A stretch of 52,234 nt of DNA, from positions 1 through 52,234 of the forward strand of contig DVHU01000111.1 in NCBI GenBank assembly GCA_018711815.1, in the 5' to 3' direction. Below the pieces are notes generated by a model. The model made no database searches. It was not told the DNA's origin and saw only the letters and a program-made list of their open reading frames with translations. Source of the DNA: Candidatus Egerieimonas intestinavium (GTDB taxonomy: Bacteria > Bacillota > Clostridia > Lachnospirales > Lachnospiraceae). Shown here one piece after another: positions 1 to 52,234 of the stretch. The position numbers and the translations under genes were made by a program. Positions within the stretch are counted from its first letter, which is position 1. Each line of letters opens with the position of its first letter.

Positions 1-47
1 TCGCGGCTCAAACGCTCATACAGAGGGGTGATTTTCTCGTTTCTCAT
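1..47 (-). CDS. Large serine recombinase, N-terminal fragment (runs off the window)
   Basis: The minus strand opens an ATG at 47 with an AGGAGGT ribosome site 6 bases upstream (54-60) and reads MRNEKITPLYERLSRD before leaving the window. The segment YERLSRD is the usual first strand of large serine recombinases of the TnpX/TndX type, in which Y and R lie near the start of the resolvase fold and the nucleophilic serine follows. These enzymes cut and rejoin the ends of integrative elements. The gene points away from the truncated trkA at 121-360, so it would be the first gene inside an element whose end lies near 139. Only 15 complete codons are visible, so the family call rests on a short motif and on context. 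A different recombinase class is unlikely but cannot be excluded. Confidence 0.65.
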   Translation of the reverse strand, partial: MRNEKITPLYERLSR

Positions 48-69
48 GGCTGTACCTCCTGAAATGAAA

Positions 70-133
70 ATGCTCTAAGTGACTGCTTCACTAACCATGA
101 CAAAAACCATGATTAAGAAGTCACTTAGAGCAT
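70..133. repeat. 15-bp perfect inverted repeat at the element end
   Basis: ATGCTCTAAGTGACT at 70-84 is the exact reverse complement of 119-133. The 34-base centre contains ACCATGA twice as a direct repeat (94-100 and 107-113). The arms sit between the recombinase start and the trkA junction, where such recombinases bind. A recombinase-binding site or a hairpin limiting read-through are the two likely roles. Confidence 0.85.
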
Positions 134-360
134 ACATCTCCGGTGACGGCGATCAGAATATCCGCAGTGTCAACCCCCGCGTCCATCAGGGTACTGATGC
201 TGGAACCGTTTCCCAGGATACGCAGGGCGTCGATGGTCTCCGGAACCTCATGGATCTGATCCAGGGAGTGGTCTACGACCACCACCTCATAGTGTTCTTT
301 GCTGAGCTGTTCAGCCAGGGCCGTTCCGACCTTGCCGCAGCCAATAATGATAATTTTCAT
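121..360 (-). pseudogene. trkA: trkA, Trk potassium uptake regulator, truncated by insertion
   Basis: The ATG at 360 follows GGGAGAAACC. The product begins with a Rossmann motif IIIIGCGKVGTALAEQL, then VVVVDHSLDQIHEV and DILIAVTG, which is the first nucleotide-binding half of TrkA. TrkA binds NAD and nucleotides in the cytosol and gates the Trk/Ktr potassium channel. Full-length TrkA has about 450 residues. Here the family match ends at residue 74 and the frame closes after five unrelated codons at 121-123. The break coincides with a serine recombinase gene and an inverted repeat, so insertion is the simplest explanation. The rest of trkA should lie beyond the other end of the element. The upstream leader is about 115 bases. 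Confidence 0.85.
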
Positions 361-480
361 GGTTTCTCCCGTGCTGTTGCGCACTATTATCTTAGATTTT
401 GTGGGATGAATCCCCAGGCGGATTTTCGGGGAAAATGTATTTTTTCCAAAGAATTCTGTCCCTGGGAAATATCCACTCAC

Positions 481-489
481 ATTATAGCA
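481..489 (-). promoter_or_regulatory. Extended -10 promoter for trkA
   Basis: Read on the minus strand this is TGCTATAAT, an ideal extended -10. No good -35 box is present at the usual distance. It is divergent from the MarR promoter at 540. The 361-480 leader contains no gene that I can support. Confidence 0.45.
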
Positions 490-539
490 CGGCTGTGGAA
501 AAAGAGAAGAGGTATTGTCGTATTTCCGATAAAAAGATG

Positions 540-587
540 TTGACTTATGTCCGAAATCGGATATAATAAATATGTCCGAAATCGGAC
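540..587 (+). promoter_or_regulatory. MarR promoter with two palindromic operators
   Basis: TTGACT (540-545) and TATAAT (562-567) are 16 bases apart. The palindrome TGTCCGAAATCGGA occurs twice, at 549-562 between the two boxes and at 574-587 just downstream of the -10. A regulator on either copy would block polymerase. The only regulator gene next to the sites is the MarR gene they precede, so autoregulation is inferred. Confidence 0.75.
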
Positions 588-604
588 AAAAAGGAGACGG
601 GAGC

Positions 605-1036
605 ATGCACTATTTAGAAGCGGGACAATACACGTATCTGGCCGGAGAAATTAACGCCCTGTACCATGAGGCTGCGGTGAAAATGGGTATTTCAGACAGC
701 GTGCAAAATATTTTATACGTGCTTTTTGAGAGAGAAGGGAGATGTCTGCAAAGGGAAGTGAGCAAGCTTACGGGGATCAGCCGCCAGACCATCAATTCGG
801 CAATTCGCAAATTGGAGAGAGAAGGGATCGTATACCTTGAACAGGGAAAAGGCAAGAACACCATCCTTTGCCTGACGCAAAAGGGAGAGAAATTTGCAGA
901 AGAAAAAATAATGCCTTTGTATGAGGCTGAAAATAGCATTTGGAAGGAATGGACACCTCAGGAACGGCAGCAATATTTAACCCTTACCGAAAAATATCGC
1001 GACGGACTGAAGAAGTATTTGGGGGCGATACTGTAG
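605..1036 (+). CDS. MarR family transcriptional regulator
   Basis: The protein has 143 residues, the usual MarR size. It has a helical dimerisation start, then a winged helix-turn-helix around VSKLTGISRQTINSAIRKLE and the wing GIVYLEQGKGKNTILCLT, followed by a C-terminal helix pair. MarR proteins are dimeric repressors released by small ligands. The ATG at 605 is chosen because AAAGGAGA (590-597) lies 7 bases upstream, while a start at 572 would leave no ribosome site and begin inside the operator. The paired palindromes at 549-587 suggest self-repression. The GNAT gene 50 bases downstream is probably co-transcribed. The ligand is unknown. Confidence 0.9.
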   Translation: MHYLEAGQYTYLAGEINALYHEAAVKMGISDSVQNILYVLFEREGRCLQREVSKLTGISRQTINSAIRKLEREGIVYLEQGKGKNTILCLTQKGEKFAEEKIMPLYEAENSIWKEWTPQERQQYLTLTEKYRDGLKKYLGAIL

Positions 1037-1086
1037 GCAGCGTGAAGCTGATTTAGCAAAGTTTACCTTTAGGAGGAGAGATAGTG

Positions 1087-1638
1087 ATGAGAGAACGATT
1101 ATATACGGAACGATTGCTCATGAGAAAATGGGAGGAGTCAGATGCCGCGGATTTATATGAATATGCAAAAAATCCTGCCGTGGGCCCTATTGCCGGCTGG
1201 CCGGTACATGAAAATCTGGAGTTCAGCAAAACGGCCATCAGGGAATACCTGTCAAGCCCCGGAACCTATGCGGTATGTTTAAAAGACGAGAATACCGCAA
1301 TAGGAAGCGCAGGCCTTCTTTTCGGCGAAAACAGCAATCTGGTAACCGGGGAAAATGAGGCGGAGCTGGGGTACTGGATCGGCGTTCCCTTCTGGGGGCG
1401 GGGGCTGATTCCGGAAGCCTGCCGTGAGCTTCTGCGTTACGGATTTGAAGATCTGGGACTGAGGAAAATCTGGTGCGCATATTTTAACGATAATACAAAA
1501 TCCAAGAAGGTGCAGGAAAAGCTAGGTTTTCTGTACAGCCACACCAATGAAAATATTTATTGGGAGCTTATGAATGATTACCGTACAGAGCATGTTTATT
1601 GTATGACAAGAGAAAGGTGGTATAAGCTTGGAAAATAG
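1087..1638 (+). CDS. GNAT family N-acetyltransferase, RimJ/RimL type
   Basis: The 183-residue protein starts RLYTERLLMRKWEESDA, typical of the RimJ/RimL branch, and carries the acetyl-CoA loop in ELGYWIGVPFWGRGLIPEA followed by the helix CRELLRYGFEDLGLRKIWC and NTKSKKVQEKLGF. These are the beta4-alpha3 pyrophosphate-binding region and the conserved N-x-S-x-x-V-x-E-K-L-G-F motif. The acceptor could be a protein N-terminus, a drug or a metabolite and cannot be told. AGGAGG at 1071-1076 serves either GTG 1084 or ATG 1087, and I prefer the ATG. It follows the MarR gene and ends just before a convergent tRNA gene with which it may share a terminator. Confidence 0.85.
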   Translation: MRERLYTERLLMRKWEESDAADLYEYAKNPAVGPIAGWPVHENLEFSKTAIREYLSSPGTYAVCLKDENTAIGSAGLLFGENSNLVTGENEAELGYWIGVPFWGRGLIPEACRELLRYGFEDLGLRKIWCAYFNDNTKSKKVQEKLGFLYSHTNENIYWELMNDYRTEHVYCMTRERWYKLGK

Positions 1639-1665
1639 CCGTTTTATTCCAGAGCTTCAGCGATA

Positions 1666-1721
1666 GAAAAAAAGAGATCGAAATCAACTGCCTCATTTCT
1701 GAGCTGCCGATTCCGATCTCT
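1666..1721 (-). terminator. Intrinsic terminator of tRNA-Leu
   Basis: On the minus strand AGAGATCGGAATC pairs with GATTTCGATCTCT (one mismatch) and is followed by a run of seven T. It lies 12 bases after the tRNA 3' end. The weaker T-rich run on the other strand means it may also stop the GNAT transcript. Confidence 0.8.
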
Positions 1722-1732
1722 TTGTTGAGTAA

Positions 1733-1814
1733 TGCCGCTGGCCGGACTCGAACCGGCACGGTGTTACCCGCTTGATTTTGAGTCAAGTGCGTCTGCCAAT
1801 TCCGCCACAGCGGC
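1733..1814 (-). tRNA. tRNA-Leu (anticodon CAA)
   Basis: Minus strand. The acceptor stem GCCGCTG (5' end at 1814) pairs with CAGCGGC, with discriminator A at 1733. The anticodon stem TTGA/TCAA closes the seven-base loop CTCAAAA, which gives anticodon CAA for UUG codons. A long variable arm (about 12 bases after the anticodon stem) and the T-arm GCCGGTTCGAGTCCGGC fit a class II leucine tRNA. The 3' CCA is not encoded. Confidence 0.95.
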
Positions 1815-1833
1815 ACAAATCTGCAACGCTAAT

Positions 1834-1862
1834 ATATTACCATGTTTGAAGAGGACATGCAA
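1834..1862 (-). promoter_or_regulatory. Promoter for tRNA-Leu
   Basis: On the minus strand TTGCAT (1862-1857) and TAATAT (1839-1834) are separated by 17 bases, placing the transcript start about 12 bases upstream of the mature tRNA. Confidence 0.55.
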
Positions 1863-1934
1863 GCATTTCATCAAAAAAATCAGAAAAAATCCATTGCCAA
1901 ATCCCATCAGAAAAGATTCCCCCAGAAATCTGTA

Positions 1935-1987
1935 TTCACAGAACTGGGGAATCATGGTATAATAGGCGCAAAGCGACTATTATACCA
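1935..1987 (+). promoter_or_regulatory. Promoter overlapped by an 11-bp inverted repeat
   Basis: TTCACA (1935-1940) and TATAAT (1958-1963) are 17 bases apart. The -10 lies within TGGTATAATAG (1955-1965), whose exact reverse complement is at 1977-1987 with an 11-base centre across the expected start site. This could be an operator or a hairpin at the extreme 5' end of the transcript of the zinc-finger protein and polA. Confidence 0.55.
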
Positions 1988-2054
1988 GCGCCGATTTGCG
2001 TTCGACCAGAGGGAGAAGTACCATAGCAAATCGTGTGCATCCAGCGGAGCATAG

Positions 2055-2078
2055 CATGTCCGAAGGACATGGTATAAT
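2055..2078 (+). promoter_or_regulatory. Palindrome next to a second TATAAT
   Basis: CATGTCC GAA GGACATG (2055-2071) is a perfect 7-bp inverted repeat touching TATAAT at 2073-2078. The string CATGGTATAAT occurs here and at 1953-1963. No matching -35 box is seen, so it may be a leader hairpin rather than a second promoter. Confidence 0.4.
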
Positions 2079-2115
2079 GAGTAAAAATTTGAGAACGCTA
2101 TACGGAGATGAAGGT

Positions 2116-2472
2116 ATGAAGTGTGAGGAAGCTTTGCAGATGGTGACGCCCTATATCGAAAATCGTCTGCAGCCCAGGGAGCTGGAGGAGTTTATTGCCC
2201 ATGTGAAGGCCTGCCCCTCCTGCTATGATGAACTGGAGACCTACTTTATTGTGGATGAAGCCATCCGGTATCTGGATGACGAGAAATCAGAAGCGTACAA
2301 TATCACCGAGATGCTGCGGAAGGATATGCAGATGAAGGAGCGCTGGCTGCGGAGGCGGAAGCTGCTGTTTGGCCTTTGCGGATTGTGTATCCTTCTTTTG
2401 TTGGGGCTCTTCGGCCTGGGTGTCCTGCATTACCTTGATGCCGTGGATTTGCCTTTCCTGCCTGGAAAATAA
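2116..2472 (+). CDS. Zinc-finger anti-sigma-like membrane protein
   Basis: The protein has 118 residues. Its N-terminus holds C3 and the motif HVKACPSC (H-x3-C-x2-C), the zinc-binding pattern of ZAS/zf-HC2 anti-sigma domains. A charged segment follows, then one membrane span (about residues 83-106, LLFGLCGLCILLLLGLFGLG) and a very short extracellular tail. Anti-sigma factors of this kind hold an ECF sigma factor at the membrane, but no sigma factor gene is adjacent. The next gene is polA, 18 bases downstream. The short outer tail leaves little for signal sensing, so a different scaffold role is possible. The start at 2116 has GGAG 8 bases upstream. An in-frame ATG at 2077 would lie on the promoter-like box. 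Confidence 0.7.
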   Translation: MKCEEALQMVTPYIENRLQPRELEEFIAHVKACPSCYDELETYFIVDEAIRYLDDEKSEAYNITEMLRKDMQMKERWLRRRKLLFGLCGLCILLLLGLFGLGVLHYLDAVDLPFLPGK

Positions 2473-2490
2473 ATAGATTGAGGAAATAGT

Positions 2491-5121
2491 ATGAGTGAAA
2501 AAATTGTCCTGATCGACGGACACAGCATTTTAAACAGAGCCTTTTACGGCCTGCCGGATCTGACCAACTCTGAGGGGAGACACACCAACGCGGTGTACGG
2601 CTTCCTGAATATTTTGTTCAAGACCCTGGAGGAGGAGAAGCCGGATTACCTGGCGGTGGCCTTTGACGTTCACGCGCCCACCTTCCGCCATCAGATGTAC
2701 GGGGAATATAAGGGAACCAGAAATCCCATGCCCCAGGAGCTGCGGGAGCAGGTGCCTCTGATGAAGGAGGTGCTGGCAGCCATGGAGGTGCCCACTCTGG
2801 AAAAGGAAGGGTATGAGGCGGACGATCTGCTGGGAACCATGGCCCGGAAGAGCGAGGAGCGGGGGCTGGAGGTGACCATCGTCTCCGGCGACAGAGATCT
2901 GCTGCAGCTGGCCACGGCAAAGACCAAGATCCGGATTCCCAAGACCAAGGGCGGAAAGACAGTCACGGAGGATTATCTGGAGGCAGATGTGATGGAGCGC
3001 TATCAGGTGACGCCCCGGCAGTTCATTGACGTGAAGGCCCTGATGGGAGATACCGCTGATAATATTCCTGGGATTCCCGGGGTGGGGGAAAAGACTGCCA
3101 CGAAACTGATCGTCCAGTTTGGCAGCATAGAGAATGCTCACGATCACCTGGAGGAGGTGAAGCCCAATAAGGCCAGACTTTCTCTGGAGGAGCATTACGA
3201 CCTGGCCCAGCTGTCCAAGGATCTGGCCACCATACGGGTGGACAGCCCCTGTGCCTGCGATTGGGAGGGGGCCCGGCTGGGTAACCTGTACACCCCCCAG
3301 GCTTATCAGCTTTTTAAACAGCTGGAATTTAAAAATCTTCTGTCCCGGTTTGAGGGGGACAGCCGTCAGCAGGAGAATGTGGTCACGGAGTGTATTACGG
3401 ACTTCACCCTGGCGGAGGAGATTCTGAGTCAGGCGGCCCGGCAGGAAGATCTGGGGCTGCAGCTGGTGACGGAGGAGGGCAGTATTTTGGGGCTGGCCCT
3501 GGCTTTTGATGGCCGGACGGTCTACCTGCCGGCGGAGGGCTTTGTCCGGGAGGATTATCTCTGGGATAAGGCGGAGCTTTTGATGAATCAGGTTCCCCGG
3601 GTGGGAACTATGGATTTAAAGCCATTGACAAAAATCTTAAAGCTTACCCTCCGGGAGGGACTCTTTGACGCGGGGGTGGCGGCTTACCTTTTGAATCCCC
3701 TGAAATCCGCCTACACCTGCGACGATCTGGCCCGGGAATATCTGGGCAGAGTGCTGCCCACGGCGGAGGAAATCTTTGGCAGCGGCAAGCAGCCGAAGCT
3801 CTCCCAGGCCGCCCCAGAGCAGGTGGCTGCCTGGGCCGGAAATATGGCCTATACGGCCCTGGCTGTTCAGGAGCCCATGGGGGAGAAGCTCCGGGAACAG
3901 GGTATGGAGGAGCTGTACCGGCAGGTGGAGCTGCCCCTGATTTTCACCCTCTCAGATATGGAAAAAACGGGTATCCGGGCGGAGGCTCAGGAGCTTAAAG
4001 TATATGGAGAGAAGCTGCAGGTTCGGATACAGGAGCTGGAGCAGAAGATCTATGAACAGGCCGGGGAGGAGTTTAATATCAACTCTCCCAAGCAGCTGGG
4101 AGTGATTCTCTTTGAGAAAATGAAAATGCCCGGCGGGCGAAAGACCAAAAGCGGATACTCCACGGCGGCGGATGTGCTGGACAAGCTGGCCCCGGAGTAT
4201 CCGCTGGTGGCGGATATTTTGGAATACCGGCAGCTGACAAAGCTGAAATCCACTTATGCGGACGGGCTGGCGGCCTGTATAGGAGCGGATGGGCGAATCC
4301 ACTCCAGCTTCAATCAGACCATCACCGCCACAGGGCGTATCAGCAGCACGGAGCCCAACCTGCAGAATATTCCGGTGCGCATGGAGCTGGGACGGCTGAT
4401 CCGCAAGGTGTTCGTGCCGGAGGAAGGGTACGTGTTCCTGGATGCGGATTACTCCCAGATTGAGCTGAGGGTGCTGGCCCACCTGTCCGGGGATGAGAAG
4501 CTGATTCAGGCCTACCGGGAAGCCCAGGACATTCACCGGATGACAGCTTCCCAGGTATTTCACGTTCCCTTCGACCAGGTGACGTCCCTGCAGAGGCGAA
4601 ACGCCAAGGCGGTGAACTTTGGCATTGTCTACGGGATAAGCTCCTTTGGCCTGAGCCAGGATCTGAGCATTACCCGCAAGGAAGCAGCTCAATATATTGA
4701 GAAATATTTTGAAACGTATCCCAAAATCAAGGGGTATCTGGACGGCCTGGTGGCCCAGGGGAAGGAAAAGGGCTATGTGTCCACCATGTTTGGACGCAGG
4801 CGGCCCATACCTGAACTGAAATCCAGCAACTTTATGCAGCGCTCCTTCGGGGAGCGGGTGGCCATGAATTCCCCCATCCAGGGGACGGCGGCGGACATTA
4901 TCAAGATTGCCATGAACCGGGTGCACAGCCGCCTGGTGCGGGAGAACTTAAGCTCCCGGCTGGTGCTCCAGGTCCACGACGAGCTGCTGATTGAGGCCAA
5001 AAAAGAGGAGCTGGAGCAGGTGTCCAGGATTTTAGAGGAAGAGATGAGAGGGGCGGCGGAGCTGTCCGTTCCCCTGGAAATTGATATGAGTACCGGCGCC
5101 AGCTGGTACGACGCCAAATGA
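2491..5121 (+). CDS. polA: DNA polymerase I
   Basis: 876 residues. Domains in order are a 5'-3' flap exonuclease (about 1-290; SGDRDLLQL, MGDTADNIPGIPGVGEKTA), a vestigial 3'-5' exonuclease region (about 300-460), and the polymerase domain (about 470-876) with motif A DADYSQIELRVLAHLSG, motif B RRNAKAVNFGIVYG and motif C QVHDELLIE. The enzyme fills gaps and removes RNA primers in repair and lagging-strand synthesis. The proofreading aspartates are missing: the first exo motif reads LGLQLVTEE and the second GTMDLKPLTKIL, so proofreading is probably absent, as in several Firmicutes enzymes. The start at 2491 follows GAGGAAA. coaE follows after 21 bases. Confidence 0.98.
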   Translation: MSEKIVLIDGHSILNRAFYGLPDLTNSEGRHTNAVYGFLNILFKTLEEEKPDYLAVAFDVHAPTFRHQMYGEYKGTRNPMPQELREQVPLMKEVLAAMEVPTLEKEGYEADDLLGTMARKSEERGLEVTIVSGDRDLLQLATAKTKIRIPKTKGGKTVTEDYLEADVMERYQVTPRQFIDVKALMGDTADNIPGIPGVGEKTATKLIVQFGSIENAHDHLEEVKPNKARLSLEEHYDLAQLSKDLATIRVDSPCACDWEGARLGNLYTPQAYQLFKQLEFKNLLSRFEGDSRQQENVVTECITDFTLAEEILSQAARQEDLGLQLVTEEGSILGLALAFDGRTVYLPAEGFVREDYLWDKAELLMNQVPRVGTMDLKPLTKILKLTLREGLFDAGVAAYLLNPLKSAYTCDDLAREYLGRVLPTAEEIFGSGKQPKLSQAAPEQVAAWAGNMAYTALAVQEPMGEKLREQGMEELYRQVELPLIFTLSDMEKTGIRAEAQELKVYGEKLQVRIQELEQKIYEQAGEEFNINSPKQLGVILFEKMKMPGGRKTKSGYSTAADVLDKLAPEYPLVADILEYRQLTKLKSTYADGLAACIGADGRIHSSFNQTITATGRISSTEPNLQNIPVRMELGRLIRKVFVPEEGYVFLDADYSQIELRVLAHLSGDEKLIQAYREAQDIHRMTASQVFHVPFDQVTSLQRRNAKAVNFGIVYGISSFGLSQDLSITRKEAAQYIEKYFETYPKIKGYLDGLVAQGKEKGYVSTMFGRRRPIPELKSSNFMQRSFGERVAMNSPIQGTAADIIKIAMNRVHSRLVRENLSSRLVLQVHDELLIEAKKEELEQVSRILEEEMRGAAELSVPLEIDMSTGASWYDAK

Positions 5122-5142
5122 TAAAGGATAGGAGGTGCGGGG

Positions 5143-5745
5143 ATGAGGATTATCGGAATTACCGGCGGTGTGGGCGCGGGAAAGAGCGAGGTGCTGGATT
5201 ATCTGGCCAGAGCTTACGAGGCCACAGTGGTGCAGGCGGATGAAGTGGGGTATCTTCTGATGCGGCCGGGGACAGAGGTCTACCGAAAGATTCTGGAGCA
5301 GTTCAGCTCGGCGGTGCTGAAGGATAAAAGTCAAGAGCTGGATCGCCAGGTGCTGGCGGATCTGGTTTACACCGACGCCCGGCTGAAAAAAAAGCTGGAG
5401 CAGATCGTCCACCCGGCAGTGAAGGAGTACATTAAGAAAGACATTTTGAAGGAGCGCCAGGCGGAGACGGAGGTCTACGTCATCGAGGCGGCGCTTCTGC
5501 TGGAGGACCATTACGAGGAAATCTGCGATGAAATCTGGTATATCTACGCGGAGGAGGAGGTGCGCCGGGAGCGGCTGCACCGGGAGCGGGGCTATACCAA
5601 CGAGAGGATCAATCAGATTTTCGCCCAGCAGCTGTCCGAGGAGGAATTCTCCGAGGGCTGTGACTTTGAGGTAGACAACAGCGGAACCCTGGAGGAGACC
5701 CAAAAACAGATTGATCGAAGGATGCAGCAGTATGAGATTATGTAG
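5143..5745 (+). CDS. coaE: Dephospho-CoA kinase
   Basis: 200 residues. It has the P-loop GGVGAGKS at residues 8-15, the substrate-binding segment VVQADEVGYLLM (family D-x-D/I-A-R-x-L region, slightly altered), and the lid-region segment RRERLHRERGYTNERI. The enzyme phosphorylates the 3'-hydroxyl of dephospho-CoA, the last step of coenzyme A synthesis, in the cytosol. Position right after polA and before the WalJ-like gene is a common clostridial order. Its last 14 bases overlap the next start. The AGGAGGTG box 5132-5139 supports the start. Confidence 0.96.
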   Translation: MRIIGITGGVGAGKSEVLDYLARAYEATVVQADEVGYLLMRPGTEVYRKILEQFSSAVLKDKSQELDRQVLADLVYTDARLKKKLEQIVHPAVKEYIKKDILKERQAETEVYVIEAALLLEDHYEEICDEIWYIYAEEEVRRERLHRERGYTNERINQIFAQQLSEEEFSEGCDFEVDNSGTLEETQKQIDRRMQQYEIM

Positions 5746-6529
5746 TATTGCCAGCGGCAGCAGCGGAAACTGCATTTATGTGGGCAGTGAGACCACCCAT
5801 CTTCTGGTGGATGCGGGAATCAGCGGCAAGCGCGTGGAATTTGGATTAAACAGCATTGACATGACCACCCAGGATATTCAGGGGATTTTGGTGACCCATG
5901 AGCACTCGGATCACATCAAGGGACTGGGTGTTCTGGCCCGGCGGCACCAGATCCCCATCTATGCCACCGGCGGAACCATCCGGGCCTTTCAGGAGAGCGG
6001 CTGTCTGGGCAAGCTGCCGGAGGGGATTTTCCGGGAGATCCACGGAGATCAGGGCTTTTCCCTGGGAGACATCCAGGTGGAGCCCTTTCGGATATCCCAC
6101 GACGCGGCTGAGCCGGTGGGCTACCGCTTCAACCAGGGAGAACACTCCGTGGGCATCGCCACGGATCTGGGTACATATGACGACTATATTGTGGAGAAGC
6201 TCACCGGTCTGTCGGTGCTCCTCCTGGAGGCCAACCACGACGTCCGGATGCTGCAGGTGGGAAGCTATCCCTACTATCTGAAGCAGAGGATTTTGAGCGA
6301 GCGGGGCCATCTGTCCAATGAGACGGCGGGACAGCTGCTGTGCAGGCTGCTGCACGATAATCTGCAGGCAGTATTTCTGGGGCATCTGAGCCGGGAAAAT
6401 AATTATGCGGAGCTGGCCTATGAGACCGTATGCTCCGAGGTGACCATGGGGGACAATCCATACTGTTCCAAGGATTTTCATATAATGGTGGCAAGGCGGG
6501 AGGATGTATCCCAGATGGTATGCTGCTAG
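5732..6529 (+). CDS. MBL-fold hydrolase, WalJ/YycJ-like
   Basis: 265 residues from the ATG at 5732. It opens MRLCSIASGSSGNC, diagnostic of the YycJ/WalJ branch, and has the metal motif THEHSDH (H56, H58, D60, H61), later histidine ISHDAAEP, the aspartate of IATDLGTY, and terminal FLGHLSREN. These proteins are two-metal phosphoesterases with reported 5'-exonuclease activity linked to mismatch repair in Bacillus. In Bacillus the gene sits with walRK, whereas here it follows coaE with a 14-base overlap, suggesting translational coupling. A start at 5711 would deepen that overlap and add residues not seen in the family. Confidence 0.9.
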   Translation: MRLCSIASGSSGNCIYVGSETTHLLVDAGISGKRVEFGLNSIDMTTQDIQGILVTHEHSDHIKGLGVLARRHQIPIYATGGTIRAFQESGCLGKLPEGIFREIHGDQGFSLGDIQVEPFRISHDAAEPVGYRFNQGEHSVGIATDLGTYDDYIVEKLTGLSVLLLEANHDVRMLQVGSYPYYLKQRILSERGHLSNETAGQLLCRLLHDNLQAVFLGHLSRENNYAELAYETVCSEVTMGDNPYCSKDFHIMVARREDVSQMVCC

Positions 6530-6545
6530 AGACAAGGAGAGAGCC

Positions 6546-6818
6546 ATGAAAAAGACAATTATCACAGTAGTAGGCAAGGACACCGTAGGGATCATCGCCC
6601 GGGTCTGCACATATCTGGCGGAGAATCAGATCAACATTCTGGATATCTCCCAAACCATCGTGGACGGCTATTTTAATATGATGATGATCGCGGACGCCTC
6701 CTCCTGTTCCAAGGGAAACGGGGAGATCGCCCAGGAGCTGAAGCAGGTGGGCGAGGAGATCGGCGTCATTATCCGCTGCCAGCACGAGGACATTTTCAAT
6801 AAGATGCACCGCATCTGA
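6546..6818 (+). CDS. ACT domain protein (UPF0237)
   Basis: 90 residues forming one ACT fold (beta-alpha-beta-beta-alpha-beta): [20 protein letters not shown], then [23 protein letters not shown] domains bind small ligands, usually amino acids, and regulate partners. Single-domain proteins of this family are almost always encoded just before a DUF711 gene, as here, with 17 bases between them. The start at 6546 has AAGGAGAGA directly upstream. The ligand and partner are not known, though the neighbour is the obvious candidate. Confidence 0.92.
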
Positions 6819-6835
6819 GACGGGAGAGTAAAGAC

Positions 6836-8200
6836 ATGATTAATATGTTTGAGGTCAACGAGACCAACAAGATGATTGAGCAGGAAAATCTGGATGTCCG
6901 CACCATTACCATGGGTATCAGCCTTCTGGACTGCGTGGACAGCGACCTGGAAGCCTGCAGGGGCAAGGTCTATGACAAGATCACCCGCATGGCCAGGGAC
7001 CTGGTAAAAACCGGGGAAGAGATTTCCAGGGAATACGGGATTCCCATCGTAAATAAGCGGATTTCCGTGACCCCCATGGCGTTGGTGGGGGGAGCTGCCT
7101 GCAAAACCCCGGAGGATTTCGTGACTCTGGCGGAAACCCTTGACCGGGCGGCCCACCAGGTGGGTGTAAATTTCATCGGCGGTTACTCTGCCCTGGTGAG
7201 CAAAGGGATGACGGCGGCGGATGAGCTGCTGATCCGCTCCATTCCCCAGGCGCTGGCCAAAACTGAGCGAGTGTGCAGCTCTGTGAACCTGGGCTCCACC
7301 AAAACCGGCATCAACATGGATGCGGTGCGCCTGATGGGAACGATCGTGAAGGAGACGGCGGAGCTGACCAAGGACAGGGATTCTCTGGGCTGCGCCAAGC
7401 TGGTGGTATTCTGCAACGCACCGGACGATAATCCCTTCATGGCCGGGGCCTTCCACGGGGTGACGGAGGCGGAGGCTATCATTAACGTGGGCGTTTCCGG
7501 TCCTGGGGTGGTGAAGTATGCTCTGGAGCAGGTGAGAGGAAAGAACTTTGAGGTGCTCTGCGAGACCATCAAGCGGACGGCCTTTAAGATAACCCGGGTG
7601 GGTCAGCTGGTGGCTCAGGAGGCTTCCAGAAGACTGGGGATTCCCTTCGGTATCGTAGATCTGTCCCTGGCTCCCACCCCGGCGGTGGGCGACTCTGTGG
7701 CGGAGATTCTGGAGGAGATCGGCCTGGAGTCTGTGGGCGCTCCCGGAACTACCGCAGCCCTGGCCATGCTCAATGACCAGGTGAAGAAAGGGGGCGTAAT
7801 GGCCTCCTCCTATGTGGGCGGTCTCTCCGGGGCCTTCATTCCGGTCAGCGAGGATCAGGGAATGATCGACGCGGTGAACGCCGGAGCCCTGACCCTGGAA
7901 AAGCTGGAGGCCATGACCTGCGTCTGCTCCGTGGGCCTGGATATGATCGCCATCCCCGGAGATACCAGGGATACCACCATCTCCGGGATTATCGCCGATG
8001 AGATGGCCATCGGCATGGTAAACCAGAAAACCACAGCTGTGCGTCTGATTCCGGTGATCGGCAAGGGCGTGGGGGAAGTGGTAGAGTTCGGAGGACTTCT
8101 GGGCTATGCGCCCATCATGCCTGTGAATCCCTTCGGCTGCGAAGCTTTTGTGAACCGCACCGGCCGTATTCCCGCTCCCATTCACAGCTTTAAAAACTAA
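6836..8200 (+). CDS. DUF711/UPF0210 family protein
   Basis: 454 residues, full family length. Recognisable stretches include [13 protein letters not shown] near the start, [25 protein letters not shown] and the C-terminal [18 protein letters not shown]. The family has a pyruvate formate-lyase-like barrel fold but lacks the glycine-radical machinery, and its biochemical role is unestablished. Pairing with the ACT protein suggests amino-acid-responsive regulation. It is the last gene of the polA-type run and is followed by strong inverted repeats. Confidence 0.93.
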
Positions 8201-8209
8201 GGAGAACCC

Positions 8210-8293
8210 GGAAAGCTGCAGAGCTTTCCCTGAGGGTGCCTTGAAGGCGAAGCTTCGGCAGACTGCCGGAGGCGGAGGCCTTTAGGGCGCCCT
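8210..8293 (+). terminator. Compound hairpin region after the DUF711 gene
   Basis: Three structures follow the stop codon. GGAAAGCT/AGCTTTCC (8210-8229) is perfect with a four-base loop. A 16-bp arm pair (8233-8248 with 8278-8293) matches with three G-U-type differences. Inside it CGGCA/TGCCG forms a tip. TTTCTCTGTG follows. This is terminator-like but the T tract is interrupted. The remaining 8294-8446 holds a TTGACA box at 8347-8352 without a convincing -10 and otherwise nothing I can support. Confidence 0.55.
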
Positions 8294-8446
8294 TTCTCTG
8301 TGCGGTTTTGGCGCTGAATTTTTCGCAGGAATTAGTTTTGTACTGCTTGACATTTTTAAGAAATTTTATCACAATGGAGTTGTACATAATATGTTTGCGC
8401 CAAATTCCCAAACCGAAAAAGGGGAATTTTGGAAAGAAGGATGACT

Positions 8447-11020
8447 ATGGATAGAAAAAAGCTTACTCGATTTCTCTGGATCTCCCTGAGCGGACTCATC
8501 TGCCTGTGCGTCCTGGTTTTTATTGGGGTTACAGCGGCGGTGATTGATCAGGGTACCTCCACCATGAATAAGGTGGCCACGTCCTATATGGAGAGCATGT
8601 CCATCCAGATTCAAAACCATTTTGATACCCTGGTAGATATGCGCATGACCCAGGTAAGGGGAATTACCCAGGCGGTGGAGCCGGAGACAGTGGAAGTGCT
8701 GGATGAGACTGCCATTCAGCGCCTGACAGCGTCTGGCGATCTGCGGGGATTCACCCATCTGTTTCTCTATGACACTGAGGGAAACGCTGTTATCATATAC
8801 GGAGATCCGGTGGAAGTGGAAAATAGGGATCATTTTCTCACTGCGATGAACAATGGACAGACGCTGGTGACTATCGGCACTGAGGCAGACGGCTCCTCTG
8901 TACTGCTGTACGGCCTCTCCGTGGGCTACCCGGATACCGTGGGCTATCCGCTGCCGGACGGGAGAAAGTGTACTGCCTTGGTGGTGGGACTTCCGTTGGA
9001 GAAGCTCAGCCAGGCCCTTTCCCTGGGAACAGATTCCACTATGATCGCCACCCATGTGATCAGGAAAGATGGCTCCTTTGTCATCAATAGCCTGGATACA
9101 CCCAGCCAGAATATCCTGGATTGGCTGCGCGTTAACGGGGAGGAATCCGGCGATGAGGAGGTAGAGGCCAAGCTTGAGCAGATGCAGCAGGCCATCACCA
9201 GCCGGGAGACCTGCAGTCTGGCGGCGGAGATTCAGGGGGAGACCCGTCATTTCTACTGCGCTCCCATGGGCAACACCGAGTGGACCATGGTCTGCGTGAT
9301 GCCCTATGGCTTCCTGGATGAGGCTTTGGATGAGATGACGGATCGGAGCATCAGCCTGGCTCTGATCAGCTGCTCTGTGCTGGTGGCAGCCACTATAGTG
9401 ATTTTCTTTGTTTACATGCGTATATCCCGGCGGCAGATGGTGGAGCTGGCCCGGGCCCGGGAGGAGGCCCTGGAGGCCAGCCGGGCCAAGAGTGAATTTT
9501 TGTCTAACATGAGTCATGATATTCGGACGCCCATGAACGCCATCATCGGTATGACCGCCATCGCCGCTGCTAATCCCACAGATTCGGCCAAGGTTCAGGA
9601 CTGTCTCCGAAAGATTACGGTATCCAGCAAGCACCTGCTGGGGCTCATCAACGATGTGCTGGATATGTCTAAGATTGAGAGCGGCCGTATGACCCTCAAT
9701 CGGGATCTGGTTTCCCTGAGGGAGACCATGGAGAGTCTGGTGAGCATCGTCCAGCCCCAGGTGAAGACCAAGGGGCAGAGCTTTGACGTGTTTATCCGGG
9801 ATATTCTCAGCGAAAATGTCTATGCTGACAGCGTGCGGCTGGGACAGGTGCTGATGAATCTGTTATCCAACGCCCTTAAGTTTACTCCCGACAGAGGAAA
9901 GATCACTGTGACGGTGGCCCAGGAAGCTTCCCCCAAAGGAGCGGAGTATGTCCGCACACATTTCTGGGTGAAGGATACAGGCATCGGCATGTCAGAGGAA
10001 TTTCAGAAAAAGATCTTTAACTCCTTCGAGCGGGAGGACCGAACCCGGGTGCGCAAAACGGAGGGAACCGGCCTGGGCATGGCCATCACCAAGTACATCG
10101 TGGACACCTCCGGCGGCAGCATCGCGGTGGACAGTCAGCCGGGCGAGGGAAGTGAGTTCCACGTGACTTTTGATTTGGAGAGAGCCGGAGAGGATACCGG
10201 GGAGATGCTCCTGCCTGACTGGAATATTCTGGTGGTGGACGATGACGAACCCCTGTGCCGCAGCGCCGCTGCAGCCCTGGAGGAAATCGGTGTCCATGCG
10301 GAGTGGGCCCTGGACGGACCCTCGGCGGTGGATATGGCTCGGCAGCGCCATGATAGACATCAGGACTATTATATCATTTTGCTGGATTGGAAGATGCCGG
10401 GGATGGACGGAATTGAGACTGCCCGGGAGCTGCGCCGCCGAATCGGGGAGGAAGTGCCTATCCTGCTGATTTCCGCTTACGATTGGAGCGATATCGAGGA
10501 TGAGGCCCGAGCCGCCGGCGTCAGCGGTTTTATTTCCAAGCCGCTGTTTAAGTCCAGCCTCTATCACGGGTTGAGACGGTTTGCCGAGCAGGAGGAGAGC
10601 GACCAGGAGGAGCTGGAGACAAAGATAGATTTCACCGGGCGCCGTCTCCTGGTGGCCGAGGACAATGAGCTCAACTGGGAGATCGCCAAAGAGCTTCTCT
10701 CCGCTGTGGGCTTTACCTTGGATTGGGCGGAAAACGGCAAGCTTTGCGTGGAGAATTTCCAGACGAATGTACCCGGCTACTACGATGCCATCCTGATGGA
10801 TCTGCGTATGCCGGTGATGAACGGCCTGGAGGCTACGGAGGCCATCAGGGCTATGGAGCGTGCCGACGCCAAGCGCATTCCCATCATTGCCATGACGGCG
10901 GATGCTTTCTCAGAGGACGTCAGCAAGTGTCTGGAGGCCGGAATGAACGGCCATGCGGCTAAGCCTTTAGACATGCCGGAGCTTCTGCGGACGCTGCAGA
11001 AGTGTTTTGCGAAGCAATGA
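8447..11020 (+). CDS. Hybrid sensor histidine kinase with two receiver domains
   Basis: 857 residues. Order: membrane span 1 (about 7-31), extracellular sensor of about 265 residues that looks Cache-like, span 2 (about 301-325), HisKA with H-box [13 protein letters not shown] (His357), HATPase with N-box [16 protein letters not shown] and GTGLGMA, then receiver 1 ([12 protein letters not shown], Asp647) and receiver 2 ([12 protein letters not shown], Asp785). Both phospho-acceptor aspartates are intact. There is no HPt domain and no DNA-binding output, so phosphate must leave through a separate protein. AGAAGG (8435-8440) lies 6 bases before the ATG at 8447, while ATG 8441 is too close. A diguanylate cyclase gene follows after 29 bases. 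Confidence 0.93.
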
Positions 11021-11049
11021 GGCTCTTTGCTGGGGGGAAGGTGAGTTTT

Positions 11050-12168
11050 ATGCGTGATCTTTTGAATTATCTGCGGGAGGGGCACTCCAGGAGGGTCCGC
11101 TATTTCCGGGAGGCGGCGGAGTATATTGCGGAGGACAATCTCCGAACTGCCTCTGCCGCCAGCCTGTGGATGCTGTTGGTTTTGGTCTTGTTTTTGCTGG
11201 CTACTCCCTTGATCATTTCCGGATGGCAGCCAACGGCCTACCATCTTTTGTTTCTGCCAGCGCTGCTGATTTGCTGCAGCTTAACCTATTTGGGACGGCG
11301 AAAAGAGGTCGACAGGAGAGGGTGCACGGCCCTCTGCCTGCTCTATATCCTTGTGACCTTTCTCTTCCTGTTTCTCATTGACACACTGGGTACCCCGGAG
11401 AACGTGGCTTGCTTCATTCCTGTGATTTTTGTGGGAATGTTTCCGCTGTTTACCCTGCCCCTCTGGCTGTCCTACGGGCTGCTGATCCTGATCGAGATCT
11501 GCTTTGTCATCACCACTAGCCTGGTTAAGCCGCAGTCCGTCAGTCAGTACGATATTTTTATCTCTCTGGTGGGAGTGGGCTGCTCCATGGTGGTCAACTA
11601 TCTGACGCTTACCCTGCGTCTCCAGGCATACCGGAAAAATACCAAATATCAGCGGCTGAGCGAACAGGACATGCTTGCCGGCACCTACAATAAACACGGA
11701 GGCCGCCAGGCCGCCCTGCACTATATCCGGGAAAGTAATCCCGAAACCGTCTGTTCCCTGCTGCTTCTGGATTTGGATGATTTTAAGGCGGTGAACGATA
11801 CCAGAGGACATTTGATCGGGGATAAAACTCTGCAGTGCGTGGGGGAGGTCCTTCAGGGGGAATTTCGCAGCACTGACATTATCACCCGCTTTGGCGGGGA
11901 TGAATTCTTTGTTTTGATCAAAAATACCGCCTCCAGAGATCTGGCCAGACGAAAAGGACTCGCTATCCGAAAGGCCCTTCGGGAGGTGACTGCGGAGAAA
12001 TTGGGCTTTTCTGTCTCCTGCAGCATCGGCGTCGTTCTGGCAAAGAGGGTGGACGTGGATTTTGACGAGATGTTCCGGCAGGTGGACGCGGCCCTCTATC
12101 GCTCCAAGAGCGAGAAGGGCAAGGGGCAGATGACCATCTGTGAGTACATACCAGAAAAGAGGCTCTGA
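11050..12168 (+). CDS. Membrane diguanylate cyclase (GGDEF)
   Basis: 372 residues. About six membrane spans occupy residues 45-190, followed by a short coiled segment and a GGDEF domain. The active-site motif FGGDEF is intact (G282-F286), and RSTD five residues before it is a canonical inhibitory I-site, so the enzyme should make cyclic di-GMP from GTP and be inhibited by product. The substrate segment LLLDLDDFKAVNDTRGHLIGD is also conserved. The membrane region resembles no named sensor that I can assign. It is adjacent to the hybrid kinase and probably in its operon. The start at 11050 has GGGGGAAGG 9 bases upstream. An earlier in-frame ATG at 11002 would overlap the kinase end. Confidence 0.93.
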   Translation: MRDLLNYLREGHSRRVRYFREAAEYIAEDNLRTASAASLWMLLVLVLFLLATPLIISGWQPTAYHLLFLPALLICCSLTYLGRRKEVDRRGCTALCLLYILVTFLFLFLIDTLGTPENVACFIPVIFVGMFPLFTLPLWLSYGLLILIEICFVITTSLVKPQSVSQYDIFISLVGVGCSMVVNYLTLTLRLQAYRKNTKYQRLSEQDMLAGTYNKHGGRQAALHYIRESNPETVCSLLLLDLDDFKAVNDTRGHLIGDKTLQCVGEVLQGEFRSTDIITRFGGDEFFVLIKNTASRDLARRKGLAIRKALREVTAEKLGFSVSCSIGVVLAKRVDVDFDEMFRQVDAALYRSKSEKGKGQMTICEYIPEKRL

Positions 12169-12245
12169 TTGGTCGCCTGAAGCGTGACAAGAGACTGATA
12201 CTGGAGGCGAAGCAGTGATTAAAGCTGCAGGGAAAGAGAGTACAG

Positions 12246-12292
12246 AAGGGGATGCTGCAATTAACGAATATCGCATAATGCAGTATCCCCTT
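12246..12292. repeat. 47-bp palindromic element between convergent genes (element 1)
   Basis: AAGGGGATGCTGCA (12246-12259) pairs with TGCAGTATCCCCTT (12279-12292) with one mismatch around a 19-base centre. It lies between the convergent cyclase and LacI genes and could stop transcription from both sides. Its sequence, read on the minus strand, recurs with compensated arm changes at 27452-27551, where a further hairpin is inserted. Confidence 0.85.
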
Positions 12293-12339
12293 GCCAGTCG
12301 AAGGTAACTTTTGTTTTACAGACGACGCAGGAAAACGCC

Positions 12340-13431
12340 TTATTTCACGGAGGATTCACGGACGATAAGCTCCGTGTCCAAAACAATTTTTTTCACAGGA
12401 ATGTCCGGATTCATAATCGTTTCGGCCAGGATTTCCGCGGCCATAAAGCCCAACTGGGTCCTGGGCTGGTTGACGCTGGAGAGAGAAGGGATGGTGATCT
12501 TTGACTGCTCCAGGTTATCGAAACCGACGACGGCCACATCCTCGGGGATTTTTTTTCCCAGCAAATGGCAGGAGCGCAGGACGGCGTAGGCGTAGACGTC
12601 GGATATGGCAAAGAAGGCGTCCGGCGGGTTATCTAAGCTCAGCAGAGCTGTGGCGGCGGATATGGCCAGATCGGAATCAATATCCGGAAGGTGAACAATA
12701 TAATTATTGTCGGGAGTGATCCCGGCATTTTTTAATGCCTGCAAATACCCCTCCAGGCGGTCCCTGGAATATTTGTACTGGGTTGGGCCGTTGATCAGGG
12801 CAATCCTTTGCCGCCCCTGGGCCAGCAGATGCTCCACGGCGTTCCTGGCGGCGGCGACATCGTCGATGGTGACGAAGGGCGCATCCACATGGCGGTTATA
12901 CTCGCAGCAGGAGACGACAGTGGTCACCTTGGCAAGTTTTTCAAAAACAGAGGCCTCAATGTGGTTGAAGGTGATCAGACCGCGGACATGGTTGTCCAGA
13001 AGAAGCTGGATAAAGCTGTCTATGGTGTTGTAATTGAGATGTCCCTCGCTGATCAGCAGATGATAGCCGTGCCTGGCCACAGAGGTATGGATCCCCTTTA
13101 TGATGGGACCGTAAAAGGGATTGGTCAGGCTGGGAAGGTTGATCACGATCAAACCTTTCTGCATATGGATCATGGGCTGGGTGGGTTCTAGAGCTGTCTT
13201 GGCTGCCAGATGATCAATGGGAGATACCGCCTTTGGATACAGGTTGGGATCAGATTTGTACTGAATCTGACAGCCCAGCTCTTCCATGGCAGATATGATT
13301 TTTTGATAAGTCTCTATTTTTACAATTTCCGGCTGGTTTACGACTCTGGAAACTGTGGCGGGAGATACGCCGGCTTTTTCCGCGATGGCGGTAGTGGTAA
13401 TCTTAGGGGGTTTATGAATAAGAAGTTTCAT
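12340..13431 (-). CDS. LacI family transcriptional regulator
   Basis: 363 residues. A LacI helix-turn-helix (TTTAIAEKAGVSPATVSRVVN) near residue 12 is followed by a hinge helix and a periplasmic-binding-protein-like ligand domain (VINLPSLTNPFYGPIIKGI to VVGFDNLEQSKITIPSLSSV). Such proteins bind palindromic operators and are released or recruited by a sugar-like ligand. The ATG at 13431 has AGGAAG upstream, and an earlier in-frame start at 13485 adds residues not seen in the family. The linker between the two domains (about residues 55-90) is longer than usual. It is divergent from the dehydrogenase at 13695, with TGAAA/TTTCA operators in between, so it most likely controls the catabolic operon. 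Confidence 0.93.
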   Translation of the reverse strand: MKLLIHKPPKITTTAIAEKAGVSPATVSRVVNQPEIVKIETYQKIISAMEELGCQIQYKSDPNLYPKAVSPIDHLAAKTALEPTQPMIHMQKGLIVINLPSLTNPFYGPIIKGIHTSVARHGYHLLISEGHLNYNTIDSFIQLLLDNHVRGLITFNHIEASVFEKLAKVTTVVSCCEYNRHVDAPFVTIDDVAAARNAVEHLLAQGRQRIALINGPTQYKYSRDRLEGYLQALKNAGITPDNNYIVHLPDIDSDLAISAATALLSLDNPPDAFFAISDVYAYAVLRSCHLLGKKIPEDVAVVGFDNLEQSKITIPSLSSVNQPRTQLGFMAAEILAETIMNPDIPVKKIVLDTELIVRESSVK

Positions 13432-13469
13432 GTCTGTTCTTCCTTTAAATAAAATTCTTTTATGAAACA

Positions 13470-13498
13470 ATACTACAACTCTCAATGAAATTAGTCAA
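13470..13498 (-). promoter_or_regulatory. Promoter of the first LacI gene
   Basis: On the minus strand TTGACT (13498-13493) and TAGTAT (13475-13470) are 17 bases apart. TTTCAT occurs inside the spacer and TGTTTCATAA just after the -10, both resembling operator half-sites. Confidence 0.65.
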
Positions 13499-13504
13499 GA
13501 TAAA

Positions 13505-13518
13505 ATGAAATATTTCAT
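13505..13518. promoter_or_regulatory. Palindromic operator ATGAAATATTTCAT
   Basis: A perfect 14-bp palindrome with TGAAA/TTTCA half-sites, 6 bases upstream of the LacI -35 box. The same half-sites recur at 13626-13652. Confidence 0.65.
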
Positions 13519-13598
13519 GAAATAAATAAAAACGATGTGCATAATATACGAAAATTAGACTTAAAATCAGGATAAAATGCTGATTCTGATAAAAACCA

Positions 13599-13652
13599 TT
13601 GACAAACGAGAGATAAAATGATAATTTTGTTTCAAGAAATAAATGAAACAAA
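13599..13652 (+). promoter_or_regulatory. Promoter and operator of the catabolic operon
   Basis: TTGACA is at 13599-13604, with GATAAT at 13620-13625 as the likeliest -10, although the spacing of 15 is short. TTTGTTTCA (13626-13634) and TGAAACAAA (13644-13652) form a perfect inverted repeat with 9 bases between them, directly over the expected start site. This position suits a LacI-type repressor. Confidence 0.6.
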
Positions 13653-13694
13653 CAAATAAATTTCAGAAACAATCAGAAAAGGGAGGAGGATGGA

Positions 13695-14741
13695 ATGGAG
13701 AAAAAACTGAGAATAGGGTTTATCGGATGCGGTTGGATTGCCGACTGGGCCTGTAGGGGCATAAAGGAGGCGGAAAATGTAACAGCCTCCGCCGTACTGG
13801 CCAGAAATCCGGAAAAAATGAAAGCCTTCACGGAGAAGTACGAGATCCCCTTCTATACAGATTCCATGGAGGAATTTTTAAAGAAGGAAAAAGGGGTAGG
13901 CGTCCATTTGGATGCGGTGTATGTGGCCACCACCAATGAATCTCATTTTACCATGGCCATGAAAGCGCTTAGGGCAGGATTTCCGGTGTTCCTGGAAAAG
14001 CCAGTCACCATGTCAGCTGCTCAGGCCAGGGCACTGAAGGAGGAAGCCCAAAGGCAGAAGGTTTTCCTGATGGAGGGGATGTGGCCCCGGTTCCTTCCGG
14101 CCCAGCTCCTTTTGAGGGAGATGATCAGAGCCGGAGAGATCGGAAAAATAATAGGAATAGAGACCGCGGTTTACTGCAAGATGAATCCGGTGGACAATGC
14201 CCGGGTCTTTAAAATGGAGACAGGGGGCGGAGCGCTGATGGATGTGGGGATTTACGCCGTCAGCCTGCTTCGGTATCTGACCGGGCAGAATCCGGAGTCC
14301 GTCCACAATCAGATGGAATTTTATGAAACGGGCGTTGATATCGGCGACGAGGTTACCTATACCTACCGAGAATCAGAATTTGTCAAGGGAGGGGCAAAGG
14401 CTCATTTCCGGGTTGTCACTTCTGACTGGGGAAACTCAGCAGTTACGGTTTCAGGAGAAAGAGGCTCTATCCTTATGGATGACATGTCGGATGCCCAGAG
14501 CCTGATTTTAGAAAAGGAAGGCGAGAGACGTCTGATCCGCGCAGCCCACGGCCGGTGGAGATTCACCTATCAGCTGGAGCACTTTGCGGACTGTATCCTT
14601 GAGGGCAGGAAGGAGAGCTGGGTGATTCCCTTTGCGGAGAGCTGTGAGATCATGGAAACCATGGAGCGGACTTTGGAAGCCGGCGGCCTGGTCTATCCGG
14701 GGGAACTTACCGGAATTGAAGAACCTGAAGAGAGAATTTAA
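13695..14741 (+). CDS. Gfo/Idh/MocA family oxidoreductase 1
   Basis: 348 residues. The N-terminal Rossmann motif GFIGCGWIA (residues 8-16) binds NAD(P), and the signature EKP (101-103) carries the catalytic lysine. MEGMWPRFLP and the sheet domain with GGGALMDVGIYA resemble the branch that includes dihydrodiol and sugar dehydrogenases. The likely reaction is oxidation of a hydroxyl on a sugar, glycoside or cyclitol. It is the first gene after the operator region and is followed 48 bases later by the binding protein of an ABC importer. The start has GGGAGGAGG upstream. The substrate cannot be assigned from sequence. Confidence 0.9.
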   Translation: MEKKLRIGFIGCGWIADWACRGIKEAENVTASAVLARNPEKMKAFTEKYEIPFYTDSMEEFLKKEKGVGVHLDAVYVATTNESHFTMAMKALRAGFPVFLEKPVTMSAAQARALKEEAQRQKVFLMEGMWPRFLPAQLLLREMIRAGEIGKIIGIETAVYCKMNPVDNARVFKMETGGGALMDVGIYAVSLLRYLTGQNPESVHNQMEFYETGVDIGDEVTYTYRESEFVKGGAKAHFRVVTSDWGNSAVTVSGERGSILMDDMSDAQSLILEKEGERRLIRAAHGRWRFTYQLEHFADCILEGRKESWVIPFAESCEIMETMERTLEAGGLVYPGELTGIEEPEERI

Positions 14742-14789
14742 CATCGGTAAGATGTTGAAGAATAGTTCACTATTTTAAGGAGGAAAAAG

Positions 14790-15857
14790 ATGAAGAAAAA
14801 AGTATTGGCAACCCTGATGGCAGTTTCAATGGTTTTGTCCCTGGCAGCCTGCGGAGGCGGCGGGGACTCGGATAAGGCAAAGGACAGCTCTGCAAAATCA
14901 GACGAGGCCGGCGCTGCCGACACCCCGGAGGAAAGCGGAGATGGGGAGAGCAATTCAGATGCAAAGCGTATCGTCTTCTGCAAATCCTATGCGAACATCG
15001 ATGAAAATAACCAGCGGGCGGAAAATGCCCTGCAGGCAATTATCGAGGAAATTAATGGTCAGGGAGAATATTACGTCGAATATTACATGACAGACTCCCA
15101 GTCCCAGGTGGACAAACAGATCACTGACGTGGAGTCTTTGCTTCAGTATAATCCGGATATTATGCTGATTTCTGCAGTGGATACCGAGGGATCTCTTCCC
15201 GCCTTCCAGCAGGCAAAGGAGCAGGGAGTTATCACCATCGACGACAGAGGCGCGGTGGATGAGGCCATTGATATCAATTACTATGGTTCCAACGAGGGGG
15301 CTATCGCAGAGCGCATTAAGCAGAGTCTGAGAGATTATCTGGACGAGAATCCGGATCTGACCCTGAATGTGGGGCTGATCTACGGTCTGGCTTCTCAGAT
15401 CGAGCAGCTGAAGAGATGCGATTGTATTTATGAGCTGGCTGAAGAGGAGGAGTACAAGGACAGGATCAACATCCTTGCCCATCAGTACTGCGATTGGTCC
15501 ACCGACCGGGCCACGTCCACAGTGGAAGACTGGATGATCCGTTATCCTGAGATGAACTGTATTATCACGGCTTCCGACGACATGGGCCTTGGCGCCTGCA
15601 ACGCTCTGACCGCCGCAGGAAAGAAGGATATCTATGTGGGCGGCGTAGACGGGACGCAGATCGGCGTGCAGCTGTGCGAGGATGGAACCCAGAATTATGT
15701 GACTGTAGCCATGAACCAGGAAGCGATGATGGAAAATCTGTTCTATGATGTGATCATTCCCGCCATCGACGAGGGATTCACTGGGGATTATTATGCGGAT
15801 GAGTCCTGCTTCGATACGGTCACCAGAGACAACGTGAGTGAGTATACGGTGAAATAG
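14790..15857 (+). CDS. Sugar ABC transporter substrate-binding lipoprotein
   Basis: 355 residues. A lipoprotein signal ends in LAAC with the lipidated Cys21, followed by a Gly/Ser/Asp-rich linker to about residue 58 and a periplasmic binding domain of the ribose/galactose type (KQITDVESLLQYNPDIMLIS, ITIDDRG, ITASDDMGLGACNAL, VGGVDGTQIG). It would capture ligand outside the membrane and deliver it to the permease at 17485. Ribose-type importers carry monosaccharides, inositols and related small polyols rather than long oligosaccharides. The AAGGAGG box supports the start. The 87-base gap to the ATPase gene is the widest inside the operon. Confidence 0.94.
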   Translation: MKKKVLATLMAVSMVLSLAACGGGGDSDKAKDSSAKSDEAGAADTPEESGDGESNSDAKRIVFCKSYANIDENNQRAENALQAIIEEINGQGEYYVEYYMTDSQSQVDKQITDVESLLQYNPDIMLISAVDTEGSLPAFQQAKEQGVITIDDRGAVDEAIDINYYGSNEGAIAERIKQSLRDYLDENPDLTLNVGLIYGLASQIEQLKRCDCIYELAEEEEYKDRINILAHQYCDWSTDRATSTVEDWMIRYPEMNCIITASDDMGLGACNALTAAGKKDIYVGGVDGTQIGVQLCEDGTQNYVTVAMNQEAMMENLFYDVIIPAIDEGFTGDYYADESCFDTVTRDNVSEYTVK

Positions 15858-15944
15858 CCTGGGGGGCAGTTTGGAAAATTGATCGTTGGGGCTGCTGCTG
15901 ATTGCGGCAGTCCCAAAACAGAAAGCAGAGAGGAGCGAATGTGC

Positions 15945-17459
15945 ATGAGTCAGGAAGTCATTCTGAAAATGGAGGGCATCACAAAGCTGTTCCCCGGTGT
16001 AAAGGCTCTTGATAAAGTGGACCTGGAGCTGAGAAAGGGGGAGATCCTTGCGGTTATTGGGGAAAATGGCGCAGGGAAATCCACCTTGATGAAAGTCCTT
16101 TTGGGAATCCATCCTGCCGATGAGGGGACCATTGTCTATAAGGGGGAAAAAGTCCAGTTTTCCAGCCCCTTGGATGCCCTGAATAAAGGGATCGCCATGA
16201 TTCATCAGGAGATCAGTCTGATCCCCACCATGGATGTGGCGGAAAATATCTGGCTGGGCCGGGAAAAAGAGACCATGCGCCATGGCATGATCAGCAAAAA
16301 AGGGCGATATGAAAAAACCGATGAGTTTTTGAAGCAAATGGACATTGACCTGGATCCTAAAGCGCTGGTGCGGACCCTGTCTGTGGCAAAAATGCAGATG
16401 GTGGAGCTGGTACGGGCGGCTTCCTACAATGCGGATGTGATTATTATGGATGAGCCCACGTCGGCCCTGGCCAATGAAGAGATTGAAATTTTGTATCGGG
16501 TTGTGCGGGATCTGAAGAAACAGGGGGTTTCCATTATTTTTATTTCGCACAAGCTGGAAGAGATTTTTGAAATTTGCGACCGGGTGTCTGTGTACCGGGA
16601 CGGCCACTATATTTCCACCAACGATGTTAAAGATATCACCCAAGCCCAGCTGGTCAACATGATCGTGGGACGCTCCATCACCAATCAGTTTCCCAAAATG
16701 GAGGCGAATATTGGCGATGTGGTTTTGGAGGTCAGGGACTTTAACAGCGCGGGAGTATTTAAAAATGTGAATTTCCAGGTGCGTAAAGGGGAGATTCTGG
16801 GGATCTCCGGCCTGGTGGGCGCGGGAAGGACGGAGATCATGCGGGCCTTATTCGGCGCGGATCCCAAGGATTCCGGCCATGTCTACGTGGATGGCCAGGA
16901 GGTTAAGATTCACTCGCCCAAGGACGCCATCACCTGCGGGATCTCCATGCTGACAGAGGATAGAATGAGGACGGGCTCCATATACGCCCTTTCCGTAAAA
17001 CAAAACACGACTATCGCAAATTTCCGGGAGTATTGTTCCAAAGGAATTGGAGTTATCCACAGCAAAAAAGAAAATAAGGCCTTTGAGGAGCAGAGAGGTA
17101 AGATGGAGGTCAAATGCGCCTCTGAAAAACAGCTGATTTCTGAGCTGTCCGGCGGCAACCAGCAGAAGGTATTGATCGGACGCTGGCTGTTGACCAGGCC
17201 CAAAGTCCTGATCATAGATGAGCCCACCAGAGGTATCGACGTGGGGTCAAAATCGGAAATACATAAAGCCATCAGCCAGCTGGCCTGTGAAGGTATGGCA
17301 GTGATCATGATTTCTTCAGAGCTGCCGGAAATCCTGGGGATGTCTGACCGGATTCTGGTGGTACGCCACGGGGAGATTGTCTTTGAATGCGACAGAAAAG
17401 AGGCCACCCAGGAAAATCTGATCACCCACGCCTTCGGCGCGGAAGCGGAATCGGCATAA
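15945..17459 (+). CDS. Sugar ABC transporter ATP-binding protein (RbsA/MglA type)
   Basis: 504 residues with two fused ATPase domains. Domain 1 has Walker A GENGAGKST, Walker B VIIMDEPTSAL and an altered signature LSVAKMQ. Domain 2 has a degenerate P-loop GLVGAGRTE, the signature LSGGNQQK and Walker B VLIIDEPTRGID. This asymmetry is normal for the family, in which only one composite site hydrolyses ATP. It powers import with the binding protein upstream and the permease 25 bases downstream. The ATG at 15945 lies 10 bases after AGAGGAG. A start at 15939 is possible. Confidence 0.94.
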   Translation: MSQEVILKMEGITKLFPGVKALDKVDLELRKGEILAVIGENGAGKSTLMKVLLGIHPADEGTIVYKGEKVQFSSPLDALNKGIAMIHQEISLIPTMDVAENIWLGREKETMRHGMISKKGRYEKTDEFLKQMDIDLDPKALVRTLSVAKMQMVELVRAASYNADVIIMDEPTSALANEEIEILYRVVRDLKKQGVSIIFISHKLEEIFEICDRVSVYRDGHYISTNDVKDITQAQLVNMIVGRSITNQFPKMEANIGDVVLEVRDFNSAGVFKNVNFQVRKGEILGISGLVGAGRTEIMRALFGADPKDSGHVYVDGQEVKIHSPKDAITCGISMLTEDRMRTGSIYALSVKQNTTIANFREYCSKGIGVIHSKKENKAFEEQRGKMEVKCASEKQLISELSGGNQQKVLIGRWLLTRPKVLIIDEPTRGIDVGSKSEIHKAISQLACEGMAVIMISSELPEILGMSDRILVVRHGEIVFECDRKEATQENLITHAFGAEAESA

Positions 17460-17484
17460 GATGACAGTAAGAAAGGAAAAAACC

Positions 17485-18480
17485 ATGGCAAAAAATCAAG
17501 AAAAGAAATCGTTTTTTGAAAGCCCGGTAGGCAGCTTTCTGCTGCAGAATAAGGCTTTGGCAATTTTAGTAGTCTTTATGATCTCTGTGGCCTGCATTTC
17601 GCCCATATTTCTGACGCCCAGCAACCTGCTGAACCTGATCCGACAGATCGCCTACAGCGCAATTCTGGGAGCGGGATACACGATGATCCTCTCCTCGGGA
17701 CATATCGACCTGTCCATCGGCTGTGAGGTGGGCCTGGTGGGCGTGATCATGGGCAAGGCCCTGGTGGCGGATCTGCCGATCCCAGTGGCTATTCTGATTG
17801 GGCTCGTTTCAGCGGTACTGCTTTCTTCCCTCAACGCGGTACTGATTAACCTGCTGGATTTGCCGCCATTTATCATCACTCTGGCCACCATGAATGTATT
17901 TAAGGGCGCCTGCTACATTTACACAAAAATGGTGCCGGTGTCCAACCTGCCGGCGGCTTTTAACGCCATCGGTCAGGATTATACCTTTGGGATCCCCAAT
18001 CAGGTATATATCATGGTTTTCATGATGCTCGTCATTGCCTTTATCCTCTATAAAACCAAGTTTGGACGTTATTCTTTGGCCATCGGAGGAAATGCGGAGG
18101 CGGCCAGACTTTCCGGAATTAATGTTAAGATGATGCGCATCGGAATTTATGCGCTGATGGGGCTCTATGTGGGCGTTGCGGCCATGACGCTGACAGCCCG
18201 CTCCGCCTCCGCCCAGGTGTCCGCAGGACAGAATACGGAGATGGACGCCATCGCCGCGGTGGTTATGGGTGGAACGCCCATGAGCGGCGGTTCGGCCAAC
18301 GTGGTGGGTACTTTCTTTGGCTGCCTGATCGTAGGCGTGATCAACAACGGGCTAAACCTGATGGGCGTGGATTCCAACTGGCAGCTGGTGGCCAAAGGCC
18401 TTATGATCTTATTTGCCATTTCCCTTGATGTGATTTCCACTAACGTTACCAGAAACATGAGTAAGAAGAAAATGGCGTGA
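17485..18480 (+). CDS. Sugar ABC transporter permease (RbsC type)
   Basis: 331 residues with about nine or ten hydrophobic segments. Family motifs include GAGYTMILSSGHIDLSIG near residue 70 and GRYSLAIGGNAEAARLSGIN around 200, plus AAVVMGGTPMSGGSANVVGT. This is the membrane pore of a ribose-type importer and probably works as a homodimer with the double ATPase. The ATG at 17485 follows GAAAGGAAAA. It ends 20 bases before the second dehydrogenase gene. Confidence 0.94.
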   Translation: MAKNQEKKSFFESPVGSFLLQNKALAILVVFMISVACISPIFLTPSNLLNLIRQIAYSAILGAGYTMILSSGHIDLSIGCEVGLVGVIMGKALVADLPIPVAILIGLVSAVLLSSLNAVLINLLDLPPFIITLATMNVFKGACYIYTKMVPVSNLPAAFNAIGQDYTFGIPNQVYIMVFMMLVIAFILYKTKFGRYSLAIGGNAEAARLSGINVKMMRIGIYALMGLYVGVAAMTLTARSASAQVSAGQNTEMDAIAAVVMGGTPMSGGSANVVGTFFGCLIVGVINNGLNLMGVDSNWQLVAKGLMILFAISLDVISTNVTRNMSKKKMA

Positions 18481-18500
18481 TTCGGAAAGGAACGATACAG

Positions 18501-19646
18501 ATGAGCAGAAAAGTAGCAGTTATTGCCACCGGTTTTACCGGTCAGCAGCATACGGAGGCCATTCGCCGGATACCGGGAAATGAGGTGGCGGCCCTGGTGG
18601 ACGCTAACCCGGAGGCCTTAAAGGCGAAGGCGAAAGCGCTGGGCGTTGCAAAGGCTTATACCGATTATAAGCAGATGATCGAGGAGATACACCCCGATGT
18701 GATTCATAACTGTACCCCCAACGGTCTTCACTATGAGATTAATAAGTACGTTATGGAACAGGGAATTCATATTTACTGTGAAAAGCCTCTGGCCATTACG
18801 GTGGAGCAGGGGGAGGAGTTGGCAGAGATCGCAGAGAAAAAACACGTGGCAGCCGGTGTGAACTTTAATTACCGGAATAATGCCATTGTCCAGGAGATGA
18901 AGGAGCGGGTGCAGAACGGAAGCGCGGGGCGCATCTTTCATGTGACCGGCCAGTATTTCCAGGACTGGATGATGCTGGATACAGATTATAACTGGAGGCT
19001 CACCTCCGATATGGGCGGCGCTTCCAGAACCATAGCAGATATCGGAAGCCATTGGTTTGACACGGCCCAGTATGTGATGGGAAAGAAGATCGTATCTGTC
19101 CGGGCATCCGTATTGACAGTCCATCCCTTCCGGAAAAAGCCGGCCAAGGCGGCGGAGACCTTCCAGAAGGCCAGCTCGGATAACTACCAGCTGGTTCCCA
19201 TTGAATCTGAGGACGCCGCTTTTGTCCAGGTGAAATTTGAGGACGGCACCTTTGGAACGGTGAACCTCTCCCAGGTGATCGGGGGGCATTTGAATGACCT
19301 TCGGCTGGAAATCGCGGGAGAAAAGTGCTCCATGGAATGGAGGCAGGAGAATCCCGATTATCTCTCCATCGGAACCAGGGAGCTGGGAACCCAGATTATC
19401 CGGTCCGCTCCGGGGACGCTCTCCGGGGACGCCGTCCGGTATGCAACCCTGCCGGGAGGTCACCCGGTGGCCTGGACCGACGCCCTGCGAAACGGAATCC
19501 GTGAATATTATACCTCCATTGAGAAGGGCACTTTTGGGCAGGCGGGGCAGAGCTACGCCACCTTTGCCGATGGGGTTCAGATCATGAAACTGGTAGAAGC
19601 GTGTATGAAGAGCGCCAAAACAGGAGCGTGGGTAGATTTATCATGA
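18501..19646 (+). CDS. Gfo/Idh/MocA family oxidoreductase 2
   Basis: 381 residues. The nucleotide-binding start reads VAVIATGFTGQQHTEAI rather than the usual GxGxxG, though the overall strand-turn-helix pattern is kept. The EKP signature is at 94-96, and the second domain has DMGGASRTIADIGSHWFD with the conserved D-x-G-x-H. It is clearly a different subgroup from the enzyme at 13695. The GSHWFD and the two-dehydrogenase arrangement recall glycoside 3-oxidation systems in which one enzyme oxidises and another reduces. Spacing to its neighbours is 20 and 13 bases, so it is in the same operon. Whether it acts forward or in reverse is unknown. Confidence 0.9.
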   Translation: MSRKVAVIATGFTGQQHTEAIRRIPGNEVAALVDANPEALKAKAKALGVAKAYTDYKQMIEEIHPDVIHNCTPNGLHYEINKYVMEQGIHIYCEKPLAITVEQGEELAEIAEKKHVAAGVNFNYRNNAIVQEMKERVQNGSAGRIFHVTGQYFQDWMMLDTDYNWRLTSDMGGASRTIADIGSHWFDTAQYVMGKKIVSVRASVLTVHPFRKKPAKAAETFQKASSDNYQLVPIESEDAAFVQVKFEDGTFGTVNLSQVIGGHLNDLRLEIAGEKCSMEWRQENPDYLSIGTRELGTQIIRSAPGTLSGDAVRYATLPGGHPVAWTDALRNGIREYYTSIEKGTFGQAGQSYATFADGVQIMKLVEACMKSAKTGAWVDLS

Positions 19647-19659
19647 GGAGGATCAGAGA

Positions 19660-20622
19660 ATGAAGCTGGGAGTTTTGACTGTGCCTCTCTCAGACATGCC
19701 GCTGAGAGAAGCGCTTCCTTACCTTCGGGGCCTTGGGGTGCAGACGGTGGAGCTGGGGGCGGGGGGATACACCAATCCCGCCCACCTGCGGCCGGAGGTT
19801 CTCCTGAAGGACAAAAGTGAGATCAGGAAGCTGAAACAGCTTTTGAAAGAAAACGATATGGAGATCAGCGCTCTTTCCTGCCATGGAAACAGCGTTCATC
19901 CCAACAGGGAAATCGCGGCCCGGGCGGATCAGGTGCTTCGGGATACCATCTGTCTGGCAAATGAATTGGAGGTCGGCGTCGTCAATACCTTCTCCGGCTG
20001 TCCCGGGGATTGTGAGAGCTCCGAGAGGCCCAACTGGGTTACCTGCGCGTGGCCGGGGGACTATCCGGAAATCTTAAAATACCAGTGGGAGGATAAGCTG
20101 CTCCCCTACTGGGAAAAGGCCGGCGGATACGCCCAGGAGAAGGGCGTGAAGATCGCCTTTGAAATTCATCCCGGGTTCTGCGTCTACAATACGGAAACTA
20201 TGCTCCGCATCCATCGGGAGATAGGGCCTGTGCTGGGAGCGAATTTTGATCCCAGCCACCTGTTCTGGCAGGGGGTGGATATCCCCACGGCCCTGAGAGC
20301 CCTCAAAGGGATGATTTACAATTTCCACGCAAAGGACTGCCGCATAGATCCGGCAAATACGGCCAGGACAGGGGTCTTGGACACAAAGAGCTTTACGGAC
20401 GCGGCGGGCAGAAGCTGGATTTTCCGCACTGTGGGATACGGTCACGACGCGGCGGTTTGGAAGGATATCATTTCTGAACTGCGCAAGATTGGCTATGACG
20501 GCGCGGTAACCATCGAACATGAAGACTGTCTGATGTCCGGAAGGGAAGGGCTGGAGAAGGCCGTGGAATTCCTGAAGGACATTTTGATCTATGAGGAGCC
20601 CGGCACTGCATACTGGGCTTAG
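19660..20622 (+). CDS. Xylose-isomerase-like TIM barrel enzyme 1 (sugar isomerase/epimerase family)
   Basis: 320 residues. A TIM barrel of the AP-endonuclease-2 superfamily with the divalent-metal ligand pattern visible as E168 and H170 (FEIHPG), D197 and H200 (NFDPSHLFWQ), H223 (NFHAKD) and E286 (TIEHED). Members isomerise, epimerise or dehydrate keto sugars and inosose, and the PSHLFWQ segment is typical of a subgroup that occurs with Gfo/Idh/MocA enzymes. It would logically act on the 3-keto or inosose product of a neighbouring dehydrogenase. Operon spacing is 13 bases on both sides. The substrate is not determined. Confidence 0.88.
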   Translation: MKLGVLTVPLSDMPLREALPYLRGLGVQTVELGAGGYTNPAHLRPEVLLKDKSEIRKLKQLLKENDMEISALSCHGNSVHPNREIAARADQVLRDTICLANELEVGVVNTFSGCPGDCESSERPNWVTCAWPGDYPEILKYQWEDKLLPYWEKAGGYAQEKGVKIAFEIHPGFCVYNTETMLRIHREIGPVLGANFDPSHLFWQGVDIPTALRALKGMIYNFHAKDCRIDPANTARTGVLDTKSFTDAAGRSWIFRTVGYGHDAAVWKDIISELRKIGYDGAVTIEHEDCLMSGREGLEKAVEFLKDILIYEEPGTAYWA

Positions 20623-20635
20623 GAAGGAGGATAAC

Positions 20636-21094
20636 ATGGCAATCAGATATAAGGGGCTGGGACATGTGGCTCTGCGCTGTGCGGAGGAAAATATGGACAG
20701 GCTGGAAAAATTTTTTACCGAGACCATGGGCTTTAGAAGAGCCTTTGACCTGGTCAACGACAAGGGAGAGATATGGATCCGCTACTATCGGGTGGCTCCC
20801 GGGCAGTATATCGAGGTACTGCCGGGCATTCCCTCGGCTCCGGTGGATTACTACGATGGAAGCGTTCCCAGAAGCTGTCATTCCCATTACCATGCCTGCT
20901 TTCAGATAAGCGACCGGTTTGCGGCCATCGAAGAATTTGAGCAGAAGAAAGGCCTGAAGGTAAACAGGACGCCGGACGATTCGGTGGGCCTTTGCAAAAG
21001 CCACTGTATGTTTATCAACGATCCTGAAGGCGGAGAGTGGGAGCTGATGGAGTTTACTCCGGAAAGTCTTCAGATCGTTTGCGACAAAGAATAA
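20636..21094 (+). CDS. VOC superfamily protein 1
   Basis: 152 residues forming two beta-alpha-beta-beta-beta units. Candidate metal ligands are H10 (GHVALRC), the histidines of SHYHACF in the second unit, and E in GEWELMEF. VOC enzymes include glyoxalases, epimerases, dioxygenases and lyases that stabilise an enolate on a metal. An oxygen-using role is unlikely in an anaerobe. It is one of three VOC genes interleaved with two TIM barrels, so it probably acts on the same intermediate series. The start at 20636 follows GGAAGGAGG. Confidence 0.85.
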   Translation: MAIRYKGLGHVALRCAEENMDRLEKFFTETMGFRRAFDLVNDKGEIWIRYYRVAPGQYIEVLPGIPSAPVDYYDGSVPRSCHSHYHACFQISDRFAAIEEFEQKKGLKVNRTPDDSVGLCKSHCMFINDPEGGEWELMEFTPESLQIVCDKE

Positions 21095-21108
21095 AGGAGG
21101 AACAGATT

Positions 21109-21630
21109 ATGGCTGCTGGTTCTATTGTGAGACTGACCCATTGTACCTTCACCTGCAAGGATTATCCCAAAATGGTGGATTTCTATGAGAATACCATGGG
21201 GCTGGAGAAATTGTTTACGATTAACTATGAGCAGGATATTATTGACGGATACATTTCCCAGGGCTATCCGCTGAAGGCAAAGCCCGGGGATGAGTGGATT
21301 ACCTATTTAAAAATTGCGCCCAGAGAGTTTATCGAGCTCTTCAACTGTCCCTATGCGGGAGATAACGATACCATGAACCAGGAATTCCATCACGTGTGTC
21401 TGGTGGTAAAGGATATCCATGAGGCGGCAAAGGAGCTGGAAGATAAAGGAGTTACCTTATGGCACGGCCCCAAGTGGCTGGGCAATCCCTTTACCAGACC
21501 TTACGCCCAGGAGGGCGAGCCGGGGCAGTGCGGTTCTCTGGCCTTCTACGTCCAGGATCCGGAAGGAAATGAAATCGAGGTCATGCAGTATACGGAGAAC
21601 AGCCTTCAATTAAAATACGACCACGACTGA
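21109..21630 (+). CDS. VOC superfamily protein 2
   Basis: 173 residues. Candidate metal ligands are H11 (LTHCTF), the histidine of EFHHVCLVV and the glutamate of GNEIEVMQY, the layout of an active metal-binding VOC protein. The segment FVQDPEGNEIEVMQY-like is the standard C-terminal strand, seen here with a tyrosine before VQDP. It shares the first-unit layout DYPKMVDFYENTMGLEK with lactoylglutathione lyases but lacks their other substrate features. It lies 14 bases after VOC 1, with which it might form a heterodimer. AAAGGAGG precedes the start. Confidence 0.87.
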   Translation: MAAGSIVRLTHCTFTCKDYPKMVDFYENTMGLEKLFTINYEQDIIDGYISQGYPLKAKPGDEWITYLKIAPREFIELFNCPYAGDNDTMNQEFHHVCLVVKDIHEAAKELEDKGVTLWHGPKWLGNPFTRPYAQEGEPGQCGSLAFYVQDPEGNEIEVMQYTENSLQLKYDHD

Positions 21631-21648
21631 CGAAAGGAGGAGAGGGCA

Positions 21649-22425
21649 ATGAAAATCGGGTATCAGCTTTTTTCCGCGCTGGAGCTCTGCGGCAGCGGAG
21701 AAGGACTTGAACAGACCATCCGCAAAATTGCGCAGATGGGCTACGACGGAGTGGAATTTTTCAGCTATGGGGGAATTTCCGCGGGCCGGATGAAGGAGAT
21801 CCTGGCAGAATGTAAGGTGGAAGCCATAAACTCCCATGTCCAGCTGGAGCGGTGGCAGAAGGATCCTGAGGGGGAAATCCTGTATGCCAGGGAAGCGGGA
21901 ATTCCCTATGTGACCATCCCTTGGGTGGCGCCAAAGCTGCGCAGCGCGGAAGGCTTTCGTCAAATTCGGGAGCTCTGCACAAGACTGGCCCCTCTCTGTG
22001 AAGAGCAGGGGGTAGGACTTCTCTACCACAATCATCATTTTGAATTTGAAAAAGAGGAGGACCGCTATATCTTAGATTCCCTCCTGGAGGCGGATTCCCG
22101 GGTGGGACTGGAGCTGGATACCTTCTGGGCCCATTATGCAAAGGTTAAGCCCGCGGATTATATGGAAAAACAAAAGGAGCGTCTGCGCCTGATTCACGTA
22201 AAGGATTACCTAAGCCTTTCCGGCGGTCCTGAGGCGGGCGGTATGGAAATGCCCCTTTTTGCAGCCATAGGAACCGGGGAGATGGATAATGAGCGGATTT
22301 TTGGGAAAGCAAAGGAGCTGGGGCTTAACTGGGTGATCGTGGAGCAGGATAACAGCCAGATCGATGTCCTGGAAAGCGCCCGGCAGAGCCTGAAGTCCCT
22401 GAAGGAGGCGTTTAAGGATGAGTGA
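21649..22425 (+). CDS. Xylose-isomerase-like TIM barrel enzyme 2
   Basis: 258 residues. The metal-site pattern is YHNHHFEF (H127-H130), E155 and D157 (GLELDTFW), H183 to D186 (HVKD) and E232 (VEQDNS). This is the short, IolE/IolI-like branch common in Firmicutes, distinct from the 320-residue paralogue at 19660. Reactions in this branch include inosose dehydration and keto-sugar isomerisation. Having two different TIM barrels suggests two successive steps. Its last 8 bases overlap the third VOC gene, so their translation is probably coupled. GAAAGGAGG precedes the start. Confidence 0.88.
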   Translation: MKIGYQLFSALELCGSGEGLEQTIRKIAQMGYDGVEFFSYGGISAGRMKEILAECKVEAINSHVQLERWQKDPEGEILYAREAGIPYVTIPWVAPKLRSAEGFRQIRELCTRLAPLCEEQGVGLLYHNHHFEFEKEEDRYILDSLLEADSRVGLELDTFWAHYAKVKPADYMEKQKERLRLIHVKDYLSLSGGPEAGGMEMPLFAAIGTGEMDNERIFGKAKELGLNWVIVEQDNSQIDVLESARQSLKSLKEAFKDE

Positions 22426-22936
22426 AGCGAATCACAGGGTCCTTAGGGATTCGGCTGGGTCCCAGGACGGAAGAATGAAAAATCATTTGGAGCTTAAGCA
22501 GTTTGCTCAGATTGCAATCATTGTGGAGGATATTGAAAAGGCGGCCAGGGAGTGGGCAGAGATCCTCGGAGTTCCCGTGCCGGAGATCATTGAGCAGCCG
22601 AAACCGGAAAAACCTCAGCCCAATCTGACTTATCGGGGAGTTCCCGCCTGCTACGGTCTGCGGCTGGCTGTCATTGAGGCACCTCAGGGATTTATTATTG
22701 AGCTTCACCAGTGCGATGAAAATGACAGTACCTTCCGGGAATTTGTAAACAAACATGGATATGGCGTCCATCATCTGGGATTTTTGACAGGGGAGAAAAG
22801 GGACGCTGTGGTAGATGAATTTTGTGAGAGAGGTTATGAGCTCCGGACGGTCGGAATGTATGAGGACGGAAGCTGGACTATCATAGACAGTGAGGACACC
22901 CTGGGAGTCAACTTAAACGTAAAGCCGCATATGTAG
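22418..22936 (+). CDS. VOC superfamily protein 3, methylmalonyl-CoA-epimerase-like
   Basis: 172 residues. The layout FAQIAIIVEDIEKAAREWAE, then IIELHQ, YGVHHLGF and a final strand LGVNLNV resembles methylmalonyl-CoA epimerase-type VOC proteins. The first metal histidine of that family (HVGIAV) appears replaced by Q (AQIAII), while the second-unit histidines and a glutamate are kept. Activity may therefore be changed or lost. AAGGAGG at 22401-22407 lies 10 bases before the chosen start. A later ATG at 22475 would also give a full domain but has a poor ribosome site. Coupled to the TIM barrel upstream. Confidence 0.82.
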   Translation: MSEANHRVLRDSAGSQDGRMKNHLELKQFAQIAIIVEDIEKAAREWAEILGVPVPEIIEQPKPEKPQPNLTYRGVPACYGLRLAVIEAPQGFIIELHQCDENDSTFREFVNKHGYGVHHLGFLTGEKRDAVVDEFCERGYELRTVGMYEDGSWTIIDSEDTLGVNLNVKPHM

Positions 22937-22946
22937 GAGGAAATTT

Positions 22947-23834
22947 ATGTCCTTTGAAGAGTACAACAGAAACCGTTGCCAAAGATGCCGGATTGAAATT
23001 TTTGATCTGGAAACGGGCGAAAGCCGGACGGTTAAGCAGTTTGACCGGGTAGTGGAAGCGCCAAACTGGACGGAAGACGGAAAATATTTAGTATTTAATA
23101 GTTATGGAAAGCTTTACCGCCTGAATCTGGAAACGGGCGAGGAAGAAACTATCGAGACGGGAGAAGCCGTCACCTGCAACAATGACCACGTATTGGAGCC
23201 GGGAGGAACGGGAATTGCTTTTTCCAGCGGGATTGAGGGGGATGAGGATTCCCGGATCTTTGTGAAGGAAGGGCTGCAGGGGAAGGTGCGTATGGTTGTG
23301 TCAGAGCCCTTGAGCTATCTTCATGGGTGGTCGCCGGACCGTAAGACCCTGGCCTTTTGCGCAGCCCGATCCTATGAAGGGAAGCTGGAGTGGGATATTT
23401 ATTCGGTTCCGGCCAAGGGCGGTGAAGAAGTTCGCTTGACGGACGCTCCCGGTCTCAACGACGGCCCGGAATATTCCAGAGACGGAAAATATATCTGGTT
23501 CAATTCGGTGAGAACCGGTCTCATGCAGGTGTGGCGGATGGATGCGGACGGAAAAAGGCAGACCCAGATGACCTTTGATGAGAACATGAATTCCTGGTTC
23601 CCCCACGTTTCCCCCGATGGAACGAAGGTGGTCTATGTGTGCTATCATAAGGGGGATTTGGAGCCTGGGGAGCACCTGCCGGACAAAAATGTAGAGATCC
23701 GGATGATCCCCGCGGAGGGCGGCCAGGAGAAGACTCTGGTGAAGCTCTTTGGCGGTCAGGGAACCATGAATGTGAACAGCTGGTCGCCGGACTCAAAAAA
23801 ATTTGCCTATGTCAGTTATGAAGGGGAAGAGTAG
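22947..23834 (+). CDS. Cytosolic six-bladed beta-propeller protein (PD40/TolB-like)
   Basis: 295 residues with no signal peptide. Six copies of the pattern S-P-D-G-K-x-h-h-F occur (WTEDGKYLVF, EPGGTGIAF, SPDRKTLAF, SRDGKYIWF, SPDGTKVVYV, SPDSKKFAYV), one per blade. Histidines H81, H126 and H220 fall at the same place, just before the motif, in three blades, so they could face the central channel and bind a metal, as in oligogalacturonate lyases of this fold. That function is inference. It is the last gene of the operon, 10 bases after VOC 3. A lyase or a keto-sugar-processing enzyme fits the context better than the secretion role of true TolB. Confidence 0.85.
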   Translation: MSFEEYNRNRCQRCRIEIFDLETGESRTVKQFDRVVEAPNWTEDGKYLVFNSYGKLYRLNLETGEEETIETGEAVTCNNDHVLEPGGTGIAFSSGIEGDEDSRIFVKEGLQGKVRMVVSEPLSYLHGWSPDRKTLAFCAARSYEGKLEWDIYSVPAKGGEEVRLTDAPGLNDGPEYSRDGKYIWFNSVRTGLMQVWRMDADGKRQTQMTFDENMNSWFPHVSPDGTKVVYVCYHKGDLEPGEHLPDKNVEIRMIPAEGGQEKTLVKLFGGQGTMNVNSWSPDSKKFAYVSYEGEE

Positions 23835-23872
23835 ATCAAAATTTTTACCCGGATAAAAAACTTGTTCATGTG

Positions 23873-23922
23873 AAAACAGCTTTTGTCTTATGGAGAGAAT
23901 CCGAAAGGCAACAGCTGTTTTT
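23873..23922 (+). terminator. Possible terminator of the catabolic operon
   Basis: AAAACAGC (23873-23880) pairs with GCTGTTTT (23914-23921) and ends in five T. The 33-base loop is long for an intrinsic terminator, so efficiency is doubtful. Confidence 0.4.
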
Positions 23923-23923
23923 C

Positions 23924-23952
23924 TTGCCAGAAAAAGGGAAAAAATGTATAAT
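23924..23952 (+). promoter_or_regulatory. Promoter of the second LacI gene
   Basis: TTGCCA (23924-23929) and a perfect TATAAT (23947-23952) are separated by 17 bases. The leader to the start codon is about 45 bases. Confidence 0.75.
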
Positions 23953-24005
23953 AAAACCCATAGAATGATTAAAGAAACAGAGAATCAAAGGACAATGGAT
24001 AGAGT

Positions 24006-25019
24006 ATGAAAAAGGTTACCGTTTATGACGTGGCTGTGCTGGCAGGGGTCTCTGTCACCACAGTTTCCAGGGTTTTAAACCATCCGGAGTCGGTGAAAGA
24101 GGCCACAAGGGAAAAGATTTTTCAGGCGATGGATGAGTTGGGATATGAATATGTGTTCAAAATTCCGGAAACCAGCCGGGATGAAAGGGGAGGGCAGGAA
24201 GGTTCCCGCCTGATTCTGGTGATTGTGCCCTATTTTACCAATCCCTTTCACTCTACGGCCCTGGATGGGATCAAGACTGCGGCGCAGAATCGCGGATATG
24301 ATATTGTGATCTACAATTATGACCATAATGATTTTCTGGAGACTTTTGAGCGGCTCCTTGATCTTATTGATAAGCTGCCGGTCTGCGGAGGTGTCTTGCT
24401 TTCTCCGGGGATACAGGCAGACAAAATACAGCTTTTAGATCAGAAGCTTCCGGTGGTGCAGTGCGCGGACATTGCAAAGGAGGTTTCCTATGTGGCAGTG
24501 GACGACTATGCGGCGGCGAAGTCTGCGGTAAATTATCTTCTGCGCCATGGGGGAAGAAAGATCGCTTTTATAAAGACAGCTGAAATGGATTTTGTAAGAA
24601 ACCGGGAACGAGGATATTGCGATGCCATGAAGGAGGCCGGATTACCGGTAGTTCCCCAGGACATTGTAAGCGTCCCTGAGGATTATGAAACTGCCGTGGC
24701 CCTTATCTCCGGTCTGCTGGGAGGAGAGGATAGGCCTGACGCTTTTTTCGCTTCCTCAGACTTGATTGCCGTTGCGGCAGTGAACGCCGTATCCAGAAAG
24801 GGACTTAGGGTGCCGGAGGATGTGTCGGTCGTGGGATTTGACGATACCTATTTGGCGGCCATGAGTACTCCGCCGCTCACAACCGTGCGTCAGCCCATTC
24901 GGCGGATGGGAGAGATTGCCTGCAAAATGCTGCTGGATCGTTTGGCAAATCCTTCTGCTCCCTGTGAGCAGATTCTGCTGAATGCGGACTTGGTGGTCAG
25001 AGGCACTACGCGGGGTTAG
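24006..25019 (+). CDS. LacI family transcriptional regulator 2
   Basis: 337 residues, the typical LacI length. Helix-turn-helix VTVYDVAVLAGVSVTTVSRV at the very N-terminus, hinge, then the ligand domain from LILVIVPYFTNPFHSTALDG to VVGFDDTYLAAMSTPPLTTV. It closes the catabolic island on the right, just as another LacI gene opens it on the left, and has its own promoter. No obvious TGAAA/TTTCA palindrome precedes it, so it may recognise a different operator, perhaps the 14-bp palindrome or the repeat at 13626-13652, or act elsewhere. Two regulators imply two inducing ligands, or one for the pathway and one global. Confidence 0.93.
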   Translation: MKKVTVYDVAVLAGVSVTTVSRVLNHPESVKEATREKIFQAMDELGYEYVFKIPETSRDERGGQEGSRLILVIVPYFTNPFHSTALDGIKTAAQNRGYDIVIYNYDHNDFLETFERLLDLIDKLPVCGGVLLSPGIQADKIQLLDQKLPVVQCADIAKEVSYVAVDDYAAAKSAVNYLLRHGGRKIAFIKTAEMDFVRNRERGYCDAMKEAGLPVVPQDIVSVPEDYETAVALISGLLGGEDRPDAFFASSDLIAVAAVNAVSRKGLRVPEDVSVVGFDDTYLAAMSTPPLTTVRQPIRRMGEIACKMLLDRLANPSAPCEQILLNADLVVRGTTRG

Positions 25020-25042
25020 ACAGATAATTGGCACATAGACAG

Positions 25043-25128
25043 GAAGCCCCAAAGGGAAGCGCTTCACGTAAGCTATAGAAAACGTATAGCAACACGGAAG
25101 CTTTCTCTTTGAGGCTTCTTATTTTTTA
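25043..25128 (+). terminator. Long hairpin terminator between LacI and citrate synthase
   Basis: GAAGCCCCAAAGGGAAGC (25043-25060) pairs with the segment ending GAGGCTTC at 25118, with inner stems CTTCACGT/ACGGAAG and GCTATA/TATAGC. TTATTTTTTATG follows. It lies between convergent genes. Confidence 0.7.
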
Positions 25129-25152
25129 TGGCTTATATCTTAATAGCAAGTG

Positions 25153-26544
25153 CTACTGGCGATCATCCAGCTCGGCGAAGGTTTTGTGGTGTCCCACATA
25201 CTTGTAGGCGGGACGGATAATCTTGCCCTGATTTACCAGCTCCTCCAGACGGTGAGCGCACCAGCCGGAGACACGGGAGATGGCAAAGAGGGGCGTATAG
25301 AGCTCTGTGGGAATTCCCAACATGGAATATACGAAACCGCTGTAGAAATCCACGTTGGGGCAGACCGGCTTGAACAGCTGCCGCTTGTTCATGATCATTT
25401 CTCCGGCCATCTCCTCCACCCGCTCATAGAGCTGGAACTGCTCCATGAGATCCTTCTCCTCGGCCAGTGCCCGGGCATAATTTTTCAGGATCACGCATCT
25501 GGGATCGGACTGGGTGTAAACCGCATGGCCCATTCCGTAGATCAGGCCGCTCTTGTCGAAGGCCTTCTTGTCCAGGATCAGCTCCAGATAAGCCCGGAGA
25601 GCCTCGGGATCAGACCAGTCACAGTTGGCCTTGATATCCGCGAACATGTTCTGCACCTTTAAGTTGGCGCCGCCGTGGCGGGGCCCCTTCAGGGAACCGA
25701 TGGAGGCGGCCATGGCAGAGTAAGTGTCGGTGCCGGAGGAGGTCACCACGTGGGTGGTGAAGGTGGAGTTATTTCCACCGCCGTGCTCGGCGTGGAGCAC
25801 CAGGCAGGTATCCAGAACCTGAGCCTCCAGGTCAGTATATTTGCCGTCCGGCCGCAGCATGAAGAGCAGATTTTCCGCGAAGGAAAGCCCCTTCTTGGGA
25901 TTGCGGATCAGCAAATCCTCCTCCTTGCGGAAATGCCGGTAGGAGTGATAAGAGTAGATGGCGATCAGAGGCATCTTGGCGATCAGCTGCAGGGACTGGC
26001 GCAGAACGTTGGAGACGGAGATGTCGTCCGCCTTCTCGTCGTAGGTGTAGAGGGTCAGGATACAGCGCTGCAGAGCGTTCATGATATTCTCGGAGGAGGC
26101 CTTCATAATCACATCCCGGACAAAACGCACAGACAAGGTCTGCAGCTCTGCCAGGATTTTCAGGAAGGTGTCCAGCTGCTTTCTGGTGGGCAGAGAGCCG
26201 AAGAGCAGCAGATAAGTGGTCTCCTCAAAGGCAAAACGGCGGTTCTTGTGGCTGTTGATCAGATCGGTGATGCTGTAGCCCTGGTAGTATAAACTTCCGT
26301 CCACAGGGATCCGCCGTCCGTCAACAATCTTATGGCCGCTTACGTCAGAAATTTCAGTCAAGCCGGTGAGCACGCCCTTGCCTGTGGAATCACGAAGTCC
26401 TCGCTTAACGTCGTATTCCTGGTACAGATTCGGGTCAATCCGGCCGGAGGTCATACAATATCCCAGCCACTGTTCAAAATCTGGATTCCAGCTTTTGTCC
26501 AGCTCAAGCATGGAGTCATTTTCGTATTGATCAAAAGTTGTCAT
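25153..26544 (-). CDS. gltA: Citrate synthase
   Basis: 463 residues. The catalytic triad regions are visible: LHAEHGGGNNSTFTTHV (first His), LKGPRHGGANLKV (second His) and NVDFYSGFVY (Asp). The enzyme condenses oxaloacetate and acetyl-CoA to citrate, which in fermentative Clostridia mainly feeds 2-oxoglutarate and glutamate synthesis. Length and the N-terminal extension (about 60 residues before the family core) fit the clostridial branch. 2-methylcitrate synthase activity cannot be excluded. It is monocistronic and has AAGGAGG upstream of the ATG at 26544. No aconitase or isocitrate dehydrogenase gene is near. Confidence 0.96.
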   Translation of the reverse strand: MTTFDQYENDSMLELDKSWNPDFEQWLGYCMTSGRIDPNLYQEYDVKRGLRDSTGKGVLTGLTEISDVSGHKIVDGRRIPVDGSLYYQGYSITDLINSHKNRRFAFEETTYLLLFGSLPTRKQLDTFLKILAELQTLSVRFVRDVIMKASSENIMNALQRCILTLYTYDEKADDISVSNVLRQSLQLIAKMPLIAIYSYHSYRHFRKEEDLLIRNPKKGLSFAENLLFMLRPDGKYTDLEAQVLDTCLVLHAEHGGGNNSTFTTHVVTSSGTDTYSAMAASIGSLKGPRHGGANLKVQNMFADIKANCDWSDPEALRAYLELILDKKAFDKSGLIYGMGHAVYTQSDPRCVILKNYARALAEEKDLMEQFQLYERVEEMAGEMIMNKRQLFKPVCPNVDFYSGFVYSMLGIPTELYTPLFAISRVSGWCAHRLEELVNQGKIIRPAYKYVGHHKTFAELDDRQ

Positions 26545-26576
26545 GGGGGTTCCTCCTTAAAAATTACTATTTTTAC

Positions 26577-26605
26577 ATTATAAAAGAAAAAAACAAAAAA
26601 TACAA
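26577..26605 (-). promoter_or_regulatory. Promoter of gltA
   Basis: On the minus strand TTGTAT (26605-26600) and TATAAT (26582-26577) are 17 bases apart in a very T-rich stretch. Confidence 0.65.
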
Positions 26606-26652
26606 TCAGAACGTGCTATAATAGACAAAAAGCTTGCATATAGGAGGAAATT

Positions 26653-27450
26653 ATGATCTGCAGAGAAGTTGTCCTGTCCGGACAGGCAAAAATGAGCACT
26701 TATTTTCTGGACAATTTTGAAAATCTGGATCCCCGCAGAAAGAGGCCTGTGGTGTTGATCTGCCCTGGCGGGGGATACGAAAAGACTTCAGAGAGGGAGG
26801 CGGAAGGGGTGGCGGTTCAGCTGCTGGCTGCCGGCTTTCATGCGGCGGTGCTCTGGTACAGCGTAGCTCCGGCCAGATTCCCCCAGGCCCTGCGGGAGGC
26901 GGCCGCCGGGGTGGCCTGGCTTCGGGAACACGGGGAGGAGTTCCACATCCGCGAAGACCGGGTGTTTCTGATGGGCTTTTCCGCCGGAGGCCATTTGGCG
27001 GCCAGCCTGGGGGTCTTCTGGGATCAGGATTTTCTGGCAGATCTTCGGAAGGAGAAGGCCCGGGAGCTGCGGCCGGACGGCCTGCTGCTGTGCTATCCGG
27101 TGATTGATTTTCTGCAGGTTCCCCATGAAGGATCCCTGGAAAATCTGGCTGGGGAGAGGAAGGAGGAACTGCGGGCCAGACTTTCCCTGGAGACCCAGGT
27201 GGGCCCCCAGGTTCCGCCGGCTTTTCTGTGGCATACCCAGGCGGATAATCAGGTGCCGGTGAAAAATTCCCTGCTGTTCTACGAGGCCCTGCTGGAACAG
27301 GGAATTCCCGCGGAGCTGCACCTGTTTCCCCGGGGAGGCCATGGAATGGCCCTGGCCACGGCGGAGACTGCCCGGGAGCAGCGGCACATCCAGAGGGAAA
27401 GCGCCCAGTGGATGGAGCTGGCGAAAAATTGGATACGCGCCTTTGATTAA
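26653..27450 (+). CDS. Alpha/beta hydrolase, acetylesterase-like
   Basis: 265 residues. Oxyanion-hole segment ICPGGGYEKTS (about 36-46), nucleophile elbow GFSAGGH with Ser110, acid in HTQADNQVPV and histidine in RGGHGMA complete a serine-hydrolase triad. The compact size and P-G-G-G-Y motif match the BD-FAE/acetyl-xylan-esterase-like group that removes acetyl or other acyl groups from small esters or sugars. There is no signal peptide, so it acts in the cytosol. AGGAGG (26642-26647) precedes the start. TATAAT at 26617-26622 is a possible -10. It is a single gene convergent with the LTA-synthase-like gene. Confidence 0.9.
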   Translation: MICREVVLSGQAKMSTYFLDNFENLDPRRKRPVVLICPGGGYEKTSEREAEGVAVQLLAAGFHAAVLWYSVAPARFPQALREAAAGVAWLREHGEEFHIREDRVFLMGFSAGGHLAASLGVFWDQDFLADLRKEKARELRPDGLLLCYPVIDFLQVPHEGSLENLAGERKEELRARLSLETQVGPQVPPAFLWHTQADNQVPVKNSLLFYEALLEQGIPAELHLFPRGGHGMALATAETAREQRHIQRESAQWMELAKNWIRAFD

Positions 27451-27451
27451 A

Positions 27452-27551
27452 AAAGAGGATGTTGCATTATCCGATATTCTCGTATATTTATGCAGTTGTA
27501 CTCAGCCTGCATAAATATACGGAAATATTCGTTAATTGCAACATCCTCTTT
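27452..27551. repeat. Nested double palindrome between convergent genes (element 2)
   Basis: The outer arms AAAGAGGATGTTGCA (27452-27466) and TGCAACATCCTCTTT (27537-27551) are perfect 15-bp complements. An inner perfect 15-bp pair, CGTATATTTATGCAG (27481-27495) and CTGCATAAATATACG (27507-27521), encloses TTGTACTCAGC. The outer part matches element 1 (12246-12292, other strand), with the 51 bases 27480-27530 as an insertion. It probably terminates both flanking genes. Confidence 0.9.
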
Positions 27552-27572
27552 GCTAATCGCAGAGGCTTTTAG

Positions 27573-30197
27573 CTAGCCCAGAAGTTTTCGGTAATAATCA
27601 TTTTCAATGATGATTGGGGTCATCTGTATTTTACAGCTGACCAGAGTTTTCATGGCGGACACGTAATTCTCCTGATCTACACCGGTGAGGGTGGAGCCCG
27701 CCGCCGGGGTGAACTCTTTGGTGAACCGGTTGTAGAAGCCATGATCGCTCATCCAGGAATTGGAGGAGAAGACCACTAGTCCCGGGGAGTCTGAGAGGAT
27801 ATCTGTTCCGGCCATCAGCCGGGAATCATATTCCACACCCAGCAGATTGAGGAGGGTGGGAAGGATATCCACCTGGCAGCAAACCTTATCCACATTTACC
27901 GGCTCCTCCATGCTGGCGGACCAGATGATCAGGGAGTTGCGGTACACGTCGAAGTTGATGGAGGACTCCTTCAGATATTGGAAATCCTCGGATTTTCCGA
28001 AGGTCTGTCCGGCCAGCTCCTCCAGCACCGGAATATCGAAGTACGGAATATGGTCCGGCGCCATCACCAGAAGTGTTTTGTCCGCGATCCCCGCTTCCTC
28101 CAGCCGCTGTATCAGATAGGTGAGTCCCTTCTCCAGTTCATAGGTGGCCGCCAGGTAATCCTTAGTCTCCTGGGAGTAGGGCAGATTAGCCACCACATCC
28201 TGGTTGCGGACTGCCATGGCGTTTCCGCCGCCGGTGTAGGGCATGTGGCCGCTGATGGTCATATAGTAGATGTTGAAGGGCTGCTGGTTGATATACTCGT
28301 CAATGGTAGCCTCCACCATGTGCAGGTCGGACTGGGGCCAGACATTCTTGCCGGACTGGGTCTTTTCCATATCGACGTCGTCCCCCTGCTTCCAGTTGTA
28401 GCCCAGATTGGGGTGGGACAGGTCACGGCCGTACATATTCCCGTTAAAGTGGTAGCCCACGGAAGTATAGTTCTGGCCGTTCAGCTCATTGGCCAGGGTG
28501 AAGGGTAAATACGTGCCCAATTCGCCGGTGCGGGTCATACTGATGGGATTTCCGGCCTTGGGATACAGTCCCGTCAGGTTCTGGAACTCTCCGCCCGAGG
28601 TGCTGGTATAGTGGAGGGCGCTGTAGAAATTGTTGAACACAAAGCCCTCATGGGTCAGCTTGTACAGGGTGGGGGTCAGTTCCTCACTGATAGCGTAGCC
28701 GGAGAAGCCCTCGGCGGTGATGAAGATTACATTGTAACCCTCGAACATACCCGTGTACTTATTTTTGTTGCTGCTGGAGGCTGATTGGATATATTCGTTC
28801 AGCCAGGTCACATCGTCGTTGATATTTTCTACCTTGGAGAAATCCAGCTCCATCACATTGGGCGAGGTATCCACCGGAGTGTCGGTCACTGTGGGTTCCG
28901 GAGTCGCAGCGGCATCATTCAGCTGATCCAGCTGATCCAGCGCATCCGTGCTGATGGTGGGGGAGCTGGCTCCAAAGATTGAGTGCTTGATATCCAAACG
29001 CAGCATAGTGATGACGCCCAGCTGTTCCACCTGATCGTCCACGTTGGTGTCGGTGGCGTACAGAGTCTTGGGAGTGAAATCCCCGGACCAGGGCAGATGT
29101 ACCATTAAAAGAGCCACCAGGTGTATGACCAAAGTCAGCACCAGGGTGAACCCGCCGAACACCAGGGGCTTGGGACGGAAGGACAGAAGCTTCCGCCCGA
29201 AGACCAGAAGGAAGATCAGGGGCAGGAACATCAGCACCAGACCGTGCAGGTTTTTCAGGATTCCCTCCAGGATGGCTCCGGCGTAATCCGTCAGCTTGTT
29301 GTTGGCGGCAGTTCCCGCTGTGCTCAACAGCTGGAAATACTGCTGCAGAATAAATTTGCAAAGAATCTCTATATAGAACAACAGAGAAAAGATTCCGGTG
29401 ATCACACAGGTGATAATAAAATTGACCTTCTGCTTAAAAAAGCTGGCCAGCAGAGACAGGAATACGCCTGCGGCCAAAGCAAAGAAGAAGTATACCGGGA
29501 GATACTTTAAGGACAGGCCCATATAAATATGGAAAATCAGCTCCAGGTAGACGAAGGCCAGGGGCAGAAACAGCAGCGGTCCCAGCAGAAACAGCACTCG
29601 GGCCACAGGCTGAGCCGGCGGACGCCGGCGGGCTCCGGAACTGTTTCGGGAGGACTGGGAGTCCTTACCTAAATGCTTTAGGGCGGAGCCGGGGATAATC
29701 TGCCCAAATACCCCGGAGTTCCTCCGGCGGTTCTGGGATGTTCTTGACTCCGGGGAAACACTCCGGGATGCGCTCCCGGCGGATCTCCTGGAATCGGCGT
29801 TTTTAGCCTGGGCGGAGGAGACTCTCCTGGAGCCGGCGCTTGAAGCCGTACCGGAGGAGACTCTCCTGGAGCCGGCGTTCTGAGTCTGAGCGGAGGAGAC
29901 TCTCCTGGAGCCGGCGCTTGAAGCTGTACCGGAGGAGACTCTCCTGGAGCCGGCGCTCGAAGCCGTACCGGAAGAGACTCTCCTGGAACCAGTACCCTGG
30001 GCAGTCCCGGAAGAGGGCCGCCGGGAGCCGCCGCCAGGAGCTGCCTGGGAAGAGGCCCTCCTTCTCTCGGGATTCCCAGAGGCAGTCTGCTGGCCTGTGG
30101 TCTTCTTTCTATTTTCCGTGTGCAGGGTGGGCCATTTGAGATCCTGGCCTTTTGGAGCCGGGCGGCGGCCCTGCACGGGACGCTTTTGTTCTTCCAT
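27573..30197 (-). CDS. LTA synthase family sulfatase-like protein with repeat tail
   Basis: 874 residues. A cytosolic N-terminal region of about 195 residues is rich in Ser, Arg and Gly and holds six 13-residue repeats (about 57-134). About five membrane spans follow (roughly 200-370), then a linker with TPEPTVTDTPVDTSP and an extracellular alkaline-phosphatase-like domain (about 475-860). Active-site pieces are FITAEGFSGY (metal Glu), YTSTSGGEFQNLTG (nucleophilic Thr), ISGHMPY and APDHIPYF (metal Asp-His). Family members transfer glycerol phosphate from lipids onto teichoic acid or modify other envelope glycans. The start at 30197 is 8 bases after AGAGGG, and ATGs at 30203 and 30215 are also in frame. 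Confidence 0.9.
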   Translation of the reverse strand: MEEQKRPVQGRRPAPKGQDLKWPTLHTENRKKTTGQQTASGNPERRRASSQAAPGGGSRRPSSGTAQGTGSRRVSSGTASSAGSRRVSSGTASSAGSRRVSSAQTQNAGSRRVSSGTASSAGSRRVSSAQAKNADSRRSAGSASRSVSPESRTSQNRRRNSGVFGQIIPGSALKHLGKDSQSSRNSSGARRRPPAQPVARVLFLLGPLLFLPLAFVYLELIFHIYMGLSLKYLPVYFFFALAAGVFLSLLASFFKQKVNFIITCVITGIFSLLFYIEILCKFILQQYFQLLSTAGTAANNKLTDYAGAILEGILKNLHGLVLMFLPLIFLLVFGRKLLSFRPKPLVFGGFTLVLTLVIHLVALLMVHLPWSGDFTPKTLYATDTNVDDQVEQLGVITMLRLDIKHSIFGASSPTISTDALDQLDQLNDAAATPEPTVTDTPVDTSPNVMELDFSKVENINDDVTWLNEYIQSASSSNKNKYTGMFEGYNVIFITAEGFSGYAISEELTPTLYKLTHEGFVFNNFYSALHYTSTSGGEFQNLTGLYPKAGNPISMTRTGELGTYLPFTLANELNGQNYTSVGYHFNGNMYGRDLSHPNLGYNWKQGDDVDMEKTQSGKNVWPQSDLHMVEATIDEYINQQPFNIYYMTISGHMPYTGGGNAMAVRNQDVVANLPYSQETKDYLAATYELEKGLTYLIQRLEEAGIADKTLLVMAPDHIPYFDIPVLEELAGQTFGKSEDFQYLKESSINFDVYRNSLIIWSASMEEPVNVDKVCCQVDILPTLLNLLGVEYDSRLMAGTDILSDSPGLVVFSSNSWMSDHGFYNRFTKEFTPAAGSTLTGVDQENYVSAMKTLVSCKIQMTPIIIENDYYRKLLG
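29796..30029 (-). repeat. 39-bp tandem repeat, six copies, coding for GSRRVSSGTASSA
   Basis: Six contiguous 39-bp units inside the LTA-synthase-like gene encode GSRRPSSGTAQGT, GSRRVSSGTASSA twice, GSRRVSSAQTQNA, GSRRVSSGTASSA and GSRRVSSAQAKNA. Copies are near identical at DNA level, so copy number is likely to vary between strains. Confidence 0.92.
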
Positions 30198-30281
30198 ATT
30201 CATGTTCCCTCTCATTAGCGTTATAGCAAAAATATTTTTCGCAATGGATCTTTATTGTCGAAAATGACATAAATTATATTT

Positions 30282-30310
30282 ATTATAGAAGGTAAAGGAG
30301 CAAAAAACAA
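30282..30310 (-). promoter_or_regulatory. Promoter of the LTA-synthase-like gene
   Basis: On the minus strand TTGTTT (30310-30305) and TATAAT (30287-30282) are 17 bases apart. Confidence 0.55.
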
Positions 30311-30357
30311 GTGAGGGATGAAAAGTTTTTTTGGGATTTTCAGGGGATCAGCCCGCC

Positions 30358-30386
30358 TTGTCACTGGAAAAGCTTTATGGTAGAAT
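30358..30386 (+). promoter_or_regulatory. Promoter of the DUF5721-like gene
   Basis: TTGTCA (30358-30363) and TAGAAT (30381-30386) are 17 bases apart, 43 bases before the start codon. Confidence 0.65.
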
Positions 30387-30428
30387 GAGAGGGATTGATT
30401 GTGAAGTAGGATCGCGGAGGATGGGAAA

Positions 30429-30920
30429 ATGATTGCGATAGCTGTGAGCGATGTGAAAGAGATGATGAAATGTCTGCTGCTGAAGGAGGATTTTGACAGC
30501 TTTTACCTGACGGAAGCTGCGATTACTACCTTTGTCACCTACACCATCGACGGCCAGCTGCACCATGATTTTTACGATGCCGGAGGAGCCGAGGAGCTGA
30601 AGGCCCGGGAGCAGTACTTTGCCCGCTGGGGGGAGGTGCGCAGCCTTTGCTTTCAGATGATTCGGGGGAAGCGGACTCCTCTGCACTTTAAGCTGGTATT
30701 CCAGCTGCCCCGGGAGAAGACCCAGGAGCTGCTAGAGGCCAGCAGCCTGGATTGCAGTCCTGAGGATGTGTTTGGTCTCTACCTAAACTGTCAATACGAT
30801 GGGGAGAATCTGGTGCTGACCACGGGGACATCCCTTCGTTTTTTTACCCTGGATAAGAGTCTGGATCACCTGTGGGACGAATATATTACGGATTATCTAA
30901 AAGAAAAAAAGATTCATTAA
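30429..30920 (+). CDS. DUF5721-like conserved hypothetical protein
   Basis: 163 residues with no signal peptide or membrane span. The sequence IAIAVSDVKEMMKCLL, FDSFYLTEAAITTFVTYTID and a C-terminal FFTLDKSLDHLWDEYI resemble a family I recall from Lachnospiraceae as DUF5721, which has no known role. The composition is that of a soluble acidic protein. It has its own promoter and lies between a divergent envelope gene and degV. The family name is from memory and should be treated as moderate. The coding region itself is secure from codon use and the GGAGGATGGGAAA ribosome site region. Confidence 0.75.
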   Translation: MIAIAVSDVKEMMKCLLLKEDFDSFYLTEAAITTFVTYTIDGQLHHDFYDAGGAEELKAREQYFARWGEVRSLCFQMIRGKRTPLHFKLVFQLPREKTQELLEASSLDCSPEDVFGLYLNCQYDGENLVLTTGTSLRFFTLDKSLDHLWDEYITDYLKEKKIH

Positions 30921-30928
30921 AATAGCTC

Positions 30929-30957
30929 TTTTCAAATGCTTGGTATTGTGATAAGAT
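30929..30957 (+). promoter_or_regulatory. Promoter of the degV-family gene
   Basis: TTTTCA (30929-30934) and TAAGAT (30952-30957) are 17 bases apart. The same TTTTCA-17 arrangement precedes the next gene at 31886. Confidence 0.45.
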
Positions 30958-31042
30958 TAAACATGGTATTAAAAACTACATAAAGTGATAAAGAAAGCTA
31001 ATCGCGCAATACGGATATTATATAAAGTGTTTGGAGGAGAAT

Positions 31043-31882
31043 ATGAGTTTTAAAATTGTTTTGGACAGCTGCGGAGAAATGACAGAGGAGATGAAGCGGG
31101 ATCCGCGCTTTGCCAGCGCAGCCTTGGTGCTGGAGGTGGGCGGAGAGTCCATCGTGGATGACGAAACCTTTAATCAGAGCGAATTTCTGCGAAAGGTGGC
31201 GGCATGTCCGGAGTGTCCCAAGTCCTCCTGCCCCTCCCCGGAGCAGTATATGAAGGAATTTGACTGCGATGCGGAGCATATTTACGCGGTGACGCTCTCC
31301 GCGGAGCTCAGCGGTTCTTACAACAGTGCACAGCTGGGAAGAAATCTTCTGCTGGAGACCAAGCCGGATAAGCAGATCTATGTGTTCAATTCCAGGAGCG
31401 CCTCCGTGGGAGAGACCTTGATTGCCAAAAAGATTCAGGAGTGCGAGGAGGCGGGGATGGATTTCCGTCAGGTGATCGACACGGTGGAGCAGTATATCGC
31501 CGGCCAGAACACGTATTTCGTCCTGGAAAATCTGGATACTCTGCGAAAGAACGGACGGCTGAGCCTGGTGAAGGCTTTTGTGGCTTCCGCCCTGAAGATT
31601 AAGCCGGTGATGGGAGCTACCCCGGAAGGGACCATCTGCCAGCTGGATCAGGCTCGGGGAATCAACAAGGCCCTGGTTAAAATGGTGGATTTTATCGTGA
31701 AGGAAGTAAAGGACAGCGGAAAGAAAACCCTGGGGATTTCCCACTGCAACTGCCCGGAGCGGGCGGAGCTGGTCCGGGACGCCATTCTGGAGAAGATATC
31801 CGTGGCGGACTGTATTGTGCTGGATACTGCCGGAGTCAGCAGTATGTATGCCAACGACGGAGGCGTGATCGTGGTAATCTGA
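31043..31882 (+). CDS. DegV family fatty-acid-binding protein
   Basis: 279 residues. DegV landmarks are FKIVLDSCGEM at the start, CPKSSCPSPEQYM, the ligand-binding segment TLSAELSGSYNSAQ, FNSRSASVGE, and VLENLDTLRKNGRLS. DegV proteins bind one fatty acid between two domains, and the FakB members present it to the kinase FakA for incorporation into phospholipid. No fakA is near. The ATG at 31043 is preceded by GGAGGAGA. An in-frame TTG at 31031 would use the ribosome site as coding sequence. The gene is monocistronic between two promoters. Confidence 0.93.
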   Translation: MSFKIVLDSCGEMTEEMKRDPRFASAALVLEVGGESIVDDETFNQSEFLRKVAACPECPKSSCPSPEQYMKEFDCDAEHIYAVTLSAELSGSYNSAQLGRNLLLETKPDKQIYVFNSRSASVGETLIAKKIQECEEAGMDFRQVIDTVEQYIAGQNTYFVLENLDTLRKNGRLSLVKAFVASALKIKPVMGATPEGTICQLDQARGINKALVKMVDFIVKEVKDSGKKTLGISHCNCPERAELVRDAILEKISVADCIVLDTAGVSSMYANDGGVIVVI

Positions 31883-31885
31883 TAC

Positions 31886-31914
31886 TTTTCAAAAGCTGGA
31901 AAATATGGTATGAT
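31886..31914 (+). promoter_or_regulatory. Promoter of the small membrane protein gene
   Basis: TTTTCA (31886-31891) and TATGAT (31909-31914) are 17 bases apart. Confidence 0.5.
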
Positions 31915-31969
31915 AAAATGCATATTTGAAAGTTAAATCCATAATCTGGTGGAAAGAGGAAGATGAATT

Positions 31970-32206
31970 ATGAGTCAGGAAAAGGTAGACCGCTATAAAG
32001 AGAGGAAAAATAACCGGCAGAAGCTGATGAAGAGGGAAAAGCTGATTCGCCGCCTGGAGTATACGGCGGCGGCCCTGGTGGCAGCCGGAATGATTGGCTG
32101 GGTGGGTTACTCTGTGTACGCCAAGGCTGCGCATGTGGGGGAGCCGGAGTCCTATCAGATGGACTGTACTTCGGTCAACGAATATCTGAATTCCCTGGAC
32201 AGCTGA
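31970..32206 (+). CDS. Small single-span membrane protein, unknown
   Basis: 78 residues. A strongly basic N-terminal segment (KVDRYKERKNNRQKLMKREK) precedes one membrane span (about residues 32-50, AAALVAAGMIGWVGYSVYA) and a short acidic outer tail. Basic-inside topology puts the N-terminus in the cytosol. I recognise no family. It has its own promoter, GGAAGATGAATT before the start and a strong terminator 26 bases after the stop, so it is an independent unit. The long charged helix might contact a cytosolic partner. Confidence 0.75.
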   Translation: MSQEKVDRYKERKNNRQKLMKREKLIRRLEYTAAALVAAGMIGWVGYSVYAKAAHVGEPESYQMDCTSVNEYLNSLDS

Positions 32207-32231
32207 CGGACAAAAGGAAGACAAAAAAGCA

Positions 32232-32256
32232 AGCCCCGGAGACGTTCTCCGGGGCT
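32232..32256. terminator. Intrinsic terminator, GC-rich hairpin
   Basis: AGCCCCGGAG and CTCCGGGGCT form a perfect 10-bp stem with loop ACGTT. On the minus strand it is followed by TTGCTTTTTTG, so it stops the cspA transcript well, and it probably also stops the plus-strand gene. Confidence 0.8.
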
Positions 32257-32298
32257 GCTGTGTTGCCTATCATTAATTACTGGTAAGCACGCAGTGAA

Positions 32299-32499
32299 TT
32301 AAAGCTTAACAACATTGGATGCCTGCATGCCGCGAGCACCTTCAGTCAGATCGTAGGTTACGGCCTGACCCTCATCCAGAGACTTGAATCCCTCGCCCTG
32401 GATAGCGGAAAAGTGTACAAACACATCTGCGCCGTCTTCGCCAGTAATGAATCCATAGCCCTTCTCAGCATTGAACCATTTTACTGTTCCCTTGTTCAT
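32299..32499 (-). CDS. cspA: Cold shock protein
   Basis: 66 residues, one cold-shock domain. RNP1 reads KGYGFIT and RNP2 VFVHFSA, with the usual [17 protein letters not shown] start. The protein binds single-stranded RNA and DNA and acts as an RNA chaperone. Variants ending MQASNVVKL are common in Firmicutes. The ATG at 32499 follows GGAGGT (32512-32507). A strong promoter lies about 130 bases upstream, leaving a long leader with a terminator-like hairpin, which suggests control after initiation. An upstream in-frame ATG at 32556 lies within that hairpin and is not used. Confidence 0.96.
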
Positions 32500-32535
32500 T
32501 TGAAGTACCTCCATTACAAAATAATACAGTTGGAT

Positions 32536-32592
32536 AAAAAAAGAGCAATCAATCAAAGACTATACTGAAATAATAATCTTTCATCGATTGCT
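32536..32592 (-). promoter_or_regulatory. Terminator-like hairpin in the cspA leader
   Basis: On the minus strand AGCAATCGATGAAAGA (32592-32577) pairs with TCTTTGATTGATTGCT (32559-32544) with two mismatches and is followed at once by CTTTTTTT (T tract 32542-32536). It lies between the promoter at 32629-32657 and the ribosome site, so it could attenuate cspA transcription. Confidence 0.65.
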
Positions 32593-32628
32593 GAAGCTCT
32601 ATTATCCAATAAACAGTTTGACAGTATT

Positions 32629-32657
32629 AGTATAGTGCGCAAAAATAAAAAAGTCAA
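32629..32657 (-). promoter_or_regulatory. Promoter of cspA
   Basis: On the minus strand TTGACT (32657-32652) and TATACT (32634-32629) are 17 bases apart. Confidence 0.8.
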
Positions 32658-32739
32658 TAGGAAAAAGGCTTTATTTTGGAAAGAAATTCGTGTATGATAG
32701 AGGCAGAGAAAAAACTTATACCAGGAGAGGGCGATTACC

Positions 32740-34035
32740 ATGAGAATTTGGATTAAAAACGGACGGATTCTGGATCCCGCATCCAAACGGGATGAAATCG
32801 CGGATCTGTATGTGGACGGAGGAAAGATTGTCAAGACAGAGAAGGGAAAAGAGGAGGAGGCAGACCGGGTTATTGACGCCAAGGGCTGCTACGTGGTTCC
32901 CGGTCTTATCGACCTGCATGTGCACCTGCGGGATCCGGGACAGACGTATAAGGAAGATATAGAGACGGGCGGAAAGGCTGCCGCTGCCGGTGGTTTTACC
33001 ACTGTGGTGGCTATGCCCAACACGAAGCCGGTCATCGACTGTGATACCCGGGTCAGCTATGTGGTAAATAAAGCCAAGGAGGTTTCCCCCATCCGAGTGC
33101 TCCAGGCGGGAGCTATCACCATGGGGCAAAAGGGGGAGGAGCTCACAGATATTGATGCCATGGCAAAGGCGGGAATTCCCGCCATCAGCGAGGATGGCAA
33201 GTCGGTGATGAATTCCCAGCTTTACCGGGAGGCTATGCAGAAGGCGGCGGAGCTGAAGATTCCGGTGCTGGCCCACTGCGAGGATAAGGATCTGGTAAAC
33301 GGGGGCTGCATGAACGACGATGAGAGAGCCCGGGAATTTGGGCTTCCGGGAATCACCAACTCGGTGGAAAACGCCATCGTAGCCCGGGATATTATTCTGG
33401 CTGAGGACACCGGGGTGCATCTGCATCTGTGCCACTGTTCCACCCGGGAAAGCGTGGAGATGGTTAAGATGGCCAAGAAGAAAAAGATCGCTGTCAGCGC
33501 TGAGGTATGCCCCCATCATTTCACCTTGTCTACGGAAGACATGGTTCAGGGAGATGCGGACTATAAGATGAATCCGCCCCTGAGAACCCGTGAGGATGTG
33601 GAGGCTCTGCGCCGGGGACTGAAAGACGGTACCATTGAGGTTATCAGTACGGATCACGCCCCCCACTCCCGGGAGGAGAAGAGGCGTTCCATGATTTCCG
33701 CCCCCTTCGGGATTGTGGGCTTGGAGACCAGCGTAGCCCTGACCATGACGGAGCTGGTGCACACAGGGATTTTGACCCCCATGCAGATGGTGGAGAAGAT
33801 GAGCTGGAATCCCGCAAAGATTATCCACAGCAAAGGGGGAACCCTCAAGGAGGGCCGGCCCGCGGATATCACCATCATCGATCCCGAGGCGGAGTGGGTG
33901 GTGGATCCGGAGAAATTCCGCTCCAAGGGGAAAAATACGCCCTTTAAAGGCAGAAAAGTAAAAGGTAAGGTTCTGTATACCATCTGCGGAGGAAAAGTGG
34001 TATATGACGCAGAACAGCAGGAGGATGAAAAATGA
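32740..34035 (+). CDS. pyrC: Dihydroorotase
   Basis: 431 residues, class I dihydroorotase. The metal motif DLHVHLRDPGQTYKED, the later histidines in LAHCEDKDL and LHLCHCSTRE, and the catalytic Asp in ISTDHAPHS are all present. It closes carbamoyl-aspartate to dihydroorotate, step three of pyrimidine synthesis. It is the first gene of pyrC-F-K-D. AGGAGAGGG lies 10 bases before the ATG. The promoter is weak by eye: TATGAT at 32693-32698 with TTTATT 17 bases upstream. I see no PyrR attenuator in the leader. The stop overlaps the pyrF start by four bases. Confidence 0.97.
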   Translation: MRIWIKNGRILDPASKRDEIADLYVDGGKIVKTEKGKEEEADRVIDAKGCYVVPGLIDLHVHLRDPGQTYKEDIETGGKAAAAGGFTTVVAMPNTKPVIDCDTRVSYVVNKAKEVSPIRVLQAGAITMGQKGEELTDIDAMAKAGIPAISEDGKSVMNSQLYREAMQKAAELKIPVLAHCEDKDLVNGGCMNDDERAREFGLPGITNSVENAIVARDIILAEDTGVHLHLCHCSTRESVEMVKMAKKKKIAVSAEVCPHHFTLSTEDMVQGDADYKMNPPLRTREDVEALRRGLKDGTIEVISTDHAPHSREEKRRSMISAPFGIVGLETSVALTMTELVHTGILTPMQMVEKMSWNPAKIIHSKGGTLKEGRPADITIIDPEAEWVVDPEKFRSKGKNTPFKGRKVKGKVLYTICGGKVVYDAEQQEDEK

Positions 34036-34961
34036 TTAACAAGCTAGTTGCCAAGATACAGAAGACCCATGCCCCCATTGTGGTGGGGCTTGACCCCATG
34101 CTCAACTATATTCCGGAGCATATCCAGAAAAGGGCTTTTGACCAGTTCGGGGAAACTCTGGAGGGAGCCGCGGAGGCTGTGTGGCAGTATAACAAGGAGA
34201 TTGTGGACTGCGTCTGCGATCTGATCCCGGCGGTGAAGCCCCAGATCGCCATGTATGAGCAGTTTGGAATCCCCGGACTGGCAGCTTTTAAGAAGACAGT
34301 GGACTATTGCCATGAGAAGGATCTGGTGGTGATCGGCGATATCAAGCGCGGCGACATCGGCTCCACCTCCGAGGCCTACGCGGTGGGCCATTTGGGCAAG
34401 GTGCAGGTGGGAGGCAAGTCCTACTATGGATTTGACGAGGATTTCGCCACAGTTAACCCCTATCTGGGAAGCGACGGGGTGAAGCCCTTTATCAAGGTAT
34501 GTAAGGAGGAGAACAAAGGAATCTTCATTTTGGTAAAGACCTCCAATCCCTCCTCCGGCGAGTTCCAGGACCGCCTCATCGACGGACGCCCCCTGTATGA
34601 GTGGGTGGGCGAGCAGGTGGCCGCCTGGGGAGAGGAGCATATGGGAGATTCCTACAGCTATGTGGGAGCCGTTGTGGGAGCCACATACCCGGAGATGGGC
34701 AAGGTGCTGCGCCGGGTGATGCCCAAATCCTACATCCTGGTGCCCGGATACGGCGCTCAGGGAGGAAAGGGTAAGGATCTGGTTCATTTCTTCAACGAGG
34801 ACGGACTGGGCGCAATCGTCAATTCCTCCCGGGGAATTATCGCCGCCTACAAGCAGGAGGCGTACGCGAAGTTTGGGGCCGAGCACTTCGGGGAGGCAGC
34901 CCGACAGGCCGTGATTGACATGGCGGCAGATATCGACGGCGCCCTGCAGGCGGCAAAATAG
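34032..34961 (+). CDS. pyrF: Orotidine 5'-phosphate decarboxylase (long form)
   Basis: 309 residues, the longer PyrF subfamily. The active-site motif DIKRGDIGSTSEAY supplies the Asp-Lys network, and VGLDPML and LVPGYGAQGGKGKDL are family segments, with TSNPSS binding phosphate. It converts OMP to UMP. The ATGA overlap with pyrC and AGGAGG inside the end of pyrC indicate coupled translation. pyrK follows after 17 bases. Confidence 0.97.
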   Translation: MINKLVAKIQKTHAPIVVGLDPMLNYIPEHIQKRAFDQFGETLEGAAEAVWQYNKEIVDCVCDLIPAVKPQIAMYEQFGIPGLAAFKKTVDYCHEKDLVVIGDIKRGDIGSTSEAYAVGHLGKVQVGGKSYYGFDEDFATVNPYLGSDGVKPFIKVCKEENKGIFILVKTSNPSSGEFQDRLIDGRPLYEWVGEQVAAWGEEHMGDSYSYVGAVVGATYPEMGKVLRRVMPKSYILVPGYGAQGGKGKDLVHFFNEDGLGAIVNSSRGIIAAYKQEAYAKFGAEHFGEAARQAVIDMAADIDGALQAAK

Positions 34962-34978
34962 ATCAGGGGAGCTGTGAG

Positions 34979-35752
34979 ATGAAAAAGACAAAAAGATTGT
35001 GTACGATCCTTTCCCAGGAGCAGATCGGGACGGGAATCTTCAGTATGTGGCTGGAGGCGGGCGAGATAGCCGCCGAGGCGGCGCCGGGCCAGTTTGTGTC
35101 CCTGTACAGCGCCGATGAGAGCAGACTTCTGCCCCGGCCCATCAGCATCTGCGAGATCGACGGGGAGAGAAAAGCCCTGCGCCTGGTATACCGGGTGGCA
35201 GGAAAGGGCACCCGGGAGTTCTCTGGCCTTCAGGCCGGGAATACCATCCAGGTGCTGGGACCTTTGGGCAACGGCTTTCCCCTGCAGGAGGCAGAGGGTA
35301 AGCGGGTATTTTTGATGGGCGGAGGAATCGGAATCCCCCCCATGCTGGAGACCGCCAAGCGGCTCTCGGCGGACAAGAAGCTGATCGTGGGCTACCGGGA
35401 CGAGCGTTTTCTGGAGGCGGAACTTTCCCATGCGGGAGAGCTGCACGTGGCCACGGAGGATGGAAGCTTCGGGGTGAAGGGAAACGTGCTGGATGTCATC
35501 CGGCAGGAGGGGCTCTCGGCGGATGTGATTTTCGCCTGCGGACCCACGCCCATGCTTCGCGCTATTAAGGCCTACGCCCAGGAACAGGGGATCCCCTGCT
35601 GGATTTCCATGGAGGAGCGGATGGCCTGCGGCATCGGCGCCTGCTTGGCCTGTGTTTGTCAGTCAAAGGAAGTGGACAGCCACTCCCAGGTACATAACAA
35701 GAGAATCTGCAAGGATGGTCCCGTATTCCTTGCGTCGGAGGTGGAGCTGTGA
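34979..35752 (+). CDS. pyrK: Dihydroorotate dehydrogenase electron-transfer subunit
   Basis: 257 residues. FAD-binding segment LLPRPISIC (R-P-I-S), NAD-binding GGGIGIPPMLETA, the CGPTPML signature, and a C-terminal [2Fe-2S] loop with cysteines in ACGIGACLACVC and RICKDGP. It passes electrons from FMN in PyrD to NAD, so the pair is the NAD-linked class 1B enzyme suited to anaerobes. GGGGAG precedes the start. The stop overlaps the pyrD start. Confidence 0.97.
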   Translation: MKKTKRLCTILSQEQIGTGIFSMWLEAGEIAAEAAPGQFVSLYSADESRLLPRPISICEIDGERKALRLVYRVAGKGTREFSGLQAGNTIQVLGPLGNGFPLQEAEGKRVFLMGGGIGIPPMLETAKRLSADKKLIVGYRDERFLEAELSHAGELHVATEDGSFGVKGNVLDVIRQEGLSADVIFACGPTPMLRAIKAYAQEQGIPCWISMEERMACGIGACLACVCQSKEVDSHSQVHNKRICKDGPVFLASEVEL

Positions 35753-36654
35753 TGAATACTAAAGTAGAGATTGCCGGCGTAGAGCTGAAAAATCCGGTGA
35801 TGACGGCCTCCGGAACCTTCGGTAGCGGAGCGGAGTACAGTGAGTTTATGGATTTAAGCCTTCTGGGGGCTGTGGTGACCAAGGGTGTGGCCAACGTGCC
35901 CTGGCCGGGAAATTCCACCCCCAGAATCGCTGAGACCTGCGGGGGGATGCTCAATGCCATCGGCCTGCAAAACCCCGGCATGGAAGTTTTCTGCCGGAGG
36001 GATATTCCTTTTTTGAAGCAGTATGACACAAAGATTGTGGTAAATGTCTGCGGAAAGACTCCGGAGGATTACTGCCAGGTGGTGGAGAGGCTGGCCCAGG
36101 AGCCGGTGGATCTGCTGGAGATTAATATTTCCTGCCCCAACGTGAAGGAGGGGGGAATAGCCTTCGGCCAGAATCCCAAGTCCGCGGAGGCCATTACCGC
36201 GGCAGTGAAGCGGGTGGCCCGGCAGCCGGTGATTATGAAATTAAGTCCCAATGTGACGGACATCACCGAGATGGCAAGGGCTGTGGAGGCCGGCGGCGCT
36301 GACGCCGTCTCCCTGATCAACACCATCACGGGCATGAAAATTGATGTAAACCGCAGGACCTTTGCCCTGGCCAACAGGACGGGCGGCCTCTCAGGCCCGG
36401 CCATCAAGCCGGTGGCTGTGCGCATGGTCTACCAGGTGGCCAACGCGGTGAAGCTTCCCATCATCGGCATGGGCGGCATCGCCACGGCGGAGGACGCCCT
36501 GGAGTTTATCCTGGCTGGTGCCACAGCGGTGTCCGTGGGCACGGCCAATTTCCGCAATCCCTGCGCGGGAGCGGAGATCGCCGCGGGTATCGAAGCGTAC
36601 ATGAAGGAGCAGAAGGTAGAGGATATCCGGGAGCTGATTGGAGCGGTAAAATAA
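35752..36654 (+). CDS. pyrD: Dihydroorotate dehydrogenase B, catalytic subunit
   Basis: 300 residues. FMN-barrel motifs are PVMTASGTFGSG, NAIGLQNPG, the catalytic-cysteine segment NISCPNVKEGG, GGLSGPAIKPVAVRM and IGMGGIATAEDALEF. The cysteine, rather than serine, base marks the class 1 enzymes. It oxidises dihydroorotate to orotate with PyrK. The ATG at 35752 is preferred over the GTG three bases earlier. It is the last pyr gene of this operon, and pyrE is separate at 38192. Confidence 0.97.
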   Translation: MNTKVEIAGVELKNPVMTASGTFGSGAEYSEFMDLSLLGAVVTKGVANVPWPGNSTPRIAETCGGMLNAIGLQNPGMEVFCRRDIPFLKQYDTKIVVNVCGKTPEDYCQVVERLAQEPVDLLEINISCPNVKEGGIAFGQNPKSAEAITAAVKRVARQPVIMKLSPNVTDITEMARAVEAGGADAVSLINTITGMKIDVNRRTFALANRTGGLSGPAIKPVAVRMVYQVANAVKLPIIGMGGIATAEDALEFILAGATAVSVGTANFRNPCAGAEIAAGIEAYMKEQKVEDIRELIGAVK

Positions 36655-36711
36655 AAGAAGAGAAAAAGAGTGGGCGAAAGGGGCTGGCTGCAACCCTGGA
36701 GGAGGGAGAAA

Positions 36712-37539
36712 ATGAAAGGCAGGAGACGGGCGGCTACAGGATTTCTGGCGGCGCTGATGATTCTGCTGGCAGCGGCGGCTGTACTGCTGACTGTGCTGGG
36801 AATTCAGAAGAAGAGGTACCAGGAGCAGCTTTCCCTGGGAGATAAGTACCTGGCTGAGCTGGATTATGAAAATGCGGAGATTTGCTTTGAGAAGGCGATT
36901 TCTATCCAGGAGAAGAAGGCGGCTCCGTACCTGAAACTGGCCGCCGTTTATCTGTATCAGGGCCGTACCCAGGATGCTGAGAATATCCTGAGAGAGGGAT
37001 CCCAGAAGGTGACGGATAATGAAGGTTTGGAGAATATCCGGGAGAACCTGGAAATCCTGGAGGAGCCAAAGGGAATTTTGGAAGGCTATGTGTACGATGA
37101 GGAAAAGCCATTTGATTCATCAAGCATTCCAATTGATGCAGTATCGTTTAACGGCCACTACTACTATGTATATGAGCTGGATACGGTAACCACATGGGAG
37201 GAAGCCAAACAGTATTGTGAGGAACAAGGGGGATACCTGGCAGCCATTACAAGTGCAGAAGAGAATGATTTTGTTTACTCATGTATGAAAAATAGCTTCG
37301 GTTATGAAAGCGCATATTTTGGTTTTACTGACCGGGAAGAAGAAGGGACATGGGTATGGGAGAATAGCGAAGTAAGCACTTACACAAATTGGCATTCCGG
37401 AGAACCAAATGGTGAAAATCCCAAAGAAGATTTTGCCATGTATTACTATAAGTACTCTGACGGTACTTGGAATGATGGCGATTTCGGAAAGCGAACAGTG
37501 AATAGTAAAAAAGTGTTTATTTGCGAATGGGGCGAATAA
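36712..37539 (+). CDS. Membrane-anchored TPR and C-type lectin-like protein
   Basis: 275 residues. One N-terminal membrane span (about 9-31), then two TPR-like helix pairs (about 35-105; LGDKYLAELDYENAEICFEK), a short linker, and a C-type lectin-like domain (about 142-275). The lectin domain shows EEAKQYCEEQGGYLAAITS, TWVWENSE, the EPN triplet and WND, which in animal lectins coordinate calcium and mannose-type sugars. The first and last disulfide cysteines (YC and ICEW) are present, but the inner pair is not. The lectin half is clearly more AT-rich than the TPR half. It lies between pyrD and a terminator. The start at 36712 follows GGAGGAGGGAG. A role in binding envelope or host glycan is inference. 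Confidence 0.85.
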   Translation: MKGRRRAATGFLAALMILLAAAAVLLTVLGIQKKRYQEQLSLGDKYLAELDYENAEICFEKAISIQEKKAAPYLKLAAVYLYQGRTQDAENILREGSQKVTDNEGLENIRENLEILEEPKGILEGYVYDEEKPFDSSSIPIDAVSFNGHYYYVYELDTVTTWEEAKQYCEEQGGYLAAITSAEENDFVYSCMKNSFGYESAYFGFTDREEEGTWVWENSEVSTYTNWHSGEPNGENPKEDFAMYYYKYSDGTWNDGDFGKRTVNSKKVFICEWGE

Positions 37540-37559
37540 TGCCCCGGTTACACGAAAGA

Positions 37560-37593
37560 TACGGCGCAGTCCTTTAACCGGTACTGCGCCGTA
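37560..37593. terminator. Hairpin between convergent genes
   Basis: TACGGCGCAGT (37560-37570) and ACTGCGCCGTA (37583-37593) form a perfect 11-bp stem with a 12-base loop. No strict T tract follows, but AATTGCTACATAATATTT is AT-rich. Confidence 0.6.
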
Positions 37594-37680
37594 ATTGCTA
37601 CATAATATTTCTTTATCTGGCGGCGGCTATTGGAAAATGATTTTCATGCAGCGCCGCCTTTAATTTATCGTATTGGTTTC

Positions 37681-37908
37681 TTACTGATTATCCAGCAGGG
37701 ATGCCAGCTGGTCTACGCTGACTCCTTTGTCGTCCATCAGCTGCTGCAGCTGCTGCAGCTTAAGGGCGTTTAACTCCTCGCCCAGGCTGGAGAGCTCTTC
37801 CTCAGCTGCCAGGATATCTTCCTGCATTTTTGCAATTTTATCGGTGGTTGTGTCGATTTTCTTCTGAATCATTTCGATTTGTTTTGCGTAATTCTTAGGT
37901 CTTGCCAT
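37681..37908 (-). CDS. Small coiled-coil protein, unknown
   Basis: 75 residues, nearly all alpha-helical heptads (IEMIQKKIDTTTDKIAKMQE, then LAAEEELSSLGEELNALKLQ), ending in VSVDQLASLLDNQ. The basic start MARPKNYAKQ followed by a two-strand coiled coil resembles small H-NS-like or FliJ-like helical proteins, but I cannot assign a family. The ATG at 37908 has GGGAGGC upstream. It is alone on the minus strand between the lectin gene and pyrE. DNA binding through the basic N-terminus is a speculative option. Confidence 0.75.
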   Translation of the reverse strand: MARPKNYAKQIEMIQKKIDTTTDKIAKMQEDILAAEEELSSLGEELNALKLQQLQQLMDDKGVSVDQLASLLDNQ

Positions 37909-38018
37909 ATTGTGCCTCCCTATCATTTTTTCTTCATTATAATACGAAAATTATATTTTGGCGAGGAAAATTTTTGCCTTTTTCACGGAAAAGCCTCTCC
38001 GGGACTGAGAAACAAAAA

Positions 38019-38067
38019 GGGCGGGAGAAAGGGCGGAAAATTTGGGCGGGAGAAAGGGCGGAAAATT
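38019..38067 (+). repeat. 25-bp tandem direct repeat upstream of pyrE
   Basis: GGGCGGGAGAAAGGGCGGAA plus AATTT occurs at 38019-38043 and again at 38044-38067 with only the last base changed. It lies about 125 bases before the pyrE start. The flanking 37930-38190 holds no gene I can support. Confidence 0.8.
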
Positions 38068-38191
38068 ACGGTTTCCTTTTTGGGACTGGTATGTTAGAAT
38101 AAAAAAGCATATAAGAAATTTTCAGCTGTATTTTGTACATACAAACGGAAAAAAGAGGAAATGCTCTATAAGATAGGGAGGATTAAAAGAT

Positions 38192-38875
38192 ATGGAAAGC
38201 TACAAGCAGGAGTTTATTGAGTTCATGGTGGACTGCGGCGTGCTGAAGTTCGGGGATTTTGTGACCAAGAGCGGCCGGAAGACCCCGTTTTTTGTGAACA
38301 CCGGTTTTTACCGGACAGGGGCGCAGCTGCGCCGGCTGGGACAGTACTATGCCAAGGCTATTGAGAGCAAGTTCGGCGTTGACTTTGACGTTCTCTTCGG
38401 GCCTGCCTACAAGGGTATCCCTCTGACTGTGGCGGCCACCATGGCTATCAGCGAGCTCTACGGAAAGGATATCAAGTACTGCTCCAACCGCAAGGAGGTT
38501 AAGGATCACGGGGACAAGGGAATCCTTCTGGGAAGTCCCATGGCCGACGGGGATCGGGTAGTGATCATCGAGGATGTGACCACGGCCGGAACTTCTATTC
38601 AGGAGACGCTGCCCATCATTAAGGCCCAGGGAGAGGTAAAGCCTCTGGGACTGGTGGTATCTGTGGATCGCATGGAGCGGGGCCAGGGAACCAAAAGCGC
38701 CTTGAAGGAGATTGAGGAGAAGTACGGTCTTGAGACCACTGCCATTGTCACCATGGCCGAGGTGGTGGAGCACCTGTATAACCGGGAGTATAAAGGAAAG
38801 GTGATCATTGACGACACCTTGAAAGCTGCCATTGACGCTTACTATGAGCAGTATGGAGCGGAGTCTGAGCAATAA
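38192..38875 (+). CDS. pyrE: Orotate phosphoribosyltransferase
   Basis: 227 residues. The PRPP-binding signature VVIIEDVTTAGTS is present, with the flexible-loop segment NRKEVKDHGDKG supplying the catalytic lysines and KSGRKTPFFVNTG at the orotate site. It makes OMP from orotate and PRPP, the step before PyrF. It is separated from the other pyr genes by two unrelated genes and starts its own run of co-directional small genes. AGGGAGGA precedes the start. TAGAAT at 38095-38100 may be its -10, but no good -35 is seen. Confidence 0.97.
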   Translation: MESYKQEFIEFMVDCGVLKFGDFVTKSGRKTPFFVNTGFYRTGAQLRRLGQYYAKAIESKFGVDFDVLFGPAYKGIPLTVAATMAISELYGKDIKYCSNRKEVKDHGDKGILLGSPMADGDRVVIIEDVTTAGTSIQETLPIIKAQGEVKPLGLVVSVDRMERGQGTKSALKEIEEKYGLETTAIVTMAEVVEHLYNREYKGKVIIDDTLKAAIDAYYEQYGAESEQ

Positions 38876-38901
38876 GTAATCAACGGAAAGGGGTAGAGCG
38901 G

Positions 38902-39066
38902 ATGACCTTTCGCAATAATGAAAAAGTGTACCAAACGATTTCCAGCACAGGAGCGGGCTGCCTGGCCCTGGGCATTGTGATTCTCGTGACAGGGATTGTG
39001 GCGGGAATAATGATGATTGTGGGCGGTGCGAGACTGCTGAGCCGGAAGAAGGATATTACTATCTGA
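38902..39066 (+). CDS. 54-residue membrane protein, unknown
   Basis: The frame reads MTFRNNEKVYQTISSTG, then one or two closely packed hydrophobic helices (GCLALGIVILVTGIVAGIMM to IVGGARLL) and a basic end SRKKDITI. AAAGGGG lies upstream, and the stop overlaps the next start in TGATG, so it fits the run of coupled genes after pyrE. No family is recognised. A tightly placed start, membrane-like composition and coupling make it a real gene. Confidence 0.75.
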   Translation: MTFRNNEKVYQTISSTGAGCLALGIVILVTGIVAGIMMIVGGARLLSRKKDITI

Positions 39067-39539
39067 TGAAGGAAGAAACGAAGCGGCGGGTCCGAAGGTG
39101 GGGCCGCCTGCTGTTTTTTGTGTATTTGCTGCTGCTTTGCTACTTCCTGTTTTTCGCTGAGATCTACGGCAGGAAGAATTGGAGCCATATGGATTACCGC
39201 TACAATCTGGAGCTGTTTCGGGAAATCAAGAGATTCTGGATTTATCGGGAGCAGCTGGGATTTTGGCCGGTGTTTCTAAACATTGGCGGAAATATTATCG
39301 GCTTTCTGCCTTTCGGGGCCTTGCTGCCGGTGGTGCACAGGAACCTGCAGAATGGTTTTCTGGTGACGCTTCTGGGATTTTCCGCCAGCCTGCTGGTGGA
39401 GTGCCTTCAGCTGCTACTGAAGGTGGGCTCCTTCGACGTGGATGATCTGCTTCTGAACACAGTGGGGGCGGCGGCAGGCTATCTGATCTATTGGATTTGC
39501 AACAAGATAAGGAGAAGGATCTATGGCAAAGCGGTATAA
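39066..39539 (+). CDS. VanZ family membrane protein
   Basis: 157 residues with four or five membrane spans. The VanZ-like signature is NIGGNIIGFLPFGALLP, followed by LLVECLQLLLKVGSFDVDDLLLNTVGAAAGY, which matches the E-x-x-Q-x-x-x-x-x-G-x-x-D-x-x-D-x-x-x-N-x-x-G pattern of the family. VanZ proteins lower susceptibility to teicoplanin by an unknown mechanism, but most homologues are not linked to resistance clusters, and this one is not. It overlaps the previous stop by one base and the next gene by 17 bases. Confidence 0.92.
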   Translation: MKEETKRRVRRWGRLLFFVYLLLLCYFLFFAEIYGRKNWSHMDYRYNLELFREIKRFWIYREQLGFWPVFLNIGGNIIGFLPFGALLPVVHRNLQNGFLVTLLGFSASLLVECLQLLLKVGSFDVDDLLLNTVGAAAGYLIYWICNKIRRRIYGKAV

Positions 39540-39843
39540 GTATACGGCCACGAGGAAGAAGGAGGCTGCCGGAGGGATTTTGTCTCTGGCGCTGGCGGCG
39601 GTATCCTGCCTGCTGCTGCTGGTCTCAACCCTGGTGGCTGCGGCCCAGAATGGGAATGCCGCCATCTGGCTGGGCGGAGCCGGTCTGATTTCCCTGGGCC
39701 TGTCTGTTTATGGCTTTTTGGTGGGATTGGGCAGCCTGAAGGCCAAGGAGATGGGGCATCGGTGGGGAATGATCGGATCCCTTTTCTGCGGGGTTCTGGC
39801 GGCCGTTTGGCTGGGAATCTTCCTGACGGGGGTGAGAGGATGA
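39523..39843 (+). CDS. Small membrane protein, possibly DUF6142
   Basis: 106 residues. A basic start MAKRYKYTATRKKEAAG is followed by three membrane spans. The overall pattern of a G-x-x-S-L-x-L rich first helix and a GLGSLKAKEMGHRWGMIGSL loop resembles proteins I recall as DUF6142, without known function. The start has AAGGAGAAGG inside the end of the VanZ gene, and the stop overlaps the HD gene by four bases, so the three are translated together. Confidence 0.75.
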   Translation: MAKRYKYTATRKKEAAGGILSLALAAVSCLLLLVSTLVAAAQNGNAAIWLGGAGLISLGLSVYGFLVGLGSLKAKEMGHRWGMIGSLFCGVLAAVWLGIFLTGVRG

Positions 39844-40430
39844 GAGAACGTTTAGAGCAGCAGGTATCCTTTCTGCTGGAAGTAGATAAGATGAAAAAGA
39901 TTTACCGGCAGACGCACATTCTGGGAAAGGACCGGGCGGAGAATGACGCGGAGCATTCCTGGCATCTGGCTCTGATGGCCTTTTTGCTGGCGGAGTATGC
40001 CAATGAGCAGGTGGATGTGGCCAAGGTGATGAAGATGGTTCTTGTTCACGATTTGGTGGAGATCGACGCCGGGGACACCTATGCCTACGATGAGGCGGGA
40101 AACGCCTCCAAACGTCAGCGGGAGCTGCAGGCGGCGGAGCGAATCTTTGGGCTTCTGCCCGGAGAACAGGGTCAGGAGCTTCGGGCTCTGTGGGATGAGT
40201 TTGAGGAGTATGAGACTCCGGAGGCCAAGTATGCCCATACCCTGGACAATTTTCAGCCGCTGCTGCTGAATAATGCCAACGGCGGCGGGGACTGGAAGGA
40301 TCACCAGGTGCGCAAGTCCCAGATCTATAAGCGCAACGCCAAGACCGGGGAGGGCTCCCGGGAAATCTGGGAATATATGGCGGAACTCATCGACGGAAAT
40401 ATTATGGCTGGAAATATTGAGGAAGCCTGA
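39840..40430 (+). CDS. HD-domain phosphohydrolase (YfbR-like)
   Basis: 196 residues. The metal-binding HD pattern is AEHSWHLAL (first His), MVLVHDLVEIDAGD (His-Asp with following Glu and Asp) and a distal Asp in HTLDNFQPLL. This is the arrangement of YfbR/HDDC2-type 5'-deoxynucleotidases, which dephosphorylate dNMPs in the cytosol. A role in pyrimidine or deoxynucleotide turnover would suit the pyrE neighbourhood, but that is inference. The ATG at 39840 overlaps the previous stop, and earlier in-frame starts lie deep inside that gene. Confidence 0.9.
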   Translation: MRERLEQQVSFLLEVDKMKKIYRQTHILGKDRAENDAEHSWHLALMAFLLAEYANEQVDVAKVMKMVLVHDLVEIDAGDTYAYDEAGNASKRQRELQAAERIFGLLPGEQGQELRALWDEFEEYETPEAKYAHTLDNFQPLLLNNANGGGDWKDHQVRKSQIYKRNAKTGEGSREIWEYMAELIDGNIMAGNIEEA

Positions 40431-40495
40431 CAGGGACAGGGGGCGGCGGCCCCATGTCCTTTTTGTGTGGGCGGGAATAGAAAGGAGAACAGGAT

Positions 40496-42547
40496 TTGGA
40501 GGATGAACGGTTAAAGGAGCGCTGGCAGCTGGCGGCAGAGCGAATTAGGGAGATACCGGGGGAGGAACAGGCGCCGGAGCCTTTCCGGGCTTATTTTTGC
40601 TGGATGGCCCGATGGATAGAGCAAATGATCCAGGCTTACCGGGAGGTGGAACAGGGGAATTTCCGAGAGAAAAGCCTGGCCCAGCTGCAGGAGGAAAATC
40701 AGAGCTGGTATGAGGATCTGCTGGGGGCAGCCTATGAAACCAGCTGGGGAAATCCCGCGTATGCGGCGAAGAAGCTGGGAGAGTACGGAAAGCTGCTGAG
40801 CTTTCTCTACACGGAACTTCGGGGGATGACAGCCTTCGTCTGCGAACAGCGGCTCTGGGATTGTGTGGTGGTCTGCGAGCTTTTCCTTCAGGTGTACGGG
40901 ATGTTTTCCGGAGAGGAGCTGCCCTCCCGGGAAGAGGTGCGGCAGACCATCTACTGGTATGTCAGCGACTACAGCGAGGAAATGGTGGCCCGCCGGGTGC
41001 GGGAGCAGGTGGATCCCCGGTTGTCCTTCGCGGCGGATATCATCGAAAAAGAGGATTTGACGGATCTGCGCTATCTCTATCTCTTTGGGGAGTACATCTC
41101 AGAAAATGAGCTGGAGACGGCCAGGTTTCTGGGGGAGCTTTCCCAGGAGGAGATCGACAGCATGGCCAGAACCTACACGGAGGGCTACCGGATGGGATTT
41201 GTCAACAGCGGCAAGGACTTATCCAGGAAGAAAACCGTGAATATCCGCTATAATCTGGGTTTTGAGCGGATGATCCGGGCGGCCGTGGGACAGTTTCGGG
41301 AGATGGGCTTAAGCCCGGTGATCTATAGGGCGGCCCAGCACAGCGTGAACAAGAGGCAGCATATTCGGATCGGTTACACGGTCAGCGGAGCCAATCTGCA
41401 GTATGAGTACGATCACCGAAATGACGCGGGTCTCTACCTGGATGAGGATTTAGTCAGCCGGAAACTGCGGATGCTGCGGCAGGCCTATCAGGAAGTGAAG
41501 CAGCTGGCCCGGGAGCACGCGGGACCGGCGGTGGTGGAGGTCTTTGGGGCGGCGCCTTTTGCCCCTGCGGTCAAGGAGAGCTGCTGCAGCCTCACCGAGA
41601 AGCAGCAGAAACTCCAGGTCCACTACCAGAACGAGGCGGGACAGATTACCAACCGTTACATCCCCGGGGAGGAAAGGAGCTTTACCATCATTGCCTACCC
41701 GCTGCCGGAGATTGGGGAAAAGTACCGGGAGATTTTCCGGGAAACGGTGAAAATTAATAACCTGGACGCTGTTAAATATGAAGAAATTCAGCAGCGGCTC
41801 ATCGACGTTCTGGATACCGCAGTGCAGGTGCGGGTGCTGGGAGGAAACGGAAACCGCACGGATCTGGTTATCCGCCTGCATCCGCTGAAGGATCCCCGGA
41901 GGGAGACGATCTTTGAGAACTGCACAGCGGATGTGAATATTCCGGTGGGGGAGGTATTTACCAGCCCAGTGCTGAAGGGAACCAACGGAGTTCTCCATGT
42001 GAAAGGGGTATACCTCAATGAGCTTTACTACCGGAATCTGGAGATTCATCTCCAGGATGGCCGGACAGTGGACTACGGCTGCGGGAATTTCGACGATCCC
42101 CGGGAGGGAAAAGCTTATGTGATGGAAAATGTTCTCTACCATCACCGGGAGCTGCCCCTGGGTGAATTTGCCATCGGCACCAACACTGCGGCCTATGTGA
42201 TGGCAGAAAAGTACGGTATCGCCTCCCGGCTTCCCATTCTGATTGCTGAGAAGATGGGGCCCCATTTTGCCCTGGGGGATACCTGCTACAGCTGGTCGGA
42301 GGATACCCCTGTCTATAACCGGGACGGCAAAGAGGTGGTGGCCCGGGATAACGAGATATCTCTGCTGCGCAAAAGCGATGTGTCCAGAGCGTATTTCGGC
42401 TGCCACACGGACATCACCATTCCCTACCGGGAGCTGGCCCTGATCCGGGCAGAGCAGGCGGATGGAACGGGAATAGACCTGATCCGGGACGGAAGGTTTG
42501 TGCTGCCCGGAACAGAAGAGCTGAACCGGGTATTTCAGGGGAAGTAA
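40496..42547 (+). CDS. M29-like metallo-aminopeptidase with long N-terminal domain
   Basis: 683 residues. The C-terminal half carries the aminopeptidase T/S pattern: NIPVGEVFTSPVLKGTNG (metal Glu near residue 484), LGEFAIGTNTAA (about 557), EKMGPHFALGDTCYSW (about 586) and GCHTDITIPY (about 636). Classical M29 enzymes have about 370-410 residues, so the first 270 residues are an extra, mostly helical domain of unknown role. Start is TTG at 40496, 7 bases after AAAGGAGAAC. No in-frame ATG occurs nearby. It cleaves N-terminal residues from peptides in the cytosol. It is last in the pyrE run, about 65 bases after the HD gene. Confidence 0.88.
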   Translation: MEDERLKERWQLAAERIREIPGEEQAPEPFRAYFCWMARWIEQMIQAYREVEQGNFREKSLAQLQEENQSWYEDLLGAAYETSWGNPAYAAKKLGEYGKLLSFLYTELRGMTAFVCEQRLWDCVVVCELFLQVYGMFSGEELPSREEVRQTIYWYVSDYSEEMVARRVREQVDPRLSFAADIIEKEDLTDLRYLYLFGEYISENELETARFLGELSQEEIDSMARTYTEGYRMGFVNSGKDLSRKKTVNIRYNLGFERMIRAAVGQFREMGLSPVIYRAAQHSVNKRQHIRIGYTVSGANLQYEYDHRNDAGLYLDEDLVSRKLRMLRQAYQEVKQLAREHAGPAVVEVFGAAPFAPAVKESCCSLTEKQQKLQVHYQNEAGQITNRYIPGEERSFTIIAYPLPEIGEKYREIFRETVKINNLDAVKYEEIQQRLIDVLDTAVQVRVLGGNGNRTDLVIRLHPLKDPRRETIFENCTADVNIPVGEVFTSPVLKGTNGVLHVKGVYLNELYYRNLEIHLQDGRTVDYGCGNFDDPREGKAYVMENVLYHHRELPLGEFAIGTNTAAYVMAEKYGIASRLPILIAEKMGPHFALGDTCYSWSEDTPVYNRDGKEVVARDNEISLLRKSDVSRAYFGCHTDITIPYRELALIRAEQADGTGIDLIRDGRFVLPGTEELNRVFQGK

Positions 42548-42610
42548 TACCTGCCGCAAGGGATAAAAATGACAGAAATATGTCCTTTTTTGAAAAATAG
42601 AAGGGAATTA

Positions 42611-42683
42611 TTGATTCAAACGGCGGAAAAAGGTATAATTAAAAGGAGTTTGCGTTGACAGCAAATGACAGGAATAGTATACT
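42611..42683 (+). promoter_or_regulatory. Two tandem sigma-A promoters for the polysaccharide operon
   Basis: P1 has TTGATT (42611-42616) and TATAAT (42634-42639). P2 has TTGACA (42655-42660) and TATACT (42678-42683). Both have 17-base spacers. P2 begins 15 bases after the P1 -10, so one could interfere with the other. Confidence 0.8.
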
Positions 42684-42721
42684 TGTAACGTATGCGATAA
42701 AGAAAGGAAGGTCAGGAACAG

Positions 42722-43438
42722 TTGATAGATATCCATTGTCATATCCTTCCGGGAGTAGATGACGGAGCTCAGGACATTCAGGAGACTCAGCGGATGCTTC
42801 AGATCGCCTGGGAGGAAGGGATTGACACCATGATCGCCACGCCTCACTATCGCCACCGGTATATAGAGAATACGCCGGAGAGGCTGGAGGAACGGCTGCA
42901 GATGGCCCGGGAGGCCGCCCGGAAGATCGATCCCAAATTTCGGATTTATCTGGGAAATGAGATTTATTTCAGCCACAGCAGCGTGGAGGCGCTCCAGGGA
43001 GGACGAGCGCTGACTATGGCCGATTCCAACTACACCCTGGTGGAATTTTCCACCTCTAAGCCTTATCAGGAGATCGAGGCTGCGCTGAGGGATTTTCAGA
43101 TGGGCGGCTATCAGCCAATCGTCGCCCACGCAGAGCGGTATGACTGCCTGCTGGAGGAGCCCTCCCGGGTGGAGGAGCTGGTGGAGCAGGGCGCTTATAT
43201 TCAGGTGAACGCGTCCACGGTCATCGGCGGAAATGGCAGAAGCGGCAAGAGCTTTGTCAAGAAACTTTTGAAGTATGAGCTGGTACATTTTGTGGGTACG
43301 GACGCCCACGGGGTGAACAAGCGGGCCCCGGAGATGAAAAAGTGCGAGGCTTACCTGAGAAAAAAGGTGGGTTCTGCATATGCGGAGGACTTGTGCGGGG
43401 GAAACGCATGGAAGATTCTCCGAAAAGAATATTTGTAA
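42722..43438 (+). CDS. PHP-family protein tyrosine phosphatase (CpsB/YwqE type)
   Basis: 238 residues from a TTG start with GAAAGGAAGG upstream. The metal-site motifs are IDIHCHILPGVDDGA, ATPHY, GNEIYF, VAHAERY and GTDAHGVNKRAP. These manganese-dependent phosphatases dephosphorylate the tyrosine tail of the BY-kinase encoded two genes downstream, tuning capsule or exopolysaccharide length. First gene behind the tandem promoters. The family identification is firm, though which polymer is controlled is unknown because no glycosyltransferase or flippase is encoded nearby. Confidence 0.94.
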   Translation: MIDIHCHILPGVDDGAQDIQETQRMLQIAWEEGIDTMIATPHYRHRYIENTPERLEERLQMAREAARKIDPKFRIYLGNEIYFSHSSVEALQGGRALTMADSNYTLVEFSTSKPYQEIEAALRDFQMGGYQPIVAHAERYDCLLEEPSRVEELVEQGAYIQVNASTVIGGNGRSGKSFVKKLLKYELVHFVGTDAHGVNKRAPEMKKCEAYLRKKVGSAYAEDLCGGNAWKILRKEYL

Positions 43439-43460
43439 TACGGGAAAAGGGAGAAAAGAG

Positions 43461-44201
43461 ATGGAGTACAGAGAACAGGCGAATGATGAAGTGACGATTG
43501 ACCTGGGAGCACTGTTTTCCGCACTGCTGGATAAAATTGTGATAATCATTTTGGCAGGCGTAGTGGTGGCGTGCGTGACTTTTTTGGGCACAAAGTTGTT
43601 TATCACCCCGACCTATGATTCAACTACTAAAATTTATGTGGTGAGCCAGGCAAACAGCACGGGAAATCTTACCTACAGTGATGTGCAGCTGGGAACGCAG
43701 CTGACTAAGGATTACATGGAGATGGTGAAGAGCCGCACTGTGGTGGAGAGCGTCATCGCGGAGCTGGGACTGGATATCAGCTACGAGGACATGTGCGAGA
43801 AGATTTCCGTGGCAAATACCACAGACACCCGAATCATGGCCATCACTGTGTCGGATGAGAATCCGAAGATGGCCCAGGATATGGCCAACAGCCTGCGGGT
43901 GGCAGTCTCCGAGCAGATCCGCGAGGTTATGCGGGTGGACGAGGTTAATGTGGTGGATGAGGCGAACCTGCCGGACAAGCCGGCCCGGCCCAGCGCCTTT
44001 AAGAACTTTGTCATCGGCGGAGTGATTGGCGTCTTTGTGGCAGTGGCAGTGGTGGTGCTGATCTTCGTGATCGACGACAGAATCAAGACCCAGGAGGATG
44101 TGGAGAAACATCTGCAGCTGAGCGTGCTGGGCACCATTCCTATGGTGGAAGAAAAGGGCAAGAAAAAGACCATGAAGAAAAGTACAGAGAAGAAGAGGTA
44201 G
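43461..44201 (+). CDS. Wzz/CapA-like chain-length and kinase-activator protein
   Basis: 246 residues. Two membrane spans (about 24-46 and 183-206) flank an extracellular domain of about 135 residues, and the second span is preceded by a proline-rich segment ANLPDKPARPSAFKN, the Wzz hallmark. The cytosolic tail after span 2 (DDRIKTQEDVEKHLQLSVLG) is the part that activates Firmicutes BY-kinases. The next gene encodes that kinase 9 bases downstream. The start at 43461 has GGGAGAAAAGAG upstream. Confidence 0.94.
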   Translation: MEYREQANDEVTIDLGALFSALLDKIVIIILAGVVVACVTFLGTKLFITPTYDSTTKIYVVSQANSTGNLTYSDVQLGTQLTKDYMEMVKSRTVVESVIAELGLDISYEDMCEKISVANTTDTRIMAITVSDENPKMAQDMANSLRVAVSEQIREVMRVDEVNVVDEANLPDKPARPSAFKNFVIGGVIGVFVAVAVVVLIFVIDDRIKTQEDVEKHLQLSVLGTIPMVEEKGKKKTMKKSTEKKR

Positions 44202-44210
44202 GAAAAAGCC

Positions 44211-44903
44211 ATGATTAATATCAGTATTTCCAAAATGCTGAAACTGGACTACCGCACCAGCGAGGCATACAAGACTCTGCGGACCAATATCGAATTCTGC
44301 GGAAAAGATGTGAAAGTAATCGCCCTGACCAGCTGTACCCCGGGAGAGGGAAAATCCAGCGTATCCGTTCAGCTGGCGGCCTCCCTGGCGGAGGCCGGCA
44401 AAAAGGTGATGTTTATCGATGCGGACCTGCGTAAATCTGTGCTTCTGGGAAGACTTCGGATTCACCAGAATGTGAAGGGATTGGTGCATTTGCTCTCAGG
44501 CCAGGCCCAGCTGGCGGATGTGATCTGTATGACGGATATCCCCAGCCTCCACATGATTTTTGCGGGACCTGTGCCGCCCAATCCGGCGGAGCTGCTGGGC
44601 GGTAAGTATTTCAAGAAGCTGGTGGCTTCTTTGAGGGAGGTCTACGATTATATTATCATTGATACCCCGCCTCTGGGCAGCGTTATCGACAGCGCAGTGA
44701 TCGCTCAGGAGTGCGACGGCGCCGCCCTGGTGCTGTCCTCCAACACCATCAGCTACAAATTTGCCCAGGATGTCAAGGGGCAGCTGGAGAAATCCAACTG
44801 TAAGATTCTGGGTGTTATCCTGAACAAGGTGGATATGAGCGGAAACAGCTATTATGGTAAGTATTACGGCAAGTATTACGGCCAGTATTATGGAAAAGAG
44901 TGA
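44211..44903 (+). CDS. Bacterial tyrosine kinase (CpsD/CapB type)
   Basis: 230 residues. BY-kinase motifs are SEAYKTLRTNIEF, Walker A TPGEGKSSV, Walker A' VMFIDADLRKS and Walker B YIIIDTPPLG. The C-terminus is a tyrosine cluster (YYGKYYGKYYGQYYGKE), the autophosphorylation tail. With the Wzz-like activator and the PHP phosphatase it forms the complete phosphoregulatory trio of capsule or exopolysaccharide assembly at the membrane. Repeats of TATTACGGCAAG in the DNA encode the tail. Confidence 0.96.
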   Translation: MINISISKMLKLDYRTSEAYKTLRTNIEFCGKDVKVIALTSCTPGEGKSSVSVQLAASLAEAGKKVMFIDADLRKSVLLGRLRIHQNVKGLVHLLSGQAQLADVICMTDIPSLHMIFAGPVPPNPAELLGGKYFKKLVASLREVYDYIIIDTPPLGSVIDSAVIAQECDGAALVLSSNTISYKFAQDVKGQLEKSNCKILGVILNKVDMSGNSYYGKYYGKYYGQYYGKE

Positions 44904-44917
44904 GGTAATACAGCGCA

Positions 44918-45643
44918 ATGAATAAGAGAGCAATTACTGTGGTATTGGCTATTTTGTGCATTGCCGGAATTGCCGGCAGTGCAGTGGTTTATATGGGAAG
45001 GGACCGGAAGGCTCCGACCATCCAGGTACCGGCGGAGGAGATCACCTACTATGAGGGTGAGGACACGGCCAAGCTCCTGGAGGGGGTCACCGCCATGGAC
45101 GATAAGGATAAGGATGTTTCGGATACCCTGATGGTTGAAAAAATCATTCCCTCCGGGGACGGCCAGAGCGCCCAGGTGGTGTATGCGGCCATGGACAGAA
45201 GCAACAATGTGGCCAAGGCGTACCGTACCGTCAATTATGGGGCGGCAGGTGCAGAAGGCAGCAACTCCGGGGAAACTCAGGAGGACGAGGCCCCGGCAGC
45301 CGCAGATACCCCGGCGCCTACGGATACTCCTGCCCCCACAGATACTCCTGTGCCCACAGACACTCCTGTGCCCACCAGCACACCGGAGACGACGCCTGTT
45401 CCGGGGCAGAGCTCCGGGGATGTGCTGAGCGCAGAGATCGGAACAGAGCTGATTCTGCTGGAGCCCAGCAATGTGCGTGAGGCTCCCACCACGGACTCAG
45501 CGGTGATCATAAGCCTTGAGCCGGGGGCGGTGGTGGCCAAGCAGGGCACCAGCGGCGAGTGGGTCAAGGTGACTGCGGAGGGCGTTTTCGGCTATATTCG
45601 CAGCGATCTTCTGGCAGTGAACACAGGGACAGCCGGACAGTAA
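44918..45643 (+). CDS. Surface protein with Ig-like, proline-threonine linker and SH3b domains
   Basis: 241 residues. A membrane anchor (about 6-26), a beta-sandwich domain resembling DUF5011/HYR-type modules (about 32-108; VTAMDDKDKDVSDTLMV and AAMDRSNNVAKAYRTV), a linker of (A/V)PTDTP repeats (about 130-160) and a C-terminal bacterial SH3 domain (about 175-235; NVREAPTTDSAVIISLEPG). SH3b modules bind peptidoglycan peptides or glycans. It lies 14 bases after the BY-kinase, in the same operon, so it may link polymer assembly with the wall. No enzymatic domain is present. Confidence 0.85.
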   Translation: MNKRAITVVLAILCIAGIAGSAVVYMGRDRKAPTIQVPAEEITYYEGEDTAKLLEGVTAMDDKDKDVSDTLMVEKIIPSGDGQSAQVVYAAMDRSNNVAKAYRTVNYGAAGAEGSNSGETQEDEAPAAADTPAPTDTPAPTDTPVPTDTPVPTSTPETTPVPGQSSGDVLSAEIGTELILLEPSNVREAPTTDSAVIISLEPGAVVAKQGTSGEWVKVTAEGVFGYIRSDLLAVNTGTAGQ

Positions 45644-45665
45644 ATAAACAGAAAGAGGATTTTGA

Positions 45666-47219
45666 ATGAGTAAGGGAGATTTGACAGCGGTACTGATCGC
45701 CTTCGCGGCGTATCTGCTGCTGATGATTGTGATTGGAATCATCTACATGAAACAAACCAACGACTCCGAGGATTATTTCCTGGGAGGACGCGGATTAGGG
45801 GGCTGGGTGGCAGCCCTGTCCGCCCAGGCCTCCGACATGAGCGGATGGCTGCTGATGGGCCTGCCGGGCGCCATCTACGCCATGGGTACAGGTCAGGCCT
45901 GGATTGCCATCGGATTATTTTTGGGAACGGTCTTTAACTGGGTATGTATTTCTTCCCGGCTTCGCCGGTATACCATCAAGGCCAACAATTCCCTGACCCT
46001 GCCGGCCTATTTTGAGAACCGGTTCCGGGACAAGAAGAAAATCCTTCTGCTGATTTCTTCTATTGTGATTGTAATTTTCTTCCTGGTGTACACTGCGTCG
46101 GCTCTGGCAGCCGGCGGCAAGCTCTTTAACTCCGTGTTCGGCCTGGATTATCACATTGCCCTGGCCATCGGAGCGGGGGTAATTCTGGTCTACACCTTCA
46201 TGGGCGGATTTATGGCCGTGTGTGTGACAGACTTTGTCCAGGGCACCATGATGCTGATTGGCCTGATGGTGGTGCCTATCGTGGCGTTTTTCATCCTGGG
46301 CGGCGGAGACGGCGTGGTTGAGGTGATCGACCAGAGCGGAGTGGCCGGAGGAGCCTCCTCCTACCTGAATCTTTTCACCAACGGGGAGCGCCCCTACACC
46401 TTCGTGGAGATTTTCTCTCAGCTGGCCTGGGGATTGGGCTACTGTGGAATGCCCCACATTCTGACCCGCTTCATGGCGGTGAAGAATCAGAAGGAGCTGC
46501 GCAAGTCCCGGGTGATCGCCATCATCTGGGTAATGATTTCTCTGGGCTGCGCCTGCCTGTTAGGTATCCTGGGAAGAGCCTTCCTTTTCCCCACTATTCT
46601 GGGAACGGAAGGGACAGCTTCCACGGAAAATGTCTTTATTGAGATGATTATCAAAATGTTTACGGAGACCTACAGCCTGCCCTTTATCGGGGGACTGTTC
46701 CTCTGCGGTATTCTGGCGGCAATCATGTCCACTGCGGACTCCCAGCTGCTGGTGACGGCCTCCGCAGTTTCCAAGGATTTGTATAAGGACGTATTCCGTC
46801 CCAATACCGATGAGAAGAAGGTGCTTTCTGTGAGCCGCTGGACGGTGGCCGTGGTGGCTATCCTGGCCTTCATCATCGCCTGGGATCCCGACAACAGCAT
46901 TATGGGTCTGGTATCCAATGCCTGGGCAGGTTTGGGATCAGCCTTCGGCCCCATCGTGCTTCTGTCCCTGTTCTGGAGACGGGCCAATCTGGCGGGCGCC
47001 GTGGCCGGAATCATCTCCGGCGGACTGACGGTAATTATCTGGGATTACATTCCGCTGGTGGGCGGACAGACCCTGGGTACTGCCACCGGGCTTTACTCTC
47101 TGGCGGTGGGATTTGTCATCAGCTGCCTGTGCATCGTGATTTTCAGCCTGGCGACCAAGGCTCCTTCCCAGGAGATTTTGGACGAATTCGATTCCGTGAA
47201 AAACTGGAAAGAGGATTAA
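45666..47219 (+). CDS. putP: Sodium/proline symporter
   Basis: 517 residues with about 13 membrane spans. SSS-family motifs include DSEDYFLGGRGLGGWVAALSAQASDMSGW at the start, VCVTDFVQGTMML and LGYCGMPHILTRFMA, and the sodium-site region AAIMSTADSQLLVTASAVSKDLY. The full pattern matches PutP, which imports proline with sodium. It starts only 22 bases after the SH3 gene, so it may be co-transcribed with the polysaccharide operon, although the functions look unrelated. Confidence 0.95.
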   Translation: MSKGDLTAVLIAFAAYLLLMIVIGIIYMKQTNDSEDYFLGGRGLGGWVAALSAQASDMSGWLLMGLPGAIYAMGTGQAWIAIGLFLGTVFNWVCISSRLRRYTIKANNSLTLPAYFENRFRDKKKILLLISSIVIVIFFLVYTASALAAGGKLFNSVFGLDYHIALAIGAGVILVYTFMGGFMAVCVTDFVQGTMMLIGLMVVPIVAFFILGGGDGVVEVIDQSGVAGGASSYLNLFTNGERPYTFVEIFSQLAWGLGYCGMPHILTRFMAVKNQKELRKSRVIAIIWVMISLGCACLLGILGRAFLFPTILGTEGTASTENVFIEMIIKMFTETYSLPFIGGLFLCGILAAIMSTADSQLLVTASAVSKDLYKDVFRPNTDEKKVLSVSRWTVAVVAILAFIIAWDPDNSIMGLVSNAWAGLGSAFGPIVLLSLFWRRANLAGAVAGIISGGLTVIIWDYIPLVGGQTLGTATGLYSLAVGFVISCLCIVIFSLATKAPSQEILDEFDSVKNWKED

Positions 47220-47360
47220 TGGGATAAAAAGGTTTACAGCAGAACCTTAAATCAAAGGGGCTGCCGCATGATCGACTGCCCGGTACACCCGCTCCATGGG
47301 TTTGTGCCGGAAGGGACGTGAATTGCGGCGGCTCCTTTTGCGTACGGAGAGCTCAATATA

Positions 47361-47419
47361 CCGCGGCCCCTGGAATCGAATATTTCGCGGCCCTTGGAAT
47401 ATTCCGCGGCCCCTGGAAT
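47361..47419 (+). repeat. Three 16-bp direct repeats upstream of the truA promoter
   Basis: CCGCGGCCCCTGGAAT occurs at 47361-47376 and 47404-47419, and TCGCGGCCCTTGGAAT at 47385-47400. Starts are 24 and 19 bases apart, and the last copy ends 5 bases before the -35 box at 47425. The rest of 47220-47478 shows nothing else that I can support. Confidence 0.8.
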
Positions 47420-47424
47420 CAGAC

Positions 47425-47453
47425 TTGTCCCGGGGAGCGTTCTCTGGTATACT
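47425..47453 (+). promoter_or_regulatory. Promoter of truA-glf
   Basis: TTGTCC (47425-47430) and TATACT (47448-47453) are 17 bases apart, 25 bases before the truA start. Confidence 0.7.
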
Positions 47454-47478
47454 GATAAGAACGAGGAGTCACAGAAAA

Positions 47479-48216
47479 ATGAGAAATTATAAGATTACAC
47501 TGCAGTATGACGGAACCCGATACGACGGGTGGCAGAAGCAGGGAAATACGGCCAATACCATCCAGGGCAAGCTGGAGCAGATCTTAAGCCGGATGGCCGG
47601 CTGTACCGTGGAGGTTCACGGGGCCGGAAGGACAGACGCAGGGGTACACGCGGAGGGCCAGGTGGCTAATTTCCACCTGGAGAGCCAGCGGGATTGCCGA
47701 GAGATTCAGCGGTATCTCAACCATTATCTGCCGGAGGATATCGAGGTGACTGCCATCGAAGAAGTGCCCAAGCGGTTCCACAGCCGCCTCCAGGCTTCGG
47801 GGAAAATATATGTTTACCGGATTGCGGTGGGGGGAGCCAAACATGTCTTTGAACGGAGACAACTCTGGGCTGTGGAGGAACCCCTGGATGTGGAGGCCAT
47901 GAGACGGGCGGCGGGGATACTGGAAGGCCGCCATGATTTTAAGAGCTTCTGCGCCAACAAGAGAATGAAGAAGTCCACCGTGCGCACCCTGCAGAGGATT
48001 TCCATAGAGGAGCTGCCGGGGGAGCTGAGGCTGGTGTTTCAGGGAGACGGTTTTTTGTATCATATGGTTCGGATCCTGACGGGAACTCTCCTGGAGGTGG
48101 GAAAGGGAGTCTACGGACCGGGGTATATGGAAGAGATTTTAGCGGGATGCAGCCGAGAGCTGGCGGGGCCCTGTGTGCCTGCCAGGGGCCTGTGTCTGCG
48201 CCAGGTATACTATTAG
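47479..48216 (+). CDS. truA: tRNA pseudouridine(38-40) synthase
   Basis: 245 residues. The catalytic motif GAGRTDAGVHA carries the nucleophilic Asp53, with YDGTRYDGWQKQ at the start and DFKSFCAN and GDGFLYHMVRILTGTLLEVG later. It isomerises U38-40 in the tRNA anticodon arm. The ATG at 47479 has GAGGAG 11 bases upstream and follows a promoter directly. An open frame extends back to 47296, but it reads through promoter and repeats and is not protein-like. glf starts 12 bases after the stop. Confidence 0.96.
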   Translation: MRNYKITLQYDGTRYDGWQKQGNTANTIQGKLEQILSRMAGCTVEVHGAGRTDAGVHAEGQVANFHLESQRDCREIQRYLNHYLPEDIEVTAIEEVPKRFHSRLQASGKIYVYRIAVGGAKHVFERRQLWAVEEPLDVEAMRRAAGILEGRHDFKSFCANKRMKKSTVRTLQRISIEELPGELRLVFQGDGFLYHMVRILTGTLLEVGKGVYGPGYMEEILAGCSRELAGPCVPARGLCLRQVYY

Positions 48217-48228
48217 AGGAGTAGGAAA

Positions 48229-49335
48229 ATGTACGATTACTTGATTGTGGGAGCGGGCTTGTTTGGGGCTGTGTTTGCCCACGAGGCCATGAAGCGGGGA
48301 AAGAAATGCCTGGTGATTGACAAGAGAAATCACGTGGCGGGAAATATTTATACGGAGGAAGTGGAGGGAATCCAGGTCCACAAATACGGGGCCCATATTT
48401 TTCACACCTCCAACGAGGAGGTCTGGGATTACGTAAATCAGTTCGCCCAGTTCAACCATTATATCAACTCACCGGTGGCGGTCTACAAGGATGAACTCTA
48501 TAATCTGCCCTTTAACATGAACACCTTCAGCCGGATGTGGAAGATCAAGACCCCGGCGGAGGCCAAAGAGAGGATCAGGAGGCAGATAGCGGAGCTGAAT
48601 CTCCAGGGTGAGCCCAGGAACCTGGAGGAGCAGGCGCTGTCCCTGGTGGGACGGGATGTGTATGAGAAGCTGGTGAAAGGCTACACGGAGAAGCAGTGGG
48701 GAAGAGACTGCCGGGAGCTGCCGGCCTTTATCATTAAGCGGCTGCCTCTGCGCTTTGTGTATGACAACAATTATTTCAACGATCCCCATCAGGGAATTCC
48801 GGTGGAGGGCTACACCAGGATGGTGGAGCGGATGCTGGAGGGGGCGGAGGTCTGGCTGCACACGGATTATTTCCGGCTGATGGAGAAGAACCCCGATCTG
48901 GCCCAGAAGGTGGTCTTTACCGGCCCCATCGACGCCTTCTACCAGTACCGGCTGGGCGTCCTGGAGTACCGCTCCCTGCGCTTCGAGGAGGAGCGGCTGG
49001 CCTGCGATAACTATCAGGGAAATGCGGTGGTGAACTATACGGAGCGGGAGGTGCCCTACACCCGGATTATCGAGCACAAGCATTTTAATTTTGGACAGCA
49101 GCCGGTGACCGTGATCACCCGGGAATACCCGGAGGAGTGGAAGAAGGGTTCAGAGCCCTATTACCCCATCAACGACGAGAAAAACAGCCAGCTTTTTGCC
49201 CAATATCAGGAGCTGGCCAATCAGGAGCAGCGGGTGATTTTCGGCGGCCGGCTGGGCATGTATCAGTACTATGATATGGATAAGGTAATTGCCGCCGCCC
49301 TGGAGGCAGTGAGGAAGGAATTTGACCGGAGTTGA
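48229..49335 (+). CDS. glf: UDP-galactopyranose mutase
   Basis: 368 residues. FAD-binding start DYLIVGAGLFGAVFA, the flavin/substrate segments HKYGAHIFHTSNEEVWDYV, KGYTEKQWGRD and FGGRLGMYQYYDMDKVI. It converts UDP-galactopyranose to UDP-galactofuranose for cell-surface glycans. With the phosphoregulatory genes at 42722-45643 it supports synthesis of a galactofuranose-containing polymer, though they are separated by putP and truA. AGAGGAG precedes the start. Confidence 0.96.
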   Translation: MYDYLIVGAGLFGAVFAHEAMKRGKKCLVIDKRNHVAGNIYTEEVEGIQVHKYGAHIFHTSNEEVWDYVNQFAQFNHYINSPVAVYKDELYNLPFNMNTFSRMWKIKTPAEAKERIRRQIAELNLQGEPRNLEEQALSLVGRDVYEKLVKGYTEKQWGRDCRELPAFIIKRLPLRFVYDNNYFNDPHQGIPVEGYTRMVERMLEGAEVWLHTDYFRLMEKNPDLAQKVVFTGPIDAFYQYRLGVLEYRSLRFEEERLACDNYQGNAVVNYTEREVPYTRIIEHKHFNFGQQPVTVITREYPEEWKKGSEPYYPINDEKNSQLFAQYQELANQEQRVIFGGRLGMYQYYDMDKVIAAALEAVRKEFDRS

Positions 49336-49357
49336 CCGGCGGAGGGAGCAGGAAGCA

Positions 49358-49978
49358 ATGATACGGAAAACGATAAACAAAAAGCAGCAGGAAATTGCCC
49401 TGGAGTGGCCGGAGAGTTTCTACGGGGTCTCTGACCGGGCTATCCGCAAAGCCGCCCTGGAAAAACAGATTGAAAAGGGGGAGGAGCCGGAAGCCAACCG
49501 GCTTCGGATGGAGCTGTGGGAGAAGCGCTATAACCGGAGAGGGAGAGACCCGGAGGGGATCGACTATTTTATCCGGGCGTGGCTGTCCATGAAGTACATC
49601 TACAATAACCGAAACGGCGTCTTCTACGGAAGAAAGATGCAGAGGGACCTGCGCAAGATTCAAGAAGAGCTCTGTCTGGATTGGGGCCGGGAGTCCGGCA
49701 GCCAGAGGGAGCAGGTGCTCTACGACGAGCTGTACCATCTGGGCGGGTGCTATATCGACCTGTGCCTGTCGGATAAAAGCTACAGCTCCATCATCATGGG
49801 AATGGGACAGATGAAGGCCTCCACCCTGCAGAATAAGATTGGCCAGGAGATTCTGGCCCTGGCCTACCAGCTGCCCAAGCTGGCCCGGATGGAGAAGGAA
49901 TTTCAGATACTCACCCAGGCCCTGACGGACTGCTACAATGAGAAATTTCCCGATGCCCCGGTAAATCTGGATGCGTAG
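49358..49978 (+). CDS. Conserved hypothetical soluble protein
   Basis: 206 residues, highly charged, helical by appearance, with no signal peptide or membrane span. Recognisable stretches are EWPESFYGVSDRAIRKAALE, DYFIRAWLSMKYIYNN and CYNEKFPD at the end. I recall similar Lachnospiraceae proteins under a DUF label (perhaps DUF6553) but cannot confirm it. The ATG at 49358 follows GGAGGGAGCAGGAAG, and an upstream GTG/TTG would overlap glf. It lies 22 bases after glf and is probably co-transcribed. It is followed by the 0.9-kb repeat region. Confidence 0.75.
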   Translation: MIRKTINKKQQEIALEWPESFYGVSDRAIRKAALEKQIEKGEEPEANRLRMELWEKRYNRRGRDPEGIDYFIRAWLSMKYIYNNRNGVFYGRKMQRDLRKIQEELCLDWGRESGSQREQVLYDELYHLGGCYIDLCLSDKSYSSIIMGMGQMKASTLQNKIGQEILALAYQLPKLARMEKEFQILTQALTDCYNEKFPDAPVNLDA

Positions 49979-49994
49979 AGGGATTGAAGGGTTT

Positions 49995-50120
49995 GAGTTT
50001 CCTGGGGATCTGCGCATTTGTGGAGTCGGTATGTAAGAAGAGTTAGAGCTACCTGGGGATTTGCGCATTTGTGGTGCTGGTATGCTAAAAGAGTTAGAGC
50101 TTCCTGGGATCTGCACATTT
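49995..50120 (+). repeat. 51-bp tandem repeat A (two full copies and part of a third)
   Basis: Copies begin at 49995, 50046 and 50097. The common core is CCTGGGGATCTGCGCATTTG followed by TGG. The third copy runs into hairpin H1 and is its left arm, so these repeats look like tandem duplications of a hairpin arm. Confidence 0.85.
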
Positions 50121-50208
50121 GTGCTCAGCCTGCGCTCACTTCGAGCCTATGGTCTCGAAGATGTGCTCGGCGAATTCGCACAAATTGCGCAGATCCCCAG
50201 GAAGCTTT
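50097..50208. repeat. Large hairpin H1 with conserved 54-bp core
   Basis: The left arm from 50099 (GCTTCCTGGGATCTGCAC) pairs with the right arm ending at 50205 (reverse complement GCTTCCTGGGGATCTGCGCA) with small bulges. The core 50124-50177 forms a tip stem CTTCGAG/CTCGAAG around CCTATGGT. The core recurs in reverse at 50662-50715. Confidence 0.88.
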
Positions 50209-50218
50209 CTCTTTTCCA

Positions 50219-50360
50219 GACACTACGGAATTGGCTAGAATACCAGAGGTGGGGAAGTCATTTTTTTAGACACTACGGAATTGGCTAGAATGCCAGAGGT
50301 GGGGAAGTCATTTTTTTCAGACACTACGGAATTGGCCAGAATGCCAGAGGTGTGGGAAGC
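50219..50360 (+). repeat. 50-51-bp tandem repeat B (about 2.8 copies)
   Basis: CACTACGGAATTGGCTAGAA begins at 50221 and 50271, and a copy with GGCCAG at 50322. Each continues with a CCAGAGGTGGGGAAGTC-like stretch and seven T. The third copy breaks down after 50350. Confidence 0.9.
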
Positions 50361-50388
50361 TTTTACGTTAAGGAGAAGCGGTAGAATT

Positions 50389-50515
50389 GCAAAAGCCGGA
50401 AATGTGGGAGTGTTTTTTGTTTTAAGGCAGGAATTGTGGGGCAGCAAAAGCCGTAAATGTGAGAGTGTTTTTTGTTTTAAGGCAGGAATTGTGGGACAGC
50501 AAAAGCCGGAAAACT
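50389..50515 (+). repeat. 55-bp tandem repeat C (about 2.3 copies)
   Basis: Copies begin with GCAAAAGCCG at 50389, 50444 and 50499. Both full copies contain GTGTTTTTTGTTTTAAGGCA then GGAATTGTGGG. Confidence 0.9.
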
Positions 50516-50634
50516 AAGGAGATTTTCATTTTAGGAAAAAATGTAGAATAGAGATAGGTTCGGCGAGAAGAGGGAAGCCTTCATTTTCGCGAACAAATTT
50601 TAAAGAATTCAAGAACGTCTCGGAGACAGGGAAA

Positions 50635-50740
50635 GGTCTTGTGGATTTATGCGGTTTGTACGAATTTGCCGAGCACATCTTCGAGACCATAGGCTCGAAG
50701 TGAGCGCAGGCTGAGTACAAACGCATAAATCCACAAGACC
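50635..50740. repeat. Large hairpin H2, inverted copy of the H1 core with different arms
   Basis: GTCTTGTGGATTTATGCG (50636-50653) pairs perfectly with 50722-50739, then after one bulged G TTTGTAC pairs with GTACAAA (50715-50721). The core 50662-50715 is the reverse complement of 50124-50177 at 53 of 54 positions. The outer arms are unrelated to those of H1. Confidence 0.92.
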
Positions 50741-50742
50741 CT

Positions 50743-50880
50743 CTACTTCTCGAGAGTAACCTGCACTTCGTCTATTTCTCGAGAGTAACCTGTACTCCCT
50801 CTATTTCTCGAGAGTAACCTGTACTTCGTCTATTTCTCGAGAGTAACCTGTACTCCGTCTATTTCCTGAGTACAGCACCT
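50743..50880 (+). repeat. 29-bp tandem repeat D (four copies and a partial fifth)
   Basis: Units start at 50743, 50772, 50801 and 50830, and a degraded one at 50859. Each holds the palindrome TCTCGAGA and AGTAACCTG. There are no unique spacers, so it is not a CRISPR array. Confidence 0.92.
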
Positions 50881-50887
50881 AAAGTTC

Positions 50888-51511
50888 TCAGCACTCCTCC
50901 ATGACCTCCCTCAGCCGCTCCAAAATATGCCAGGTCATGAAGTAAACGGTCTCAAAGTGCATATAGTCCAGGATGTTTTCGTCGTACATGAATTTCAGGC
51001 TGGGAGGGAATTCCTCGTCCGCCTCCCAGAACTGGAAGGTCACCGCCAGGAAGGGGAAGGCCCGCAGCCGGGCGGTGACATCCCCCACCAGCTGGATTGG
51101 CTCTCCCAGGGCCCGGCAGGCGGCCTTTAAGGCCGGAAGATTTTTCTGGAATCCTTGGGCCACTTCCTGGAACATGCCGCCCTGAACCGCCAGCGTTTTG
51201 GTCACTCCCTTTACCGCATGGAGGGGACAAAATTTGTCCGCCGGGCGGCAGTCCGCCTTAGAATAGCAGAGCACATCGTAGATGGTCATGGATTCGTTAT
51301 AATTTGCCTCCTGGGAGGAGCAAAATCCGTCTTCTGACCATTCCACAGTTCCATTTTCCCGGTTAATCCGGTAATCTCTGGATACAAAGGTAAGATACAG
51401 GAAATCATCGTCACAGGAGAGGCCAAATTTTTGGATCATCTTCTCCTGATTATATTTCACAAATTCACCGCGCATCCGGTCGCGCATAAGCTCATAGTTA
51501 GACTTCTTCAT
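50888..51511 (-). CDS. DUF3786 domain protein
   Basis: 207 residues, soluble. The family pattern is visible as YLTFVSRDYRINRENGTVEW, then MTIYDVLCYSKADCRP and a C-terminal segment FMYDENILDYMHFETVYFMT. DUF3786 proteins are found in anaerobes, often near corrinoid or C1 genes, but the function is not established. Four cysteines (FCSSQ, LCYSK, DCRP, FCPLH) lie within about 35 residues and could bind a metal. The start at 51511 is 23 bases after the DUF1292 stop, so the two form an operon. Confidence 0.82.
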   Translation of the reverse strand: MKKSNYELMRDRMRGEFVKYNQEKMIQKFGLSCDDDFLYLTFVSRDYRINRENGTVEWSEDGFCSSQEANYNESMTIYDVLCYSKADCRPADKFCPLHAVKGVTKTLAVQGGMFQEVAQGFQKNLPALKAACRALGEPIQLVGDVTARLRAFPFLAVTFQFWEADEEFPPSLKFMYDENILDYMHFETVYFMTWHILERLREVMEEC

Positions 51512-51534
51512 GGAAAATACCTGAAAGCCTTTGC

Positions 51535-51909
51535 TTAGTTGGCCTTGTCCTCGTCCACCAGCTCGTCAAACTCAGCCTTGTCCAGCAGCTCGTCGAAGGC
51601 ATCGGAAGCGATCTCGTATTCTTCGTCGTCCTCGATGTTCTCCAGCATGGGCTCCTGGTTGCTGCCCTGTACGAAGCGGTACAGGTAAACTTCTCCGTCA
51701 TGGTTCTCACCGTTCTCATCCAGGGGAAGCAGGGCAATATACTCCTTGCCGCCGGCGGGATAGATGGTCAGTACCGCGCACTCAATGGTAGTATCGTCAT
51801 CCAGGGTCAGGGTTACGGTGGCGTCAGACTCACCGAAGCCGCAGGTGCTGCCGCAGGAGGAGCAGTCGCCGTCGCAGGCAGCGCTCTGGTAATTATCCTT
51901 CTCACTCAT
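51535..51909 (-). CDS. DUF1292 domain protein with cysteine-rich N-terminus
   Basis: 124 residues, very acidic. The DUF1292 core is VTLTLDDDTTIECAVLTIYP, EYIALLPLDENG and EVYLYRF, followed by DDEEYEIASDAFDELL. Before it, five cysteines within about 15 residues (CDGDCSSCGSTCGFG) form a likely metal-binding cluster. Short DUF1292 proteins are widespread in Firmicutes and uncharacterised. The ATG at 51909 follows GAGGTAAA. The downstream gene encodes DUF3786. Confidence 0.88.
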   Translation of the reverse strand: MSEKDNYQSAACDGDCSSCGSTCGFGESDATVTLTLDDDTTIECAVLTIYPAGGKEYIALLPLDENGENHDGEVYLYRFVQGSNQEPMLENIEDDEEYEIASDAFDELLDKAEFDELVDEDKAN

Positions 51910-51958
51910 AGTAATTTACCTCATTTCTTGTATTTTTCTACCGGAGTAGATTACCTTA

Positions 51959-51987
51959 ACTCTATCAGATATGCAGGGAAAAAGCAA
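51959..51987 (-). promoter_or_regulatory. Possible promoter of the DUF1292-DUF3786 operon
   Basis: On the minus strand TTGCTT (51987-51982) and TAGAGT (51964-51959) are 17 bases apart. Both boxes are imperfect. Confidence 0.4.
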
Positions 51988-52031
51988 TGAGAGTTTTGCA
52001 ACAGATCGGCCTGACGCTGTCCCGCGAGGCG

Positions 52032-52053
52032 TCCCGCTGCAAATGCAGCGGGA
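52032..52053. repeat. Perfect GC-rich hairpin in the divergent intergenic region
   Basis: TCCCGCTGC and GCAGCGGGA enclose AAAT. It lies upstream of the aminotransferase -35 box and upstream of the DUF1292 promoter, so it belongs to neither transcript as drawn. An operator is possible. Confidence 0.5.
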
Positions 52054-52112
52054 TCCCGAGGGCTGCTGGCGCCAGACTGTTACAGAGTTTCAAAAGGGAC
52101 TGGGATTTGGTA

Positions 52113-52141
52113 TTGACTGCCGGTATCGAAGGTTCTATACT
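52113..52141 (+). promoter_or_regulatory. Promoter of the aminotransferase gene
   Basis: TTGACT (52113-52118) and TATACT (52136-52141) are 17 bases apart. I see no T-box leader between promoter and start. Confidence 0.75.
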
Positions 52142-52173
52142 ATAAGTAGTTTTTTTCGGAGGAGGAAAAAGAG

Positions 52174-52234
52174 ATGGAGATAAAATTAATCGAGAGAAAA
52201 CAGCTGAAGGAGAAGCCCGACCAGAAAAATCTGG
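52174..52234 (+). CDS. Probable branched-chain amino acid aminotransferase, N-terminal fragment
   Basis: The ATG at 52174 has GGAGGAGG (52158-52165) upstream and reads MEIKLIERKQLKEKPDQKNL before the window ends. The pattern of a short basic strand followed by L-K-x-K-P-D-x-x-x-L is the usual start of type I branched-chain aminotransferases, which interconvert leucine, isoleucine and valine with their keto acids using PLP. Only 20 residues are visible and no catalytic residue is included, so this is a probable call. Confidence 0.6.
   Translation, partial: MEIKLIERKQLKEKPDQKNL

What the first reader, a model, noticed from the sequence alone, without database searches (positions are those of the whole stretch)
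50097..50740. Two large hairpins share a 54-bp core in inverted orientation but have different outer arms
Seen directly: 50124-50177 and 50662-50715 are reverse complements at 53 of 54 positions. Each core is enclosed by its own long outer stem (about 25 bp in H2, about 25 bp with bulges in H1), and these stems are unrelated in sequence. A conserved centre inside swapped stems is not what simple duplication gives. It suggests a modular structured element, such as a small mobile element or a protein- or RNA-recognised hairpin, whose arms are acquired or maintained independently.
Basis: seen in the sequence. Interest (0 to 1): 0.78.

Follow-up and report, generated by a model that had tools for sequence, protein, structure and literature searches.

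The report
Mobile hairpin that lodges in terminators
The two hairpins are two copies of a previously undescribed small mobile DNA family in gut Lachnospiraceae bacteria: an almost invariant folded core, repeated up to about 80 times per genome, that has repeatedly inserted into the loops of existing hairpins (often terminator-like), so that each copy ends up inside different but well-paired arms.

Summary
In detail: 50124-50177 and 50662-50715 are reverse complements at 53/54 positions inside long stems (fold z -9 to -11). One detail is wrong: the two stems are diverged relatives, not unrelated (17/26 identical next to the core). This is not a local duplication. A covariance model finds about 78 dispersed copies in this genome, about 40 in each of two Blautia genomes, 3 in each of two Oliverpabstia-type genomes, about 68 and 35 in two unnamed Lachnospiraceae genomes, and none in 392 other family genomes or 397 others of the phylum. 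The core covaries strongly. Arms differ widely between copies, yet stay paired (about 96% in two genomes). Blautia empty sites explain the swapped stems: at three loci relatives carry a plain terminator-like hairpin where another species has the core unit in its loop; a fourth is an insertion with a 6-bp direct repeat. Afterwards cores invert in place, are deleted leaving scars, and arms change in complementary pairs (46 seen, 4 expected), as template switching predicts. No RAYT/Y1 transposase, Rfam family or autonomous partner was found. Best reading: a new non-autonomous hairpin element (MITE/REP-like) with a taste for hairpin loops. Its enzyme and any RNA role remain unknown.

The parts
50088..50215 (-). 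H1: whole hairpin element (covariance-model hit 50096-50206, minus strand)
   Evidence: Folds at -69.9 kcal/mol on the minus strand, z -9.6; model R1 112.8 bits, E 1.2e-23
50124..50177 (-). H1 conserved core: CGAATT.GCCGAGCACA, covarying 7-bp inner stem, GAGAC NNNN GGCTC, GTGAGCGCAGGCTGAG
   Evidence: 53/54 complementary to the H2 core; invariant columns across 32 copies and 29 cross-genus copies
50088..50123 (.). H1 outer arm, 3' arm in the element's orientation; also the third, partial unit of a 51-bp tandem array
   Evidence: the repeat finder I5, D4, D6
50178..50215 (.). H1 outer arm, 5' arm in the element's orientation; ends in a T-rich tract (TTTCTCTTTT) on the plus strand
   Evidence: sequence; pairing
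50635..50740 (+). H2: whole hairpin element (covariance-model hit 50633-50743, plus strand)
   Evidence: Folds at -62.8 kcal/mol, z -11.2; model R1 123.2 bits, E 3.2e-26
50662..50715 (+). H2 conserved core
50635..50661 (.). H2 5' outer arm
   Evidence: the repeat finder I4, 22 nt, 95% complementary
50716..50740 (.). H2 3' outer arm
   Evidence: the repeat finder I4
49979..50887 (.). Host intergenic region between the 3' ends of two convergent genes (49322-49978 plus; 50888-51511 minus) holding the head-to-head pair H1(-)/H2(+)
   Evidence: the ORF listing; all 7 neighbouring inverted pairs in the genome have this -/+ arrangement

Best explanation
H1 and H2 are two copies of a Lachnospiraceae-specific, non-autonomous mobile hairpin element. 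Its constant part is a core of about 55 nt with inner arms, about 110 bp in all in Blautia. SHOWN: the unit is present at sites that are empty in relatives. At three compared loci it sits in the loop of a hairpin that in relatives is a plain, terminator-like stem-loop; at a fourth it sits in plain intergenic DNA between 6-bp direct repeats. So the outer stem of a copy often belongs to the host site and the core to the element. SHOWN: at orthologous loci the arms differ by complementary paired changes, the core can be inverted in place, and the core can be deleted leaving only its ends in the loop. INFERRED: pairing of the arms is kept mainly by DNA-level template switching at the hairpin, because mismatches show no excess of G.U over A.C. 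INFERRED: the strictly conserved, asymmetrically mispaired core is kept because an unidentified recombinase or transposase recognises it as folded DNA during transposition.
For: Copy number and range: about 78 copies at home, 44 and 40 in two Blautia-genus genomes, 3 and 3 in two genomes of a second genus, 68 and 35 model hits in two MAGs; only 5 of 397 family genomes and 1 of 398 phylum genomes (the home genome) match. Covariation: 24 of 36 pairs change on both sides, 113 cells against 34 in shuffles, 0/500. Cross-genus invariants CGAG.A, GAGAC, GGCTC, CAG with quite different arms. Insertion: L120/L141 carry it, while L160, G438 and G453 have a clean empty site with one CTGTTA, and G028, G451, G454 lack it. 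Loop insertion: at site L102, G445 has GGAGGGGGCTGTCGCA|AATGCGACGGTCCCCTCC against nearly the same stem interrupted by the element in G384; site L110 likewise; at site L108 six species have a plain stem-loop there. T- or A-tracts at 33-44% of stem bases against 5-10% in controls. 3'-end location: 31 convergent, 30 tandem, 6 divergent contexts. In-place inversion L161/L175. Concerted arms: 46 complementary double changes against about 4 expected. G.U 20 against A.C 33 in arms. Template switching is known to homogenise arms and invert spacers (PMC8604942, PMC8794818).
Against: No transposase, autonomous partner or element-linked gene was found. Direct repeats were seen at one site only; loop insertions show no clear target duplication. 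At site L106 the relative lacks both stem and core, so larger units may also move or be lost. No empty site could be compared for the home genome, since no second species of its genus was held. Arms in the two MAGs have short conserved outer motifs (ACA|G...C|GTCCGTC), suggesting that part of the outer arm is element-borne there. A simple scan called no terminator at H1 or H2 themselves. The double-change count is not corrected for shared ancestry of some locus pairs.
Confidence: 0.7

Rival explanations
1. An ordinary DDE-transposase MITE: terminal inverted repeats plus a structured middle, mobilised by an unseen insertion sequence. The long outer palindromes are simply its terminal inverted repeats, and arm variety is old divergence with selection for terminator function.
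For: A 6-bp direct repeat at site L120; many copies share GGGGCTGYYGCAWTTA ends; about 110-165 bp, no consistent ORF, intergenic; at L106 a relative lacks stem and core together.
Against: At three sites those outer ends are already present in relatives without the core, so they are not the element's ends there. No paired end repeats at insertion-sequence distance in G384. Middles of MITEs are not usually the most conserved part (own knowledge).
Confidence: 0.2
2. A structured RNA or bidirectional terminator whose stem-tip is bound by an RNA-binding protein; copies spread by duplication and arms covary through RNA selection.
For: Strong covariation; location near gene 3' ends; T-tracts at some stem bases.
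Against: No excess of G.U over A.C in the arms (20 against 33), which RNA selection on one strand would give; 19 of 46 double changes are transversions that cannot pass through G.U; no Rfam match; no strand bias relative to genes; patchy, multi-copy distribution and empty sites look mobile.
Confidence: 0.1
3. A REP/BIME element mobilised by a RAYT (Y1) transposase.
For: Small palindromes at gene 3' ends, neighbouring inverted pairs arranged head-to-head (7 of 7).
Against: No Y1 family hit in the home genome (87.5% complete), G384 (100% complete), G435 or G436; no GTAG foot.
Confidence: 0.03
4. A local inverted duplication with no wider meaning.
For: H1 and H2 are 434 nt apart in inverted orientation.
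Against: About 78 copies genome-wide, relatives in several genera, covariation.
Confidence: 0.01

Closest known systems
Bacterial MITEs (ERIC, RUP, BOX, SPRITE, QMITE and others; review PMC10969869)
   Same: 100-200 bp, non-coding, intergenic, dozens of copies, fold into hairpins, some nested in one another; SPRITE is terminator-like
   Different: Here the middle, not the ends, is conserved; the outer ends are site-specific and in three cases pre-exist as a host stem-loop; no partner transposase found
REP/BIME elements and RAYTs (PMC3733652)
   Same: Palindromes near gene 3' ends, head-to-head pairs, conserved mispairs in the hairpin
   Different: Much longer (about 110-165 bp against 20-40 bp), no GTAG foot, no Y1 transposase in four carrier genomes
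Insertion sequences that target REP hairpins (ISPsy8, IS621, ISPpu9/10, ISPa11; PMC1525189)
   Same: Insertion in a hairpin; for ISPsy8 at its symmetry axis
   Different: Those are full insertion sequences with a transposase entering a repeat family; here a tiny non-coding hairpin enters varied stem-loops
Group IIC introns (own knowledge; PMC4424553 found, not read)
   Same: Associate with transcription terminator stem-loops
   Different: Ribozyme with reverse transcriptase, inserts beside rather than in the loop; no such RNA match here
Template-switch homogenisation of inverted repeats (PMC8604942, PMC8794818)
   Same: Arms corrected to match, spacer inverted in place
   Different: A mutational process, not an element; described mainly for short repeats, here proposed for arms of 40-55 bp in a mobile family

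Membership tests
MITE | Short, non-coding, dispersed, multi-copy | tested here: met
   about 78 copies, no consistent ORF
MITE | Empty site and target-site duplication | tested here: inconclusive
   Sites without the element at four loci; direct repeat CTGTTA only at L120
MITE | Element-specific terminal inverted repeats shared with an insertion sequence | tested here: inconclusive
   Outer repeats pre-exist at three host sites; inner ends CAGRGAATATT are inverted repeats, but no autonomous pair was found in the one genome searched, G384
REP/RAYT | Y1 (PF01797) transposase in the genome | tested here: not met
   Absent in G000, G384, G435, G436
REP/RAYT | GTAG tetranucleotide at hairpin foot | tested here: not met
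   Feet are varied; in the MAGs ACA|G...C|GTCC
Known structured RNA | Rfam match above gathering score, or a convincing weak match | tested here: not met
Intrinsic terminator | GC-rich stem, short loop, T-tract | tested here: inconclusive
   Empty sites look like terminators; T/A-tracts at 33-44% of copies; none called by simple scan at H1/H2
Phage- or plasmid-borne element | Copies in phage, viral or plasmid records | tested here: not met

The most novel reading that the evidence does not exclude
A new class of mobile DNA that moves as a folded single strand and integrates at hairpin tips through an unidentified recombinase, so that host terminators act both as its docking sites and as its outer stems.
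Probability: 0.22. Interest if true: 0.85.

Novelty: new variant of a known kind. Interest (0 to 1): 0.64.

Why it matters
It gives a natural experiment, with over 250 copies in seven genomes, on two open questions: how tiny elements without a transposase spread, and how long hairpins keep their pairing while their sequence changes. The same loci in sister species show plain hairpin, filled hairpin, inverted core and deletion scar, so insertion into hairpin loops and template-switch repair can be tested directly. It also warns that compensatory changes in bacterial hairpins need not mean RNA function.

Tried and rejected
RAYT/Y1 mobilisation: family absent in four carrier genomes. Known RNA family: none. 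Phage, plasmid or viral origin: no match. Arms as captured guide or spacer sequences: outer arms of 22 copies from one MAG have only their own two places in that genome (next best E 0.23), and the arms tested have no phage match. Arms replaced by conversion from other copies: arm-to-arm matches are short except at orthologous loci. One-stranded RNA selection: no G.U excess (the raw excess of A.C came largely from mispaired positions next to the core). Autonomous partner with the same inner ends in G384: none at insertion-sequence spacing. Literature searches found no description of this element in the held library.

Full report
WHAT WAS CLAIMED. Two hairpins at 50097-50740 share a 54-bp core in inverted orientation but have different outer arms. 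The core claim is right: 53 of 54, and both hairpins fold far better than shuffles. The claim that the arms are unrelated is not right for these two copies: beside the core 17 of 26 bases agree and most differences are transitions. Further out they differ.

IT IS A DISPERSED FAMILY. BLAST with H2 gave about 40 places in the home genome. A covariance model built from 32 copies gave about 78 copies. Of 397 genomes of the family only five match: the home genome, two species of one genus (G028, G384, 44 and 40 matches) and two of another (G140, G431, 3 each). Of 398 genomes of the phylum only the home genome matches. Viral contigs, phages and plasmids gave nothing.

ANATOMY. Across genera the constant letters are CGAG.A on the 5' side, GAGAC and GGCTC around a four-base loop, and CAG on the 3' side. 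The inner stem and outer stem covary: 24 of 36 pairs have double changes, 113 cells against 34 in shuffles. The mispaired positions between them are nearly invariant, which points to recognition by a protein or to a defined fold. In the two MAGs (68 and 35 model hits) 63 copies were read: nearly all have 40-55 bp arms that differ widely from copy to copy, with only a weak shared consensus, and are about 96% Watson-Crick paired beyond the first eight pairs.

WHERE IT SITS. Home copies lie between convergent genes 31 times, tandem 30, divergent 6, with no strand preference (genes taken from simple ORF calling). All seven close inverted pairs are head-to-head (-/+), like H1 and H2. T- or A-tracts lie at the stem base of 33-44% of copies against 5-10% in control places.

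WHY THE ARMS DIFFER: EMPTY SITES. In Blautia, orthologous loci with and without the element could be compared. Site L120/L141: element present in G384 and one MAG, clean empty site in L160, G438 and G453 with a single CTGTTA that is doubled around the element; G445 keeps the ends but lost the middle. Site L102: G445 has a plain stem-loop GGAGGGGGCTGTCGCA-AATGCGACGGTCCCCTCC, G384 has the element in its loop. Site L110: the same with G445. Site L108: six species have plain, differing stem-loops; two have short remnants; G384 has the element. L160 shows one element nested in the tip of an older one. So the outer stem is often the host's own hairpin, and a constant core in swapped stems follows directly. 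For H1 and H2 themselves this is inferred by analogy, because no relative of the home genome close enough for an empty-site comparison was held.

WHAT HAPPENS AFTERWARDS. The core is inverted between L161 and L175 with the flanks unchanged. Scars holding only the element's ends occur at several sites. Arms at orthologous loci change in complementary pairs: 46 against about 4 expected if the two sides changed independently (some locus pairs share a genome, so the count is not fully independent). In L249/L294, 13 of 44 pairs changed on both sides while the flanks differ by 9%. Mismatches in arms are not enriched for G.U over A.C (20 against 33), so selection on one RNA strand is not the simplest cause. 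Template switching at inverted repeats is known to homogenise arms and invert spacers (PMC8604942; PMC8794818), and fits both facts. That it is the cause here is inferred.

HOW IT MOVES. Not shown. RAYT/Y1 is excluded in four carrier genomes. No autonomous partner with the same inner ends was seen in G384. I think it most likely that a recombinase or transposase supplied in trans recognises the folded core, and that hairpin loops are favoured targets because they expose single strands. This step is inference.

CLOSEST KNOWN. It works like a MITE or REP-like element, but it fails the REP/RAYT tests and the MITE tests are only partly met (see table). Insertion sequences that strike REP hairpins are the nearest precedent for the target choice (PMC1525189).

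VERDICT. Confidence 0.7 in the element-plus-hairpin-loop account; about half that in template switching as the main keeper of arm pairing.

Noticed in passing
window 49986-50123, 50212-50362, 50389-50498, 50739-50854: The intergenic region is packed with minisatellites: 51-bp units (3, reusing the H1 arm), 50-bp (3), 55-bp (2) and 29-bp (about 4), the last starting right at the H2 arm.
   Followed up: partly
L092 about 1700-1880: Another long palindrome with a different core (GACCGTTTCCGGTCC...GGACCGGAAACGGTC) followed by GTCCGTCC in an Oliverpabstia-type genome; possibly a second hairpin family.
   Followed up: no
L153 against L138 and L146: An insertion of about 260 bp made of unrelated repeats (GCACTTAGCG...AAGCAAG) in one Blautia species, absent from two relatives.
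   Followed up: no
G435 and G436 contig ends: Many copies lie at contig ends, so short-read assemblies break at the core and copy numbers are probably underestimates.
   Followed up: no
window 27473-27528 minus: A weak model hit (25 bits, E 0.07) elsewhere in the window, perhaps a decayed copy or a plain hairpin.
   Followed up: no
L124, L129, L244, L249, L294 and other copies of the two MAGs: Short conserved motifs just outside the arms, ACA|G...C|GTCCGTC or GTAAATG...CTCAAC, in two types; meaning unknown.
   Followed up: partly
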